A DNA stretch of 42,221 bases, from positions 1 to 42,221 of the IMG/VR virus record IMGVR_UViG_3300020465_000035; one strand, given 5' to 3'. The translations under genes were made by a program, and so were the position numbers. This document shows, piece by piece, positions 1 through 42,221 of the stretch (its first letter is position 1; every line of letters begins with the position of its first letter). The notes under the pieces were generated by a model. That model was not told the origin of the DNA. It did not search any database and saw only the letters and a list, made by a program, of their open reading frames with translations. The DNA comes from a virus.

Positions 1-3000
1 CTAGATCTCCAGTAACAAATTTAGTGTAATTTGATGCAATTTTTATGGTGCTGTCAGCACTACCCACATTAGAAGCAACAGTTGTTCTAGGTCCGTCAGC
101 ATTTATAGATTCAGGATCATGTCTGTAAATATAAACAAGATCTTGGTTCTTAGCATATGCAGCTGGTGCAGTTCCAAATGCTTCAGATACCATGAAGACT
201 GTACCATGTGAATTACCAATCTGTGTATCACCTGTACAAGTGTCAACCTCAAAGGTTGTAATACCACTACCGTTTGTTATAGTTAACTTCTTATTAGTAG
301 TTACATTCTGATATGGTGTGGTGCATGATCCATTTAATGTAAGACCACCAGTGTATGATTGATCACCATTTACAGTTATCGCACCATTAACAGAGTCAAC
401 TTCAAATAATGTATTTTCATTATTTGTATCACAACCATTCTTGACTGCAAACTTTTTAGCAACTTGTGCAAGTGTTTCTTTAAGTTCAAATATTTCACCA
501 TCATTACCAGTTGCAGTACGTGTAATAATTACATAATCACCTGGTGCACTAGTGCTAACATATGCAGGATCTCCACCAGTTTGACGGTTTGAACGTCCAA
601 CTAAACTACCCCCAAATTGAGATAGATAAACATTATCTTCTGTGCCTGAACCATCAATGCTTTGTGTTATCCATGTAGCACCGAACTGTATTGTACATTT
701 GAATATGGCAGTAGTATCAGGGTGAGTTGATGTTATTGCCGAAAGAGTTCCAAATGGTTGTCTTTGAACCTCAATGTAGTATGGTGTGCTATTAATTTGT
801 GGGAGACGTGTAATCTTAACAAACTCAGCATGTCTTCCAGATTGCTCCTCAGTATCAATAAGTAGAATATCATTCTCATTATAATATTGTGCACCACTAG
901 CATCATAAGGAGACTTCTTAATTGGTAAGTAGTATTTGTCTCCTGATAAAACTGGGAATGTAGCAGCACTTTGACCAGCTGGTGTTTGTTGGAATGCACT
1001 GCCTCCCCAAGTACCAGAACCAGATGTATCAATTTGGTTATATTCACCAGTTGGTGTAGTAGATGCAAAAGCAGCAACAGAAATTAGATCAACATTATTA
1101 TTGTATTGATTATTACCAAGAATACCACTCGCATGAGTTTGTATATCAGAACCTGCTTGAGCTCTGAATCCAACAAATGAGTAAGAAGCAAAACCACCAC
1201 ATAATGTTACATCAGCATCAAATCTGGTTGTAGCATTAACTCTTAAGTTGTTCCTGATTGTTGTTGTACCACCTTGACCTGCAATGGTTAGAGTAGCAGC
1301 GTTAGTAGCAAAATCTACAATGCTTGTAGCACTGTTACCAGATAGAAACTCAACAGTTCCAGATGGAGACTCAAACTTGGTAACATCAGATAATCCTCTT
1401 CTTGTACCAATGATTGTATCACCAGAAATTTTAAGTGCCTTAGTATCAATTTGTACAAAGGAATCAGATTCTGTGCTTGCAAACGCACCACCAAGAGTTA
1501 TCTTGGACTTATTAGCATTTGTACCATCAATACTATCACCAATAGTAATCTCACTATCATTACTTGTATTACCAATCTTGATGTTTTGTGATCCAGTGGT
1601 TACATTACCAATTTCAATATTTCTTACAGATCCACCAATCAATAAACCTTGAGTTGGTCTGGTTCCAGTTGTTAGACCGACGAACGTATTGTTATTGAAT
1701 AGTGTTGCTGTACCATTTGTAATAGTTGTATTGATATCAGCACTATTAGCACTACCAGCTCCACCACCATTGACTGATATATCATCTTGGAATATAGCAT
1801 TATCAGTAAACTCGGAAGTTCCAGTAACAGTTAATGCACTGTTCATGCTTGCTAGAGTTGTATTAATACCAACTCTTCCGTTATTTGTAGTAGAAACTCT
1901 AAATGTTGCTGCTGTTTGTGGAGCAGAACTATCACCACCAACCATGAACGCATGATCTTGAGCAGTTTGAGTTCTTGCTGCATATGTTGCATGAGCAGCA
2001 AAGTTTTCTATTGTTTTACCACTAATCCATGCAGTACCAACAACATCTAAGTTAGCAAGAGGATTAGTTGCAGCAGATACAAATGCGTCTGCATAATCTA
2101 CATGAGCAGCACGAGCAACAGTGTTAATACCAATCTTATATTCACCTATTGTCTGTGTATCTGTTCTAATTGTTTGAGCACCAAGTACACCAACTTCCTT
2201 CCAAGAAGCATTAGCAAGTTTAACTACAGCATTTGGCGTATTAGTATTATTAAATACCAACTCTCCAGATGAAATAGTATCATTTACAGCGATGCTAAAT
2301 GTGCATGTGTTACTACCATTGCTAAATCCAGTGTTGATTATGAATGTTCCGTTAAGTTTGTTCTCACTTAACCCTGTTAGTTTTATTTCTTGACCAGCAA
2401 TTAAACCACCAGTTATCACATTTCCATTTGTAACACCTGATTTCCACTGAATAGTTACAGTTCTAGTAGAATTAAATATAAATTTCTCAATCTGTGATGT
2501 AATTGTTACAAATGAGTTAGAGAATATCCAACCAAGAGAACCACTACTTCCTACAGACTCACCTTTGAGTAATATATCTCCAGTTAAAGGAGCACCTGCT
2601 CCACCATATGAAACAACTTGTGATATATCGTAAGTTCCATCCTGATCAGGAGTGATGTTAGACGCTTGTGATGCGACAGCGTGTGTTTGAATCTTATATC
2701 CTTGACCAGATCCTAGTGAACCACGTTGGTTGAACTGGAATACACCAGCTGTTACTCTGTTACCTGCGATTAGAACATCACCATTTGTCTGGCGATTTTT
2801 TGTCATCGCAGTTCTATCAAGAGTTGCATCATCATCAGTAGATGAAACATTAGATACAACTTTTAATGCAGATAGAACACCTACATTTGGTAAACCTAAA
2901 GTTTGGTCTCTTACATCTGCACTAACATTGATAGTTACAGGTGAATTGAAAGTGCTTGTTTGATCACCATTTTCACCACCGTTGACTGTAATATATTCAT

Positions 3001-6000
3001 TGAATGTAACAGGAGTATCAAATGTAGTAACTAGATTTCCTATTGCATCATCTTCATCCTCAGATGCTGCAAGTGATGCAGACTCTAAGAATATTTCTTC
3101 ACCAGTAATAGCATCAATCTTACGGTTACCAATGTATAAGTCACCATTACTATTGAGACCAGTATAGAATACTAAACCACCATCTTGTTTCTTAGATTGT
3201 GCGAAGAAGTCTTGTTCTACAGTCAATAGAACTTCTTGACGTGCTGGTAAACCAGTTGAGTAGTTACCTGGTCCAAAACCGAGGTATTCAAATGTGTGGT
3301 TTCCTGCTCTTGCGATAGATGGTCTTCGTAACTCAACATACAGACGTTGATCCACAACGACTGTGCTATCACCTGCAATTGGTATCTTACGATCCTCTGA
3401 TCCAGCTGATGCATTACCACTTTGTGCTTCAAGTTTGTTATTACCTGTATAATTATTATTCTTAAGTGCTTCAGTAGCAAGGAAGTCAGTAACAGATTCT
3501 TTTGTTAATGAACCTTTGAAGTCATTAACTGTAACTAGACCATGTACATAGTTATCAGCAGCTGAATATGTTTGACCAGGATCCTTTGCGTTAGGATCAA
3601 TTTGCTTGAACCATACGGGATCGTTCTTAAAGTCTAACGGGAATAATTTACTAATTGGTTGAGAGAACTTAAAGTTCCTGAAGTTACCGAGGTTACCTGC
3701 ACCTTGTGGGAATGGTGAAATGTTACCACGAACAGCTGTTAGATAGAATATACCATCTTGTTGATCAAAGATACGCCTTTGTATCTCCTGAACATCATAA
3801 ACGTAGAATGTTTCATCAATCTCACCAACATCTACCACAGATTCAACATAGAATTGGATGTTAGCAGCATCAGTGATGATATCGCCAGGTGTAATTGTGT
3901 AAACTTTAGCACCATTTTGTCTGTAGAAGAATTGTGACAGTCCTTCTTTAATAAGATCCTTACGTACAAGTGACTTACCACTATCAGGGAAGTCCAAAAG
4001 ATCTGCAAATACAACACCTTGAGTAAATCTTATATTATCTGTGGAAGAATACTTAATATCACCAGTGACACCTTTAATAATTAAATGCCATGTGTTTGTA
4101 TTAGGTACGTTCAACGCAGCATGAATAAAACCAGAACCAGATGAGTTACCAACCCATGTTACAGCATTTGCATTTGTAGATGCTGTTTTATTAGCAGTAA
4201 AGTTACCACCTTGAGGTGCAGTTATCTTGACTGTTGTAAAGTTTTCATTCTTGAGTCCAGTATTTGTAATGTTATGATCAAATACAGTTAGTTCTAAGAA
4301 CTCATCACTGCCTTCAGTATAGTATCTACCAGATTCAATAGACATTGAAACAAAGTTTGATGTCTCAATATTTCTTAAATAATTTTTAGTTCCTTTAGTA
4401 TCTTTTTTGTATGGATCATAGAAAACATTCTCCCCAGAAGCATTGGTCTTAGCAATACTATTAGATGTAAAGTCGGCATCAGTAAATCCAATTACCTCAT
4501 TTGCGTTACCACTATCAGATGTATTAAAGAACTTAGCTTTAGTTACATTACCTGTTACTGGTTTTAATCTAATTTTTTGTGGAAGGAGTTTTCTTGTATC
4601 ATCCTTTCTTGCCTTGATACTAAATCCATTTAAAGGATCACGAACAGACTTGAGATACTTAGGTATAACATAACGTAAACGATATATGCGATCATTTGCC
4701 TCTCTATCTGAATCATCAATTCTCTCATAGTAAGAGTCATTTGTTTTATTATTACCAGAACTATCATTATATTCAGCATCATGGAATCTTCCTAAGATAC
4801 TTTGTGAGTTTGAGGACTCATTCTTGACTTGTAAATACCACTTTCCTTTATCTGTAGTTCCAACATTACCATCGTATGTTGGATCATACTTCATTGGTGA
4901 CTCACGTTTGCAAGCAAATACTGAGAAGTTATATGTGCCACTGTTTAGAGGAACAAATATAATTGGATTAGTTCCTGCTATCGCATCAGCATGTGTTTTA
5001 TGAATTGTAATTACTTTAGCAGTATTATACTTAGCAAAGAAGAACTTATCTCCTCTAAGTCTACTAGTAGAATCAGCGACATCAGGATCATTAGCAGAAG
5101 ATCCACCTACAACTGGTAGATTACCACCCTCATTCTTTCTGAAGAATACCTCATGAGGTTCAACAGAAGCATTAGGAACATCAAATATATGTGGAATATC
5201 TGTAATAATTCCTCCACTAACAGCAGTTGAAAGAACACAACCATACTCATGTAGATCATACTTATCATCAAGAACAAATTGATAGATATCAATCTCAATG
5301 TCTGGATGAATTGCTTCTACCTCAGAAGAGTGTATGTAAATACCAGCAGCAGCGTTATCCTTGCTGCTTGCAAGCATTAGTTTAGTTTGATCACTACCAT
5401 TAAATGTTGTTGTGCCAGAATAATCTTCTGGTTTTGTAATTCTGCCAGGTGCAATTGCATAGTATTCTCTGTTAGTATCAAACCCATTGGGCAATCTTAC
5501 ATTACGTTTATCAACATCAACATATTGATTAGTTGTTGTATCATAACGAGGTCTTGGTACTAATCTTATTGGAGTTCCAGTTTCTAATTGATGAGGATTA
5601 GAACCTGATGTAGGTCCTGGTGTCCAATCTTTCAATCCCCAGATAGTTGCTCTAGCAGCAAGATTAGAAGATGCACTAGAGGGTTGAGTTCTAGTTACAG
5701 TTCCTACACCAGTCTGAATGATTGTTGTAATGTTAGCAAAGTACTGACGTATGGTATCAGAAACACCTACACATTCAGGATAGGTTGTATCTTGAGTAAT
5801 AGTTTCATCAACATTTGGTGTATAGGTAGTTGTGTATCTACCAGATGGTAATGTAAAGTATAGATATGTGTTGGTTGTGTTAGCAGTAGCGTTAACAGGA
5901 TTACCAGTTGACAATCCAAGTGGAGCAACATTTCTCTCAATAGAACTTAAGTTACCTTGTGTAGTAATTGTATCTGTAATTAACTTATAAAGAGTTGTAA

Positions 6001-9000
6001 CAGCAGAAGCAACATTCTGACAAGGACCGTTAGAAATATTTCTAATTACATTGTTTAGTGAAGTTGGTGTTGTTACAGTATCAGTAACAATTTTAAACAG
6101 AGTATCAATAGTAGATTTGACATTATCACATCTCGCACTACCTGTATGTCCTGTTCTAGTTACAGCAGCAAGAGTTTCTGGTGCTGAAATTGCATTCTGT
6201 ACAATAGTAGATAGAGTGGTAATTGAAGCTTCTACATCGTTATATGTAAATACAGATTGAACTCTTGCAACATCATTAAGTGTTGAATTATTACTAATTG
6301 CATTAGTTAAGATGGTTGACAGTGTATTAATATTACTAATTTCAGTTGCTAACTGTGCGTCAGTCCAGTTAGTAGTATTAGCACCAGAGTAAATAACTTG
6401 ATTTGCTGTAGTATGTCCACCAACGGTAACTGCATCACTCTTGATTATTTGAACAGCGATATCTTTCAAGTGATTGATAGCTTCTACTGTTTCAGTAACA
6501 GAAACACCTTGTATAGCACCAGCAACATATAAATTAGCAGTATCCCACACACGATCAGTACCACCATGCTTAATGTTAAATGCAATTGCATCAATAACAT
6601 CTAATAAGTCGTCATTAAAATCAGAGATTGGATAATTGATAGGAGGAGTGTAACCAGGATTATTAGCTAACATTCTACCCTGTGCTATATCAGCAATAAA
6701 TTGCCTATTGAGAGTTAATAATGTTGCAGAATCACCAGCTTCATCACTTACGATACTTATATTATCACTAGCAATTGTATTATCAAATGTCTGTGTCAAC
6801 CCATGTTTACCAACAACAAGAACTTTTTCATTTCTCATTGCTTGAATTGCTATCTGTGTAGCATCTTGGAATGCTTCTAATGTTTGAGTCTCTTCACCAG
6901 CAACATGAGCACCCTTAACATATAAGTTTGCCATATCCCAGACTCTATCATTACCACCAAACCCTACGTTAAATGCAACCTCAACAACAAAATCTTTAAT
7001 GTCATCAATACAATCTTGTTGATTACCAGTTGGAGGTAAGAAACCAGGATGATTTAAAATCATTCTCTCATATGCTTCTGCTGCGATAAATGCAGCGTTA
7101 GAAATTAAGAGATCTGATGCATCACCAGCACGTTCATTTATAGGAATCTGAGTATCAAGTGTTATTGTAGTATCAAAAGTTTGATGTAATTTATGAGAAC
7201 CAACAGCAAGAATTTTTTGATTCTTAATAACTTGAGCTGCCATATCCTTGGCATGTTCAAATACTATATTAGTCTCAGTTTCTTCGCCAGCAACATGAGC
7301 ACCAGTTTTATATGAGTACGCAGCATCCCATGTTTTGTCATTACCACCAAATGCTACGTTATCTGCAACTGCTTCCAGTAAATCTCTAACATCATCAACA
7401 CAATCAGAGTTGTGATATGTTCTATTACCTGCAACAGAGAATATCTTATGCACTGAATCAGTTTTAGCAGATTTAAATGTATGTGTGTAATTACCACCAC
7501 CTTTGACAACTGCCCTATTGACACTATTGGCAACAGCAGACACAAATGTATGTGTAGTTGTATTAGTAGAAGGTATATTCTTTAATGTTTGTAAACTAAA
7601 TGTGTTAGCATCAGATACAGTAATTTTGACATACTTATTACTGATAGGATCAGTAGAACGAGGATATGCGTGGTTTGTGGCGTTGTTATCTTGAGAGCAT
7701 GTAAATACGATTGCATTATCAGCTATCTTAACAAAATCATCAGTTTGCATTCCATGATTTGCAACTGTCAATACCAATACACCTGTAGTTGGATTGTAAT
7801 CAGCATTAGTTGGAGTTAAATCAGTTGCAGCAACGAATTGATGATCATACTGTTGACCAGGTGCAGAAGCACCAACATTGACTGTAATTGTTCCTGCTTG
7901 TTTTTCAATGGCGTTAGTTGCAGCTCTCTTAAATGTATGAACACTAGATGGTTCATACTTAACACTGTTTGCTACACCACTATCAAATGTATGAGCAGAT
8001 TGTGGTAAGTATTGAATCGCTTCGTTAAGAGCAGATACAAATGTATGAGTGTATTGATCATTTGCAGAAGAAACACCAACATTAAATGTTATTTCTCCAG
8101 TTTGTTTCTTGATTCCATTAGCAACAGCACTTACAAATGTATGTGTAGAATTATCAGAGGATTTACCAACATTTACCGTAAATGTATTTACAGTCTTATT
8201 TCTTATTTGTAACCAACGATTACTTGGGAAGTCAAAACCAGCACGAGGATATGTTTTCTGTGCTGTGTTACCATCAAGACTACATGTGAATGTTAATGAT
8301 CCATCAGCGACTTGTATGTAATCACCACCATTTGAAACACTATTGGCGACAGCAGATACAAATGTATGTACAGTTGTATTTGTAGATGGTGTATAATCTA
8401 ATATCTGGACATCAAATGTATTTGTTGTTACATTAGATACTGTAAGAGCTCTGTTGCTTGCAGGATCATTTGGTCTTGGATATGAATGATTAGTTAGATT
8501 GCCATCTTGAGTACATGTAAATGTAAGAGCGTAATCAGCAATTCTTACAAAGTCATTATTCTCTAAACCATGATTTGCAATAGTAAGTGTTACAATACCT
8601 GTGGTTGGATTATATGATGCATCGGTTGGAGTAAACACAGCAGGACCGTTAAACCCATGATTAGCAACAGTTAATGTTAGATCACCACTTGTAGGATCAT
8701 ATACTGCGTTAGTTGCAGTATGGTCAGAAGAACTAACATCTGTAATTCTTATTGATTTACCTGCGAAGGGATCTGTATTTGGACGAGGATAAGAATGTTG
8801 AGTTGCATTATTATCTTTAGAACATGTAAAGGTTAATGAGTTATCTTTAAGAACTATGTCATCACCTACACGTAAGCCATGTTGTCCTATAACAGCTACC
8901 ATCTCACCAGTTGCAGCGTTATATGATGCAGTTGAAGGCTTAAAGAATTTATTAGTGCCAGCATTACCAACCTTAACAGTGATGGTTGTCGCTGTTACAT

Positions 9001-12000
9001 TTGTAATCTTGAGTGATCTACCAGATGCTTGATCTCTACCTGCACGTGGATATGCTTGTGCTGTATCATTGCCATCCATTGTGCACTTAAATGATACTGC
9101 ACCATTCTCAATCAAAACTCCTTTTCCTTTCTTAAGACTATGTGCTCCGATAGTTAGAGTTAAATCACCACTTGCAGGATCGTATGTTGCATCTGAGGGA
9201 GTAAATGTTTGATTAGAACCAGCAGCACCGACTATTACCTTAAACGTATCAGCAGTTGTGTTGGAAACTGTTAACCACTCGCCATCAACGGGATCACTCT
9301 CTCTTGGATACTTATGCTCTGTAGCATTATTATCCATTGCACATGTAAATGTTAAGGAGTCAGTTGCGAGTCTAATTCTATCTCCATCAACAAGACCATG
9401 AGCTGTTTTTGTAAAAACTAAATCTCCATTTGCAGGTGTATATGCAGCACCTGTAGGTGTAAAGAATGAACTACCAACCTTGGTAATCTTCAATGCATTC
9501 TGATATGCTCTATCCTTTCTTCTTTCAATAGCATTTGCAGCTGCACTCACAAAAGTATGCACTGATGTGTTTGTAGATGGTGTAATATCTAATGTTTGAA
9601 TATCAAATGTATTCTGTGTTACGTTAGATATTGGAACAAATTTACCACTAATAGGATCTGTATTTCGTGGATATGTTTTTTGTGTCTGATTATTATCAGC
9701 AGCACAAGTAAATGTTAGTGAATTATCTACAACTTTAATTAAATCTAGATTCTCAAACCCGTGAGCATTTACAGTAAATGTTATTATACCTGTTGTTGGA
9801 TTATATACAGCATTTGTTGGAGTATGCTGAGTTGTATCACCTCTAGGATATAAGTGATCAGTAGCAAAAGAATCTTGAGAACATCTAAATTTTAGAGAAC
9901 CATCAGCAATTCTGATGCTCTGTCCTTCATGAAAATCATGATCATCAATAGTTAATTGAAGATCACCAGTTGCAGCATTATAATCTGCATCTGTTACATC
10001 AAAACTAGTGGTTAATGATTTCCCAACATTAATTGTAAATGTATCAGTTGTTGATTCTATAAGAGGAAGTATACTTGCACCAGCAGGATCTCCTGATCTA
10101 GGATATGAATGTTGTGTAGCATTGCCATCCATACCACAAGTAAAGTTTAATGAGTTAAAATCAATTCTAACTGCATCGTTTTCTCCTAAAACACCGTTAG
10201 AAACCGCAGATACAAATGTATGTGCGTATTGATCAGTCGGATCAGAAGCACCAACATTAACTTCAAATGTATCTGTTGTCTTATTTGATATTGTTAACCA
10301 TTTTCCACTAGAAGGATCTGTTGCACGTGGATAAGTATGTTGAGTTGCATTACTATCTTTGGTACATGTAAAGGTTATTGAATTATCTTTAATTAAAATT
10401 CTCTGTCCATTAGTAAATCCATGACCAGCGATAGTCAATACTAATTTACCGTCAGATGGTGTATAAACAGCATTAGTAACTGTATGTACACTTGCCTTTG
10501 TCATACCATGAGCTGTCACTGTTATAACCATTTCTCCAGTTTCAGCATCATATACTGCATTAGTAGGAGTATACTTTTGAGTTGATGATTCAATAATCAT
10601 TCTATCAACGGACTCAGCAGCAATCAAATTTTTATTAGCAAGAATAAGATTGCGAGCATCACCATTTCTATCAGCAACTAATTCTGCTTGATCAACAGTA
10701 ACAGGATCATTTGCGGTAGTAAAATCTTGTGTTAAACCATGAGAACCAAATACAAATACATTCTCTTTACGCATGACTTGAATCGCCATGTCCTTAGTGT
10801 AGTTAAACGCTGCAAGAGTCTCATCTTTATTTGTTGATGCATTTGAGATAGCACCTCTTTCATAGAAATCAGCGATGTCCCATGTTTCAGCGTTACCACC
10901 AAAACCTGTATTATCTGCAACAGATTCTATTGCATTTTCTAGATCAGTAATGAACGTAGCTTTGGTATATCCAGTAGCAGATGTGTAACTAGGATAATCA
11001 AGAAGCATTCTATCATATGCTTCATTTGCAATAAATGTTTTATTATTTACAATTAATGCACGAGCATCACCAAAACGATCTTGTACAAATTGTTTTTGTG
11101 CAGTTTGTGTGTTATCACCCAACTCAATAGAAGCTGAATCAAGAACTCTCTTAACAAATGTATTATCAGGAATTACTGGAGTTGTAGGTCTTGTAGCATT
11201 ACTGTTTAACTTTCCATTTGTAAACTGACTAGGATCATAGTCAGCAACTGTCATACCCTCTACAACACCACTAGTATCACCTATATTGACAATAGCACTA
11301 TTATTAGTAGTGTCTACACCTGTGCGTAAGTATGAGAAGTTACGCATTGCAGCGATTGCAAGATCCTTAGCGTAATTGTAACCCTCTAAAGTTTCTGTTA
11401 GTTCACCATCAATGTAAGATAAATTAGTACCAACGTAGTAAGATTCAGCAGCTTGAATAGTATTGATGTTGCCACCAAGTCTTAAATCCTGAATTGTAGC
11501 ATCAATTAAATATCCAACGTCTCTACGACACTTAGTAATAGTGATTGTTTCTTTTACCTTAAGTGCAGGATATTTGGCAAGAATACGATCATATGCCTCA
11601 TGTGCAATAAAATCTTTATTTGCTTCAATTCTATCAGCAGCATCAAGAATCTTATTATTAATAGTTACACCAGAAGGATTCAATATATCTGCTGTAGCAG
11701 TAAATTTTTTAAATCCACTTGGTTCTAAGGTTGCAAAGAATGTATTGTTGCCACCAGCAGTTCTTGGATTTAATTTAACATACAATTTATCATCTGTCTT
11801 AGCACCAATTCTATATCCACCAATAGTGGCAGCTGGACGTTTCTTTGGATCAATTGCTTGATCATCACCATGATATATCTTTGTATTGTTACTAGGATCG
11901 TTAGATGCATAAACATCTAAAGTGTAATAAGATTGTCTTCTAACATTTCCAGAACTTTCATCAACTGTCTGAGGAGGAACAATATCTGTAATGAATCCAC

Positions 12001-13600
12001 CCTTGTCTTGGTTGAATGCAAATCCTTTGAAACCAATAGCATGTAAGGATGTGTTACCAAAGTTAGAGTTAGAGTTGGTGATTGACATGTCACCACCTGA
12101 CTCCATCAAGAAGTGATCAGCAAAACCAACAGCGAAGATACTAACACACTGGATGAATGAATCTTCTGACGCACGAACGTGGAAGTTTCTCCAATCATCT
12201 TTCCAGAATGCATCACCCTTAGTGTGGTATGGTACTGTTGCAAATGCATCTGTTAAGGATGCTTGATTAAATGTGTTTGTAAACTCGTCATATCTAATGA
12301 ATGCTCTGTCATCTTTCTGTAGAGATACACCCGTATACTGAGCAATAACCATTGATTTGAAACCAGTAGCTTTCAAACCATTCGCCCAGATACCACAAAT
12401 ACCCCATGTAGATCTGATGGAGCAGTTGAATACATATGGTGATGCAGATTCAACAGAATCAACTTCTGCTTTTACAACAGCATTAGAATTTAAACCATTT
12501 GACGTGGTGTAAGTTGTACCACTAACAAGACTAGTATTTGTACCTAACGCACTTACACTGCCAGGAATTTGGTAGGAAAATTTTTTCTTATCTACCAAAT
12601 CAAGAGATGAAATTGCAAATGTACCATCTATCTGATCATCCAGACCATTGTTTTCTACAGCAATGAATTGATTTCTAAAGTAACCATGATTAACTTTTGT
12701 GGTTATCTCAACAGTGATAGTTCCACGTGGAGAAGAATCGGTACATTTAATTGACTCAATAGCACGAATGTCAGAAAGAGGACCTACGATTCTATTCTCT
12801 TCAATTCTATCTCCAAACTCATTTGCATCATCTATAGTTGGTTGGAACTGTGAAAATGCTTTAGCAACCTTCTGATAATATATTCCTAATTCTTCTTTAT
12901 CAGCATATTCAAATACAGTTAATTTATGATGAGAAAAATTTGGAACTGCAAGATCAGTCCATGCACTGCCAGGACTGTCAGCAGGTGGTGTTTGATAATA
13001 AACTTTTGCTACACCATCTGTCTCATTATATAATGGAGAGGTTGGTTCTAAATCACCATCTTTAATGGTAAATTGCCAGAAATATGTACCACCAGTTACA
13101 TTGAAGATAGCGGATCTTTTTTCTATTGGATCAGCAGGATCGGGAACATATAGAGGACGTACAATAGTTCTACGAAGATCATAACCAATAATAGAAGAAC
13201 CACGAGGAATAATAACACCACCTTCAGTGTTATTAAATTTGTAAAGAATGTTGTTTGGATCGGAAAGGTCTAGAATAGAATCATCGTTCCATTCACTTAA
13301 TGCTTGGTCAAAATTAAATGCATTGATACCTGTAGAAGAAGTAAGACCAGGTCGGTTATCAATGTAATGATTACCAGGCATTACCATGACGGTAAATTGG
13401 TCAAATCTATCGTTGTCTATTCCTGGTACGTAGGAAAAACGTGAAATTTCTATGAATGCTCTCTGTAAAGACTTAAACGGTCTGATAGGAGAGTTACCTC
13501 TGTTATTCAGTTCATCTGAAGCGTTAAAGTCGTCAGGGGAGACATACAAATACTTACCAGTTTTAGAACTAATAAGATTATCAAGTCTTGTCAATGCCAT
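1..13600 (-). CDS. Giant repeat-rich virion structural / tail-fibre-like protein (partial, C-terminus beyond the left edge)
   Basis: One minus-strand frame stays open from an ATG at 13600 to base 1, about 4,533 codons, with no stop in sight. I read it at the start, near 9000, 6000, 3000 and at the edge, always in the same frame with protein-like sequence. The N-terminus (MALTRLDNLISSKTGKYLYV) is of a type I associate with cyanomyovirus structural proteins. Approximate modules: residues 1-650 unique; 650-1000 and 2050-2390 helical repeats with EAYDRM and FGGN motifs; 1007-2053 an array of beta modules with FTC..D.NAT.H.YPR; 2420-2560 short helical repeats; beyond 3400 fibre-like sequence with GRVGINT and TINV motifs. 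A TATAAATA late promoter lies 36 bp upstream, so it is probably a late virion component. The exact position (baseplate, fibre, whisker) cannot be told. The many short ORFs on both strands here are shadows. Confidence 0.85.
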   Translation of the reverse strand, partial: MALTRLDNLISSKTGKYLYVSPDDFNASDELNNRGNSPIRPFKSLQRAFIEISRFSYVPGIDNDRFDQFTVMVMPGNHYIDNRPGLTSSTGINAFNFDQALSEWNDDSILDLSDPNNILYKFNNTEGGVIIPRGSSIIGYDLRRTIVRPLYVPDPADPIEKRSAIFNVTGGTYFWQFTIKDGDLEPTSPLYNETDGVAKVYYQTPPADSPGSAWTDLAVPNFSHHKLTVFEYADKEELGIYYQKVAKAFSQFQPTIDDANEFGDRIEENRIVGPLSDIRAIESIKCTDSSPRGTITVEITTKVNHGYFRNQFIAVENNGLDDQIDGTFAISSLDLVDKKKFSYQIPGSVSALGTNTSLVSGTTYTTSNGLNSNAVVKAEVDSVESASPYVFNCSIRSTWGICGIWANGLKATGFKSMVIAQYTGVSLQKDDRAFIRYDEFTNTFNQASLTDAFATVPYHTKGDAFWKDDWRNFHVRASEDSFIQCVSIFAVGFADHFLMESGGDMSITNSNSNFGNTSLHAIGFKGFAFNQDKGGFITDIVPPQTVDESSGNVRRQSYYTLDVYASNDPSNNTKIYHGDDQAIDPKKRPAATIGGYRIGAKTDDKLYVKLNPRTAGGNNTFFATLEPSGFKKFTATADILNPSGVTINNKILDAADRIEANKDFIAHEAYDRILAKYPALKVKETITITKCRRDVGYLIDATIQDLRLGGNINTIQAAESYYVGTNLSYIDGELTETLEGYNYAKDLAIAAMRNFSYLRTGVDTTNNSAIVNIGDTSGVVEGMTVADYDPSQFTNGKLNSNATRPTTPVIPDNTFVKRVLDSASIELGDNTQTAQKQFVQDRFGDARALIVNNKTFIANEAYDRMLLDYPSYTSATGYTKATFITDLENAIESVADNTGFGGNAETWDIADFYERGAISNASTNKDETLAAFNYTKDMAIQVMRKENVFVFGSHGLTQDFTTANDPVTVDQAELVADRNGDARNLILANKNLIAAESVDRMIIESSTQKYTPTNAVYDAETGEMVITVTAHGMTKASVHTVTNAVYTPSDGKLVLTIAGHGFTNGQRILIKDNSITFTCTKDSNATQHTYPRATDPSSGKWLTISNKTTDTFEVNVGASDPTDQYAHTFVSAVSNGVLGENDAVRIDFNSLNFTCGMDGNATQHSYPRSGDPAGASILPLIESTTDTFTINVGKSLTTSFDVTDADYNAATGDLQLTIDDHDFHEGQSIRIADGSLKFRCSQDSFATDHLYPRGDTTQHTPTNAVYNPTTGIITFTVNAHGFENLDLIKVVDNSLTFTCAADNNQTQKTYPRNTDPISGKFVPISNVTQNTFDIQTLDITPSTNTSVHTFVSAAANAIERRKDRAYQNALKITKVGSSFFTPTGAAYTPANGDLVFTKTAHGLVDGDRIRLATDSLTFTCAMDNNATEHKYPRESDPVDGEWLTVSNTTADTFKVIVGAAGSNQTFTPSDATYDPASGDLTLTIGAHSLKKGKGVLIENGAVSFKCTMDGNDTAQAYPRAGRDQASGRSLKITNVTATTITVKVGNAGTNKFFKPSTASYNAATGEMVAVIGQHGLRVGDDIVLKDNSLTFTCSKDNNATQHSYPRPNTDPFAGKSIRITDVSSSDHTATNAVYDPTSGDLTLTVANHGFNGPAVFTPTDASYNPTTGIVTLTIANHGLENNDFVRIADYALTFTCTQDGNLTNHSYPRPNDPASNRALTVSNVTTNTFDVQILDYTPSTNTTVHTFVSAVANSVSNGGDYIQVADGSLTFTCSLDGNTAQKTYPRAGFDFPSNRWLQIRNKTVNTFTVNVGKSSDNSTHTFVSAVANGIKKQTGEITFNVGVSSANDQYTHTFVSALNEAIQYLPQSAHTFDSGVANSVKYEPSSVHTFKRAATNAIEKQAGTITVNVGASAPGQQYDHQFVAATDLTPTNADYNPTTGVLVLTVANHGMQTDDFVKIADNAIVFTCSQDNNATNHAYPRSTDPISNKYVKITVSDANTFSLQTLKNIPSTNTTTHTFVSAVANSVNRAVVKGGGNYTHTFKSAKTDSVHKIFSVAGNRTYHNSDCVDDVRDLLEAVADNVAFGGNDKTWDAAYSYKTGAHVAGEETETNIVFEHAKDMAAQVIKNQKILAVGSHKLHQTFDTTITLDTQIPINERAGDASDLLISNAAFIAAEAYERMILNHPGFLPPTGNQQDCIDDIKDFVVEVAFNVGFGGNDRVWDMANLYVKGAHVAGEETQTLEAFQDATQIAIQAMRNEKVLVVGKHGLTQTFDNTIASDNISIVSDEAGDSATLLTLNRQFIADIAQGRMLANNPGYTPPINYPISDFNDDLLDVIDAIAFNIKHGGTDRVWDTANLYVAGAIQGVSVTETVEAINHLKDIAVQIIKSDAVTVGGHTTANQVIYSGANTTNWTDAQLATEISNINTLSTILTNAISNNSTLNDVARVQSVFTYNDVEASITTLSTIVQNAISAPETLAAVTRTGHTGSARCDNVKSTIDTLFKIVTDTVTTPTSLNNVIRNISNGPCQNVASAVTTLYKLITDTITTQGNLSSIERNVAPLGLSTGNPVNATANTTNTYLYFTLPSGRYTTTYTPNVDETITQDTTYPECVGVSDTIRQYFANITTIIQTGVGTVTRTQPSSASSNLAARATIWGLKDWTPGPTSGSNPHQLETGTPIRLVPRPRYDTTTNQYVDVDKRNVRLPNGFDTNREYYAIAPGRITKPEDYSGTTTFNGSDQTKLMLASSKDNAAAGIYIHSSEVEAIHPDIEIDIYQFVLDDKYDLHEYGCVLSTAVSGGIITDIPHIFDVPNASVEPHEVFFRKNEGGNLPVVGGSSANDPDVADSTSRLRGDKFFFAKYNTAKVITIHKTHADAIAGTNPIIFVPLNSGTYNFSVFACKRESPMKYDPTYDGNVGTTDKGKWYLQVKNESSNSQSILGRFHDAEYNDSSGNNKTNDSYYERIDDSDREANDRIYRLRYVIPKYLKSVRDPLNGFSIKARKDDTRKLLPQKIRLKPVTGNVTKAKFFNTSDSGNANEVIGFTDADFTSNSIAKTNASGENVFYDPYKKDTKGTKNYLRNIETSNFVSMSIESGRYYTEGSDEFLELTVFDHNITNTGLKNENFTTVKITAPQGGNFTANKTASTNANAVTWVGNSSGSGFIHAALNVPNTNTWHLIIKGVTGDIKYSSTDNIRFTQGVVFADLLDFPDSGKSLVRKDLIKEGLSQFFYRQNGAKVYTITPGDIITDAANIQFYVESVVDVGEIDETFYVYDVQEIQRRIFDQQDGIFYLTAVRGNISPFPQGAGNLGNFRNFKFSQPISKLFPLDFKNDPVWFKQIDPNAKDPGQTYSAADNYVHGLVTVNDFKGSLTKESVTDFLATEALKNNNYTGNNKLEAQSGNASAGSEDRKIPIAGDSTVVVDQRLYVELRRPSIARAGNHTFEYLGFGPGNYSTGLPARQEVLLTVEQDFFAQSKKQDGGLVFYTGLNSNGDLYIGNRKIDAITGEEIFLESASLAASEDEDDAIGNLVTTFDTPVTFNEYITVNGGENGDQTSTFNSPVTINVSADVRDQTLGLPNVGVLSALKVVSNVSSTDDDATLDRTAMTKNRQTNGDVLIAGNRVTAGVFQFNQRGSLGSGQGYKIQTHAVASQASNITPDQDGTYDISQVVSYGGAGAPLTGDILLKGESVGSSGSLGWIFSNSFVTITSQIEKFIFNSTRTVTIQWKSGVTNGNVITGGLIAGQEIKLTGLSENKLNGTFIINTGFSNGSNTCTFSIAVNDTISSGELVFNNTNTPNAVVKLANASWKEVGVLGAQTIRTDTQTIGEYKIGINTVARAAHVDYADAFVSAATNPLANLDVVGTAWISGKTIENFAAHATYAARTQTAQDHAFMVGGDSSAPQTAATFRVSTTNNGRVGINTTLASMNSALTVTGTSEFTDNAIFQDDISVNGGGAGSANSADINTTITNGTATLFNNNTFVGLTTGTRPTQGLLIGGSVRNIEIGNVTTGSQNIKIGNTSNDSEITIGDSIDGTNANKSKITLGGAFASTESDSFVQIDTKALKISGDTIIGTRRGLSDVTKFESPSGTVEFLSGNSATSIVDFATNAATLTIAGQGGTTTIRNNLRVNATTRFDADVTLCGGFASYSFVGFRAQAGSDIQTHASGILGNNQYNNNVDLISVAAFASTTPTGEYNQIDTSGSGTWGGSAFQQTPAGQSAATFPVLSGDKYYLPIKKSPYDASGAQYYNENDILLIDTEEQSGRHAEFVKITRLPQINSTPYYIEVQRQPFGTLSAITSTHPDTTAIFKCTIQFGATWITQSIDGSGTEDNVYLSQFGGSLVGRSNRQTGGDPAYVSTSAPGDYVIITRTATGNDGEIFELKETLAQVAKKFAVKNGCDTNNENTLFEVDSVNGAITVNGDQSYTGGLTLNGSCTTPYQNVTTNKKLTITNGSGITTFEVDTCTGDTQIGNSHGTVFMVSEAFGTAPAAYAKNQDLVYIYRHDPESINADGPRTTVASNVGSADSTIKIASNYTKFVTGDL
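6420..11625 (-). repeat. Five helical repeats in the giant protein, the third one split
   Basis: Units of about 110 residues run from N..FIA.EAYDRM..P.Y through D...AVA.N..FGGN..TWD.A..Y..GA to ETL.AF...KDMAIQVMRN and V..GSHGLTQ.F. Approximate coding positions are 11625-11300, 11050-10715, 10650-10580 joined to 7440-7160 (interrupted), 7110-6780 and 6720-6420. The predicted character is alpha-helical and they probably arose by tandem duplication. Function unknown; they may act as a spacer or rod within the giant virion protein. Confidence 0.7.
7440..10580 (-). repeat. Array of beta-rich FTC/YPR and HTFVSA modules within the giant gene
   Basis: I count ten copies of a module built as HG(F/L)..D.I.IADNSLTFTC..D.NAT.H.YPR..DP.SGK.L.I.N.T..TF.V. 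The YPR motifs fall near 10370, 10130, 9890, 9710, 9340, 9080, 8820, 8510, 8290 and 7700. They alternate with a second short module, HTFVSAV.N.I, near 10205, 9550, 8350, 8135, 8040, 7985, 7930, 7540 and 7480. Each FTC unit keeps a single cysteine. The pattern resembles immunoglobulin-like or carbohydrate-binding beta domains of phage fibres, but I recognise no named family. Confidence 0.7.
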
Positions 13601-13635
13601 ATCTTCTACTGTAGAATGTTAGTCCGATCTCGTTT

Positions 13636-13643
13636 TATTTATA
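13636..13643 (-). promoter_or_regulatory. T4-like late promoter (TATAAATA) for the giant gene
   Basis: The minus strand reads TATAAATA exactly, 36 bp before the ATG at 13600. This is the late promoter box of T4-like phages, recognised with gp55/gp33/gp45. Its presence supports late expression of the giant structural protein. Confidence 0.75.
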
Positions 13644-13701
13644 CAAGTAAAAGACGTAATATGACTTGGGTTCTAAAATTTAAGTTTAAGGTAATTTGAA
13701 C

Positions 13702-14313
13702 CTACTCTATATATTCTAACCAACAGTTAAGTAAATATTTTTTACCAGATAAAGGAGGATTACCTCTATGAGTGTGAGTAAACCCAGATGGGCATATGAC
13801 CATTGTACCTGTTCTTGGTTTTACTCTACGACTTTGATACAACCATTCAGTCTCTCCACCTTCCTTAACATCATTGAGATATAACATGACCAATGCAATT
13901 CTAGCTCCTAATGGTAATGCACCATGTTCACAATGCCATACATGATATCCTTGTTTAGGAAGAGTTTTTTGAATCTTTACAGTTCCTGATATTGTATGTT
14001 TAGCAACTCTTTCTAATGCACCATACTCATTAACATAATGTTTATAGCAACTCATCACTGTTTGTTTAAAAGTATCAAATATCCAACAATCTAATCTGGT
14101 ATTGATATCAGTTTGTGGAGTACAAAAGTTAGCAGTGTTAGATAAAAAATATTGACTATTATCTTTATCAGTTTTTAAGGGATTCTTTTCTGCGTCTTGT
14201 CTACTCAAAACTAATCCATTTGAAGCATATCTTTCGTAATATTCAATTATCCTATTACAATCCTCTGCTGATACAGCGTTGGGATAAACTCCTATAAAAT
14301 CTGTGTGATCCAT
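13702..14313 (-). CDS. 2-oxoglutarate / Fe(II)-dependent oxygenase (prolyl 4-hydroxylase-like)
   Basis: 203 aa, close to the usual size of phage 2OG-Fe(II) oxygenases. Visible motifs are WHCEH (His127 and Glu129, in the place of the family's HxD/E iron ligands), the strand RIALVMLYLNDVKEGGETEW, then G-T-M-V-I-C-P and FTHTHRGNPP with the second iron-ligand His (180 or 182), followed by KKYLLNCWLEY. The enzyme would couple decarboxylation of 2-oxoglutarate to oxidation of a substrate; these are common in cyanophages but the substrate is unknown, possibly protein residues or nucleic acid. It lies between the giant structural gene and the tmRNA. There is no good ribosome binding site upstream, only an A-rich leader. 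The HxE instead of HxD variant should be noted. The family call is fairly sure; the substrate is not. Confidence 0.8.
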   Translation of the reverse strand: MDHTDFIGVYPNAVSAEDCNRIIEYYERYASNGLVLSRQDAEKNPLKTDKDNSQYFLSNTANFCTPQTDINTRLDCWIFDTFKQTVMSCYKHYVNEYGALERVAKHTISGTVKIQKTLPKQGYHVWHCEHGALPLGARIALVMLYLNDVKEGGETEWLYQSRRVKPRTGTMVICPSGFTHTHRGNPPLSGKKYLLNCWLEYIE

Positions 14314-14330
14314 ATTTTTTTAATTAAGAA

Positions 14331-14349
14331 GGAGGGCATTACACCCCCC
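14331..14349 (-). terminator. GC-rich hairpin downstream of the tmRNA coding piece (weak terminator or processing site)
   Basis: The minus strand has GGGGGG, a 7-nt loop, then CCCTCC (six pairs including one G-U), followed by a mixed TTCTTAATT tract. The hairpin is clear but the U-tract is poor, so it may mark the 3' end of the tmRNA transcript or be a processing signal. Confidence 0.4.
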
Positions 14350-14583
14350 AAGGGTTGTTGGGTTACAAGGACAACCTATCCCCGATCTCTCCTAGGCAGT
14401 CGCTAGTTCACGAGTGCGAGAGAATGCAACGATTTTATTCGCTGCGAAGTTAGATGTTTTTGCATCTATGGGTTGCTTATCCAAGCAGGTTTCAGTCACA
14501 ATCGTAATACCCCGTCAAAACCAGTGCAGCCCCATAAGTGGAGCTGAGGGGAGTTGAACCCCTGTCCGAAGCTATTCGTAAAG
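14350..14583 (-). ncRNA. ssrA: Phage-encoded circularly permuted (two-piece) tmRNA
   Basis: On the minus strand an acceptor piece comes first: CTTCGGACAGGGGTTCAACT starts the T-arm, whose 5-bp stem is AGGGG/CCCCT, ending CAGCTCCA at 14539. Five bases later (14538-14534) the coding piece begins at 14533 with GGGGCTGCACTGGTTTTGAC. The two ends pair as a 7-bp acceptor stem, GGGGCUG with CAGCUCC, placing a G-U at the third pair, the alanine identity element. The tag frame starts GCG at 14442 and ends TAG at 14392: ANKIVAFSRTRELATA. Its first half matches the ANKIV.FSR start of picocyanobacterial tags as I recall them; the tail differs. CCA is not encoded. Outer limits are approximate. Permuted two-piece tmRNA is the known arrangement in cyanobacteria; it rescues stalled ribosomes. 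Confidence 0.9.
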
Positions 14584-14937
14584 TCACCTAGGTAGCAGTA
14601 TGAGATCAGGCAATTGCTTGATACCAGCATGCACCAGTCTGTGACAATTGGCACAAAGAGGTACACACTTATCTACTTCCTCCTTTAACTTATCATAAGG
14701 TCCTGTTCTTGTCAACCCTGTGAGACTAACAGTTTTTTCACTATTATCTGCATGATGAAGATCCATACAGCATATGGGATACTGTATGTTACAAATAACA
14801 CAAGGACTTGATTTAGCATCATCAACTAACTTCTGTCTATTTTTAGGACCACGTTGATTCATTCTTTTAGTTTTACCGTGTTTTCTTGCCCATTCTCTCT
14901 GATATTCTCTATTCTTTTCCTTGTCCTTTATGGGCAT
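14584..14937 (-). CDS. HNH homing-type endonuclease
   Basis: 117 aa from the ATG at 14937, which has GGAG 8 bp upstream; an in-frame ATG 13 codons earlier lacks one and lies inside the preceding small ORF. The N-terminus (1-45) is very basic and DNA-binding in character. The nuclease core has CVIC (46-49), MDLHH with the tandem His at 61-62, and CVPLCANCHRLVH (91-103) with paired cysteines for zinc. The product would be a small site-specific nicking or cutting enzyme, typical of freestanding HNH genes in T4-like phages. Its stop codon lies immediately before the tmRNA acceptor piece, so the two may travel as one unit. Confidence 0.8.
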   Translation of the reverse strand: MPIKDKEKNREYQREWARKHGKTKRMNQRGPKNRQKLVDDAKSSPCVICNIQYPICCMDLHHADNSEKTVSLTGLTRTGPYDKLKEEVDKCVPLCANCHRLVHAGIKQLPDLILLPR

Positions 14938-15037
14938 GTAATTTCTCCAATGCTTTACGCACCTCTGGTGTTTCATCCCAAGACCATATATTAGTGTGCT
15001 TAGGATTCTTTTTTTCTTGTATAAATGTTTTTTTCAC
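14909..15037 (-). CDS. Possible 42-aa hypothetical protein (GTG start)
   Basis: A short frame opens with GTG at 15037, AAGGAG 10-12 bases upstream, and ends at 14909. It contains NPKHTNIWSWDETPEVRKAL, which looks like real protein, not random translation. It lies between cpeT and the HNH gene and overlaps the HNH start by 29 bases in another frame; the HNH ribosome binding site lies inside it. I do not recognise a family. Evidence is the good ribosome binding site and compact spacing only. Confidence 0.5.
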   Translation of the reverse strand: MKKTFIQEKKNPKHTNIWSWDETPEVRKALEKLHAHKGQGKE

Positions 15038-15057
15038 TGTTTCGCTGCTCCTTAATT

Positions 15058-15534
15058 TCATATTGCTATTGGTTTATCAGTTTTCTTTAGATCATATATG
15101 ACATCACTACCCCAAACTAGTTTGTCATCTCTCCAACCTTGATCTCTACTTTTATAATGTTCTCCGTTAAACTTTACTGTAGATCTTACCACACCACCAC
15201 GGATGATGCAAGCATCTGTTTTTACTTTACCATCATAATAATCTCCTACTTGAAAAAACATCATATCACAACAATGGTTGTGTTCTCCCCATTCTGGTGT
15301 CCAGTTTTGTACTATGATACAACCTTGTTGTTCAAATACCTTATGCCATTTATATCTGTATGGATTATTTTCTCCCATATAATGATACCATTGTTTTGAT
15401 GTCAACAAGTTATCACCAATGCGTTCCCACCTTAATTTACAATGAGCATACATAGCAGGATTAGAGGATGCCTGATTCCAGTTATCATAAAATCCCTCTA
15501 ATTTATCACAAAAATCTTTTACTGAAATAGGCAT
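15058..15534 (-). CDS. cpeT: CpeT/CpcT-like T-type phycobiliprotein lyase
   Basis: 158 aa, somewhat shorter than host CpeT (about 200). Family features visible are NPAMYAHCKLRW near 25-36, NPYRYKWHKVF (57-67), GCIIVQNW (71-78), DACIIRGG with Cys109 in the strand that carries the conserved CR.ER motif in host lyases, and the C-terminal RDQGW..DKLVWGS (130-143), matching the family's DRG.D.....VWGS signature. Host T-type lyases attach phycoerythrobilin to a beta-subunit cysteine of phycoerythrin; the phage form (known from other cyanomyoviruses) binds phycoerythrobilin and may act as carrier or chaperone. It sits near heme oxygenase, with pebS elsewhere in the window, which supports a bilin role. 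No clear promoter upstream. Confidence 0.85.
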   Translation of the reverse strand: MPISVKDFCDKLEGFYDNWNQASSNPAMYAHCKLRWERIGDNLLTSKQWYHYMGENNPYRYKWHKVFEQQGCIIVQNWTPEWGEHNHCCDMMFFQVGDYYDGKVKTDACIIRGGVVRSTVKFNGEHYKSRDQGWRDDKLVWGSDVIYDLKKTDKPIAI

Positions 15535-15659
15535 AAATATTTGTTAAAATTAAGATCTGTTTAATAATTCTTACCCCTAAATAACGATAGAATTAGGGAT
15601 AACAAGATGAAGTGAAATTGCTTCGTTATGTGTTCAAATTTTAGTAGGAGGTAGTTTCT

Positions 15660-15818
15660 ATGCATAATATCAACAGTAATCAATTAGCAGAGTGGAAACA
15701 CTTTGAAACCAAAGAAAATAGTTACCAACTAGAAAAAATAGACGATTATTACAACTGTATGATAGATGCAGAAGCAACGCACTCAGACAAACGAATATGT
15801 TTAGACATACTAAACTAA
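15660..15818 (+). CDS. 52-aa plus-strand protein of unknown function
   Basis: ATG at 15660 preceded by TAGGAGG ten bases upstream, an excellent ribosome binding site, and followed by a strong terminator eight bases after the stop. The product (MHNINSNQLAEWKHFETKEN...) is acidic and soluble with no signal or membrane segment. It is the only plus-strand gene in a long minus-strand stretch, between cpeT and ho1, so it is a self-contained transcription unit. A CTAAATAACG stretch about 80 bp upstream may be a late-like promoter. A nine-codon frame (15628-15654, MCSNFSRR) ends inside the ribosome binding site and could be a leader. No family recognised. Confidence 0.7.
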   Translation: MHNINSNQLAEWKHFETKENSYQLEKIDDYYNCMIDAEATHSDKRICLDILN

Positions 15819-15825
15819 AGTAATT

Positions 15826-15850
15826 AAGACCCCGAAAGGGGTCTTTTTTT
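15826..15850 (+). terminator. Intrinsic terminator of the plus-strand 52-aa gene
   Basis: AAGACCCC, GAAA tetraloop, GGGGTCTT, then a run of T: an eight-pair stem with U-tract on the plus strand. In the other direction the hairpin has only TTAATTAC after it, so it ends minus-strand transcripts from ho1 less well. Confidence 0.9.
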
Positions 15851-15861
15851 AAGCAATTCAA

Positions 15862-15945
15862 TCACTTCTTAAACACTCCTAATTTTGCTAAAAGATATAC
15901 TCCTAGTATAGTCCAGAATACAACTTCTAATCCTATATTATTCAT
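15862..15945 (-). CDS. 27-aa single-pass membrane peptide following ho1
   Basis: ATG at 15945 overlaps the last base of the ho1 stop (TAATG), so translation is probably coupled. The 27-residue product starts MNNIGLEVVFWTILGVYLLA and ends KLGVFKK: one hydrophobic segment (about 5-20) with a lysine-rich end expected on the cytoplasmic side. Size and layout recall small photosystem or cytochrome b6f subunits, but I cannot match a named one. It might anchor or stabilise a photosynthetic complex, or be a small inner-membrane effector. Confidence 0.6.
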   Translation of the reverse strand: MNNIGLEVVFWTILGVYLLAKLGVFKK

Positions 15946-16646
15946 TATCTAAACCTTTTGGATACAATCATTTCTGCAACAAAATCACTCAAATAACTTT
16001 TAAATAATTGCCAGAATGATAGACTAGCATTTCCTTGGATTTCTTCAAACATATACATATTCAACCTAAATGCATAATTTGCTTCTGCAATCAAAGCATT
16101 TGTTTGATGTTCATCTACACCTAAATTATTGAGAATTTCTCTATAATTATTTTTAAATGCTTTTGCATCTGTTATCTCAGGAAACTCATAAAACTGTAAC
16201 CCTTTTCCTACTGGTGGTTTAAGAACACGTGATGCAATTTCTCTTAATATTTTACCACCTGATAAGTCTCCAATATATCTGGTATAATGATGTGCAATAA
16301 GAAGATAAGGATCTTGCTCTGCTACTTCATTTATTCTGAAACAATATGTGTTACATGCATCTGATGGTTCTTGCATATCTTTCCAATTAGAACCATAAAA
16401 ATATTCAAGATCTTTTTCAAGATAAGATTTACGTTCTAATTCTGGATAATATATTGCCTTAACTCTAGGATCTTCTGAGTTTTTGATAGAAGATTCCATT
16501 GTATCATAAACATAATAAAAATTAGTAAGGAGTTTACGATACTCTTCTGGATCTAAAACTCCTTTCAAAAAAGATGATACAAACTTAGTATTTTCTGCTG
16601 CTGAATGAGACTTCTTAGTCCCCTCTTTTAAATCTAGTGCTAACAT
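15945..16646 (-). CDS. ho1: Heme oxygenase
   Basis: 233 aa, a full-length heme oxygenase (cyanobacterial HO1 is about 240). The heme-iron ligand is His14 in EGTKKSHSAAENT, and the distal helix has HHYTRYIGDLSGG with the GDLSGG glycines at 126-131. The C-terminal FRLNMYMFEEI is also family-typical. It opens heme to biliverdin IX-alpha with ferredoxin electrons, releasing Fe and CO; biliverdin is the substrate of the PebS-type reductase at 33544. It lies one base downstream of a 77-aa membrane protein gene and overlaps a 27-aa membrane peptide, so the three form a compact operon. Identification is secure. Confidence 0.95.
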   Translation of the reverse strand: MLALDLKEGTKKSHSAAENTKFVSSFLKGVLDPEEYRKLLTNFYYVYDTMESSIKNSEDPRVKAIYYPELERKSYLEKDLEYFYGSNWKDMQEPSDACNTYCFRINEVAEQDPYLLIAHHYTRYIGDLSGGKILREIASRVLKPPVGKGLQFYEFPEITDAKAFKNNYREILNNLGVDEHQTNALIAEANYAFRLNMYMFEEIQGNASLSFWQLFKSYLSDFVAEMIVSKRFR

Positions 16647-16647
16647 T

Positions 16648-16881
16648 TTATTTTATAACCATTGGATCGTCATAGATGTATCGTTCTTGTGGCACTTGAA
16701 ACTGTATACTTTCTATTAATAGATTTATGTCAGCAGAAATAGCATCATTTGATTCTGCCATCCTACGAAAACCACACCCTACAAATAGTTGACCTGCAAA
16801 CACAGAGACAGTTGCTGCACCCCAGAACAGATAATAAAATCTGGACTTTACCTGTGCTCTCAGTTTTTCACGTTTAGTCAT
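16648..16881 (-). CDS. 77-aa membrane protein of unknown function upstream of ho1
   Basis: The product begins MTKREKLRAQVKSRFYYLFW, a basic amphipathic start, then a hydrophobic segment (about 17-38, GAATVSVFAGQLFVGCGF) and a soluble acidic tail ending DDPMVIK. One membrane pass with the N-terminus probably inside. It leads the ho1 operon with a one-base gap. A TATAATATAG stretch ends about 6-15 bases before the ATG and may be a -10 element giving a nearly leaderless transcript, though no -35 is clear. I recall similar short membrane proteins in cyanophages but no function. Confidence 0.7.
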   Translation of the reverse strand: MTKREKLRAQVKSRFYYLFWGAATVSVFAGQLFVGCGFRRMAESNDAISADINLLIESIQFQVPQERYIYDDPMVIK

Positions 16882-16914
16882 TCTATATTATAACTTATCC
16901 ATTACAGCATAGCA

Positions 16915-16942
16915 TAAAAAAGGAGGGGTTGCAACCCCTCCT
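16915..16942 (-). terminator. Intrinsic terminator after the signal-peptide protein gene
   Basis: Minus strand reads AGGAGGGGTT, GC, AACCCCTCCT, a ten-base inverted repeat, followed by a TTTTT tract. It sits 25 bases after the stop of the gene at 16967 and separates it from the ho1 operon. Confidence 0.9.
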
Positions 16943-16966
16943 AATATATTGTTACTAATCGTTAAA

Positions 16967-17338
16967 TTAGAATGCGTATCTTGCACCAACTTTACCAGAG
17001 AAGTCAAGATCATCATCGTTTGTTGCACCATAGATTTCTCCATATGCAGATACCTTTTCAGTGATACCTTTAGATCCACCTAAGTATGCAGCAATTTCTA
17101 CATCACCGAACTCATCAGCAGTTTCTGTGTGCTGTACTGTAGGACCTCCAGAAACGTACCAAGAAACTCCGTTTCCTGTTGTTCCTTCGTATCCAATTTG
17201 GAATTCAATATTTCCGCTTGAATATGAACCATCAGGATAAGATCCGTTTGCTTCTACATTAACGTAAGGACCAGCAAAAGCGGCTCCAGAGAATAGAAGA
17301 GGTGTTGCTGCAAGAGCAGCGATTGTTGATTTAATCAT
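16967..17338 (-). CDS. Secreted/outer-membrane protein with signal peptide (porin-like)
   Basis: 123 aa from ATG 17338; a longer frame starting at 17485 reads back through the promoter and is rejected. Residues 1-23 form a classical Sec signal, MIKSTIAALAATPLLFSGAAFA, cleaved before GPYVNVEANG. The rest shows alternating beta character: IEFQIGYEG, SWYVSGGPTV, VEIAAYLGG, VSAYGEIYG, LDFSGKVGARYAF, with a C-terminal aromatic residue as in outer-membrane beta-barrels. At four to six strands it is too small for a full porin and could be a small barrel or a barrel-like envelope protein. It has its own sigma-70 promoter, a structured leader and a terminator, so it is a monocistronic, possibly early, unit. 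Confidence 0.75.
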   Translation of the reverse strand: MIKSTIAALAATPLLFSGAAFAGPYVNVEANGSYPDGSYSSGNIEFQIGYEGTTGNGVSWYVSGGPTVQHTETADEFGDVEIAAYLGGSKGITEKVSAYGEIYGATNDDDLDFSGKVGARYAF

Positions 17339-17382
17339 TTTTGTATTTTTGTCTCGCAAAGAAAAAACCCTTGCGGATGATA

Positions 17383-17402
17383 AGATCCCCGACATGGGAT
17401 CT
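17383..17402 (-). promoter_or_regulatory. Hairpin in the leader of the signal-peptide protein gene
   Basis: The transcript from the promoter at 17462 has a leader of about 115 bases with AGATCCC, a six-base loop, GGGATCT (seven pairs), then CCGCAAGGG followed by TTTTTT just before the gene. It could control attenuation or RNA stability. No known riboswitch family recognised. Confidence 0.5.
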
Positions 17403-17461
17403 ATTGTTACATCTGCACAGGGTACGATCTTTCGGGCCTGATTTGTTATGTAATGATATTT

Positions 17462-17490
17462 AGTATACAATATCTTCGGGATCATGTCAA
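17462..17490 (-). promoter_or_regulatory. Consensus sigma-70 promoter (TTGACA-17-TATACT)
   Basis: The minus strand has TTGACA at 17490-17485, a 17-base spacer and TATACT at 17467-17462. This is nearly perfect for host housekeeping sigma factor, so the signal-peptide gene could be read by unmodified host polymerase early in infection. Confidence 0.85.
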
Positions 17491-17512
17491 GCCCCTGTTT
17501 TGTGCTAGTTTC

Positions 17513-18598
17513 CTAATTTAAGTAAATGAATATAGCATCCATATCAATTGCACCAGCAGTAGCAGTTATTTTAACATCCTTTGCTGCTCTAATTTTAACA
17601 TCTCCAACATCACCTGATGGTACTGATAACCCACCTGACGCTATACCAACACCTTTTGCAGAACTCATACTAAGATCACCACCAGATTTTATATTTGTAA
17701 GTCCACCTGTAGTGATATCAAACAAGGCACCAGTATTGAATTGCATGTCAACACCTGCATTTAATTTTAAACTTCCTGTTTTAGAATCTATATTAATGCC
17801 ACCAAAACCAGCAGAGGGAGCAGTCAATCCTATATGTAATCCAACACTTCTGTTCAAAACAAGTGGCACACCAGGCAATGCTTTATTGCCTAATATAACA
17901 GTGCTTGATATTCCACCAACATCTACACTATAATCTCCACCAAATCTACGATTAACATGTCCCGCAATAACAATATCATCAGATCCTCTTGGATCATTTC
18001 CTGTCATAAGACGTTGCAAAACTTTTATCTGTGCTCTATCTCCTCTCTCATCCTTAACATCAAATTTTGATGTATATCTGCCAGTATTTTGGAAAATACT
18101 TCCTTTTGCAGCGATAGTTAATGTATCACCTACCTCAATTGCCATAGTATCAACAGCTTCAAAGACAATATTAGTTGCCTTTATACGAAGTGTACCATGC
18201 GTCATTTGTGTTACATCACCATAATTAGTCTCTTCTGCTGCAATTATTTCATCGGGATAATCTTTTTGTAAGAAACTTTTTTTATTTCCTTTTCTTTCAA
18301 GCACAGTAGGACCTGTCTTGGTTATCTGTCCTCCTCTAGAAACAGTAATTAATTTTCCATTACCATCTTTTTTAGGACCGCATTGAATTTGGACATTACC
18401 ATTCTTAAATATATGGATTCCAAAACCTAAAGTTTTATCTAAAAGTTGTGCTGATCTTCTATCTGTCCTTATTGTGAATGTTTTATTATTAATTAAAACA
18501 TTATGAAATGTATTACCTGTGCTATCTTGTGCTTCATCATTGGTAACAGGTTTTACTAATGGTTTGGTGGCATTAAATTTTTCTGAAGTTGTAGTCAT
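17513..18598 (-). CDS. Tail/baseplate structural protein, beta-helix-like
   Basis: 361 aa from ATG 18598, which has a GGGGGT ribosome binding site; the ATG 18 bases upstream lies within the gp5 end. The C-terminal half is a run of short beta repeats rich in G, S and K: LRIKATNIVFEAVDTMAIEV, DVKIRAAKDVKITATAGAID, as in the beta-helical needles of VgrG or T4 gp5 C-terminal domain. It follows gp5 directly (8 bases apart), so it may supply the spike that the gp5-like protein lacks. Conserved structural protein of cyanomyoviruses by appearance; precise role inferred. Confidence 0.65.
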   Translation of the reverse strand: MTTTSEKFNATKPLVKPVTNDEAQDSTGNTFHNVLINNKTFTIRTDRRSAQLLDKTLGFGIHIFKNGNVQIQCGPKKDGNGKLITVSRGGQITKTGPTVLERKGNKKSFLQKDYPDEIIAAEETNYGDVTQMTHGTLRIKATNIVFEAVDTMAIEVGDTLTIAAKGSIFQNTGRYTSKFDVKDERGDRAQIKVLQRLMTGNDPRGSDDIVIAGHVNRRFGGDYSVDVGGISSTVILGNKALPGVPLVLNRSVGLHIGLTAPSAGFGGINIDSKTGSLKLNAGVDMQFNTGALFDITTGGLTNIKSGGDLSMSSAKGVGIASGGLSVPSGDVGDVKIRAAKDVKITATAGAIDMDAIFIYLN

Positions 18599-18606
18599 AA
18601 TACCCC

Positions 18607-21462
18607 CTATGGACAATCAATATAAGATCCTGTTCCAACCTTAGCAGAACCAATTCTAACACGGGCATCAGGATCTAGACAAGTAAATGATGGAATAAAT
18701 TTTGCCCCTACTCCACCACCACCAGAAATAATAACCTCTGGATACTCCTCAAACGTAATGGTTCTATCTTTAATTCTAATAGAAATTACTTGTCCATCTG
18801 TATTAATTTGTGCTTCAGCAACATCTTGAGATTTATTAATAAAAACTGTTGGAACAGATGTGTAACCTTTGCCTGGTGATATCATAGTAAATGAATCAAT
18901 AATACACTCCTTGTTAGCAGTGTTTGGTGTATTCTTTTTATATCCAAATCCAGGATTAGTAATACGTATTTCTTTAGCAAATCCATCATCTAATAATATT
19001 TCACCTGTTGCTCCAAAACCCTGACCAGTAATGAAAACTGCTGGTCTCTCTACAAAACGAGTACCAGTATCTTTTATAGGTATGTAAAGTATTCCACCAT
19101 CATCATTTGTTATAGCATCATCTGCTTCTGGCAATCTGACAAGATTGTCACCCGTATCTTCCTCTGAAAGATCTTGAATCCTATTCTTGTCCTCATCACT
19201 TAGACCAGAAAGATCAGAAGATATTATAACACTTGCCTGTGCTCCTGTGCCAACAATCGCAAATATCAATGTTTCATCTCTCTCTGTAAGATCAGCATCT
19301 ACCGCAATTCCTACCACAACTTTAGCACTATAATCTCCAAAATCCTCTACAATAAAAGTACCATTTAAAGTATTGGATGTAAGATCACTAGGTGTAACAT
19401 CACCAACTAACGAATAATCATATGGAGTGCCTATCGTTACGTTCGTTGCAGCGATGGTAAACGTAACAAATTCACCCTCTTTTACTGTTGTCCTATCAGC
19501 AGTAACTGTAAATTTAGGAGCAAGATTATTTTCTGCCTCTCCTGTTGTTTCTGGTTGAACACTATCTACCCAATTTTTAGGGTCATTGATGTTAACTTGT
19601 GGAAAATCATTATTGCCTGTTTCTAAATCACCAGTTTCAATGTCTCCATCACCTCCTTCACCGCCAAGATCAACTGATTGTTCTATTGGTGTAATAACAC
19701 ATCTAGCAATATTATTGAAAAAGAAAGATGTAAAATTTGATCCATCTTTAGGTGTGTCTGGAATAATTCTCATAAAGAAATCTTCCTTCAACTCATTTAT
19801 ATTATCTTGAAAAGTTTCTACTTCAATTGTCTTAGATTTTTCATTTGGTGCAAATCCTAAAACACCGCTAACATCAGCAAAATCAATTCCTTTAGTTGCA
19901 GTACCGTCTTGTACATTAAATTCAACACTAGAAGAGACACCAATAAATCCACTTCTCTCAACAGTAAATACAGCAATATCTCCCTCTTTAACTTTGATAT
20001 CTTTCATGAGATATTTGATTCTAGTTTCTTCTTCTTGAATACCACCAACAAATGCAATACCAGTGTCTATTAATTTTTTTCCTTCATATACATCAGTACA
20101 AGTATACTGTGACCAATCTTGACCAGTTCCCCATTTATCAAGATCTTCCAATAATCTCTCTAAGAAATTTTTATCTGGATCATCATCTGAATTATCACTA
20201 CAAATTTTAGTTTTTGGTGAACATTTCTCATTAGGTCCGTTGCATTGAATACCAAGAAGATCTAATACTTTATTAATAGCATCACCAATTATGTTAAGAG
20301 GTGCAGCAATCGCACCTAGTATATCTTGTAAAGGTCCTAATATTTTTTCAAGAATATCATTCATTAATGATTGAATTTGATTTAACAAACCTTGCACAAA
20401 TTCATCAACTTGACATGCTGCTTGTTTGTAGATATTAAACAAATAACCAAAAATAATATTTTCTAACCATTTTGCAAGACGATCTGCAAGATCTGACATC
20501 GTACAACCAACTTTTGCTAATTGATCATCAAGAAATTTTTGAAGTTTATTTAATCCTCTTCCACCTTTATCAGGTTTTAGAATTGCTTTTGTAATCCATT
20601 TTGATGCTTCTCTAATTTTTTCTAAAACAAATCCCTTGATATTAGCAACAAATGTTCTCATCACAAGAATTGCCTGATCAACATATTCTCTACCAATGTC
20701 TATCTGATCATATATTCCACCAGACATTTCTCCTACAAGATATGTTCCTAACTTACCATCATTCCTTTGAATCTCAAACAACATCTCAGAAAATAATCTA
20801 GTGAATGTTGCTGAAAGACTTGGATCGCATGTACTCGCTCTTACTACACATACTTTTGTACCAGCAGGATTTACCTCACTATTCTCTTGATCCTGAGCAA
20901 CTTGCAAATTAGTTTTATTACTCTGAATAAATTCGTTTGTGTCAATGGTTTCTATTATTTCACCAGTGGTTACATGACCTTTATCTGTATTTTTAGAATT
21001 AACAAGTTTTTTAGTTTCACTTTCAGATAAATCAGCAACTTGAGTATAATCAGGTAAAAAATTTGCAAATGCTAAACATTCTTTTGTTGGATCTTCACCT
21101 TTTATTTCCTCATCTGTTGCATGAGCAGTACCTCCTATAGATCCAATAATACATGGATTCTGTCTATCATTATCAAGGAAAAATCCTATTACCCAAACTC
21201 CTTTATCAAGTTGATTTGAGACTGTTGTACAAGCACCAGGTATATGTGGTGTTGTTACAGGAAATGTAGAAATTGCCCAAGGCAAATCTTCAGTTTTAAC
21301 AGCATTACAATCTTTTGGATGTAATCCTACAATTCGTACCTTACATCTTCCTGACTCTTTAGGGTCTTCATTTGACTCAACTTGTCCAACCCACCATCGG
21401 AATCCATCAGATCCTATTTGGTGGATTGGAAAAAGTTCATTTAGGGCAGAATCAATCGTCAT
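18607..21462 (-). CDS. 5: Baseplate hub subunit gp5-like with Calx-beta domains
   Basis: 951 aa, far longer than T4 gp5 (575). Residues about 15-110 match the gp5 OB-fold domain (FRWWVGQVE, GRCKVRIVGLHP, DLPWAISTFP, GVWVIGFFLD, QNPCIIGSIGG). Residues about 240-420 are a long helical section with hydrophobic heptads (LLNQIQSLMNDILEKILGPL). Two Calx-beta-type modules follow (GDIAVFTVERSG...ATKGIDF and VKEGEFVTFTI), then glycine-rich beta repeats with PGFGY and PGKGYTSVP. I see no lysozyme domain like that of T4 gp5, so the tail would need another cell-wall enzyme. The start overlaps the cp12 stop by 11 bases, implying translational coupling. Confidence 0.8.
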   Translation of the reverse strand: MTIDSALNELFPIHQIGSDGFRWWVGQVESNEDPKESGRCKVRIVGLHPKDCNAVKTEDLPWAISTFPVTTPHIPGACTTVSNQLDKGVWVIGFFLDNDRQNPCIIGSIGGTAHATDEEIKGEDPTKECLAFANFLPDYTQVADLSESETKKLVNSKNTDKGHVTTGEIIETIDTNEFIQSNKTNLQVAQDQENSEVNPAGTKVCVVRASTCDPSLSATFTRLFSEMLFEIQRNDGKLGTYLVGEMSGGIYDQIDIGREYVDQAILVMRTFVANIKGFVLEKIREASKWITKAILKPDKGGRGLNKLQKFLDDQLAKVGCTMSDLADRLAKWLENIIFGYLFNIYKQAACQVDEFVQGLLNQIQSLMNDILEKILGPLQDILGAIAAPLNIIGDAINKVLDLLGIQCNGPNEKCSPKTKICSDNSDDDPDKNFLERLLEDLDKWGTGQDWSQYTCTDVYEGKKLIDTGIAFVGGIQEEETRIKYLMKDIKVKEGDIAVFTVERSGFIGVSSSVEFNVQDGTATKGIDFADVSGVLGFAPNEKSKTIEVETFQDNINELKEDFFMRIIPDTPKDGSNFTSFFFNNIARCVITPIEQSVDLGGEGGDGDIETGDLETGNNDFPQVNINDPKNWVDSVQPETTGEAENNLAPKFTVTADRTTVKEGEFVTFTIAATNVTIGTPYDYSLVGDVTPSDLTSNTLNGTFIVEDFGDYSAKVVVGIAVDADLTERDETLIFAIVGTGAQASVIISSDLSGLSDEDKNRIQDLSEEDTGDNLVRLPEADDAITNDDGGILYIPIKDTGTRFVERPAVFITGQGFGATGEILLDDGFAKEIRITNPGFGYKKNTPNTANKECIIDSFTMISPGKGYTSVPTVFINKSQDVAEAQINTDGQVISIRIKDRTITFEEYPEVIISGGGGVGAKFIPSFTCLDPDARVRIGSAKVGTGSYIDCP

Positions 21463-21679
21463 ATACTAGGCACTCTGGTTCGTCTGGATGTTGATCACAA
21501 AATAATTCAAGTGCATTAGGATCATGATGATCTCCTGCTTTTATCTCATCTTTATGATGCTCTACATACTCTTCAAGGTCGTGTAACTCTTCCTTGTAAT
21601 GTCTGCGAGCAGCTGGTGAGATTGTTGGATCAGAGATCCTTTCTTTATCTTTTTGGATGTGTTTTTCTATAGATTCCAT
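21452..21679 (-). CDS. cp12: CP12-like Calvin-cycle inhibitor
   Basis: 75 aa. The C-terminus LELFCDQHPDEPECLVYDD matches the CP12 signature with its cysteine pair (C-x8-C) and acidic end; the N-terminus (MESIEKHIQKDKERISDPTI) is the charged helical form I associate with cyanophage CP12. CP12 bridges glyceraldehyde-3-phosphate dehydrogenase and phosphoribulokinase and switches off the Calvin cycle, sending carbon to the pentose phosphate pathway and nucleotides during infection. The N-terminal cysteine pair of host CP12 is absent. It is placed between two tail genes and overlaps gp5, so it would be expressed with late structural genes unless it has its own promoter; none is obvious. Ribosome binding site: AAGGAGACC before the ATG. 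Confidence 0.85.
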   Translation of the reverse strand: MESIEKHIQKDKERISDPTISPAARRHYKEELHDLEEYVEHHKDEIKAGDHHDPNALELFCDQHPDEPECLVYDD

Positions 21680-21688
21680 ATGGTCTCC

Positions 21689-23107
21689 TTATTTTACTTT
21701 TGTCTCTTGGTCTTTAATTCCTTGAGAATCTCTTACCAAGTCTAGCACAGTGTATAAAGTTCTGCTATCCCCCATGTTGAATTGGTGATTTACTTGTTTA
21801 ATTAAATAAGTACCACTATGTTCTTGGTCATAAGCAGTTTCTTTAGCAACCTCCGCTGATTGATCAGGAATTCTTATCTCAATTTTATCACCCGCACATA
21901 ATTCAAGATGACCTGTAATAGATATAGTCAATTGTTGATTAAACAATATACCTGATCTTGCAAGACCTTGAGATAGATAATACAATTGCAAATCTTGGTA
22001 AGGATGACTACCATCACCTCCACTTTCAACTGAAGCAATTTTGGGGTCTTGATTCCAAAGTTCATTATCAAGGATAGTTGACATAATTCTTGTTGGATAC
22101 TGTGATAATTCTTTTTGACCCTTTGGTAGTGTTGTTTGACTTCCTAGGTGTGCCATATCATTCCACGTATTTTCAAGAGAATATCTTTGTTCCTTGTAAG
22201 TTAGTGTATTTATGTTCAAAGAACAAACGATTGATGAGTAATGACCCTCTCTTAACTTTTTAATCATGTCAAGTTCTTGAGCAAATACAATTTCTTGTAT
22301 TCTAAACAAAGAAGGTTCATTTAATTTTGCGGGTTGCCAATAAAACTTACTTGATTTAGCTGAAGTTCCATTAAATTTATCTTTATCAGTAGAAACTAAA
22401 CTATCAATTGATTTAAATACAAATCCTCTATTAGTTTGAAAAAACAAATATCCAGCAGTTCCAGAACCCTCAGATGCTTCTGAATCTGATATATCACTTT
22501 TAATATCTGATTGTTCAGAACTATCTTCTTTATTTAAATTATTCTTAGAAATTTTTTCTGATATAGTTTTAGGTAAGAATGACTTAATTACACTGTATGG
22601 AGATTTTTTAGTTGGTAAAACAACCATATTTGTTATAGATGGTTCTATATCCATTTTATCTTCAGAAACTTGTAAGTAGTCTTTAAGAATTTTTCTTGCC
22701 AATCCAGATGTAGTATCAGATAATTTTTTATTTACAATAATTCCTTCGTTACGCAATCCTTCACGGGATAATAATGATAGTGTGTACACCTGTCTTCTAG
22801 AAACATTTATTCTGTTAGAAATATTCCAAACACGAAACTCATATGTATATCTTCCATTTTCCGTTAAGTCATCAACCTCAACAACAACTTTTTCAAATCC
22901 TTGAATAGGCATACTAGAAATAACATTTTCTGCACTATCCTCTATTACCATAGTGGCAGCGTATGAAGGCCACATAATATCTTCAAAATATTGAAATTGT
23001 TTACACATATCACCTGCAAGGTTAACATATGGTTTAGTGTCATCAACAACTGCATACAATGCAATTTGTATAATATCAAAACTAGTTGCGTAATTTTTTT
23101 CAGTCAT
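21689..23107 (-). CDS. Baseplate hub protein (gp27-like, inferred)
   Basis: 472 aa. N-terminal half has SAENVISSMPIQGFEKVVVE, YTYEFRVWNISNR and RRQVYTLSLLS, then SPYSVIKSFLPK; the C-terminus ends with beta sequence LSITGHLELCAGDKIEIRIP and GTYLIKQVNHQFNMGDSRTL, the type of end found in gp27 and phage late-control D hub proteins. A serine- and acid-rich linker (about 185-215) divides the halves. The order gp26, small chaperone, two long proteins, this gene, then gp5 parallels the T4 hub cluster 26-51-27-28-29. It probably forms the trimeric hub ring holding gp5. Name inferred from context and fold-like features. Confidence 0.55.
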   Translation of the reverse strand: MTEKNYATSFDIIQIALYAVVDDTKPYVNLAGDMCKQFQYFEDIMWPSYAATMVIEDSAENVISSMPIQGFEKVVVEVDDLTENGRYTYEFRVWNISNRINVSRRQVYTLSLLSREGLRNEGIIVNKKLSDTTSGLARKILKDYLQVSEDKMDIEPSITNMVVLPTKKSPYSVIKSFLPKTISEKISKNNLNKEDSSEQSDIKSDISDSEASEGSGTAGYLFFQTNRGFVFKSIDSLVSTDKDKFNGTSAKSSKFYWQPAKLNEPSLFRIQEIVFAQELDMIKKLREGHYSSIVCSLNINTLTYKEQRYSLENTWNDMAHLGSQTTLPKGQKELSQYPTRIMSTILDNELWNQDPKIASVESGGDGSHPYQDLQLYYLSQGLARSGILFNQQLTISITGHLELCAGDKIEIRIPDQSAEVAKETAYDQEHSGTYLIKQVNHQFNMGDSRTLYTVLDLVRDSQGIKDQETKVK

Positions 23108-23111
23108 TCAA

Positions 23112-25133
23112 TTATACCGAGTATGGTGATATATATGTTCCTGCTTTTAGAGGATTTCCTTTAAATTTAATAGCAGAATATTCTATTTGATTATCAACAT
23201 TACTATTAGCAGCTTGATTATTCATGATTACTTGATTATCAGGATTAGTCAATCCATCAACAATACCATTAATCTCATCATCCATTGACATATTATATGC
23301 TATATTAGAAGTTTTTAATCCATATTCAGGAGATTCAAATTTTCTGTAATCATAGGCATTCTCATATGCTACAGATTTAGTGAATACATCACTATTAAGA
23401 GAGGATTGATCTGTAGGATAATCTGGTAATGCTAAGAACTGTTCCGCAGTAATACCATACTTTTTCTTAAATCTTTCTGGATCACCAAAACCGTTAATAA
23501 CCATAGTAGCATCTTTCATTGCTGTAGCTCTTAAAATAGCTCCAAAATCTTGTTTAGATTTATAAGTTTTTTCTTTTTTCTTACCACCAAAAAATCCACC
23601 AGTTCCATACATTTTACCACCAACTCCTGATGTTCTATTATTAACGTAAGTGTTGCCACCTGTACCTCTATAGGTCATGTTTCCACCACCTCCACCAAAC
23701 AAGAATTCTTTTATTTTAGTAAGAATTCCTTTTTCTCTTGCTTGTTTACCTAAACCACCACTAAGAACATCTTTTCTTTTTTGATTTTGAACAAATCTTC
23801 TGTCTGCACTCTCAGTTAACTCAGTTGATGCATCAGAAACACCAAAAGCTTCCATCACAGGAGAAATAATAGATCTTATGTGTTTTGTTACGCCTGGTGG
23901 TAATATAGTATTACTTAATACATTAGACATTATACCACCAGTTACTATACCTGCCATCTTAGCTGGTAATTGTATTGCTTTTGCGAGATCATCAGCACCT
24001 CCAATTTTCATCTTACCTCCCATCATTGGAGATATATTAACACTACTATTAAAAGTTGGTTTCATAGTAGATGGATTATCACCAGGTCTTATACCTCTTT
24101 CTGCCATCATTGGCATATTTCCTATCGGTTCTTTGCCTACAGCACTAGGTTGACCTTGAGTAAAATTGTTATCAAGAGGAATAACCGCTTCATCACCATG
24201 TAAAACTGCTAGATATCCACTATCAGGACCAGAAACTATACCGCCTTCAGCAAGACTTGGTAATTCATCCTGATCTTCCAAGTCCATATCACCTTGAAAA
24301 GCACTAAGAATACCTCTATCATCGTCTGCAAGATCTTCTTGTTGCATTTGACGGATCTCTTCCCTATCCATGTCTTGCATCAAAATTCTATTTGCATTAG
24401 ATAAATCTACTTGTTGCCTTTGAAAAGATTCTTTCGCAGTTGCTTCATTTTTATCTCTCTTTGCATCAGCTGATCTATTTGAATATCTTAGTGCTTCAAT
24501 GATAGCATCTAATTTTTCTTCAAGACTATCGGAACTTTGTTCTAATTTTTTATAAGTTTGATCAATACCATCTTTTGCAACATTTATGTTTTCATTTGTG
24601 TCATCTATTTTTTGATTGACAGTATTAAGACTAGAACTTAAGGAGATTGATACAGCAGATATAAAATTACCAAGTTTTTCATCATGCACTACAACATTTG
24701 TTCCTCTAGTAGCAGTATTAGTAACTCTTGGTGTTCTAATTAATCCGTCAAAAGGAGTTCTAGTAACAATTTCTGGATTGATACCACCTCCACCAAGACC
24801 ACCACCAGATCCTTTAAAACCACCAGAACCAGTTGATCTAAAAGGTCCTACTGAACTAGAAAATGGTGAAGATTGCCCTCTTGCGATATAAGAGGGATCC
24901 TTCATAGTAACATTAGGAACCCGACTTTGAAATCTTCTAGGTAAACCACTTGTAACTCTAGCACCAAGAGCGTGAGCGAAAAACTCACCAAACATAAGCA
25001 TAGGATCTACACCAAATGCATCAGCAACATCCACTGCATTTTTCTTTGCTTCACCAGCAGTTTTTGCAGCTGCCATAATTTGTTTGGCAATTGCTGTTGA
25101 TAAATCTCCTGTAAATGTTTTTTCTAATGCCAT
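23112..25133 (-). CDS. Long tail protein, paralogous N-terminus to its upstream neighbour
   Basis: 673 aa. It begins MALEKTFTGDLSTAIAKQIM, the same start motif as the 893-aa protein encoded just upstream (TYTGDLSTAIADVL), so the two share a short N-terminal module. Residues about 150-280 are coiled-coil (NTVNQKIDDTNENINVAKDG; EEKLDAIIEALRYS). After that come glycine-rich and disordered segments and a G-Y-L-A-V-L-H-G-D-E-A-V-I-P-L motif that occurs in many phage tape-measure proteins. Probably a tail-length or baseplate-hub component. Its start overlaps the upstream stop by one base. Confidence 0.6.
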   Translation of the reverse strand: MALEKTFTGDLSTAIAKQIMAAAKTAGEAKKNAVDVADAFGVDPMLMFGEFFAHALGARVTSGLPRRFQSRVPNVTMKDPSYIARGQSSPFSSSVGPFRSTGSGGFKGSGGGLGGGGINPEIVTRTPFDGLIRTPRVTNTATRGTNVVVHDEKLGNFISAVSISLSSSLNTVNQKIDDTNENINVAKDGIDQTYKKLEQSSDSLEEKLDAIIEALRYSNRSADAKRDKNEATAKESFQRQQVDLSNANRILMQDMDREEIRQMQQEDLADDDRGILSAFQGDMDLEDQDELPSLAEGGIVSGPDSGYLAVLHGDEAVIPLDNNFTQGQPSAVGKEPIGNMPMMAERGIRPGDNPSTMKPTFNSSVNISPMMGGKMKIGGADDLAKAIQLPAKMAGIVTGGIMSNVLSNTILPPGVTKHIRSIISPVMEAFGVSDASTELTESADRRFVQNQKRKDVLSGGLGKQAREKGILTKIKEFLFGGGGGNMTYRGTGGNTYVNNRTSGVGGKMYGTGGFFGGKKKEKTYKSKQDFGAILRATAMKDATMVINGFGDPERFKKKYGITAEQFLALPDYPTDQSSLNSDVFTKSVAYENAYDYRKFESPEYGLKTSNIAYNMSMDDEINGIVDGLTNPDNQVIMNNQAANSNVDNQIEYSAIKFKGNPLKAGTYISPYSV

Positions 25134-27814
25134 TATACTGTATGTTTCGCTAGGTTATACGCTTCAAAAAAGTTTTCTTCTACATTACGTGTGTCACTAA
25201 AAATTACGGATGATGTAGGACTATTTACTACTTGATTATTGACAATTACAATAGGATTTTTCCTCGCCACTTGTCTTTGCTGCATTAATCTCTCACTACT
25301 ACCATTTTCTACCATATTTGTCATTGTTGATGCTAATTTATTATTAGATCCAATACTATTTAATGAAGTTTCATTATTTTTAGTAACTGGTTTTAATTTT
25401 TCTAGTAAACCACTTGGTGTTTGATTAGCTGCACCTGTTACTAGATTTATCAAAGCATCTGCGTTACCATATCTTGCAGCACTATCTGGTTCAAAGAAAT
25501 CAACACTAGTATGCCATCCTGACATATTACCAGCATTGTTAGGTTGTATTTGTGGAACGCCAGGTGTATCAACACTCACAAATCCAACCGAACCTAAAAG
25601 TTCACCAGCTGACACTTGTTGTCCCACTTTGACAGCAATACCACCATCAGGAAAATGTGAATATAAGGCATCAAACTGTTGTCCATTACTAGGATCTACA
25701 CTTCTAATAACAACTACATTACCATATCCTTTACCGTATAGTAAACCTGTCTCAAGAACGTAACCAGGAAATAAATTGTAGTTATTTTTAAAATCTCTAA
25801 AACTAAAGTCAACGCCTGGTTCACCAGATCTATCTCTACCTTGTTGACCATAAAATTCTATAGTTGCACCATCTCCACCCATAATAGGAGTTTTGGGTGT
25901 AACATCACCACCTATTCCACCTTTACCCTTATCAGCAGGATTTGCAAATCTATCCATAAAATCCCACCACTGATTTTTGCCCTCTGGTTTACCGTCCTTT
26001 CTACGAGTTTCTGATTTTTCTTTGTTTTCCTCTTCTACCTCTTCATTCTTTTCCTTTTCTTTTTTACGAACAATCCTAAGTTCTTCATCTCTTTCAGAAG
26101 CACTTGTTGTTTCTACGTCTTTTTTAGTATTGATAGATCCAACATCAAAATTATAATTTGCTTTTGGTATGGTATAAGAAGATAAACCAGATTCTCCTAT
26201 TAATGAGTTAGCTTCTGCACCAAATCCTGTTGCATTAGCAAATGATTTAGTAACACTGAGTAATTGTGCGATTGCATTTACATTATTACCCATTCCCATA
26301 GGAACATTAATTGAATCTACATTACCCATCTCATATTGACTAGGACCTATTCCAAATGCATCTTGGAAAAATCCAGCTATGTTTGCGTCAGATGGTATGG
26401 GAAGATTTGGTCTAAGATTTTTATTATATGCTTCTTTATCAATATCACGTAAAATATCAATAATAGCAAATCCCCAACCTGCGGCTGGTATACCACTACC
26501 AAAACTTAATGCCATACCTTCAGGATCTCCCATAGCAAGACGAACTACACCCTCAATAAATGCATATGCGGTACCAAATATAGGAAATCCACCTTTCGTG
26601 GCACTGGAAGCGACTTTTACACCTATTTTTTCTGCACCCTCAGTACCAATCTTTCTAACTATTGCTTCTTGAATTTGAGGATTTGACATCGCTTTTATGA
26701 AAACTCCATCAAGATTTCCAAGTTGTTTGTTAATTACTTTTTGTCCCGTTTTTTTGGTAACACCTTTAGTAACATCTTTAGCAAGTTTTTTTTGTACCTT
26801 TTTTCTCACTCCTTTTCTAGCTACTTTTTGACCACCAATAGTCATTTGTTGAAATAACTCTTTAGCTATTGTATCTCTTCTTCCTTGAATAACAAAATCA
26901 GCTATTGCATCAATACTATTGAGTTTTTGTCCCTTAAGTAATGCATTTTTTCCAAATTGAGCAAAAGCTTTTCCAAAAGTTCTCTCAGAAAGAGATTTGG
27001 CAGAACGACCAAATAAAAATCTTTCTATAGATACTGCACCCACATCAAGTGATGCGATACGTGCAGGTAATTTTTTTGCTACTATGCTTGATAATTTTTT
27101 ACCACCATACAAACCAAAAGGGGTTAAAAATCTTTTTGCAATACCAGTGCCAGGTCTTGAGAATTTTTTAGCAAGTCTTTTAGCAGCACCAATACTTGAT
27201 AATCTTACGAGTTTAGCTCTCGCTCTTACTGTTCTTGGAATAAGAGATTTTGATATTTGTGCTATGAGAGATGCTGTAAATCTATTACCCAATATACCAG
27301 AAAGAATTTTTCCAAAGATACCGAAAGCTCCTGTTCTAGTTTTCTCATAGGCAAAAGTTCCTGAGAGATCAAATCCCTTTTCAAGTTGTGCTTCTATTCT
27401 ATCAAGTTGTGATTCTGCTTCATTTTTTCTGTCTATTGATGCGATTGAACCTATATTTTTTAAAATTATATCAAACTTATTTTCTAATAATTGATTTTGA
27501 CTTACAAGTAATTTTTGTGTATCTGCAACTCCACCTGCCAATATATTTGTTTTTGTAGATAAATTTTCAAATTGATTTTTTGTATTTAATATTTTCCCTT
27601 CAAGAGGTTGAAATATATTTAATACGGTTCTCCTTAAATTCTCATCTCTAACAGAAATTGAGGGAGAATCATCATCTTTTAATTCTTTAGCAGCAGATTT
27701 TACCTCTTTAGAGGCATTAGCATCCTCATTATCCAATTCTTTTATGCGAGTCAACAAAACATCAGCAATTGCTGTTGACAAATCTCCTGTATATGTCTTT
27801 TGTAATGTTGCCAC
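25133..27814 (-). CDS. Tape-measure-like tail protein with degenerate M23 peptidase domain
   Basis: 893 aa from GTG 27814, which overlaps the previous stop by one base. Shared N-terminal motif KTYTGDLSTAIADVL, coiled-coil at about 70-150, then a long basic helical region (180-370) with SLIPRTVRARAKLVRLS and RKGVRKKVQKKLAKDVTKGV, and a hydrophobic glycine-rich stretch near 410-460. A highly charged linker (K-E-K-E-K-N-E-E-V-E-E-E-N-K) precedes an M23/LytM-type fold at about 655-790: GEPGVDFSF, GNVVVIRS, DALYSHFPD, VKVGQQVSAGELLGSVGFV, GWHTSVDFFEP. Such domains in tail tips cut peptidoglycan, but the zinc-ligand His before GVD is Glu here and the HxH pair is not intact, so it may only bind. A gp29-like function is inferred. 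Confidence 0.65.
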   Translation of the reverse strand: MATLQKTYTGDLSTAIADVLLTRIKELDNEDANASKEVKSAAKELKDDDSPSISVRDENLRRTVLNIFQPLEGKILNTKNQFENLSTKTNILAGGVADTQKLLVSQNQLLENKFDIILKNIGSIASIDRKNEAESQLDRIEAQLEKGFDLSGTFAYEKTRTGAFGIFGKILSGILGNRFTASLIAQISKSLIPRTVRARAKLVRLSSIGAAKRLAKKFSRPGTGIAKRFLTPFGLYGGKKLSSIVAKKLPARIASLDVGAVSIERFLFGRSAKSLSERTFGKAFAQFGKNALLKGQKLNSIDAIADFVIQGRRDTIAKELFQQMTIGGQKVARKGVRKKVQKKLAKDVTKGVTKKTGQKVINKQLGNLDGVFIKAMSNPQIQEAIVRKIGTEGAEKIGVKVASSATKGGFPIFGTAYAFIEGVVRLAMGDPEGMALSFGSGIPAAGWGFAIIDILRDIDKEAYNKNLRPNLPIPSDANIAGFFQDAFGIGPSQYEMGNVDSINVPMGMGNNVNAIAQLLSVTKSFANATGFGAEANSLIGESGLSSYTIPKANYNFDVGSINTKKDVETTSASERDEELRIVRKKEKEKNEEVEEENKEKSETRRKDGKPEGKNQWWDFMDRFANPADKGKGGIGGDVTPKTPIMGGDGATIEFYGQQGRDRSGEPGVDFSFRDFKNNYNLFPGYVLETGLLYGKGYGNVVVIRSVDPSNGQQFDALYSHFPDGGIAVKVGQQVSAGELLGSVGFVSVDTPGVPQIQPNNAGNMSGWHTSVDFFEPDSAARYGNADALINLVTGAANQTPSGLLEKLKPVTKNNETSLNSIGSNNKLASTMTNMVENGSSERLMQQRQVARKNPIVIVNNQVVNSPTSSVIFSDTRNVEENFFEAYNLAKHTV

Positions 27815-27963
27815 TATCTTTTTACTTTAGCTGCTTCTTGTTTTTGTTTGAGATCTTCTAGATATTGCACTAAAAAAGTAGTATATACTTCTTTTTCCCA
27901 AGGCATCATATTCTCAATTTCACTCAAGCTGTATTTATGATACTGCATTAGGGCAAAATTCAT
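27814..27963 (-). CDS. 49-aa tail-assembly chaperone-like protein (gp51-like position)
   Basis: A short frame of 49 codons from ATG 27963 to TAG 27814, whose last base is the first of the next gene's GTG start. Residues MMPWEKEVYTTFLVQYLEDL resemble the end of phage tail-assembly chaperones, in which a membrane-proximal W-E...Y..L helix follows an M-P. It lies 35 bases after gp26 and before the tape-measure-like gene, where T4 has gene 51 (hub assembly catalyst). Tail chaperones are typically encoded directly upstream of the tape measure, which fits. Name inferred from size and place. Confidence 0.65.
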   Translation of the reverse strand: MNFALMQYHKYSLSEIENMMPWEKEVYTTFLVQYLEDLKQKQEAAKVKR

Positions 27964-27998
27964 TCTAAAATACCCTTCCAAACTATTTTGAAAGAGTG

Positions 27999-28712
27999 CT
28001 ATGCGAAAAAACTCTGCAATCCCTCAATTGTGTACGAGGATTCTTTACCAGTTTTAGGATTTACCACCTTAAACGTATGACTTAGTTTAGGAGAAGTCTC
28101 ATAAAATTTTTGAATTTTTTCAAACTGTTTTGTAGTCAAACTATCAACAAATGTGCGAAATTCCTTTTTTGTGGTAGTGCTTGAGTCATACACCTCCTCA
28201 TCATCAAATATTTGATCTATGGAATTTGCAATGAAATCATAAACCTCATCGGTTTTCATTTCTTTTGATAAAAACTCCCTTTCAACAAATTCCTTCATAC
28301 TAGGATATTTCATAACAAGACCAGTTTTATCATCAAACATAATTTTTTTATCATGTCCTTCAGGTTTAAAAATTTCAACATTATCAATATTAATATTCGC
28401 TTCTACCTGTGTTTTATTGTCATCTAGACAAGTTACAGTTAGAGTTATATTTTCACCAATAGATGCTCCTCTGATCTTTAAAAACAAATATTCTAAGTCA
28501 AAACTGGGTAATGTATCTACCTTTAATCGTGTAATAACGCAATTTTTGATTAAATCTTTAACTGCACTTATTACCTGTTTTTCGTCTTTTGATTCAAGTG
28601 CTAATAAAAGTACTTTTTCCTCTTTTACGAGAAATGGACGATATTTGACAGTTTTGCCTGTAGAGGGTAATTCAAGTTCATACGTAGGATACCCAAGTTT
28701 CGGTAATGCCAT
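27999..28712 (-). CDS. 26: Baseplate hub subunit gp26
   Basis: 237 aa (T4 gp26 is 208). N-terminus MALPKLGYPTYELELPSTGK, then YRPFLVKEEKVLLLALESKD, ITRLKVDTLPSFDLEYLFLK and a beta segment IGENITLTVTCLDD: the layout of the gp26/phage baseplate assembly family. It is the first gene of the hub operon, with a TATAAATA promoter 28 bp upstream. It probably acts in assembling the baseplate hub with the downstream products. Call fairly confident. Confidence 0.8.
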   Translation of the reverse strand: MALPKLGYPTYELELPSTGKTVKYRPFLVKEEKVLLLALESKDEKQVISAVKDLIKNCVITRLKVDTLPSFDLEYLFLKIRGASIGENITLTVTCLDDNKTQVEANINIDNVEIFKPEGHDKKIMFDDKTGLVMKYPSMKEFVEREFLSKEMKTDEVYDFIANSIDQIFDDEEVYDSSTTTKKEFRTFVDSLTTKQFEKIQKFYETSPKLSHTFKVVNPKTGKESSYTIEGLQSFFA

Positions 28713-28732
28713 AAAAACAATTTCAAGTCGTA

Positions 28733-28740
28733 TATTTATA
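28733..28740 (-). promoter_or_regulatory. T4-like late promoter for the tail-hub operon
   Basis: Exact TATAAATA on the minus strand, about 21 bases before the gp26 start codon. It would drive gp26 through gp5 and the beta-helix protein, including the embedded cp12. Confidence 0.75.
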
Positions 28741-28757
28741 TATAGCGACTTTTTGAG

Positions 28758-28787
28758 TAAAAAAATAGCGGAAAATTTTTTCCCGCT
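28758..28787 (-). terminator. Terminator after the gp54/gp19-like gene
   Basis: Minus strand: AGCGGGAAAA, a few bases, TTTTCCGCT, then ATTTTTTTA. Stem of about nine pairs with U-tract, between the tube-like gene and the gp26 promoter. Same design as the one at 38416. Confidence 0.8.
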
Positions 28788-28813
28788 TTTATGGAATCAA
28801 AAAGTCAATTTTA

Positions 28814-29536
28814 CTACACAGTAGGAGGGATGTTGTCAGCAAAATCTGAATTAAGTAATGTTCCCGTCAAACCATCACCACCTGATCCTTTCTCTATTAT
28901 ATCTCCATAAACTACTGTATGTCTTGAGTAATGGAAGTTTACATTTACTCTCGTAATTTGTGATACACCATAAGATAAAGGAACCGCATCTATCGCATAT
29001 GGATAAGCATTTTCAAGAATATATGTAACAGGTGCTCTACCATTAGCAGCTTTCGCATTTGGTTCTGTTTTCACTATTCTCATTGTACAAGCATAATCAT
29101 CTTGATACTTTAATCTGTTAACCCTGTTTCTAAATTTAGGAACAACAGTTTGTGCATCTTGAAAACTAGTATTTACTGTCCTAAATTCTTCATCAAACAT
29201 CCATTCATACCACCAATGAAAAAACTTCAATGGCACTAATTTAGCATCACAAAGAAATCCCAATCCAACATCAGTGAATAATCTTGAATGTGGATATTGT
29301 ACAGCAGCCTCACCAAGATATCTTCCACTCAATTGTCCCGTAGCACTTTGAACATTAGGTAGTTGTGCTTCATCACAGAGCATCGTCACTATGTCTTTAT
29401 CCTCACCTGCATAATATGGCATTTGACTTTTTAATGAGTCTGATAACTCAAAGAACACATCAAAACCAGTAGTCAGAGACATACCTCTCTGTCTACCAAT
29501 TTTACTCATAAATTGATCTATTCCTGTTATTGCCAC
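28814..29536 (-). CDS. Tail tube / baseplate-tube initiator protein (gp54- or gp19-like)
   Basis: 240 aa from a GTG start at 29536 (an ATG nine codons later is the alternative). Features are TGFDVFFELSD, EDKDIVTMLCDEAQLPNVQS, YPHSRLFTDVGLGFLCDAKL, then WWYEWMFDE and a C-terminal strand ITRVNVNFHYSRHTVVY. This strand order and the A-Q-L-P motif are typical of phage tube proteins (gp19 family and the related gp54). It stands apart from the sheath/tube/capsid cluster and next to gp48-like, which favours the gp54 role at the base of the tube. Divergent from gp4 with only 30 bases between starts. Confidence 0.65.
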   Translation of the reverse strand: MAITGIDQFMSKIGRQRGMSLTTGFDVFFELSDSLKSQMPYYAGEDKDIVTMLCDEAQLPNVQSATGQLSGRYLGEAAVQYPHSRLFTDVGLGFLCDAKLVPLKFFHWWYEWMFDEEFRTVNTSFQDAQTVVPKFRNRVNRLKYQDDYACTMRIVKTEPNAKAANGRAPVTYILENAYPYAIDAVPLSYGVSQITRVNVNFHYSRHTVVYGDIIEKGSGGDGLTGTLLNSDFADNIPPTV

Positions 29537-29566
29537 TAAATATAATTGTTGGATTCTATATTATAT

Positions 29567-30001
29567 ATGGCTTATTCTGGACTTTATAAACCCTTACACC
29601 CAAAAAAGTACCGTGGGAATCCATCTCGCATAGTTTATAGATCACTATGGGAGAAAAAATATATGAAATATTGTGACCAAACACCCTCCATATTAGAGTG
29701 GGGTAGTGAAGAAGTCATAATTCCATATCGTTCTCCTATAGATAATAGAGTGCATAGGTATTATCCTGATTTTTATATAAAAGTTCGTGAAAAAAGCGGA
29801 AAAATATCTAAGTATATCATAGAAATTAAACCAAAGAAACAAACAAAACCCCCTTATGGTAAAGATAAAAGAACTACTGCCTACAAAAGAGAAGCTCTAA
29901 CCTTTGCAAAAAACCGTGCTAAATGGAATGCTGCTGAAGAGTTCTGCGATGATAGGCAGATGAAATTTTTAATACTCACAGAGGATCATTTAGCGGTATG
30001 A
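29567..30001 (+). CDS. 4: Head completion protein gp4
   Basis: 144 aa from ATG 29567; the longer version starts at a TTG and is less likely. MAYSGLYKPLHPKKYRGNPS followed by YRSLWEKKYMKYCDQ, a nuclease-like core with YYPDFYIKV and KYIIEIKPKKQ (D...E.K, PD-(D/E)XK-like), and a C-terminal helix. The length and motif order match T4 gp4 (150 aa), which acts in head completion before tail joining and is thought to trim DNA ends. First gene of the plus-strand block, with five bases to the next gene. A CTAAATA stretch at 29536-29542 may be its late promoter. Confidence 0.85.
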   Translation: MAYSGLYKPLHPKKYRGNPSRIVYRSLWEKKYMKYCDQTPSILEWGSEEVIIPYRSPIDNRVHRYYPDFYIKVREKSGKISKYIIEIKPKKQTKPPYGKDKRTTAYKREALTFAKNRAKWNAAEEFCDDRQMKFLILTEDHLAV

Positions 30002-30005
30002 AACA

Positions 30006-30704
30006 ATGGCAACAGGATTTAAAGACATACAAGTCCCATCATTTAATGAGGACGCAGGTTATGAAACAATATTTGAAAAAATAAAACAAGAAGCAGGTGG
30101 AGAGATAAAACCCTACCTGTGGTATAGAAATGCAATAAGAAAGTATGCACTAGGACTTAGTGCAGAACCAGAAAAACTAATACGTGAAGAAAGGACAGAT
30201 GATAGAGGTAAAGAAGAGTTTGAAGACACTAATTTATTGAGGAAGTATGCAGTTTCTGGACACATGTATATTTTTGAATACAAAGCAAAAACTGCTGCAA
30301 AACTACCATATTATGATCAATTTCCGCTTGTTTATGTAATCAAAGCATCTAGAACTGAGTTTTGGGGATTAAACCTACATTACATGACACCAAAGAAAAG
30401 AGCATGGGTAGTAAAGAGATTACTAGACGGAAAAATAGACGCACCTCGTAGTTGCTTTCATAAATATATAACTAGATATGTTGAAGGTTTATTCCTTGAT
30501 TTAGCTGCAGCTGAATGGTCTACAGCAATACTATTGCCAATTGAGACATTTGTAAGGAATAATAAAGGCAAACCTGGTCAACAATCCTATCCAATGGAGG
30601 TTGTATGGGATGAGACAAATGAAAACTTCTATGACAAGATCAAACAGAGAAGAATCATTCGTGGTTATGGTAAGAAAAAAGATCGCTCAATGGTAAAGAT
30701 ATAA
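30006..30704 (+). CDS. Conserved cyanomyovirus virion-associated protein
   Basis: 232 aa. Central region MYIFEYKAKTAAKLPYYDQF, PLVYVIKASR and FWGLNLHYMTPKKRAWVVKR: a GLNLHY motif I recall from a widespread phage structural-protein family without assigned role. C-terminus is basic (KKKDRSMVKI). It lies between gp4 and the gp48-like gene with one-base and five-base gaps, so it is part of the head/tail-completion operon. T4 has gene 2 (DNA-end protector) beside gene 4, but I see no convincing similarity. No function assigned. Confidence 0.6.
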   Translation: MATGFKDIQVPSFNEDAGYETIFEKIKQEAGGEIKPYLWYRNAIRKYALGLSAEPEKLIREERTDDRGKEEFEDTNLLRKYAVSGHMYIFEYKAKTAAKLPYYDQFPLVYVIKASRTEFWGLNLHYMTPKKRAWVVKRLLDGKIDAPRSCFHKYITRYVEGLFLDLAAAEWSTAILLPIETFVRNNKGKPGQQSYPMEVVWDETNENFYDKIKQRRIIRGYGKKKDRSMVKI

Positions 30705-30705
30705 T

Positions 30706-31950
30706 ATGACCTACACAGTACCATCACTAGGAAGAGGATCAGGACCCTCTAATAACGCAAATGATTTTCCCCTAGGTAGTATAACAAGAGATCCTAATGG
30801 AATTTACTGGAGATCAGGTGGACAAGTAAATAAACAAACATGGGAGCAATTAACTGGAAAGGATGGTATATTTAAAGATAACATAGCATTACCCAACAAT
30901 CTTAAAGCAGATGTGCCTTGGTATGTTGCTAACTCAATTGCAATTAAAGAAAGAGCAGGAAGTAAAGTAAAAGTAGGTCCTCTTGGTGGTGAACTTCCTA
31001 CTAAAGATGAAAGAACATTAAGATGGCCAGAGGATGCTATAAATACCGATACTGATTATGTATTTTTTCAATTTGGAAAATATATCCCTCCATTTAGTCA
31101 AGATGCTGCTAGATTAACAGGAAAAACAGAAAAAGATGCTAAAGAAACTGGGGGGTATAATCCACAAGTAAGAGAATTATACGAGTCGTCTTCAAACAAT
31201 CTTGATGTAAGTCAATTTGCAAATAATATAATGCTTCCAATACCACAAGATTTATCTAATGAGATACAACAGGTATGGCAAGGAAAACAATTTACACAAT
31301 TAGGTAGAGCAGCACTTGCTGCTGCTGCTGGAGGTAGTATTTCATACGCAAAGGAAGTTGTAAATAATATAACGGGAAACGCCAAGGCAATACAAACTGC
31401 ATTAACTAGTACGATTCTAAATTCCATACCTGGTGTTGGTGGTAACATATCTTACAATGATGTTAGTGGATCTACAAGAGGTATTGTAATAAATCCTAAC
31501 GCAGAATTACTATATGATTCTCCAGAAATGAGAGAAATTGGAATGATATTTAGATTAGTTCCAAGAAATTCTAATGAGTCACAACAAATACAAGACATAG
31601 TAAAAACATTTAGAAAAGCAGCTATGCCTAATTGGGGTGCAACTGGTGGCAACGCTTCGGTTGGAGCTGCAGGAGAGGCAGTTGAGGGTAATCTTATTGA
31701 TAGTTTTGGAGGTGAGGATAACTGGATAAGAGTTCCAAATCTATGTAAATTTACTTTTATGAAAGGTCAAGAAGCACATCCATATCTAATACAATTTAAA
31801 CCATGTGCTATCAGTCGTGTAGAGGTAAACTATACATCTGATGGAACCTTTGCCACATATACTGATGGAGCACCTGTTGCTGTGGAATTATCACTTAATT
31901 TTATGGAAACAAAACTTATATTTGCAGACGAAGTAGAGAGGGGATTCTAA
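30706..31950 (+). CDS. 48: Baseplate tail tube cap protein (gp48-like)
   Basis: 414 aa (T4 gp48 is 364). N-terminal half resembles a variable loop-rich domain (SITRDPNGIYWRSGGQVNKQ). An A-rich hydrophobic helix (ALAAAAGGSISYAKEVV) precedes the diagnostic region: VINPNAELLYDSPEMREIGM, IFRLVPRNSNESQQIQDIVK, FRKAAMPNW, then beta strands RVEVNYTSDGTFATYTDGAP and AVELSLNFMETKLIF. This NP.AE.L..S...RE....F...P....E...I..I...FR..M.P pattern is that of gp48/tube-related baseplate proteins. Its stop overlaps the gp53 start by one base. Confidence 0.7.
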   Translation: MTYTVPSLGRGSGPSNNANDFPLGSITRDPNGIYWRSGGQVNKQTWEQLTGKDGIFKDNIALPNNLKADVPWYVANSIAIKERAGSKVKVGPLGGELPTKDERTLRWPEDAINTDTDYVFFQFGKYIPPFSQDAARLTGKTEKDAKETGGYNPQVRELYESSSNNLDVSQFANNIMLPIPQDLSNEIQQVWQGKQFTQLGRAALAAAAGGSISYAKEVVNNITGNAKAIQTALTSTILNSIPGVGGNISYNDVSGSTRGIVINPNAELLYDSPEMREIGMIFRLVPRNSNESQQIQDIVKTFRKAAMPNWGATGGNASVGAAGEAVEGNLIDSFGGEDNWIRVPNLCKFTFMKGQEAHPYLIQFKPCAISRVEVNYTSDGTFATYTDGAPVAVELSLNFMETKLIFADEVERGF

Positions 31951-32618
31951 TGTATTTTTCACTAACACCAGACATATCATACGATACTAAACCAACATCG
32001 TTTCCTTTTTCAGAATCAGATCGTATCATTGCTAAAAATTTTTTTAGAAGATATAAAATTAATGATAATCTTTTTGGTTACGCAACTTTTTATTCAAAAT
32101 ACTCTATTAATCAGGGTGTAAAGATAGAAACTATCGCAGAAAGATACTATGGTAAACCTACGTACGATTGGGTTATAGTGTTGACTAATAATTTTATAAA
32201 TCCACAATTTTCATTTCCCTTGGAAGATAGCACTATAAGGAAAATTGCAGAGGAAAAATATGGTGATGATGCCTTTAGTGGAGTACACCACTATGAAACA
32301 ATAGAAACTAAATCTGGTCAAACAATTGGTGGGAAACCAGTGTTAGCATTAGAGGGTGGATTAACCGTGGACAAAAAATTTTATGATTCTCCATTCACAT
32401 ATTGGAATGGGACTCAAAATGTTACTGTTGCAGGAAATACCGTATCTAAAAAAGTATTAAATTTTGACCACGAAATAACAGAGAATGAAAAAAAGAGAGA
32501 AATATTTATTCTCAGAAAAAAATTCTTTATTAAATTTATAGAAGAATTTAAAACAAAAAGTTTATACTCCGAGTCTTCTGACTTCATAAGTAAGAGACTT
32601 AAGAAGACTGGGGTATAA
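31950..32618 (+). CDS. 53: Baseplate wedge subunit gp53 with LysM-like domain
   Basis: 222 aa (T4 gp53 is 196). N-terminus MYFSLTPDISYDTKPTSFPF, then FFRRYKINDN and a LysM-type segment INQGVKIETIAERYYGKPTY followed by DWVIVLTNN and the Pro-containing FPLEDSTIRKIAEEKYGDDA: the Y-G-x-P-x-Y-x-W-V-I-x-L motif is characteristic of gp53. It initiates wedge joining in T4. Last gene of the plus-strand block; converges on the 190-aa minus-strand gene 55 bases away, where I find no clean terminator. Confidence 0.85.
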   Translation: MYFSLTPDISYDTKPTSFPFSESDRIIAKNFFRRYKINDNLFGYATFYSKYSINQGVKIETIAERYYGKPTYDWVIVLTNNFINPQFSFPLEDSTIRKIAEEKYGDDAFSGVHHYETIETKSGQTIGGKPVLALEGGLTVDKKFYDSPFTYWNGTQNVTVAGNTVSKKVLNFDHEITENEKKREIFILRKKFFIKFIEEFKTKSLYSESSDFISKRLKKTGV

Positions 32619-32672
32619 ACTTTTTTAACTAAAATTTTGCCAGAAAATTTTTTCCAGATTTATGGAATTGGA

Positions 32673-33245
32673 CTAGCAGTTTTTGTTTAGGTCTTCAACC
32701 ATGTTGCCACCTATTTCTGCACCCTGTTCCATGCCCATCATCGTAGCAGCACCAGCAATAACCCACCCGACAAAAGGAATACTAGTAAAGGTAGGAGCAA
32801 CAGCAGCACCAACACTAGCACCGACCATCCTACCTGTTCCTTTTCCTGATCCGATTGCTTCAATGCATGCTTCGCTTTTGTCACTGGCGATATGATCGCC
32901 ACCTCCTGTTACTTGCCATTCTTTTTGTACATGAACATCACCATTCATTGTATATTCCTCTACAATATCCTTAGTTTCGTTTGCTAATCCTAAGAATCCA
33001 CCTTTCTCTTTGACGGTAGTTGTTTTAATCATTACCTTTGGATCATTAGCACTATAACTTATCTTGTATCCTTCTTTGTCTGCTGATACAACATAAGATG
33101 TGTAAGGTCCTACTGGTGGATTAATTTTAGGTATATCACTTCGTCTTGCTATCATACCTATCATCCCAATATGGGAAAGACCAAGCAGTCCACCCACACC
33201 TAGGGCAAACCACTTGGTTAAATTTATTTTTTGTTCACTCATCAT
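32673..33245 (-). CDS. Membrane protein with C-terminal glycine-zipper
   Basis: 190 aa. N-terminal hydrophobic segment (about 10-32, LTKWFALGVGGLLGLSHIGM), a soluble middle with VGPYTSYVVSADKEGYKISY and HVQKEWQVTGG, then a glycine-zipper hydrophobic region GRMVGASVGAAVAPTFTSIP, FVGWVIAGAATMMGM, EQGAEIGGNMV. Such zippers insert in membranes or form oligomers. Start overlaps the previous gene by ATGA. I recall related proteins in many cyanomyoviruses next to gp53 but no function; it may alter the host envelope. Confidence 0.7.
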   Translation of the reverse strand: MMSEQKINLTKWFALGVGGLLGLSHIGMIGMIARRSDIPKINPPVGPYTSYVVSADKEGYKISYSANDPKVMIKTTTVKEKGGFLGLANETKDIVEEYTMNGDVHVQKEWQVTGGGDHIASDKSEACIEAIGSGKGTGRMVGASVGAAVAPTFTSIPFVGWVIAGAATMMGMEQGAEIGGNMVEDLNKNC

Positions 33246-33466
33246 TTATTCCTCTTTTCTGGGGGGACTAACTCTTTGTCTTCCAATATATCAGGATATA
33301 TTCTTTTATCATCAGACTCATATGGTGGTTGAACTGACGAAACAAATACACCGAAGTCTGGTGGATGTGTACCTTTCATAATAGAAACACTTGTAGAAAT
33401 AAGACCAACACTGAGTGTGGTAATTACCATAGTTGCTTCTGCAATTTCTAATAGTTCAACAAACAC
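33242..33466 (-). CDS. 74-aa membrane-associated hypothetical protein
   Basis: One hydrophobic segment (about 3-30, LEIAEATMVITTLSVGLIST) and a soluble proline- and charge-rich tail (PPYESDDKRIYPDILEDKEL). Overlaps the 190-aa membrane gene by four bases (ATGA), so the two are probably made together. Upstream lies the pebS terminator. No family recognised. Confidence 0.65.
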   Translation of the reverse strand: MFVELLEIAEATMVITTLSVGLISTSVSIMKGTHPPDFGVFVSSVQPPYESDDKRIYPDILEDKELVPPEKRNK

Positions 33467-33497
33467 TTGTCTTTTAATATGTATTCAAATTATAACA

Positions 33498-33523
33498 TAA
33501 AAAATAGGGGTGTGTACACCCCT
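33498..33523 (-). terminator. Intrinsic terminator after pebS
   Basis: Minus strand: AGGGGTG, TACA, CACCCCT followed by ATTTTTT. A seven-pair stem with U-tract, 21 bases after the pebS stop; it ends the gp32-pebS transcript. Confidence 0.9.
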
Positions 33524-33543
33524 TGTGACAGTTTAGTAACTGT

Positions 33544-34188
33544 TCAATTTTCATCAGCATAAGAGAAGAAAAACTCATCCATCATTCGGTTTGCTTTTTC
33601 TTTACCAAATCTTTGAGTCATGTACCCTAAGATAGGGTCAAGTTTTTTCATGTAATTATCAAAGTCTTTGTAAAAACTTGTGTCATTACCAGTAGGTTGT
33701 GCTTCATCAATCATACTACGATATGTTTCAAGATACTTTCTAAAATCAGGTAAATATTGATCAACCTCATCAAAAGTACAATACCTTACAAAAATGTTTT
33801 CTGAAAAATGATTACCCATTTCAAAGAACCGATAATCTTTTTCTGCTTTAGGTAAAGTGGGTAAAGAAAACAAAAATTTTTCAACTGGATGTTGAAAGTC
33901 AAATACAATAATGACTCTTTTCTCATGGAATCCCATCAAATCCATACCAAAACAGGGAAGATAACTCCCTGTCTTAGGATAGATTACATTGTTATAGATA
34001 TCTGATTTTTCATTATAGATATCCACTCGTCTTGATTTTATAAAATGTGGAGCAGTAAAAATATCTGCTGTTAAAGTCAAATTATTTTTACCTTTCCACT
34101 CACACCATCGTGAATCAAATATAAACTCAGGGAAAACATCATCAAGAACTTTTTTGTAGTTGACCCAGAGGTCAACACTATTAGTCAT
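33544..34188 (-). CDS. pebS: Ferredoxin-dependent bilin reductase, phycoerythrobilin synthase type (PebS)
   Basis: 214 aa. Close match along its length to the PebS of phage P-SSM2 as I remember it: SDIYNNVIYPKTG, LPCFGMDLMGF, VIIVFDFQHP, YRFFEMGNHFS, NIFVRYC and KKLDPILGYM. The two catalytic aspartates of PebS (Asp105 and Asp206) correspond to Asp83 and Asp184 here; the N-terminus is about 22 residues shorter. PebS makes phycoerythrobilin from biliverdin in two two-electron steps, with ferredoxin as donor. Substrate comes from the ho1 product. PebA, PebB or PcyX are possible alternatives but fit less well. The start codon overlaps the gp32 end by eight bases, so its translation is tied to gp32, in the place where T4 has gene 59. 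Confidence 0.9.
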   Translation of the reverse strand: MTNSVDLWVNYKKVLDDVFPEFIFDSRWCEWKGKNNLTLTADIFTAPHFIKSRRVDIYNEKSDIYNNVIYPKTGSYLPCFGMDLMGFHEKRVIIVFDFQHPVEKFLFSLPTLPKAEKDYRFFEMGNHFSENIFVRYCTFDEVDQYLPDFRKYLETYRSMIDEAQPTGNDTSFYKDFDNYMKKLDPILGYMTQRFGKEKANRMMDEFFFSYADEN

Positions 34189-35074
34189 CAGATGCTAGGG
34201 ATGCAAAATAGGATAGTGCATCATCATCTTCAACAACTGCTTCCTGTTTAACAGGAGTAGCACTCATCTTTGCACGAAAATCTGACTGTGGAGCAGCAAC
34301 TGGTTCATACTCTTCGCTATCTACAGACGGTGTTGTAGGACGTGGAGCAGACCCTAGAACAAGGTTTAACCTTTTTTCTAGTTCCTCATATGTTTTGAAT
34401 TGATCACGTGCTGTGAACGCTTCTAATGAATGCTCTTGCTTCCATGTTGCTTCAAGTTCAGTATCATCTGCACTAAGAGCACTAACACTATCAAACTCAC
34501 TGCTGTCATAGTTCCAAAAACCTGCTACCTTTTTAATCTTTAACTTAAAGTTAGCACCTTCCCATAGATCAAACACATTTACTGGTGTCTCATCTTGGAA
34601 CTCAGGTTGCATAGCAGCAAGGATCTTGTCATGGATTTTCTTACCATACTTATACAAGAATACTTTACCCTCGTTCTCAGGGTGCTTTGGATCTTTTACA
34701 ACTAAGATGTTACTGTAGTAAGAAAGTTTTCTCTTTTGCTTACGGGCAGTATCTTTATCAGCATCTTCGCCACTATTCCATAGACGACGATTGACTTCAC
34801 CTACTGGATCTTTATCTCCTAAAGTAGTAAGACTGTTTTCTATGTACCAACCACCAGGTCCTTGAAATGCATGACTGTAAACCTTTGCCCAAGGTACTGT
34901 CTCACCATCTGGTGCTGGTAAAAAACGAATGACAGCGTAACCATTACCTGATGCATCTACTTCTGGTTTCCAGAAGCGTTCATCAACTTGTTTGTTACTA
35001 ACTGTCTTCTCTAGTTCTTTTTGTAAAAATGATAGATTTGATTGAGATTTTTTCTTTAATTCTGCGAACGACAT
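34181..35074 (-). CDS. 32: Single-stranded DNA-binding protein gp32
   Basis: 297 aa, the T4 gp32 size (301). N-terminal basic stretch MSFAELKKKSQSNLSFLQKE (the cooperativity domain of T4 gp32), core with NGYAVIRFLPAPDGETVPWA and HAFQGPGGWYIENSLTT, SYYSNILVVKDPKHPENEGK, and an acidic C-terminus ending DDDALSYFASLASDD, which in T4 binds partner proteins. The Zn-finger cysteines of T4 are missing, as I expect in cyanophages. It coats single-stranded DNA during replication, recombination and repair. Preceded by a late promoter and an unusually long, structured leader of about 235 bases, and followed by pebS. Confidence 0.9.
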   Translation of the reverse strand: MSFAELKKKSQSNLSFLQKELEKTVSNKQVDERFWKPEVDASGNGYAVIRFLPAPDGETVPWAKVYSHAFQGPGGWYIENSLTTLGDKDPVGEVNRRLWNSGEDADKDTARKQKRKLSYYSNILVVKDPKHPENEGKVFLYKYGKKIHDKILAAMQPEFQDETPVNVFDLWEGANFKLKIKKVAGFWNYDSSEFDSVSALSADDTELEATWKQEHSLEAFTARDQFKTYEELEKRLNLVLGSAPRPTTPSVDSEEYEPVAAPQSDFRAKMSATPVKQEAVVEDDDALSYFASLASDD

Positions 35075-35143
35075 ATTGCTTTAGATTTATTTGGATTTGA
35101 TTGTATTAAAAGGGAGGTTGGGTTTCTGTGTTCCAACACTGAC

Positions 35144-35229
35144 GGTGGCATTTCTACAGTTTAGAAAGAACCATCAGACCTGAGTTCTGACTGGTAGGTC
35201 AGTTCTGCCTTGCGACAGCGAGCACCACC
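35144..35229 (-). promoter_or_regulatory. Cloverleaf-like structured element in the gp32 leader
   Basis: On the minus strand GGTGG (35229-35225) can pair with CCACC (35148-35144), enclosing three hairpins: CUGUC-GCAA-GGCAG (35218-35205), CUGAC-CUACCA-GUCAG (35202-35187) and UUUCUA-AACUG-UAGAAA (35167-35151). The 86-base four-way-junction shape resembles a tRNA but lacks T-loop and anticodon features. It lies in the 5' untranslated RNA of gp32. T4 gp32 represses its own translation via a leader pseudoknot, so an autoregulatory site is possible; a new riboswitch or a small RNA are alternatives. Confidence 0.55.
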
Positions 35230-35310
35230 TCTAACTCATCACCTTAACTAGACGTATGCCAGCAAGTTTATTCAGTCACTCCCATATCCGATGATCAGTC
35301 AGATATATAC

Positions 35311-35318
35311 TATTTATA
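35311..35318 (-). promoter_or_regulatory. T4-like late promoter upstream of gp32
   Basis: Exact TATAAATA on the minus strand, 237 bases before the gp32 start, directly after the DUF1825 gene. It would separate gp32-pebS from the thyX-to-DUF1825 operon at late times. Confidence 0.75.
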
Positions 35319-35324
35319 TCACAT

Positions 35325-35663
35325 TTAGGGTTGGTTGTCAACATGTTTTTCAAATTGATCTATCTTTGTTAGGAGATCATCAAACATGGTATTGATGTCA
35401 AGATTTGGGTCGCCACCTAGCATTACGACAGCTTGTTTCATGTTGTCAGCAACTTGTTTTGCTTCTGGATCATCACTCAACATGAGACGAGCATGAAATA
35501 TTTTTTGTTTGTCTATTAGTTTTCTTAATGCCTCAAAGTATTCTAATTTTCTCTCCTTATTAAGGAGTGCAAGATTAGTTACTGATCTAAAGCAAAATTC
35601 TTGGAGGGCAGCCATTTCTTGGATGTCACCTCTTACTAATTCTGATTGAAAAAATTTACTCAT
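35325..35663 (-). CDS. DUF1825 family protein
   Basis: 112 aa. SKFFQSELVRGDIQEMAALQ, NKERKLEYFEALRKLIDKQK, IFHARLMLSDDPEAKQVADN: an all-helical pattern of the cyanobacterial and cyanophage DUF1825 family (FF.SE.V......L......L...KE....Y...L..L..K..IF..R..LSDDPEA). Function unknown. ATGA overlap with gp33 upstream and position before gp32 place it in the replication/late-transcription operon, making a role in replication or transcription plausible. Confidence 0.8.
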   Translation of the reverse strand: MSKFFQSELVRGDIQEMAALQEFCFRSVTNLALLNKERKLEYFEALRKLIDKQKIFHARLMLSDDPEAKQVADNMKQAVVMLGGDPNLDINTMFDDLLTKIDQFEKHVDNQP

Positions 35664-35914
35664 ACTAGCATTAATTTGGCACGACTTGTTTTCTTCATGA
35701 AATTTAGTTGTTGTGCTTCATATTTAAGCTTTTCTTTGAGTGGTTTTGATATTAATTTAGATACGGATTCCACCTCTATTTCATTTATATCACAAAGGTG
35801 TAGCACTGAATCTATGTAGTTCATGCCTTCATTAGTTACAGCAATTTTCTCTACCTCTTGTGAGAACTTCGCACTAGTCATAAATTTATCTTCAAGTAAG
35901 TTTTTCTTTTCCAT
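35660..35914 (-). CDS. 33: Late promoter transcription accessory protein gp33
   Basis: 84 aa (T4 gp33 is 112). DKFMTSAKFSQEVEKIAVTN, YIDSVLHLCDINEIEVESVS, KLISKPLKEKLKYEAQQLNF: a layout of helices as in gp33, ending LMLV where T4 gp33 has its hydrophobic sliding-clamp-binding tail. gp33 sits on host RNA polymerase and bridges it to the clamp to activate TATAAATA promoters, several of which occur in this window. The start at 35914 overlaps the nuclease end by 23 bases; an internal ATG at 35881 is the alternative. Immediate neighbours match cyanomyovirus gene order. Confidence 0.8.
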   Translation of the reverse strand: MEKKNLLEDKFMTSAKFSQEVEKIAVTNEGMNYIDSVLHLCDINEIEVESVSKLISKPLKEKLKYEAQQLNFMKKTSRAKLMLV

Positions 35915-36584
35915 ATGTTTGGTATTCGTCTATGTACTCAATGAGTTTAAGAAGATATTCCTTCTTAGGTGGTTTGATTACAACTTGAGTTTCACCATTC
36001 TCACAAGCAACTATAGTTACCAATTGTTTAACAGTTAAACCGTACAGTTCTTGAAGACAACAAGCGTATGCTGTCTCTTGAACAAAGTAATCATACAAAT
36101 AATTTTCTCTCTTTGGTGCAGCAGAAGTCTTAAAATCTATAATGGATAACTTCTCATCAAATTCTGCTATACAATCTACACGACCTGCTATTTCTAAATG
36201 GTCTGAATAAAGTGCTGCTTCTTGCAGTAAAATATTATTTATACGATCTAGTACACTTTTACTATTGTGAAACATGAATACAGGGAGTGGAGTCTCCTTG
36301 TACTCATCAATCTTTAACTCATTGTTAAAGTAATCCTCAACTATAGAGTGATATTTTGTACCACGTGATGCAGAGCGTGAGGAAATCGCTGCTGCTTTGT
36401 CTTTACCGACACGTTTTCTCCACTTAGCAAGACCCTTTTGTTTCTTTTTGTTATTACTAATAACAGTAGTAACAGAAGGATAATGATCGCCATTAGGTGT
36501 TCTGTAAAGTCTTTTACCATTCACCATCTCTGCTTTCATACTAAGAGGAATCAATTCCTTATGTGTAAAGACATCTTGTATCAT
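35892..36584 (-). CDS. PD-(D/E)XK family exonuclease (RecB/MGME1-like)
   Basis: 230 aa. An N-terminal segment PSVTTVISNNKKKQKGLAKW with RASRGTKYHSIVEDYF-type motif (SRGTKYHSIVE), then LEIAGRVDCIAEFDEKLSII, DFKTS and YFVQETAYACCLQELYG: the catalytic GR.D...EFD....I.D.KT...Q..AY pattern of RecB-family nucleases. It resembles mitochondrial genome maintenance exonuclease. Role probably in DNA processing during replication or host DNA degradation. ATGA overlap with phoH upstream. It is followed by gp33, a typical cyanophage order. Confidence 0.85.
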   Translation of the reverse strand: MIQDVFTHKELIPLSMKAEMVNGKRLYRTPNGDHYPSVTTVISNNKKKQKGLAKWRKRVGKDKAAAISSRSASRGTKYHSIVEDYFNNELKIDEYKETPLPVFMFHNSKSVLDRINNILLQEAALYSDHLEIAGRVDCIAEFDEKLSIIDFKTSAAPKRENYLYDYFVQETAYACCLQELYGLTVKQLVTIVACENGETQVVIKPPKKEYLLKLIEYIDEYQTYGKEKLT

Positions 36585-37327
36585 AATCCTAACGACATCT
36601 TGCTAATTATATAAGATTTTACTAATCCAGATCTAACAATGTCATTGACACTAAATTCAATCTCAGAAAATTCTTCCATGTTCTGAAGAATACGTTGGAA
36701 ATCTAAGATACCATTACGTTCATTTGTTTTGACTAGATCTGATTGATTTACATCTCCACAAAATACTATCTTACTATCTTGTCCAACACGAGTCATGATT
36801 GAATCAAGTTCGTGGAAGTTAAGATTTTGACACTCATCAACAATGATGATAGCATCATCAAGAGTAGTACCACGGAGGAATGATGTAGACCAAAATGAAA
36901 TAGTCTCTTGACCTTTAAGGTTATCATATAACATATCAAAACTAGCTTGGTCAGGCATGTGGAACATGTTTCTTACCATGTTTTTATATGGTATCTGATA
37001 AAGTTCTGACTTATCTTCATGAGTGCCAGGTAAAAATCCTATCTCACGTGTAGATACCAAAGACCTAACGATGTAAAGTTTTTCGTATGGTTTTTCTTCA
37101 TCCATCACATCTCTCAATGCCAGATATAATGCGATGAATGTTTTACCTGTACCTGCTGATCCAAATGCAAATAAATTTTTATCGTTGTCCCATTCTTTAA
37201 AAAATAATTCTTGATTATCAGTAATAGGATTAACATCTAAAAAATAATTTTGGTTGATAGGTTTTTTCCTTTTCAACATTTTTTTAGATGCTCCTACAAA
37301 TGAGGGGTTCTTTTTTTTAACTGCCAT
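36581..37327 (-). CDS. phoH: PhoH-like ATPase
   Basis: 248 aa. Walker A FGSAGTGKTFIALYLAL (P-loop 56-63), Walker B IIIVDECQN (161-168), sensor-like KIVFCGDVNQSD and EIGFLPGTHEDK: classical PhoH. The N-terminus is basic (MAVKKKNPSFVGASKKMLKR). PhoH is near-universal in cyanomyoviruses; its molecular role is unclear, perhaps RNA helicase-type or phosphate-starvation-related. Part of the thyX-phoH-exonuclease-gp33 operon with tiny gaps (three bases upstream). Confidence 0.92.
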   Translation of the reverse strand: MAVKKKNPSFVGASKKMLKRKKPINQNYFLDVNPITDNQELFFKEWDNDKNLFAFGSAGTGKTFIALYLALRDVMDEEKPYEKLYIVRSLVSTREIGFLPGTHEDKSELYQIPYKNMVRNMFHMPDQASFDMLYDNLKGQETISFWSTSFLRGTTLDDAIIIVDECQNLNFHELDSIMTRVGQDSKIVFCGDVNQSDLVKTNERNGILDFQRILQNMEEFSEIEFSVNDIVRSGLVKSYIISKMSLGL

Positions 37328-37330
37328 AAT

Positions 37331-37594
37331 TTACCACTGGTATCCGTCTTTTGATCTAGGGCATGATCCATAATTAGGATTCTTTTTAACTTGAGACATC
37401 ACATCTGCCCAACCAGGATGTGTTTTTCTCATCTTATCTCTCCAATCTCCAACTTCACCCATGCTTGCTACACCTGCTGTCCAATCTTTATCCCAATCAG
37501 GATTGTCTATCCTCCATTGTTCATAGTCTTGAATAGTCATACGAAACTCTTTTGTCTCGCCAGTTTCTTTGTGTTTTACATTATAGGTTGGCAT
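37331..37594 (-). CDS. 87-aa conserved cyanophage protein
   Basis: Start at ATG 37594, overlapping the thyX stop (TAATG), with GGAG in the thyX end as ribosome binding site. MPTYNVKHKETGETKEFRMT, then IQDYEQWRIDNPDWDKDWTA and HPGWADVMSQVKKNPNYGSC. The beginning looks like an FmdB-type zinc-ribbon start (MPTY.......), but the paired cysteines are missing, so no zinc site is expected. Widespread small protein of cyanomyoviruses by my recall. Function unknown; context suggests nucleotide or DNA metabolism. Confidence 0.75.
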   Translation of the reverse strand: MPTYNVKHKETGETKEFRMTIQDYEQWRIDNPDWDKDWTAGVASMGEVGDWRDKMRKTHPGWADVMSQVKKNPNYGSCPRSKDGYQW

Positions 37595-38229
37595 TAATTC
37601 CACTCCAATGCTTCGGATATAATAGGAAATTGTTCTTTAAATATATCTCTACATTTTTCAGCAATTTCCATGTGTTCTTTTTGTGTTCCATGTGCAGAAC
37701 GTAGATCTATATAGTGAATCCAAGAACGTATTGTTCCTGTCATATACAATCTAGTTGGTGTTGCTAACGGGAGAACAAATCTCGCACATTCCTTCGCAAC
37801 ACCCTCACGTATGAGTTCATTGTAAAGGTCAAGTCCCTCAGCGAAATACCTTTCAATATTTTTCTGAAGTTGTTTCGTTTGATCTTCTGGGATATCATCT
37901 ATAGAATTTTGTCTGTTTTTGGTATCTTGTCTTCTTAAATCAGGAATAGGAATCTTCCCTAAAAAATTAGTATTAGCATAACGCTGACTAAATTCTTGGA
38001 ATGTAAATGATCTATGTCTTAAAACTTGTGCTGCTAATCCTCTAGTGGTTTCAATCTCTAGAGACATATGTGCTTGTTCAAAAACCGACCAGTGTTGATG
38101 CTTTATGCAGTAACCTAACAAACCAGCTACGTTTGGATTGTCCTGATTTTTTGGGTTGCTCACCCTTGCTATGTACCCTATTGTCTCCTCCGCTTTCGGA
38201 GTGACCGTGATGAGTTTCACTTGTTGCAT
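37594..38229 (-). CDS. thyX: Flavin-dependent thymidylate synthase ThyX
   Basis: 211 aa, the family's length. ThyX signature RHRSFTFQEFSQRY (71-84) is intact, with HQHWSVFEQAHMSLEIE before it and an FVLPLATPTRLYMTGTIRSW segment after. It methylates dUMP using methylene-tetrahydrofolate with FAD and NADPH, giving dTMP for phage DNA. Cyanophages use this in place of T4 gene td. The frame of a small gene upstream overlaps its first 150 bases. Followed by the 87-aa gene with overlapping stop/start. Confidence 0.93.
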   Translation of the reverse strand: MQQVKLITVTPKAEETIGYIARVSNPKNQDNPNVAGLLGYCIKHQHWSVFEQAHMSLEIETTRGLAAQVLRHRSFTFQEFSQRYANTNFLGKIPIPDLRRQDTKNRQNSIDDIPEDQTKQLQKNIERYFAEGLDLYNELIREGVAKECARFVLPLATPTRLYMTGTIRSWIHYIDLRSAHGTQKEHMEIAEKCRDIFKEQFPIISEALEWN

Positions 38230-38362
38230 TATATTTTAATCTCTTACGAATTAATTTTGCGTACTTTACATCCTCTTTAGTATACCACTCTGGATTCTTT
38301 TTTGCAAGTTTTATTATTCTCTTTGCTGTTTTTCTTGTATTTTTTCTCTGACTCTCTTCCAT
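38078..38362 (-). CDS. Basic 94-aa hypothetical protein overlapping the thyX start
   Basis: ATG at 38362; a TTG start nine codons upstream is possible. The first part, MEESQRKNTRKTAKRIIKLA and EWYTKEDVKYAKLIRKRLKY, looks like a genuine small basic helical protein of cyanophages. From about residue 45 the frame enters the thyX gene and the sequence becomes odd (ETHHGHSESGGDNRVHSKGE), so the C-terminal half overlaps thyX by 152 bases in another frame. The original gene may have lost its stop. A late promoter lies 32 bases upstream. No family recognised. Confidence 0.55.
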   Translation of the reverse strand: MEESQRKNTRKTAKRIIKLAKKNPEWYTKEDVKYAKLIRKRLKYNATSETHHGHSESGGDNRVHSKGEQPKKSGQSKRSWFVRLLHKASTLVGF

Positions 38363-38393
38363 AGAGTTGTAATTACTTCTTGGTATCAATAGG

Positions 38394-38401
38394 TATTTAT
38401 A
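38394..38401 (-). promoter_or_regulatory. T4-like late promoter for the thyX-phoH-gp33 operon
   Basis: Exact TATAAATA on the minus strand between a terminator and the 94-aa gene. The replication genes downstream may also have middle promoters that I cannot recognise. Confidence 0.7.
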
Positions 38402-38415
38402 CGACTTTTTTAAAC

Positions 38416-38444
38416 AAAAAATCTGGGAAAAATTTTTCCCAGAT
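38416..38444 (-). terminator. Strong palindromic terminator after the riboswitch-controlled peptide gene
   Basis: A 24-base perfect palindrome (38421-38444; each arm ATCTGGGAAAAA) followed by TTTTT on the minus strand. It lies 27 bases after the DUF4278 gene's stop and isolates it from the thyX operon. Confidence 0.9.
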
Positions 38445-38471
38445 TGATGTCAACCAAAAACGATTTTTGGT

Positions 38472-38612
38472 TTAGCTCTGAGAAGCAAACTTACGTTTTA
38501 CTTTAATACCACGATACATTAGATCATGATTTCTCTGTTGAGCTTCTTCTTGTACCATCTTACGGTACTCTTCAGAGTCATATTTGACTCCACGGTAAGT
38601 GACTTGTGCCAT
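38472..38612 (-). CDS. 46-aa DUF4278-like peptide controlled by a tandem glutamine-type riboswitch
   Basis: From ATG 38612, with GAGGAC 9 bases upstream; the longer frame from 38672 begins inside the RNA element's stem-loop and is rejected. MAQVTYRGVKYDSEEYRKMV, then EEAQQRNHDLMYRGIKVKRK. The two YRG(V/I)K motifs are those of DUF4278, the short peptide found behind the Downstream-peptide RNA motif in marine picocyanobacteria and their phages. Host relatives under glutamine riboswitches include glutamine synthetase inactivating factors, so a role in nitrogen assimilation control is inferred, not shown. It has its own promoter and terminator, forming a one-gene unit. Confidence 0.8.
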   Translation of the reverse strand: MAQVTYRGVKYDSEEYRKMVQEEAQQRNHDLMYRGIKVKRKFASQS

Positions 38613-38643
38613 TGGCTTGTCCTCAGTAGTAGGGTGAATAACC

Positions 38644-38684
38644 CGTTCCTTCAGTCGGCATTTGCGTCCCATATGGGATGAACG
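38644..38684 (-). promoter_or_regulatory. Glutamine-type riboswitch (Downstream-peptide/glnA motif), gene-proximal copy
   Basis: CGUUC (38684-38680) pairs with GAACG (38648-38644). Inside is UCCC-AUAU-GGGA, then CGCAAAUGCCGACUGAAG. The order CGUUCA, short hairpin, GCAA.U, GCCGAC, GAAGGAACG is what I recall of the glutamine-sensing RNA of cyanobacteria. It ends 32 bases before the peptide's start codon. Confidence 0.75.
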
Positions 38685-38688
38685 ATTC

Positions 38689-38731
38689 CGTTCCGTGTCG
38701 GCTTACTTGCGACCTCTTACGAGGTTGAACG
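38689..38731 (-). promoter_or_regulatory. Glutamine-type riboswitch, distal copy (tandem)
   Basis: CGUUC (38731-38727) pairs with GAACG (38693-38689), enclosing ACCUC-GUAA-GAGGU and then CGCAAGUAAGCCGACACG. Same plan as the proximal copy, four bases away. The predicted transcript start of the upstream promoter falls right at its 5' edge. Confidence 0.75.
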
Positions 38732-38738
38732 TAATGCT

Positions 38739-38767
38739 ATGTTAGCATATCCTAATTATTTAGACAA
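38739..38767 (-). promoter_or_regulatory. Sigma-70-like promoter for the riboswitch unit
   Basis: TTGTCT (38767-38762), a 17-base spacer and TAACAT (38744-38739) on the minus strand; start of transcription would be near 38732, the first base of the tandem RNA. This position fit supports it, though neither hexamer is perfect. Confidence 0.6.
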
Positions 38768-38770
38768 GAG

Positions 38771-38794
38771 AAAATGTATAAACCGTTACATTTT
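38771..38794 (-). terminator. AT-rich hairpin at the end of the 237-aa gene (possible terminator)
   Basis: Minus strand AAAATGTA, eight-base loop, TACATTTT followed by CTCTTG, beginning at the stop codon of the gene at 38793. Eight pairs, but weak and with no pure U-tract. Confidence 0.4.
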
Positions 38795-39506
38795 ACCAAG
38801 TCTCATCATCTATTTCATCTAGTTCTGGTTCTATGTGTAGTGTAACTTGCTTTGTTTCTTTTTCTTCTTCTTCAGTTCTGTACTGCCATTCATCTGTATG
38901 TCCTACTGACCACCATTTAGGTTCAGTTTCAACAGCATAATTTTGTGTACATACCTTGAAGTCTGGTCTTTTTAGATTAGCATTGTCAATTAAACTGTTA
39001 TCAAAAAATACACATCTATTGTTTGGTTGTGCTGCGAACTGTCCATTATCTAATTGTATTACATTGAATGTTTTATGTTCGGGATCGTGCTCAGAAAAAT
39101 TTGTATCCAATACAGAGAAATCAGGATGAGCAGTGTCAATGGTAAACTCATACTCACCAGGATGCATCTTCTTATCTTTACCAAAGAACTGACATCTACC
39201 TAATATAGGTTTTTCTATTACTGTAATATTATAATCAAAACAATCCCATAGTTCCAATACATCTAACGGTAATTGATTATCTTTATCATAATCTTCTTTC
39301 CATACAAATGCACTCAAAGGTAACTTATCATATAATGCACCATAATCGGTAAGTAATGTTTCAAAATACAATGCTTTTGCTTGTATACTTCTAACAGAAA
39401 TCCAAAGACCTGGCGTTAATTCGCCATGACCTTTTTCCATATCATAAAGATACTCTTTCTTTACCCACACTTTTCTGGGCGGTAAAGGATGTACTAGATA
39501 TGCCAT
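38793..39506 (-). CDS. 237-aa conserved cyanomyovirus protein, function unknown
   Basis: Starts MAYLVHPLPPRKVWVKKEYL. Contains HGELTPGLWISVRSIQAKAL, GRCQFFGKDKKMHPGEYEFT and NRCVFFDNSLIDNANLKRPD, with an acidic C-terminus (EEEEKETKQVTLHIEPELDE). Mixed alpha/beta, soluble, no signal. I recognise it only as a conserved hypothetical of T4-like cyanophages. It is last in the operon that begins at the late promoter at 40617. Confidence 0.75.
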   Translation of the reverse strand: MAYLVHPLPPRKVWVKKEYLYDMEKGHGELTPGLWISVRSIQAKALYFETLLTDYGALYDKLPLSAFVWKEDYDKDNQLPLDVLELWDCFDYNITVIEKPILGRCQFFGKDKKMHPGEYEFTIDTAHPDFSVLDTNFSEHDPEHKTFNVIQLDNGQFAAQPNNRCVFFDNSLIDNANLKRPDFKVCTQNYAVETEPKWWSVGHTDEWQYRTEEEEKETKQVTLHIEPELDEIDDETW

Positions 39507-39509
39507 AAA

Positions 39510-39812
39510 TTATCTTGCTTCTCCCTCTGCTGAGGATCTTTTTTTCTTTCTTCTCTTTGGTGGTTGAGCATTAGGGTTCTGCCAAAGATTAGGTCTTAAT
39601 GTTCCCTTAGATTGCTTCAACCATTTAAATCCTTCTTTATATGTGTCATAGTAATGATCAAATATATCCACTGATTTTTGTGCTACAGCGATGTCATGTA
39701 CTATGTTACCCTCATATTCATATTCAATAATGTATGCGGTGTATGGTAACTTGATGGTATTGTCCTTATCAAGGTTACATCTCTCATGTATGACAGTAAC
39801 ACTTGAAGTCAT
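39510..39812 (-). CDS. 100-aa hypothetical protein with basic tail
   Basis: MTSSVTVIHERCNLDKDNTI, then YTAYIIEYEYEGNIVHDIAV, and DIFDHYYDTYKEGFKWLKQS, ending in a proline- and lysine-rich tail (PPKRRKKKRSSAEGEAR). The tail suggests nucleic acid binding. ATGA overlap with the upstream gene. No family recognised; conserved neighbour of the 237-aa gene. Confidence 0.7.
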   Translation of the reverse strand: MTSSVTVIHERCNLDKDNTIKLPYTAYIIEYEYEGNIVHDIAVAQKSVDIFDHYYDTYKEGFKWLKQSKGTLRPNLWQNPNAQPPKRRKKKRSSAEGEAR

Positions 39813-40240
39813 GATCTACCACCCCATTCAATTGATGGGAACGCTTCAATCACACATGCTTTTGTAATCTTCCAACGCTTTCCAATCTGTTTATCTTTAG
39901 CAAGAATTAATGTTTCTGCTTCACCAGAAGACAATCCCTCTAGCATTTGTATAAACATCATCTCTCTTTTATTTTGTTTCACATTGGAACCACCCTTAAA
40001 AAAGTGATGTAATAATCTAGATTCTTTTTCTAGAGTGGTATGTTCTGTCCCTACAGGTGCATCATTAGGTGTGTAAGGAACCTTACCAGGTGGTAATAGA
40101 CTCACTACAGAGTCATCAAAATTAATAATAAAAAGCATTCTCAATGCAGGAGTATTGAATCTCCCAAGCAAAGCGATCTTTTCCTTCTTAGTCTTTGCGT
40201 TTGATACTTTTTGAAGTACCTCATGCATCAAGAGTTTCAT
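39809..40240 (-). CDS. 143-aa conserved cyanophage protein (DUF6433-like)
   Basis: From ATG 40240; a start five codons earlier reads into the acidic end of the previous gene. MKLLMHEVLQKVSNAKTKKE, KIALLGRFNTPALRMLFIIN, then FDDSVVSLLPPGKVPYTPND and EKESRLLHHFFKGGS. The LPPG.VPY..N.AP.G..H..L..E...L..F motif is a well-conserved cyanophage family, with unknown function. Overlaps its neighbours on both sides by a few bases, so operon expression is likely. Confidence 0.75.
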   Translation of the reverse strand: MKLLMHEVLQKVSNAKTKKEKIALLGRFNTPALRMLFIINFDDSVVSLLPPGKVPYTPNDAPVGTEHTTLEKESRLLHHFFKGGSNVKQNKREMMFIQMLEGLSSGEAETLILAKDKQIGKRWKITKACVIEAFPSIEWGGRS

Positions 40241-40457
40241 CTTCGTCTTCCTCATTAATAAATTTTACTGTTAGAAGTTCTTCGTTTAACCAATTTCCTT
40301 GTTGGTCATACATTTCTGGATGACTTGCTTCATAATCATCCTTTGACCACATATAATCGTGGACAAAATCTTTGGCAGTCCAACCTGCTACTATACCAAT
40401 ACACAAACATATAAATGATGTTGTCGCTGAAAAAAATAAAATGGTTGTATCTGCCAT
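40221..40457 (-). CDS. 78-aa single-pass membrane protein
   Basis: ATG 40457 has AGGAGTTGAT directly upstream; the longer frame reads back through this site. MADTTILFFSATTSFICLCI with hydrophobic residues to about 27, then a soluble acidic domain KDFVHDYMWSKDDYEASHPE...EDEDETLDA. The cytoplasmic part has HPEMYD..GNW.NEELL, seen in cyanophage small membrane proteins. Function unknown. Confidence 0.7.
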   Translation of the reverse strand: MADTTILFFSATTSFICLCIGIVAGWTAKDFVHDYMWSKDDYEASHPEMYDQQGNWLNEELLTVKFINEEDEDETLDA

Positions 40458-40473
40458 ATCAACTCCTAGTGGT

Positions 40474-40602
40474 TTACTTTTGATTTTCCCACCTAAACTC
40501 AAAGTTGAAATATATTTTGCGTCTTAGGAGAGAAAAAGTTTTTTTTATTGAGAAACCTTCTAAAGGTTTCTTGTCTATGTTGTGCTTAGCCCTCCTTAAC
40601 AT
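40474..40602 (-). CDS. Possible 42-aa basic peptide (uncertain)
   Basis: ATG 40602 to TAA 40474, just after the late promoter and 16 bases before the membrane protein gene. The product (MLRRAKHNIDKKPLEGFSIK...) is highly basic. There is no real ribosome binding site, and the region has an RNA hairpin (GAAACCTT-TAG-AAGGTTTC), so this may be only leader RNA. Confidence 0.25.
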   Translation of the reverse strand: MLRRAKHNIDKKPLEGFSIKKTFSLLRRKIYFNFEFRWENQK

Positions 40603-40616
40603 GAGCTCTATGCCTT

Positions 40617-40624
40617 TATTTATA
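40617..40624 (-). promoter_or_regulatory. T4-like late promoter for the membrane/hypothetical operon
   Basis: Exact TATAAATA on the minus strand, just after the glutaredoxin gene; the leader of about 160 bases before the membrane gene includes an eight-pair hairpin near 40550-40570. Confidence 0.7.
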
Positions 40625-40633
40625 GACAGTTTA

Positions 40634-40894
40634 TCATTTGTTGACACTTACTAAACCTTCTTTTAAGAAATGTTTTGCTGTTTCAACTAAACCACCTAGA
40701 GGTGTATCTATATCATTATCTATTATTATAACATAAGGATACGCTTTAACGTGAGGATATAACTTAATAAAATCCTCCCTAGTTATGTCAACACCTACTT
40801 CTTGAGTTCGGTAATCAACATTCGCTTTTTCACATAGTTTTTTTGCTTGTTCGCAATAAAAACATCCCGATGTAGTATAAATTAAAATTTCCAT
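40634..40894 (-). CDS. grx: Glutaredoxin
   Basis: 86 aa, a single thioredoxin fold. Active site CFYC (11-14) after MEILIYTTSG; cis-proline in AYPYVII (Pro53), GGL motif for glutathione near 67-69. It reduces disulfides, probably as electron donor for phage ribonucleotide reductase (T4 nrdC analogue). The ATG lies right after the U-tract of the psbD terminator, without room for a normal ribosome binding site; the only GGAGG is inside the hairpin. It is thus either read from a transcript passing the terminator or translated without a Shine-Dalgarno sequence. Confidence 0.9.
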   Translation of the reverse strand: MEILIYTTSGCFYCEQAKKLCEKANVDYRTQEVGVDITREDFIKLYPHVKAYPYVIIIDNDIDTPLGGLVETAKHFLKEGLVSVNK

Positions 40895-40920
40895 AAAAAA
40901 ATGGGAGGTTTCCCTCCCAT
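40895..40920 (-). terminator. Intrinsic terminator after psbD
   Basis: Minus strand ATGGGAGG, GAAA, CCTCCCAT then TTTTTT. Eight-pair stem with tetraloop and U-tract, directly abutting the glutaredoxin ATG. Confidence 0.92.
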
Positions 40921-40948
40921 TGTATCAGACTATAATTTGTTTGTCAAC

Positions 40949-42025
40949 CTATAGTGCATTACCTCTTGGTAATACTTCCTCTGGGAACACGAAGTTCTCA
41001 TGAGGTTGGTCTACAGATGACATCCATGCTCTCATACCTTCATTAAGAAGAATGTTCTTCGTATAGAAAGTTTCAAACTCTGGGTCTTCTGCTGCTCTTA
41101 TCTCTTGAGATACAAAGTCGTATGCTCTTAAGTTAAGTGCAAGACCTACGATACCGATTGATGATGCCCACATACCTGTAACAGGAACGAATAACATCAT
41201 AAAATGTAGGAATCTTTTGTTAGAGAATCCAATACCAAAGATCTGTGACCAGAATCTATTGGATGTGATGAAAGAGTAAGTCTCCTCATCCTGTGTAGGA
41301 TCAAACGCACGGAAGGTTGTGGATTGAACTTTACCTTCTGTGTATTGTGAGGTGTCTTGATACAAGGTGTTCTGCACTGTTGCACCATGAATGGCACATA
41401 GTAATGCTCCTCCTAATATACCTGCTACACCCATCATATGAAATGGATTGAGAGTTATATTATGGAAACCTTGAATGAATAGGATGTAACGGAAGATTGC
41501 TGCCACACCAAATGAAGGTGCGAAGAACCAACTGTGCTGTCCTAGAGGGTAGATTAGAAAGACGCTAGTGAAGACTGCAATGACAGCAGAGAATGCGAGT
41601 GCGTTGTAAGGACGAATCCCTACAAGACCTGCGATCTCAAATTGTCTGAGCATAAAACCTATGAGTCCGAACACACCGTGAAGTGCTACAAAGTTCCAGA
41701 GTCCACCTAGTTGTAACCAACGAACGAATGAACCCTGTGCTTCAGGACCCCAAAGGAATAATAAACTATGACCCATTGCATCACCAGGTGTGGATACTGC
41801 TGCGGTCAAAAAGTTTGCTCCCTCAAGGTATGAGGATGCGATACCATGTGTATACCAACTTGTAACGAATGTAGTTCCAGTGAACCAACCACCGATTGAT
41901 AAAAAGGCACAAGGTAAAAGTAAAAGACCAGACCATCCTATGAATACAAAACGGTCTCTCTTTAACCAGTCATCAAGATCATCAAACCAACCTCTTTGAG
42001 TTTGTTGTAAGGTAGATGCTACCAT
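40949..42025 (-). CDS. psbD: Photosystem II reaction centre protein D2
   Basis: 358 aa with D2 landmarks: [20 protein letters not shown] at the start, [10 protein letters not shown] with the redox-active tyrosine (Tyr159), [10 protein letters not shown] with the P680 His196, CAIHGAT and KRFLHFMML with the non-haem iron and quinone-site histidines, NRFWSQIFG with the QA tryptophan, and the ending [14 protein letters not shown]. This rules out D1. Five or six residues longer than host D2, mostly in the loop after [12 protein letters not shown] (about 223-237). The HNW before NPFH in host D2 reads HNI here. It replaces host D2 during infection. Located downstream of psbA with a hairpin between them; AGGAG lies before its ATG. 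Confidence 0.97.
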
Positions 42026-42040
42026 TAATTTCTCCTAATA

Positions 42041-42061
42041 AAAAGGGGTCACGAAGACCCC
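42041..42061 (-). terminator. Intrinsic terminator between psbA and psbD
   Basis: Minus strand GGGGTC, UUCGU, GACCCC then TTTTTATT. Six pairs and a short U-tract. It lies 15 bases before the psbD start, so psbD is read either by read-through from psbA or after partial termination. Confidence 0.8.
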
Positions 42062-42084
42062 CTGTGATTATATCGGGTAAGTTA

Positions 42085-42221
42085 TTAACCGATTGTAGGT
42101 GCTGATAAAGCAACTGTTGTAGACTCAGCAGATGCTAGGTCTAATGGGAAGTTGTGTGCATTTCTTTCATGCATAACTTCCATACCAAGGTTTGCTCTGT
42201 TTAGAACGTCGCCCCATGTAG
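42085..42221 (-). CDS. psbA: Photosystem II D1 protein, C-terminal 44 residues (partial)
   Basis: The frame enters from the right edge and ends TAA at 42085-42087. It reads [20 protein letters not shown], then [20 protein letters not shown] and PTIG. This is the C-terminus of D1, with the Mn-cluster ligands (His and Glu of [14 protein letters not shown]) and the processing site after DLA, where the C-terminal extension is removed. The 5' part is outside the window. psbA-psbD order is usual in cyanomyoviruses. Confidence 0.95.

Follow-up and report, generated by a model that had tools for sequence, protein, structure and literature searches.

A circularly permuted two-piece tmRNA gene of the cyanobacterial type, with an altered tag end, in a T4-like cyanophage

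The minus strand of IMG/VR virus record IMGVR_UViG_3300020465_000035, analysed over its full 42,221 nucleotides (42.2 kb; hereafter the window), was found to carry a single complete, circularly permuted two-piece tmRNA gene (ssrA) of the cyanobacterial type at positions 14332-14627. ARAGORN called the gene at complement 14301-14630, and an Rfam cmscan matched the cyano_tmRNA model RF01851 from 14627 to 14332 over its full length (model positions 1-288 of 288) with 114.2 bits, above the gathering score of 70, and an E-value of 2.4e-30. The tmRNA_permuted model RF04321 matched as well (80.2 bits, E-value 6e-14). These E-values and the covariation of the helix between the two pieces place the identification far beyond chance. 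The gene is phage-encoded, as it lies within a virus record with T4-like genes, including psbA and gp32, on both flanks. A preliminary description of the stretch had proposed a phage-borne, circularly permuted two-piece tmRNA and suggested the permuted Rfam model and ARAGORN as checks; both gave a match, and the proposal is thus borne out. Its position and content were right, but no strand had been given, and the span of 14350-14583 proved slightly short, since 14588 is the first position of the inter-piece helix and the model match extends from 14627 to 14332.

The acceptor piece precedes the coding piece, and a 7-bp acceptor stem spans both; this order and the five-base link at 14534-14538 are exactly as previously described. 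Based on the sequence, the CM alignment and helix counts, the acceptor piece (14539-14590, minus strand) consists of one strand of helix P2, the T arm AGGGG-UUCAACU-CCCCU, the acceptor 3' strand CAGCUCC (14546-14540) and the discriminator A (14539), and CCA is not encoded. The coding piece begins with its 5' strand GGGGCUG (14533-14527), which pairs with 14546-14540, and its part up to the tag stop codon covers 14392-14533 (minus strand; delimited by ARAGORN, CM alignment and sequence). Its 3' hairpin at 14331-14349 (minus strand), recovered by our scan and as the last helix of RF01851, is terminator-like, with eight pairs followed by UUCUUAAUUA. A scan of the minus strand for promoters gave no promoter-like site. 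The G-U that had been noted at the third acceptor pair is G3-U70, the usual alanine identity element and no imperfection of the stem. All 72 cyano-type viral copies that were extracted, with a pattern favouring G3-U70, have it, and copies whose stem differs (L235) retain it too.

Helix P2 connects the two pieces by pairing 14588-14567 with 14514-14494 (14494-14588, minus strand; from CM alignment and covariation against shuffles). In the window, 14 of 16 pairs are standard, and P2b contains two U-U mismatches. When pairing in 41 distinct cyano-type viral sequences was compared with that in shuffles, P2b was paired in 90% (shuffled maximum 78%), P2c in 100% (shuffled maximum 93%) and the CUUCG part of P2d in 100% (shuffled maximum 94%); pairing of the short AUA segment of P2d was not above that of the shuffles in this set. 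Parts of the helix show changes on both sides among the viral relatives: compared to the window, both strands are changed in P2d of L110 (GAUC/GGUC for CUUC/GGGG) and in P2 of L015 (CC/GG for CG/CG). Pair 5 of the acceptor stem is G-C, A-U, C-G or U-A across the 72 cyano-type viral copies, with compensatory changes, the pairing figures for this stem being partly conditioned by the extraction, which demanded 6 of 7 pairs. Covariation of the inter-piece helix among the phage relatives shows that selection acts on the structure of the RNA.

The intervening segment CUUAU (14534-14538, minus strand) is expected to be removed by tRNA-type processing. Its five bases had been judged very short, but they are ordinary for a phage. 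Among the matches listed, the spacers in the 72 cyano-type viral copies extracted measured 4-11 bases (median 5), and the gap from the discriminator to the next gene had a median of 4 bases in 381 distinct adjacent tRNA pairs from the same viral contigs. A tRNA gene lies directly upstream of the tmRNA in 82 of the 151 cyano-type phage copies among the matches listed. Since phage spacers, tRNA gaps and upstream tRNAs agree, the five-base spacer corresponds to the usual gap of phage tRNA operons, and spacer length could be discarded as an anomaly. Compared with the window, cyanobacterial host spacers ranged from 5 to 30 bases (median 12.5), these lengths being taken solely from a set of 108 genes with a search pattern limited to 30. 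In at least 19 of the 151 cyano-type copies, from metagenomic relatives, the spacer contains an intact tRNA gene, located a few bases from each piece (L240:1471-1553, L261:2411-2483 and 17 other loci, with at least five distinct tRNA versions). The nested tRNAs are specific for Tyr (two subtypes) or Asn (three subtypes), two of them, checked singly against RF00005, scored 58 and 69 bits, and the contigs stem from different metagenomes. Among the phage isolates searched, none was found with a tRNA nested in the tmRNA spacer; one spacer-nested gene, a tRNA-Ala, has been reported and described as unique (PMC11915505). The nested genes show that in permuted tmRNAs the intervening segment can serve as nothing more than a tRNA-operon spacer, a point relevant to the processing and the possible origin of such genes.

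The phage is a T4-like cyanophage, with genes for baseplate and tail proteins, gp32, PhoH, thymidylate synthase, ferredoxin, psbA, heme oxygenase and CpeT. A tail-fibre frame at 2-13600 (minus strand) exceeds 4,533 codons, runs off the end of the window and is matched repeatedly by several PHROG fibre families. The window also holds a manA RNA (RF01745, 35107-35305, minus strand, 156 bits) immediately upstream of the gene for the gp32 ssDNA-binding protein (34181-35074). Directly upstream of the tmRNA lies an HNH endonuclease gene (14584-14976, minus strand; PHROG 3106, E-value 9.5e-26, translation and comparison with L015), whose last codons, AGG UGA, sit within the conserved UAGGUGA of the acceptor piece. 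Nucleotide relatives of the window among isolates are distant; among metagenomic sequences, the locus has its closest relatives in L015 and L360, and L110 is similar on both sides. Identity to L015 is 88% across 7.4 kb of the fibre gene and 93% across 248 bases of the tmRNA; L015 carries a tRNA-Met, a tRNA-Arg and a small leader hairpin between the HNH gene and the acceptor piece (L015:7600-7810). The abutting HNH gene and the absence of these two tRNAs and the hairpin from the window might be taken to mean that the tmRNA is the functionless remnant of a host gene fragment, or that host sequence was joined to the contig by misassembly. Such an origin is very improbable and largely refuted by the phage genes on both sides (giant tail fibre, 2OG oxygenase, HNH, CpeT, heme oxygenase and baseplate), the same locus in L015 and L110, the covarying helices and the separation of the phage copies from those of the hosts. 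The flanking genes and the shared locus likewise eliminate host contamination or a chimera.

The gene shares common descent with other phage copies. On a quick, short tree, for which the tag end was left out of the alignment, the host and virus labels need 2 changes, and a single clade of all viral rows was not rejected (p-AU 0.94); many recent captures from hosts could be dismissed on these grounds. Since the phage copies group together, the capture is probably ancient, with spread among phages since then. The tmRNA type and the tag core point to a cyanobacterial donor, in line with the previously proposed derivation from a captured host gene.

Permuted tmRNAs also occur in alpha- and betaproteobacteria, so that the description of two-piece tmRNA as a cyanobacterial host feature holds for the type found here but not for the permutation as such. 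Nor is a two-piece tmRNA in a phage exceptional, as had been implied: 53 have been reported from phages, 50 of them marine or aquatic (PMC9004378), 79 unique phage tmRNA sequences have been listed (PMC11915505), and many viral contigs carry relatives. The gene in the window is therefore not new in kind. The marine phages Melnitz, Mosig and AG-345-P14 (PMC9004378) resemble it as marine myoviruses with a phage-borne permuted tmRNA, but that of Melnitz is alphaproteobacterial in type, whereas AG-345-P14 carries a direct homologue and likewise a glutamine riboswitch. In the window, this riboswitch (RF01739, 38640-38686, minus strand, 37 bits) precedes the thymidylate synthase frame (37594-38229) by about 400 bases. 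The tmRNAs of Sf-FS3 (L001), S-CAM1 (L002), S-CAM3 (L003) and S-SSM7 (L005) are 71-82% identical to that of the window over the matched part, and in the records inspected they have no tmRNA annotation, the region being annotated as a hypothetical protein or not at all. In S-SSM7 and Sf-FS3, as in the window, the tmRNA lies shortly upstream of the giant fibre gene, and the tag ends of the four phages differ (STVAA, DELVTA, RELATA).

The tag frame is complete, as had been stated, with the core ANKIVAFSRTRELATA and a stop codon at 14442-14392 (14392-14442, minus strand; from ARAGORN and tag comparison), and conforms to the cyanobacterial core AN(N/K)IVxFSR. The tag start called by ARAGORN lies further 5', at 14463 (AKTSNFA-ANKIV...). 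Among copies, most of the variation in the core falls at third codon positions. The window thus shares with host cyanobacterial tmRNAs (RF01851; RF04321) the permutation, G3-U70, the T arm, the inter-piece helix, the tag core and a tag-end hairpin, but differs in its T stem (AGGGG/CCCCT), its location among phage genes and its tag end, which is RELATA instead of APVAA (ANKIVAFSRTRELATA in the window; host tag ANNIVRFSRQAAPVAA). The window tag ends in Ala-Thr-Ala and so lacks the Ala-Ala end of the host-type proteolysis tag, a feature that typifies host members and is no part of the definition of the RNA family. All 107 host tags obtained end in Val-Ala-Ala (VAA), one of the 108 host genes having yielded no tag. 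Among the matches listed, VAA was found in 41 of 151 cyano-type viral tags and other ends in 110 (ATA 38, ALV 22, VTA 15, ATV 11, SLV 7 and rarer forms), and in 13 of the 44 copies recovered by searches that made no use of the tag. Unlike that of the window, tmRNAs of other types in viruses mostly keep the Ala-Ala end (48 of 52 among the matches listed). Four of the scans for viral copies relied on the tag core, so that the core is sampled with bias and the end is not; the counts from the collection are lower bounds, and the viral status of the records rests on IMG/VR.

The terminal Ala-Ala is recognised by ClpX in E. coli, where KM rises when either alanine is replaced (PMC7652416); degradation is slower for an AAV variant of the tag (PMC9382460). 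The GYVG, pore-2 and RKH loops, with which the E. coli enzyme reads Ala-Ala, are retained in ClpX of Synechococcus WH7803 and RCC307. Because ClpX reads the terminal Ala-Ala, the phage ends are altered and the loops are kept in host ClpX, the cyanophage tags without Ala-Ala are probably weaker degradation signals, by analogy with data for ClpXP of E. coli and not of cyanobacteria. We tentatively propose that cyanophage tmRNAs, unlike those of hosts and other phages, were selected for altered ends (ATA, VTA, ATV, ALV, SLV and others), such that ribosomes would be freed while the tagged proteins would escape ClpXP or be degraded more slowly. The retention of VAA by a minority of phage copies (13 of 44 found without the tag) counts against this. 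The main rival reading, which we regard as plausible if somewhat short of an even chance, is that the tag end shifted only through drift and rebuilding of the RNA hairpin at the end of the frame (GCACUCG...CGACUGC, 14395-14420, minus strand; from folds of host and phage tag ends), with no proteolytic purpose. Between host and phage, the form of this hairpin is kept but its sequence is not, and it persists across tag types with differing sequence. The closing strand in the TRELATA family carries GCG ACU codons that are nearly invariant even at third positions, and the end type switches repeatedly on the tree. As the tag end lies within a hairpin that every lineage has rebuilt, RNA structure alone may explain the change in the peptide. 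However, hosts hold VAA in 107 of 107 tags with free third positions, and drift in the hairpin therefore need not alter the peptide; moreover, the QTALV and STVAA families of tag ends show no change at first or second positions. In the literature searched, mostly without subscription papers, we found no paper that takes up tag-end changes or tRNA nesting in cyanophages.

Overall, the gene is likely a working copy of host ssrA in a T4-like cyanophage, although the two U-U mismatches in P2b and the missing leader hairpin speak against this. We infer that the tmRNA is expressed, processed and charged and that it rescues ribosomes; it may control ribosome rescue during infection, as had been suggested. 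The precursor would be cut by host tRNA-processing enzymes on either side of the five-base spacer, CCA would then be added to the acceptor piece, and the two pieces would be held together by the acceptor stem and helix P2. Host AlaRS (via G3-U70), SmpB and EF-Tu would deliver the tmRNA to stalled ribosomes, where it would append a tag ending in ANKIVAFSRTRELATA and free the ribosome. Less surely, the Ala-Thr-Ala end, in place of the Val-Ala-Ala of the host, might lead to less efficient degradation of tagged products by ClpXP, so that the phage would gain ribosome recycling with slower loss of tagged proteins. The RNA could instead be a dominant-negative decoy, impairing trans-translation in the host by tying up its SmpB or stalled ribosomes. 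Mycobacteriophage DS6A likewise encodes an RNA directed at trans-translation, and its tag-less form is reported, as cited in PMC11915505, to inhibit the endogenous tmRNA in E. coli. Unlike the DS6A RNA as described there, the window RNA has a tag frame, which is complete and whose amino-acid sequence is conserved; a pure decoy would need none, and we consider this role unlikely. Read as a working ssrA copy, the gene confirms that T4-like cyanophages stably carry a ribosome-rescue RNA of their own, which is unannotated in the reference records inspected, and it raises the testable question of whether changes in the final tag residues let phages separate the rescue of ribosomes from protein degradation.

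Follow-up and report, generated by a model that had tools for sequence, protein, structure and literature searches.

The window analysed here is the whole of the 42-kb IMG/VR virus record IMGVR_UViG_3300020465_000035 (42,221 nucleotides), which contains phoH, thymidylate synthase and single-strand-binding-protein genes and a gene that we take, from its sequence, to be psbD. Because these genes occur together with a manA RNA and a tmRNA of cyanobacterial type, the sequence identifies the window virus as a T4-like marine cyanophage. The manA RNA (35305-35107, minus strand, 156.2 bits) immediately precedes the gene for the single-strand DNA-binding protein (phrog_224), not a sugar gene. The tmRNA (14627-14332, minus strand), apparently of the permuted type, thus shares this record with a glutamine riboswitch. 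PMC9004378 calls the combination rare; it reports a glutamine riboswitch next to the tmRNA of a phage and gives AG-345-P14 as an example that carries the two. AG-345-P14 also has a short-loop array according to our general scan for aptamer units.

A complete small transcription unit occupies positions 38767-38403 on the minus strand and consists of a probable promoter, two glutamine-I aptamers, a Shine-Dalgarno sequence, an open reading frame (ORF) for a 46-amino-acid DUF4278 peptide and an intrinsic terminator. The probable sigma-70-like promoter (38739-38767) has a -35 element TTGTCT (38767-38762), a spacer of 17 nt and a -10 element TAACAT (38744-38739). Its predicted start is at about A38732, one base ahead of aptamer copy 1. 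The sequence thus supports the first-pass annotation, which had placed the start exactly at the first copy, although with 8 of 12 matches the promoter falls under the 9/12 threshold of our promoter scan and is absent from its output. A TTGAC...TAnnnT pair stands at the equivalent place upstream of the first aptamer in most of 75 relatives, as judged by eye and not counted. An inverted repeat, ATGCTA-ACA-TAGCAT (38734-38748, minus strand), surrounds the -10 element. In a repeat scan of the regions upstream of first aptamers, the best arm reached at least 5 nt in 138 of 203 regions, with a mean of 5.3 compared with 3.7 after shuffling. The letters of the arms vary between phages, for example, TGTGTTA-GTAT-TAACACA, GGTATG-CTAA-CATACC and TGTCATG-CTAT-CATGACA.

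Aptamer copy 1 (38689-38731, minus strand) has P1 CGUUC/GAACG, P2 ACCUC/GAGGU and the core CGCAAGUAAGCCGAC, and copy 2 (38644-38684, minus strand) has P2 UCCC-AUAU-GGGA and a CGCAAAUGCCGAC-UGA core, which on comparison of 3' core types is of the kind that terminates a nested gene in relatives. A GCAA(G)U / GCCGAC core is common to both. The two CGUUC...GAACG elements had been noted in the first-pass annotation, and sequence, pattern scan and the Rfam model RF01739 all confirm them, so that the window has the two like aptamers in one leader by which a tandem riboswitch is recognised. Asked for as a check, the covariance model accepted copy 2 (37.2 bits, E 1.6e-6; cut-off 35) and left copy 1 below the cut-off (24.0 bits, E 0.0072 in a search of 521 bases); both were recovered again in a second RF01739 search. 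Since its structure and core are conserved in relatives (the core is identical in 194 distinct viral leaders of our sample), copy 1 appears to work like a glutamine-I aptamer even though the Rfam model alone does not file it as one. The class of glutamine-II (Downstream-peptide) RNAs, RF01704, also put forward for checking, was rejected for copy 2, which scored 26.8 bits, below both the cut-off of 33 and its own RF01739 score. The linker GAAU (38685-38688, minus strand) can form a hairpin with the flanking GAACG and CGUUC that excludes both P1 helices. The spacing of four bases given earlier is true of the P1 ends, whereas the Rfam model edges of the two copies abut (38687/38686).

The expression platform (38620-38643, minus strand) has a short GGU/ACC hairpin after P1, followed by the Shine-Dalgarno sequence GAGGA (38624-38620). 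The peptide ORF (38472-38612, minus strand) encodes two YRG(V/I)K motifs, and its product belongs to DUF4278 as first proposed, with a PF14105 score of 27.9 bits (cut-off 25.3) that covers profile positions 27-55 only. It also matches phrog_5049 (E 2.8e-22), and tblastn led from it to 57 phage records. The first-pass annotation suggested that the virus may adjust host nitrogen assimilation. We do not favour a role of the peptide in adjusting glutamine synthetase: its 46 amino acids are a piece of DUF4278 only, and the DUF4278 N terminus of the inhibitor IF17 is dispensable for glutamine synthetase inhibition and mainly stabilises the protein (PMC6316151). Nor does the window peptide have the part beyond DUF4278 that would be expected of an IF17-like inhibitor. 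The same review does not settle what DUF4278 proteins do when they stand alone. Downstream (38403-38472, minus strand), the hairpin CCAAAAAUCGUUUUUGG precedes the intrinsic terminator, whose 11-bp stem (38445-38420) is followed by a T run (U in the RNA). The first reading of the terminator holds, with one found against 0.2 expected and a fold z of -4.06 that none of 200 shuffles matched; for the leader alone, fold energy is uninformative (z -0.02). A blastn search returned 120 phage records, all of them Synechococcus or Prochlorococcus phages, cyanophages or marine viruses, in agreement with the phage origin assumed from the outset. Conservation across these records excludes a chance origin of the unit.

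Linker length and folding models

Related loci were gathered through phage records matched by blastn and tblastn, 16 of which were opened, through thyX neighbours (80 of 600 matches) and through two aptamer patterns, for which the loci are those among the matches listed. Because the loci come from the matches listed and the leader finder requires the phage copy-1 consensus, the proportions below describe this sample only. It holds at least 194 distinct first-aptamer leaders, the window included. The 5' strand of a second P1 begins 3-6 nt after the first aptamer in 191 of the 194, and its 3' half was also found in 183, which we call complete leaders. Their linkers measure 3 nt (92 leaders), 4 nt (79), 5 nt (9) or 6 nt (3). 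A second scan that permitted linkers of 0-11 nt gave 3-6 nt in 169 of 169 joined pairs. The three leaders without a close second P1 strand are L226, L234 and L263; L226 (3340-3480) and L263 (2000-2120) have a longer linker between the aptamers that holds complementary stretches of its own.

With a second P1 strand only 3-6 nt away, the inner P1 strands are able to pair with each other in a hairpin, in which case neither aptamer can form. When the alternatives were forced in folding models, the GAACG-N3-6-CGUUC hairpin state was more stable than two P1 helices in 50 of 50 short-loop leaders, with mean energies of -35.9 and -29.2 kcal/mol, respectively, in the absence of ligand. The unconstrained ensemble lies near the hairpin state, and the hairpin is present in the minimum-energy fold of the window. 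These models suggest one barrier for two binding sites, and the sequence offers a specific reason for cooperativity here, namely that a single linker hairpin would compete with both P1 helices. Any two aptamers of this class that abut could form such a hairpin, and the possibility by itself therefore proves little; the narrow range of linker lengths is the real evidence, and it could also serve stacking.

Genes within the P2 loops

The P2 loop of the second aptamer is short in 71 of the 183 complete leaders, as in the window, and 138-245 nt long in the other 112. In each of these 112 leaders of the sample, the loop holds a whole gene of about 50-65 codons. A general scan returned 379 distinct aptamer units with a P2 loop of either 10-39 nt (219 units) or 130-249 nt (160 units, for whose detection at least four P2 pairs were required) and none between. 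If s denotes a short loop and N a gene-holding loop, the arrays comprise 82 sN, 49 ss, 21 NN, 17 Ns and 41 single units; the last include detection misses such as P-HM1, which is double on closer reading. The Ns and NN arrays show that the first aptamer can also hold a gene. Among the 16 phage records, sN is the commonest reading (10), with ss and NN assigned to 3 each. In the window, itself a member of this family, both loops are short and neither encloses a gene. One locus, L145 (6500-6900), has a triple array in which a plain aptamer, a gene-holding aptamer and another plain aptamer precede a DUF4278-like ORF.

Placement of the enclosed genes is regular. An AUG lies 3-6 nt after CGUUCA, in or at the top of P2, in 159 of the 160 long-loop units; the remaining unit, in L145, was paired falsely across the triple array. 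At the other end, 109 of the 112 second-position ORFs terminate within the aptamer, on a UGA or UAA that immediately precedes the 3' strand of P1, and at the first position the UAA of the conserved CGCAAGUAA can serve as the stop. Substitutions in 295 pairs of enclosed ORFs number 2527, 1281 and 4371 at codon positions 1, 2 and 3, a skew that marks these ORFs as genes under coding selection. They belong to phrog_504, phrog_6471, phrog_13397 and a fourth group, of which one member was tested and had no PHROG match. Weak cross-matches suggest that phrog_504 is distantly akin to members of phrog_6471 and phrog_13397. A separate enclosed family beginning MTKALLLLAWVPLLS... (66-69 amino acids; 18 of 159 enclosed ORFs; the tested member without a PHROG) has a signal-like N terminus and sits in the first aptamer in L068, L115, L120, L141, L225, L240 and others. 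The annotations of S-SSM7, S-SSM5 and P-RSM4 list enclosed genes as hypothetical proteins (T4-GC 430 and 429), and that of P-SSM2 lacks them. All seven phage records that have phrog_504 have it once, at the enclosed place. An AlphaFold2 model of one enclosed protein gave two helices (mean pLDDT 72.7, pTM 0.48) and was too weak for a fold search.

Covariation of P2 was tested in the 112 gene-enclosing leaders with anchors on CGUUCA and the 3' core only and with no pairing demanded. Pairs 1-5 are standard in 112, 112, 112, 110 and 107 leaders, respectively. For pairs 4 and 5, the best of 2000 permutations of the 3' strand reached 78 and 74; C-G, A-U, U-A and U-G are all used at these pairs, and a slide of 1-3 bases destroys the signal. 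No excess over permutations was found at pairs 7 and 8 in the same leaders. The covariation of P2 and the placement of starts and stops together indicate that the aptamer has been kept working around the enclosed gene, and from these comparisons the gene-enclosing anatomy of the relatives is well supported.

Gain, loss and hosts

Leaders L021 and L031 are near-identical, but a short hairpin loop in one corresponds to a 138-nt gene loop in the other. In the thyX set, a recognised unit was present in 42 of 81 cases and a complete pair in 38, which form the tree; the other 43 are off the tree, 12 of them with a short upstream region and no unit. The 38 complete arrays require 17 changes of array type compared with a shuffled mean of 19.0, so that nesting is barely clustered. 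Array type differs between strongly supported sister groups; the window, for instance, is ss, and L007, the relative nearest to it, is Ns. Genes thus appear to come and go at the aptamer loop site, the loop content changing often.

Under stricter filters, RF01739 was found in 54 of 151 sampled host-family genomes, and no adjacent pair was present among the matches listed for these 54. Family phrog_504 was found in none of the 151, while the positive control recovered it in 7 of 9 phage records, the two others being the short-loop phages P-TIM68 and S-PM2. Across 84,980 species genomes, the joined two-aptamer pattern occurred in 3 contigs. On the last two counts, an origin in hosts was rejected. 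Within the 16 phage records, RF01739 marks 15 places in 13 records, all of them short-loop copies; none of the gene-enclosing copies in these records was matched, and the three double-gene arrays of P-HM1, S-TIM4 and P-RSM4 gave nothing. Covariance-model surveys can therefore be expected to undercount these aptamers.

Discussion

We consider it fairly probable that the window carries a self-contained glutamine-I unit of a T4-like marine cyanophage in which a hairpin couples two aptamers, glutamine turns on the DUF4278 gene, and the P2 loops are sites at which whole genes can dock under opposite control. When glutamine is absent, P1 of the first aptamer would lend its 3' strand to a pairing, across the 3-6-nt linker, with the 5' strand of the second P1, and this would hold both aptamers open. 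With glutamine, this hairpin would break and both P1 helices would form together, giving a cooperative response. By analogy with the glutamine-I riboswitches of cyanobacteria, the DUF4278 gene would then be switched on. A whole small gene may dock in the P2 loop of either aptamer, with its start in or at P2 and its stop usually provided by the aptamer's UGA or UAA. With a start codon in or at the top of P2, a closed aptamer should block initiation, and in relatives glutamine would thus silence the enclosed gene while activating the one downstream. Ribosomes on the enclosed gene should, in turn, hold the aptamer open. Reciprocal control of the two genes is what we infer from this arrangement. 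Against it, the closure of the enclosed AUG in models stems partly from forcing P2, and for the AUG alone the hairpin state was the more open one in only 51 of 82 cases.

A more general proposal, on which our judgement is about evenly balanced, is that these aptamers are gene containers with a start in P2 and a stop in the core. Because of that placement, an aptamer could either bind its ligand or leave the enclosed gene free for translation, but not both, the enclosed gene being off when DUF4278 is on; neighbouring aptamers would be coupled by the hairpin, and the contents, from at least three PHROG families and one unclassified group, would come and go.

It is possible, if rather unlikely in our view, that the leader is an ordinary tandem switch of two independent, additive ("pseudo-cooperative") aptamers with a linker of no particular role, and that the loop genes are passengers in a tolerant loop. 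Tandem glutamine riboswitches are known and have been read in this way (PMC9481103), and the 17 changes of loop type on the 38-row thyX tree, close to the shuffled 19.0, are as expected of a freely exchanged cassette. A linker without a role does not fit the restriction to 3-6 nt in 191 of 194 leaders, and mere passengers would fit poorly with starts 3-6 nt into P2, stops mostly on one aptamer codon, P2 covariation across the gene and the finding of phrog_504 a single time, in the enclosed position, in all 7 phage records that have it.

That glutamine represses the DUF4278 gene in the window phage seems to us improbable. The window's Shine-Dalgarno sequence was less open with the aptamers formed (0.06 versus 0.44) in models that omit ligand and tertiary contacts, which at face value is an OFF switch. 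Against this, both published types of glutamine riboswitch activate with glutamine (PMC6316151), and the same kind of model, again without ligand or tertiary structure, gave no consistent direction across 50 leaders, the Shine-Dalgarno sequence being more open with the aptamers formed in 29. Stems of at least 5 bp cover it in 64 of 140 leaders compared with 35% of shuffled sequences (4 bp in the window itself); with this weak enrichment and models that show no direction, sequestration of the Shine-Dalgarno sequence was rejected as the switch. Hairpins with stems of 5-6 bp follow P1 in 58 of 146 leaders compared with 7% after shuffling. Some models pair the copy-1 core with the start of the DUF4278 ORF over a long range, which may follow from codon choice. 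Finally, we find it hardly credible that the halves around enclosed genes derive from two separate aptamers that decayed on either side of an ordinary gene: Rfam is indeed blind to the gene-enclosing units, including the three gene-gene arrays, but P2 covaries between the halves, and the 3' core and P1 are intact in both.

Riboswitches are usually read as untranslated leaders. If hairpin-coupled aptamers can enclose genes as we propose, ligand binding and ribosomes would contest the same RNA directly, and one switch would have two outcomes. The design can be tested in laboratory cyanobacteria and in the known phages P-SSM2, P-HM1, S-SSM5 and S-SSM7, and it bears on why these cyanophages sense glutamine during infection.

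Several elements of this system are already in print, namely glutamine riboswitches in T4-like cyanophages (PMC9602691, PMC9964418), tandem copies and the link to DUF4278. Earlier work described glnA RNAs, some of them tandem, and Downstream-peptide RNAs (PMC2864571). Glutamine riboswitches include 157 doublets and 4 triplets, for which a sharper (pseudo-cooperative) response is the published reading (PMC9481103); the sharper response that the first-pass annotation expected of the tandem thus has a precedent for such riboswitches generally. The genes behind glutamine aptamers are mainly DUF4278 genes, and with both types glutamine increases expression (PMC6316151). What appears to be new is the strict linker with its competing hairpin and the gene-enclosing P2 loops. 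In the literature searched, which left most subscription journals uncovered, we found no description of a gene inside a riboswitch aptamer, and we do not claim that none exists.

The gifB type of RF01739 in cyanobacteria resembles the cyanophage version in aptamer sequence, P1/P2 layout and downstream DUF4278 gene (PMC6316151), whereas the latter is phage-borne, has two copies 3-6 nt apart and, in relatives of the window phage, holds a whole gene in P2. Glutamine-II RNAs share the small downstream peptide and a similar 5' element, but copy 2 scores below their cut-off. Tandem pseudo-cooperative riboswitches likewise have two like aptamers per leader (PMC9481103, PMC2864571); unlike these, the cyanophage leaders have a linker across which the inner P1 strands can join in a single competing hairpin, a feature unmentioned in the relevant passages of both papers. 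The nearest published parallel that we found is the interplay of B12 switches of Mycobacterium tuberculosis with an upstream ORF, where a short leader ORF, through its translation, influences the gene that follows the switch (PMC11260477). The cyanophage arrangement differs in that the aptamer loop itself contains a gene, of about 50-65 codons, which takes its stop codon from the bases of the aptamer.
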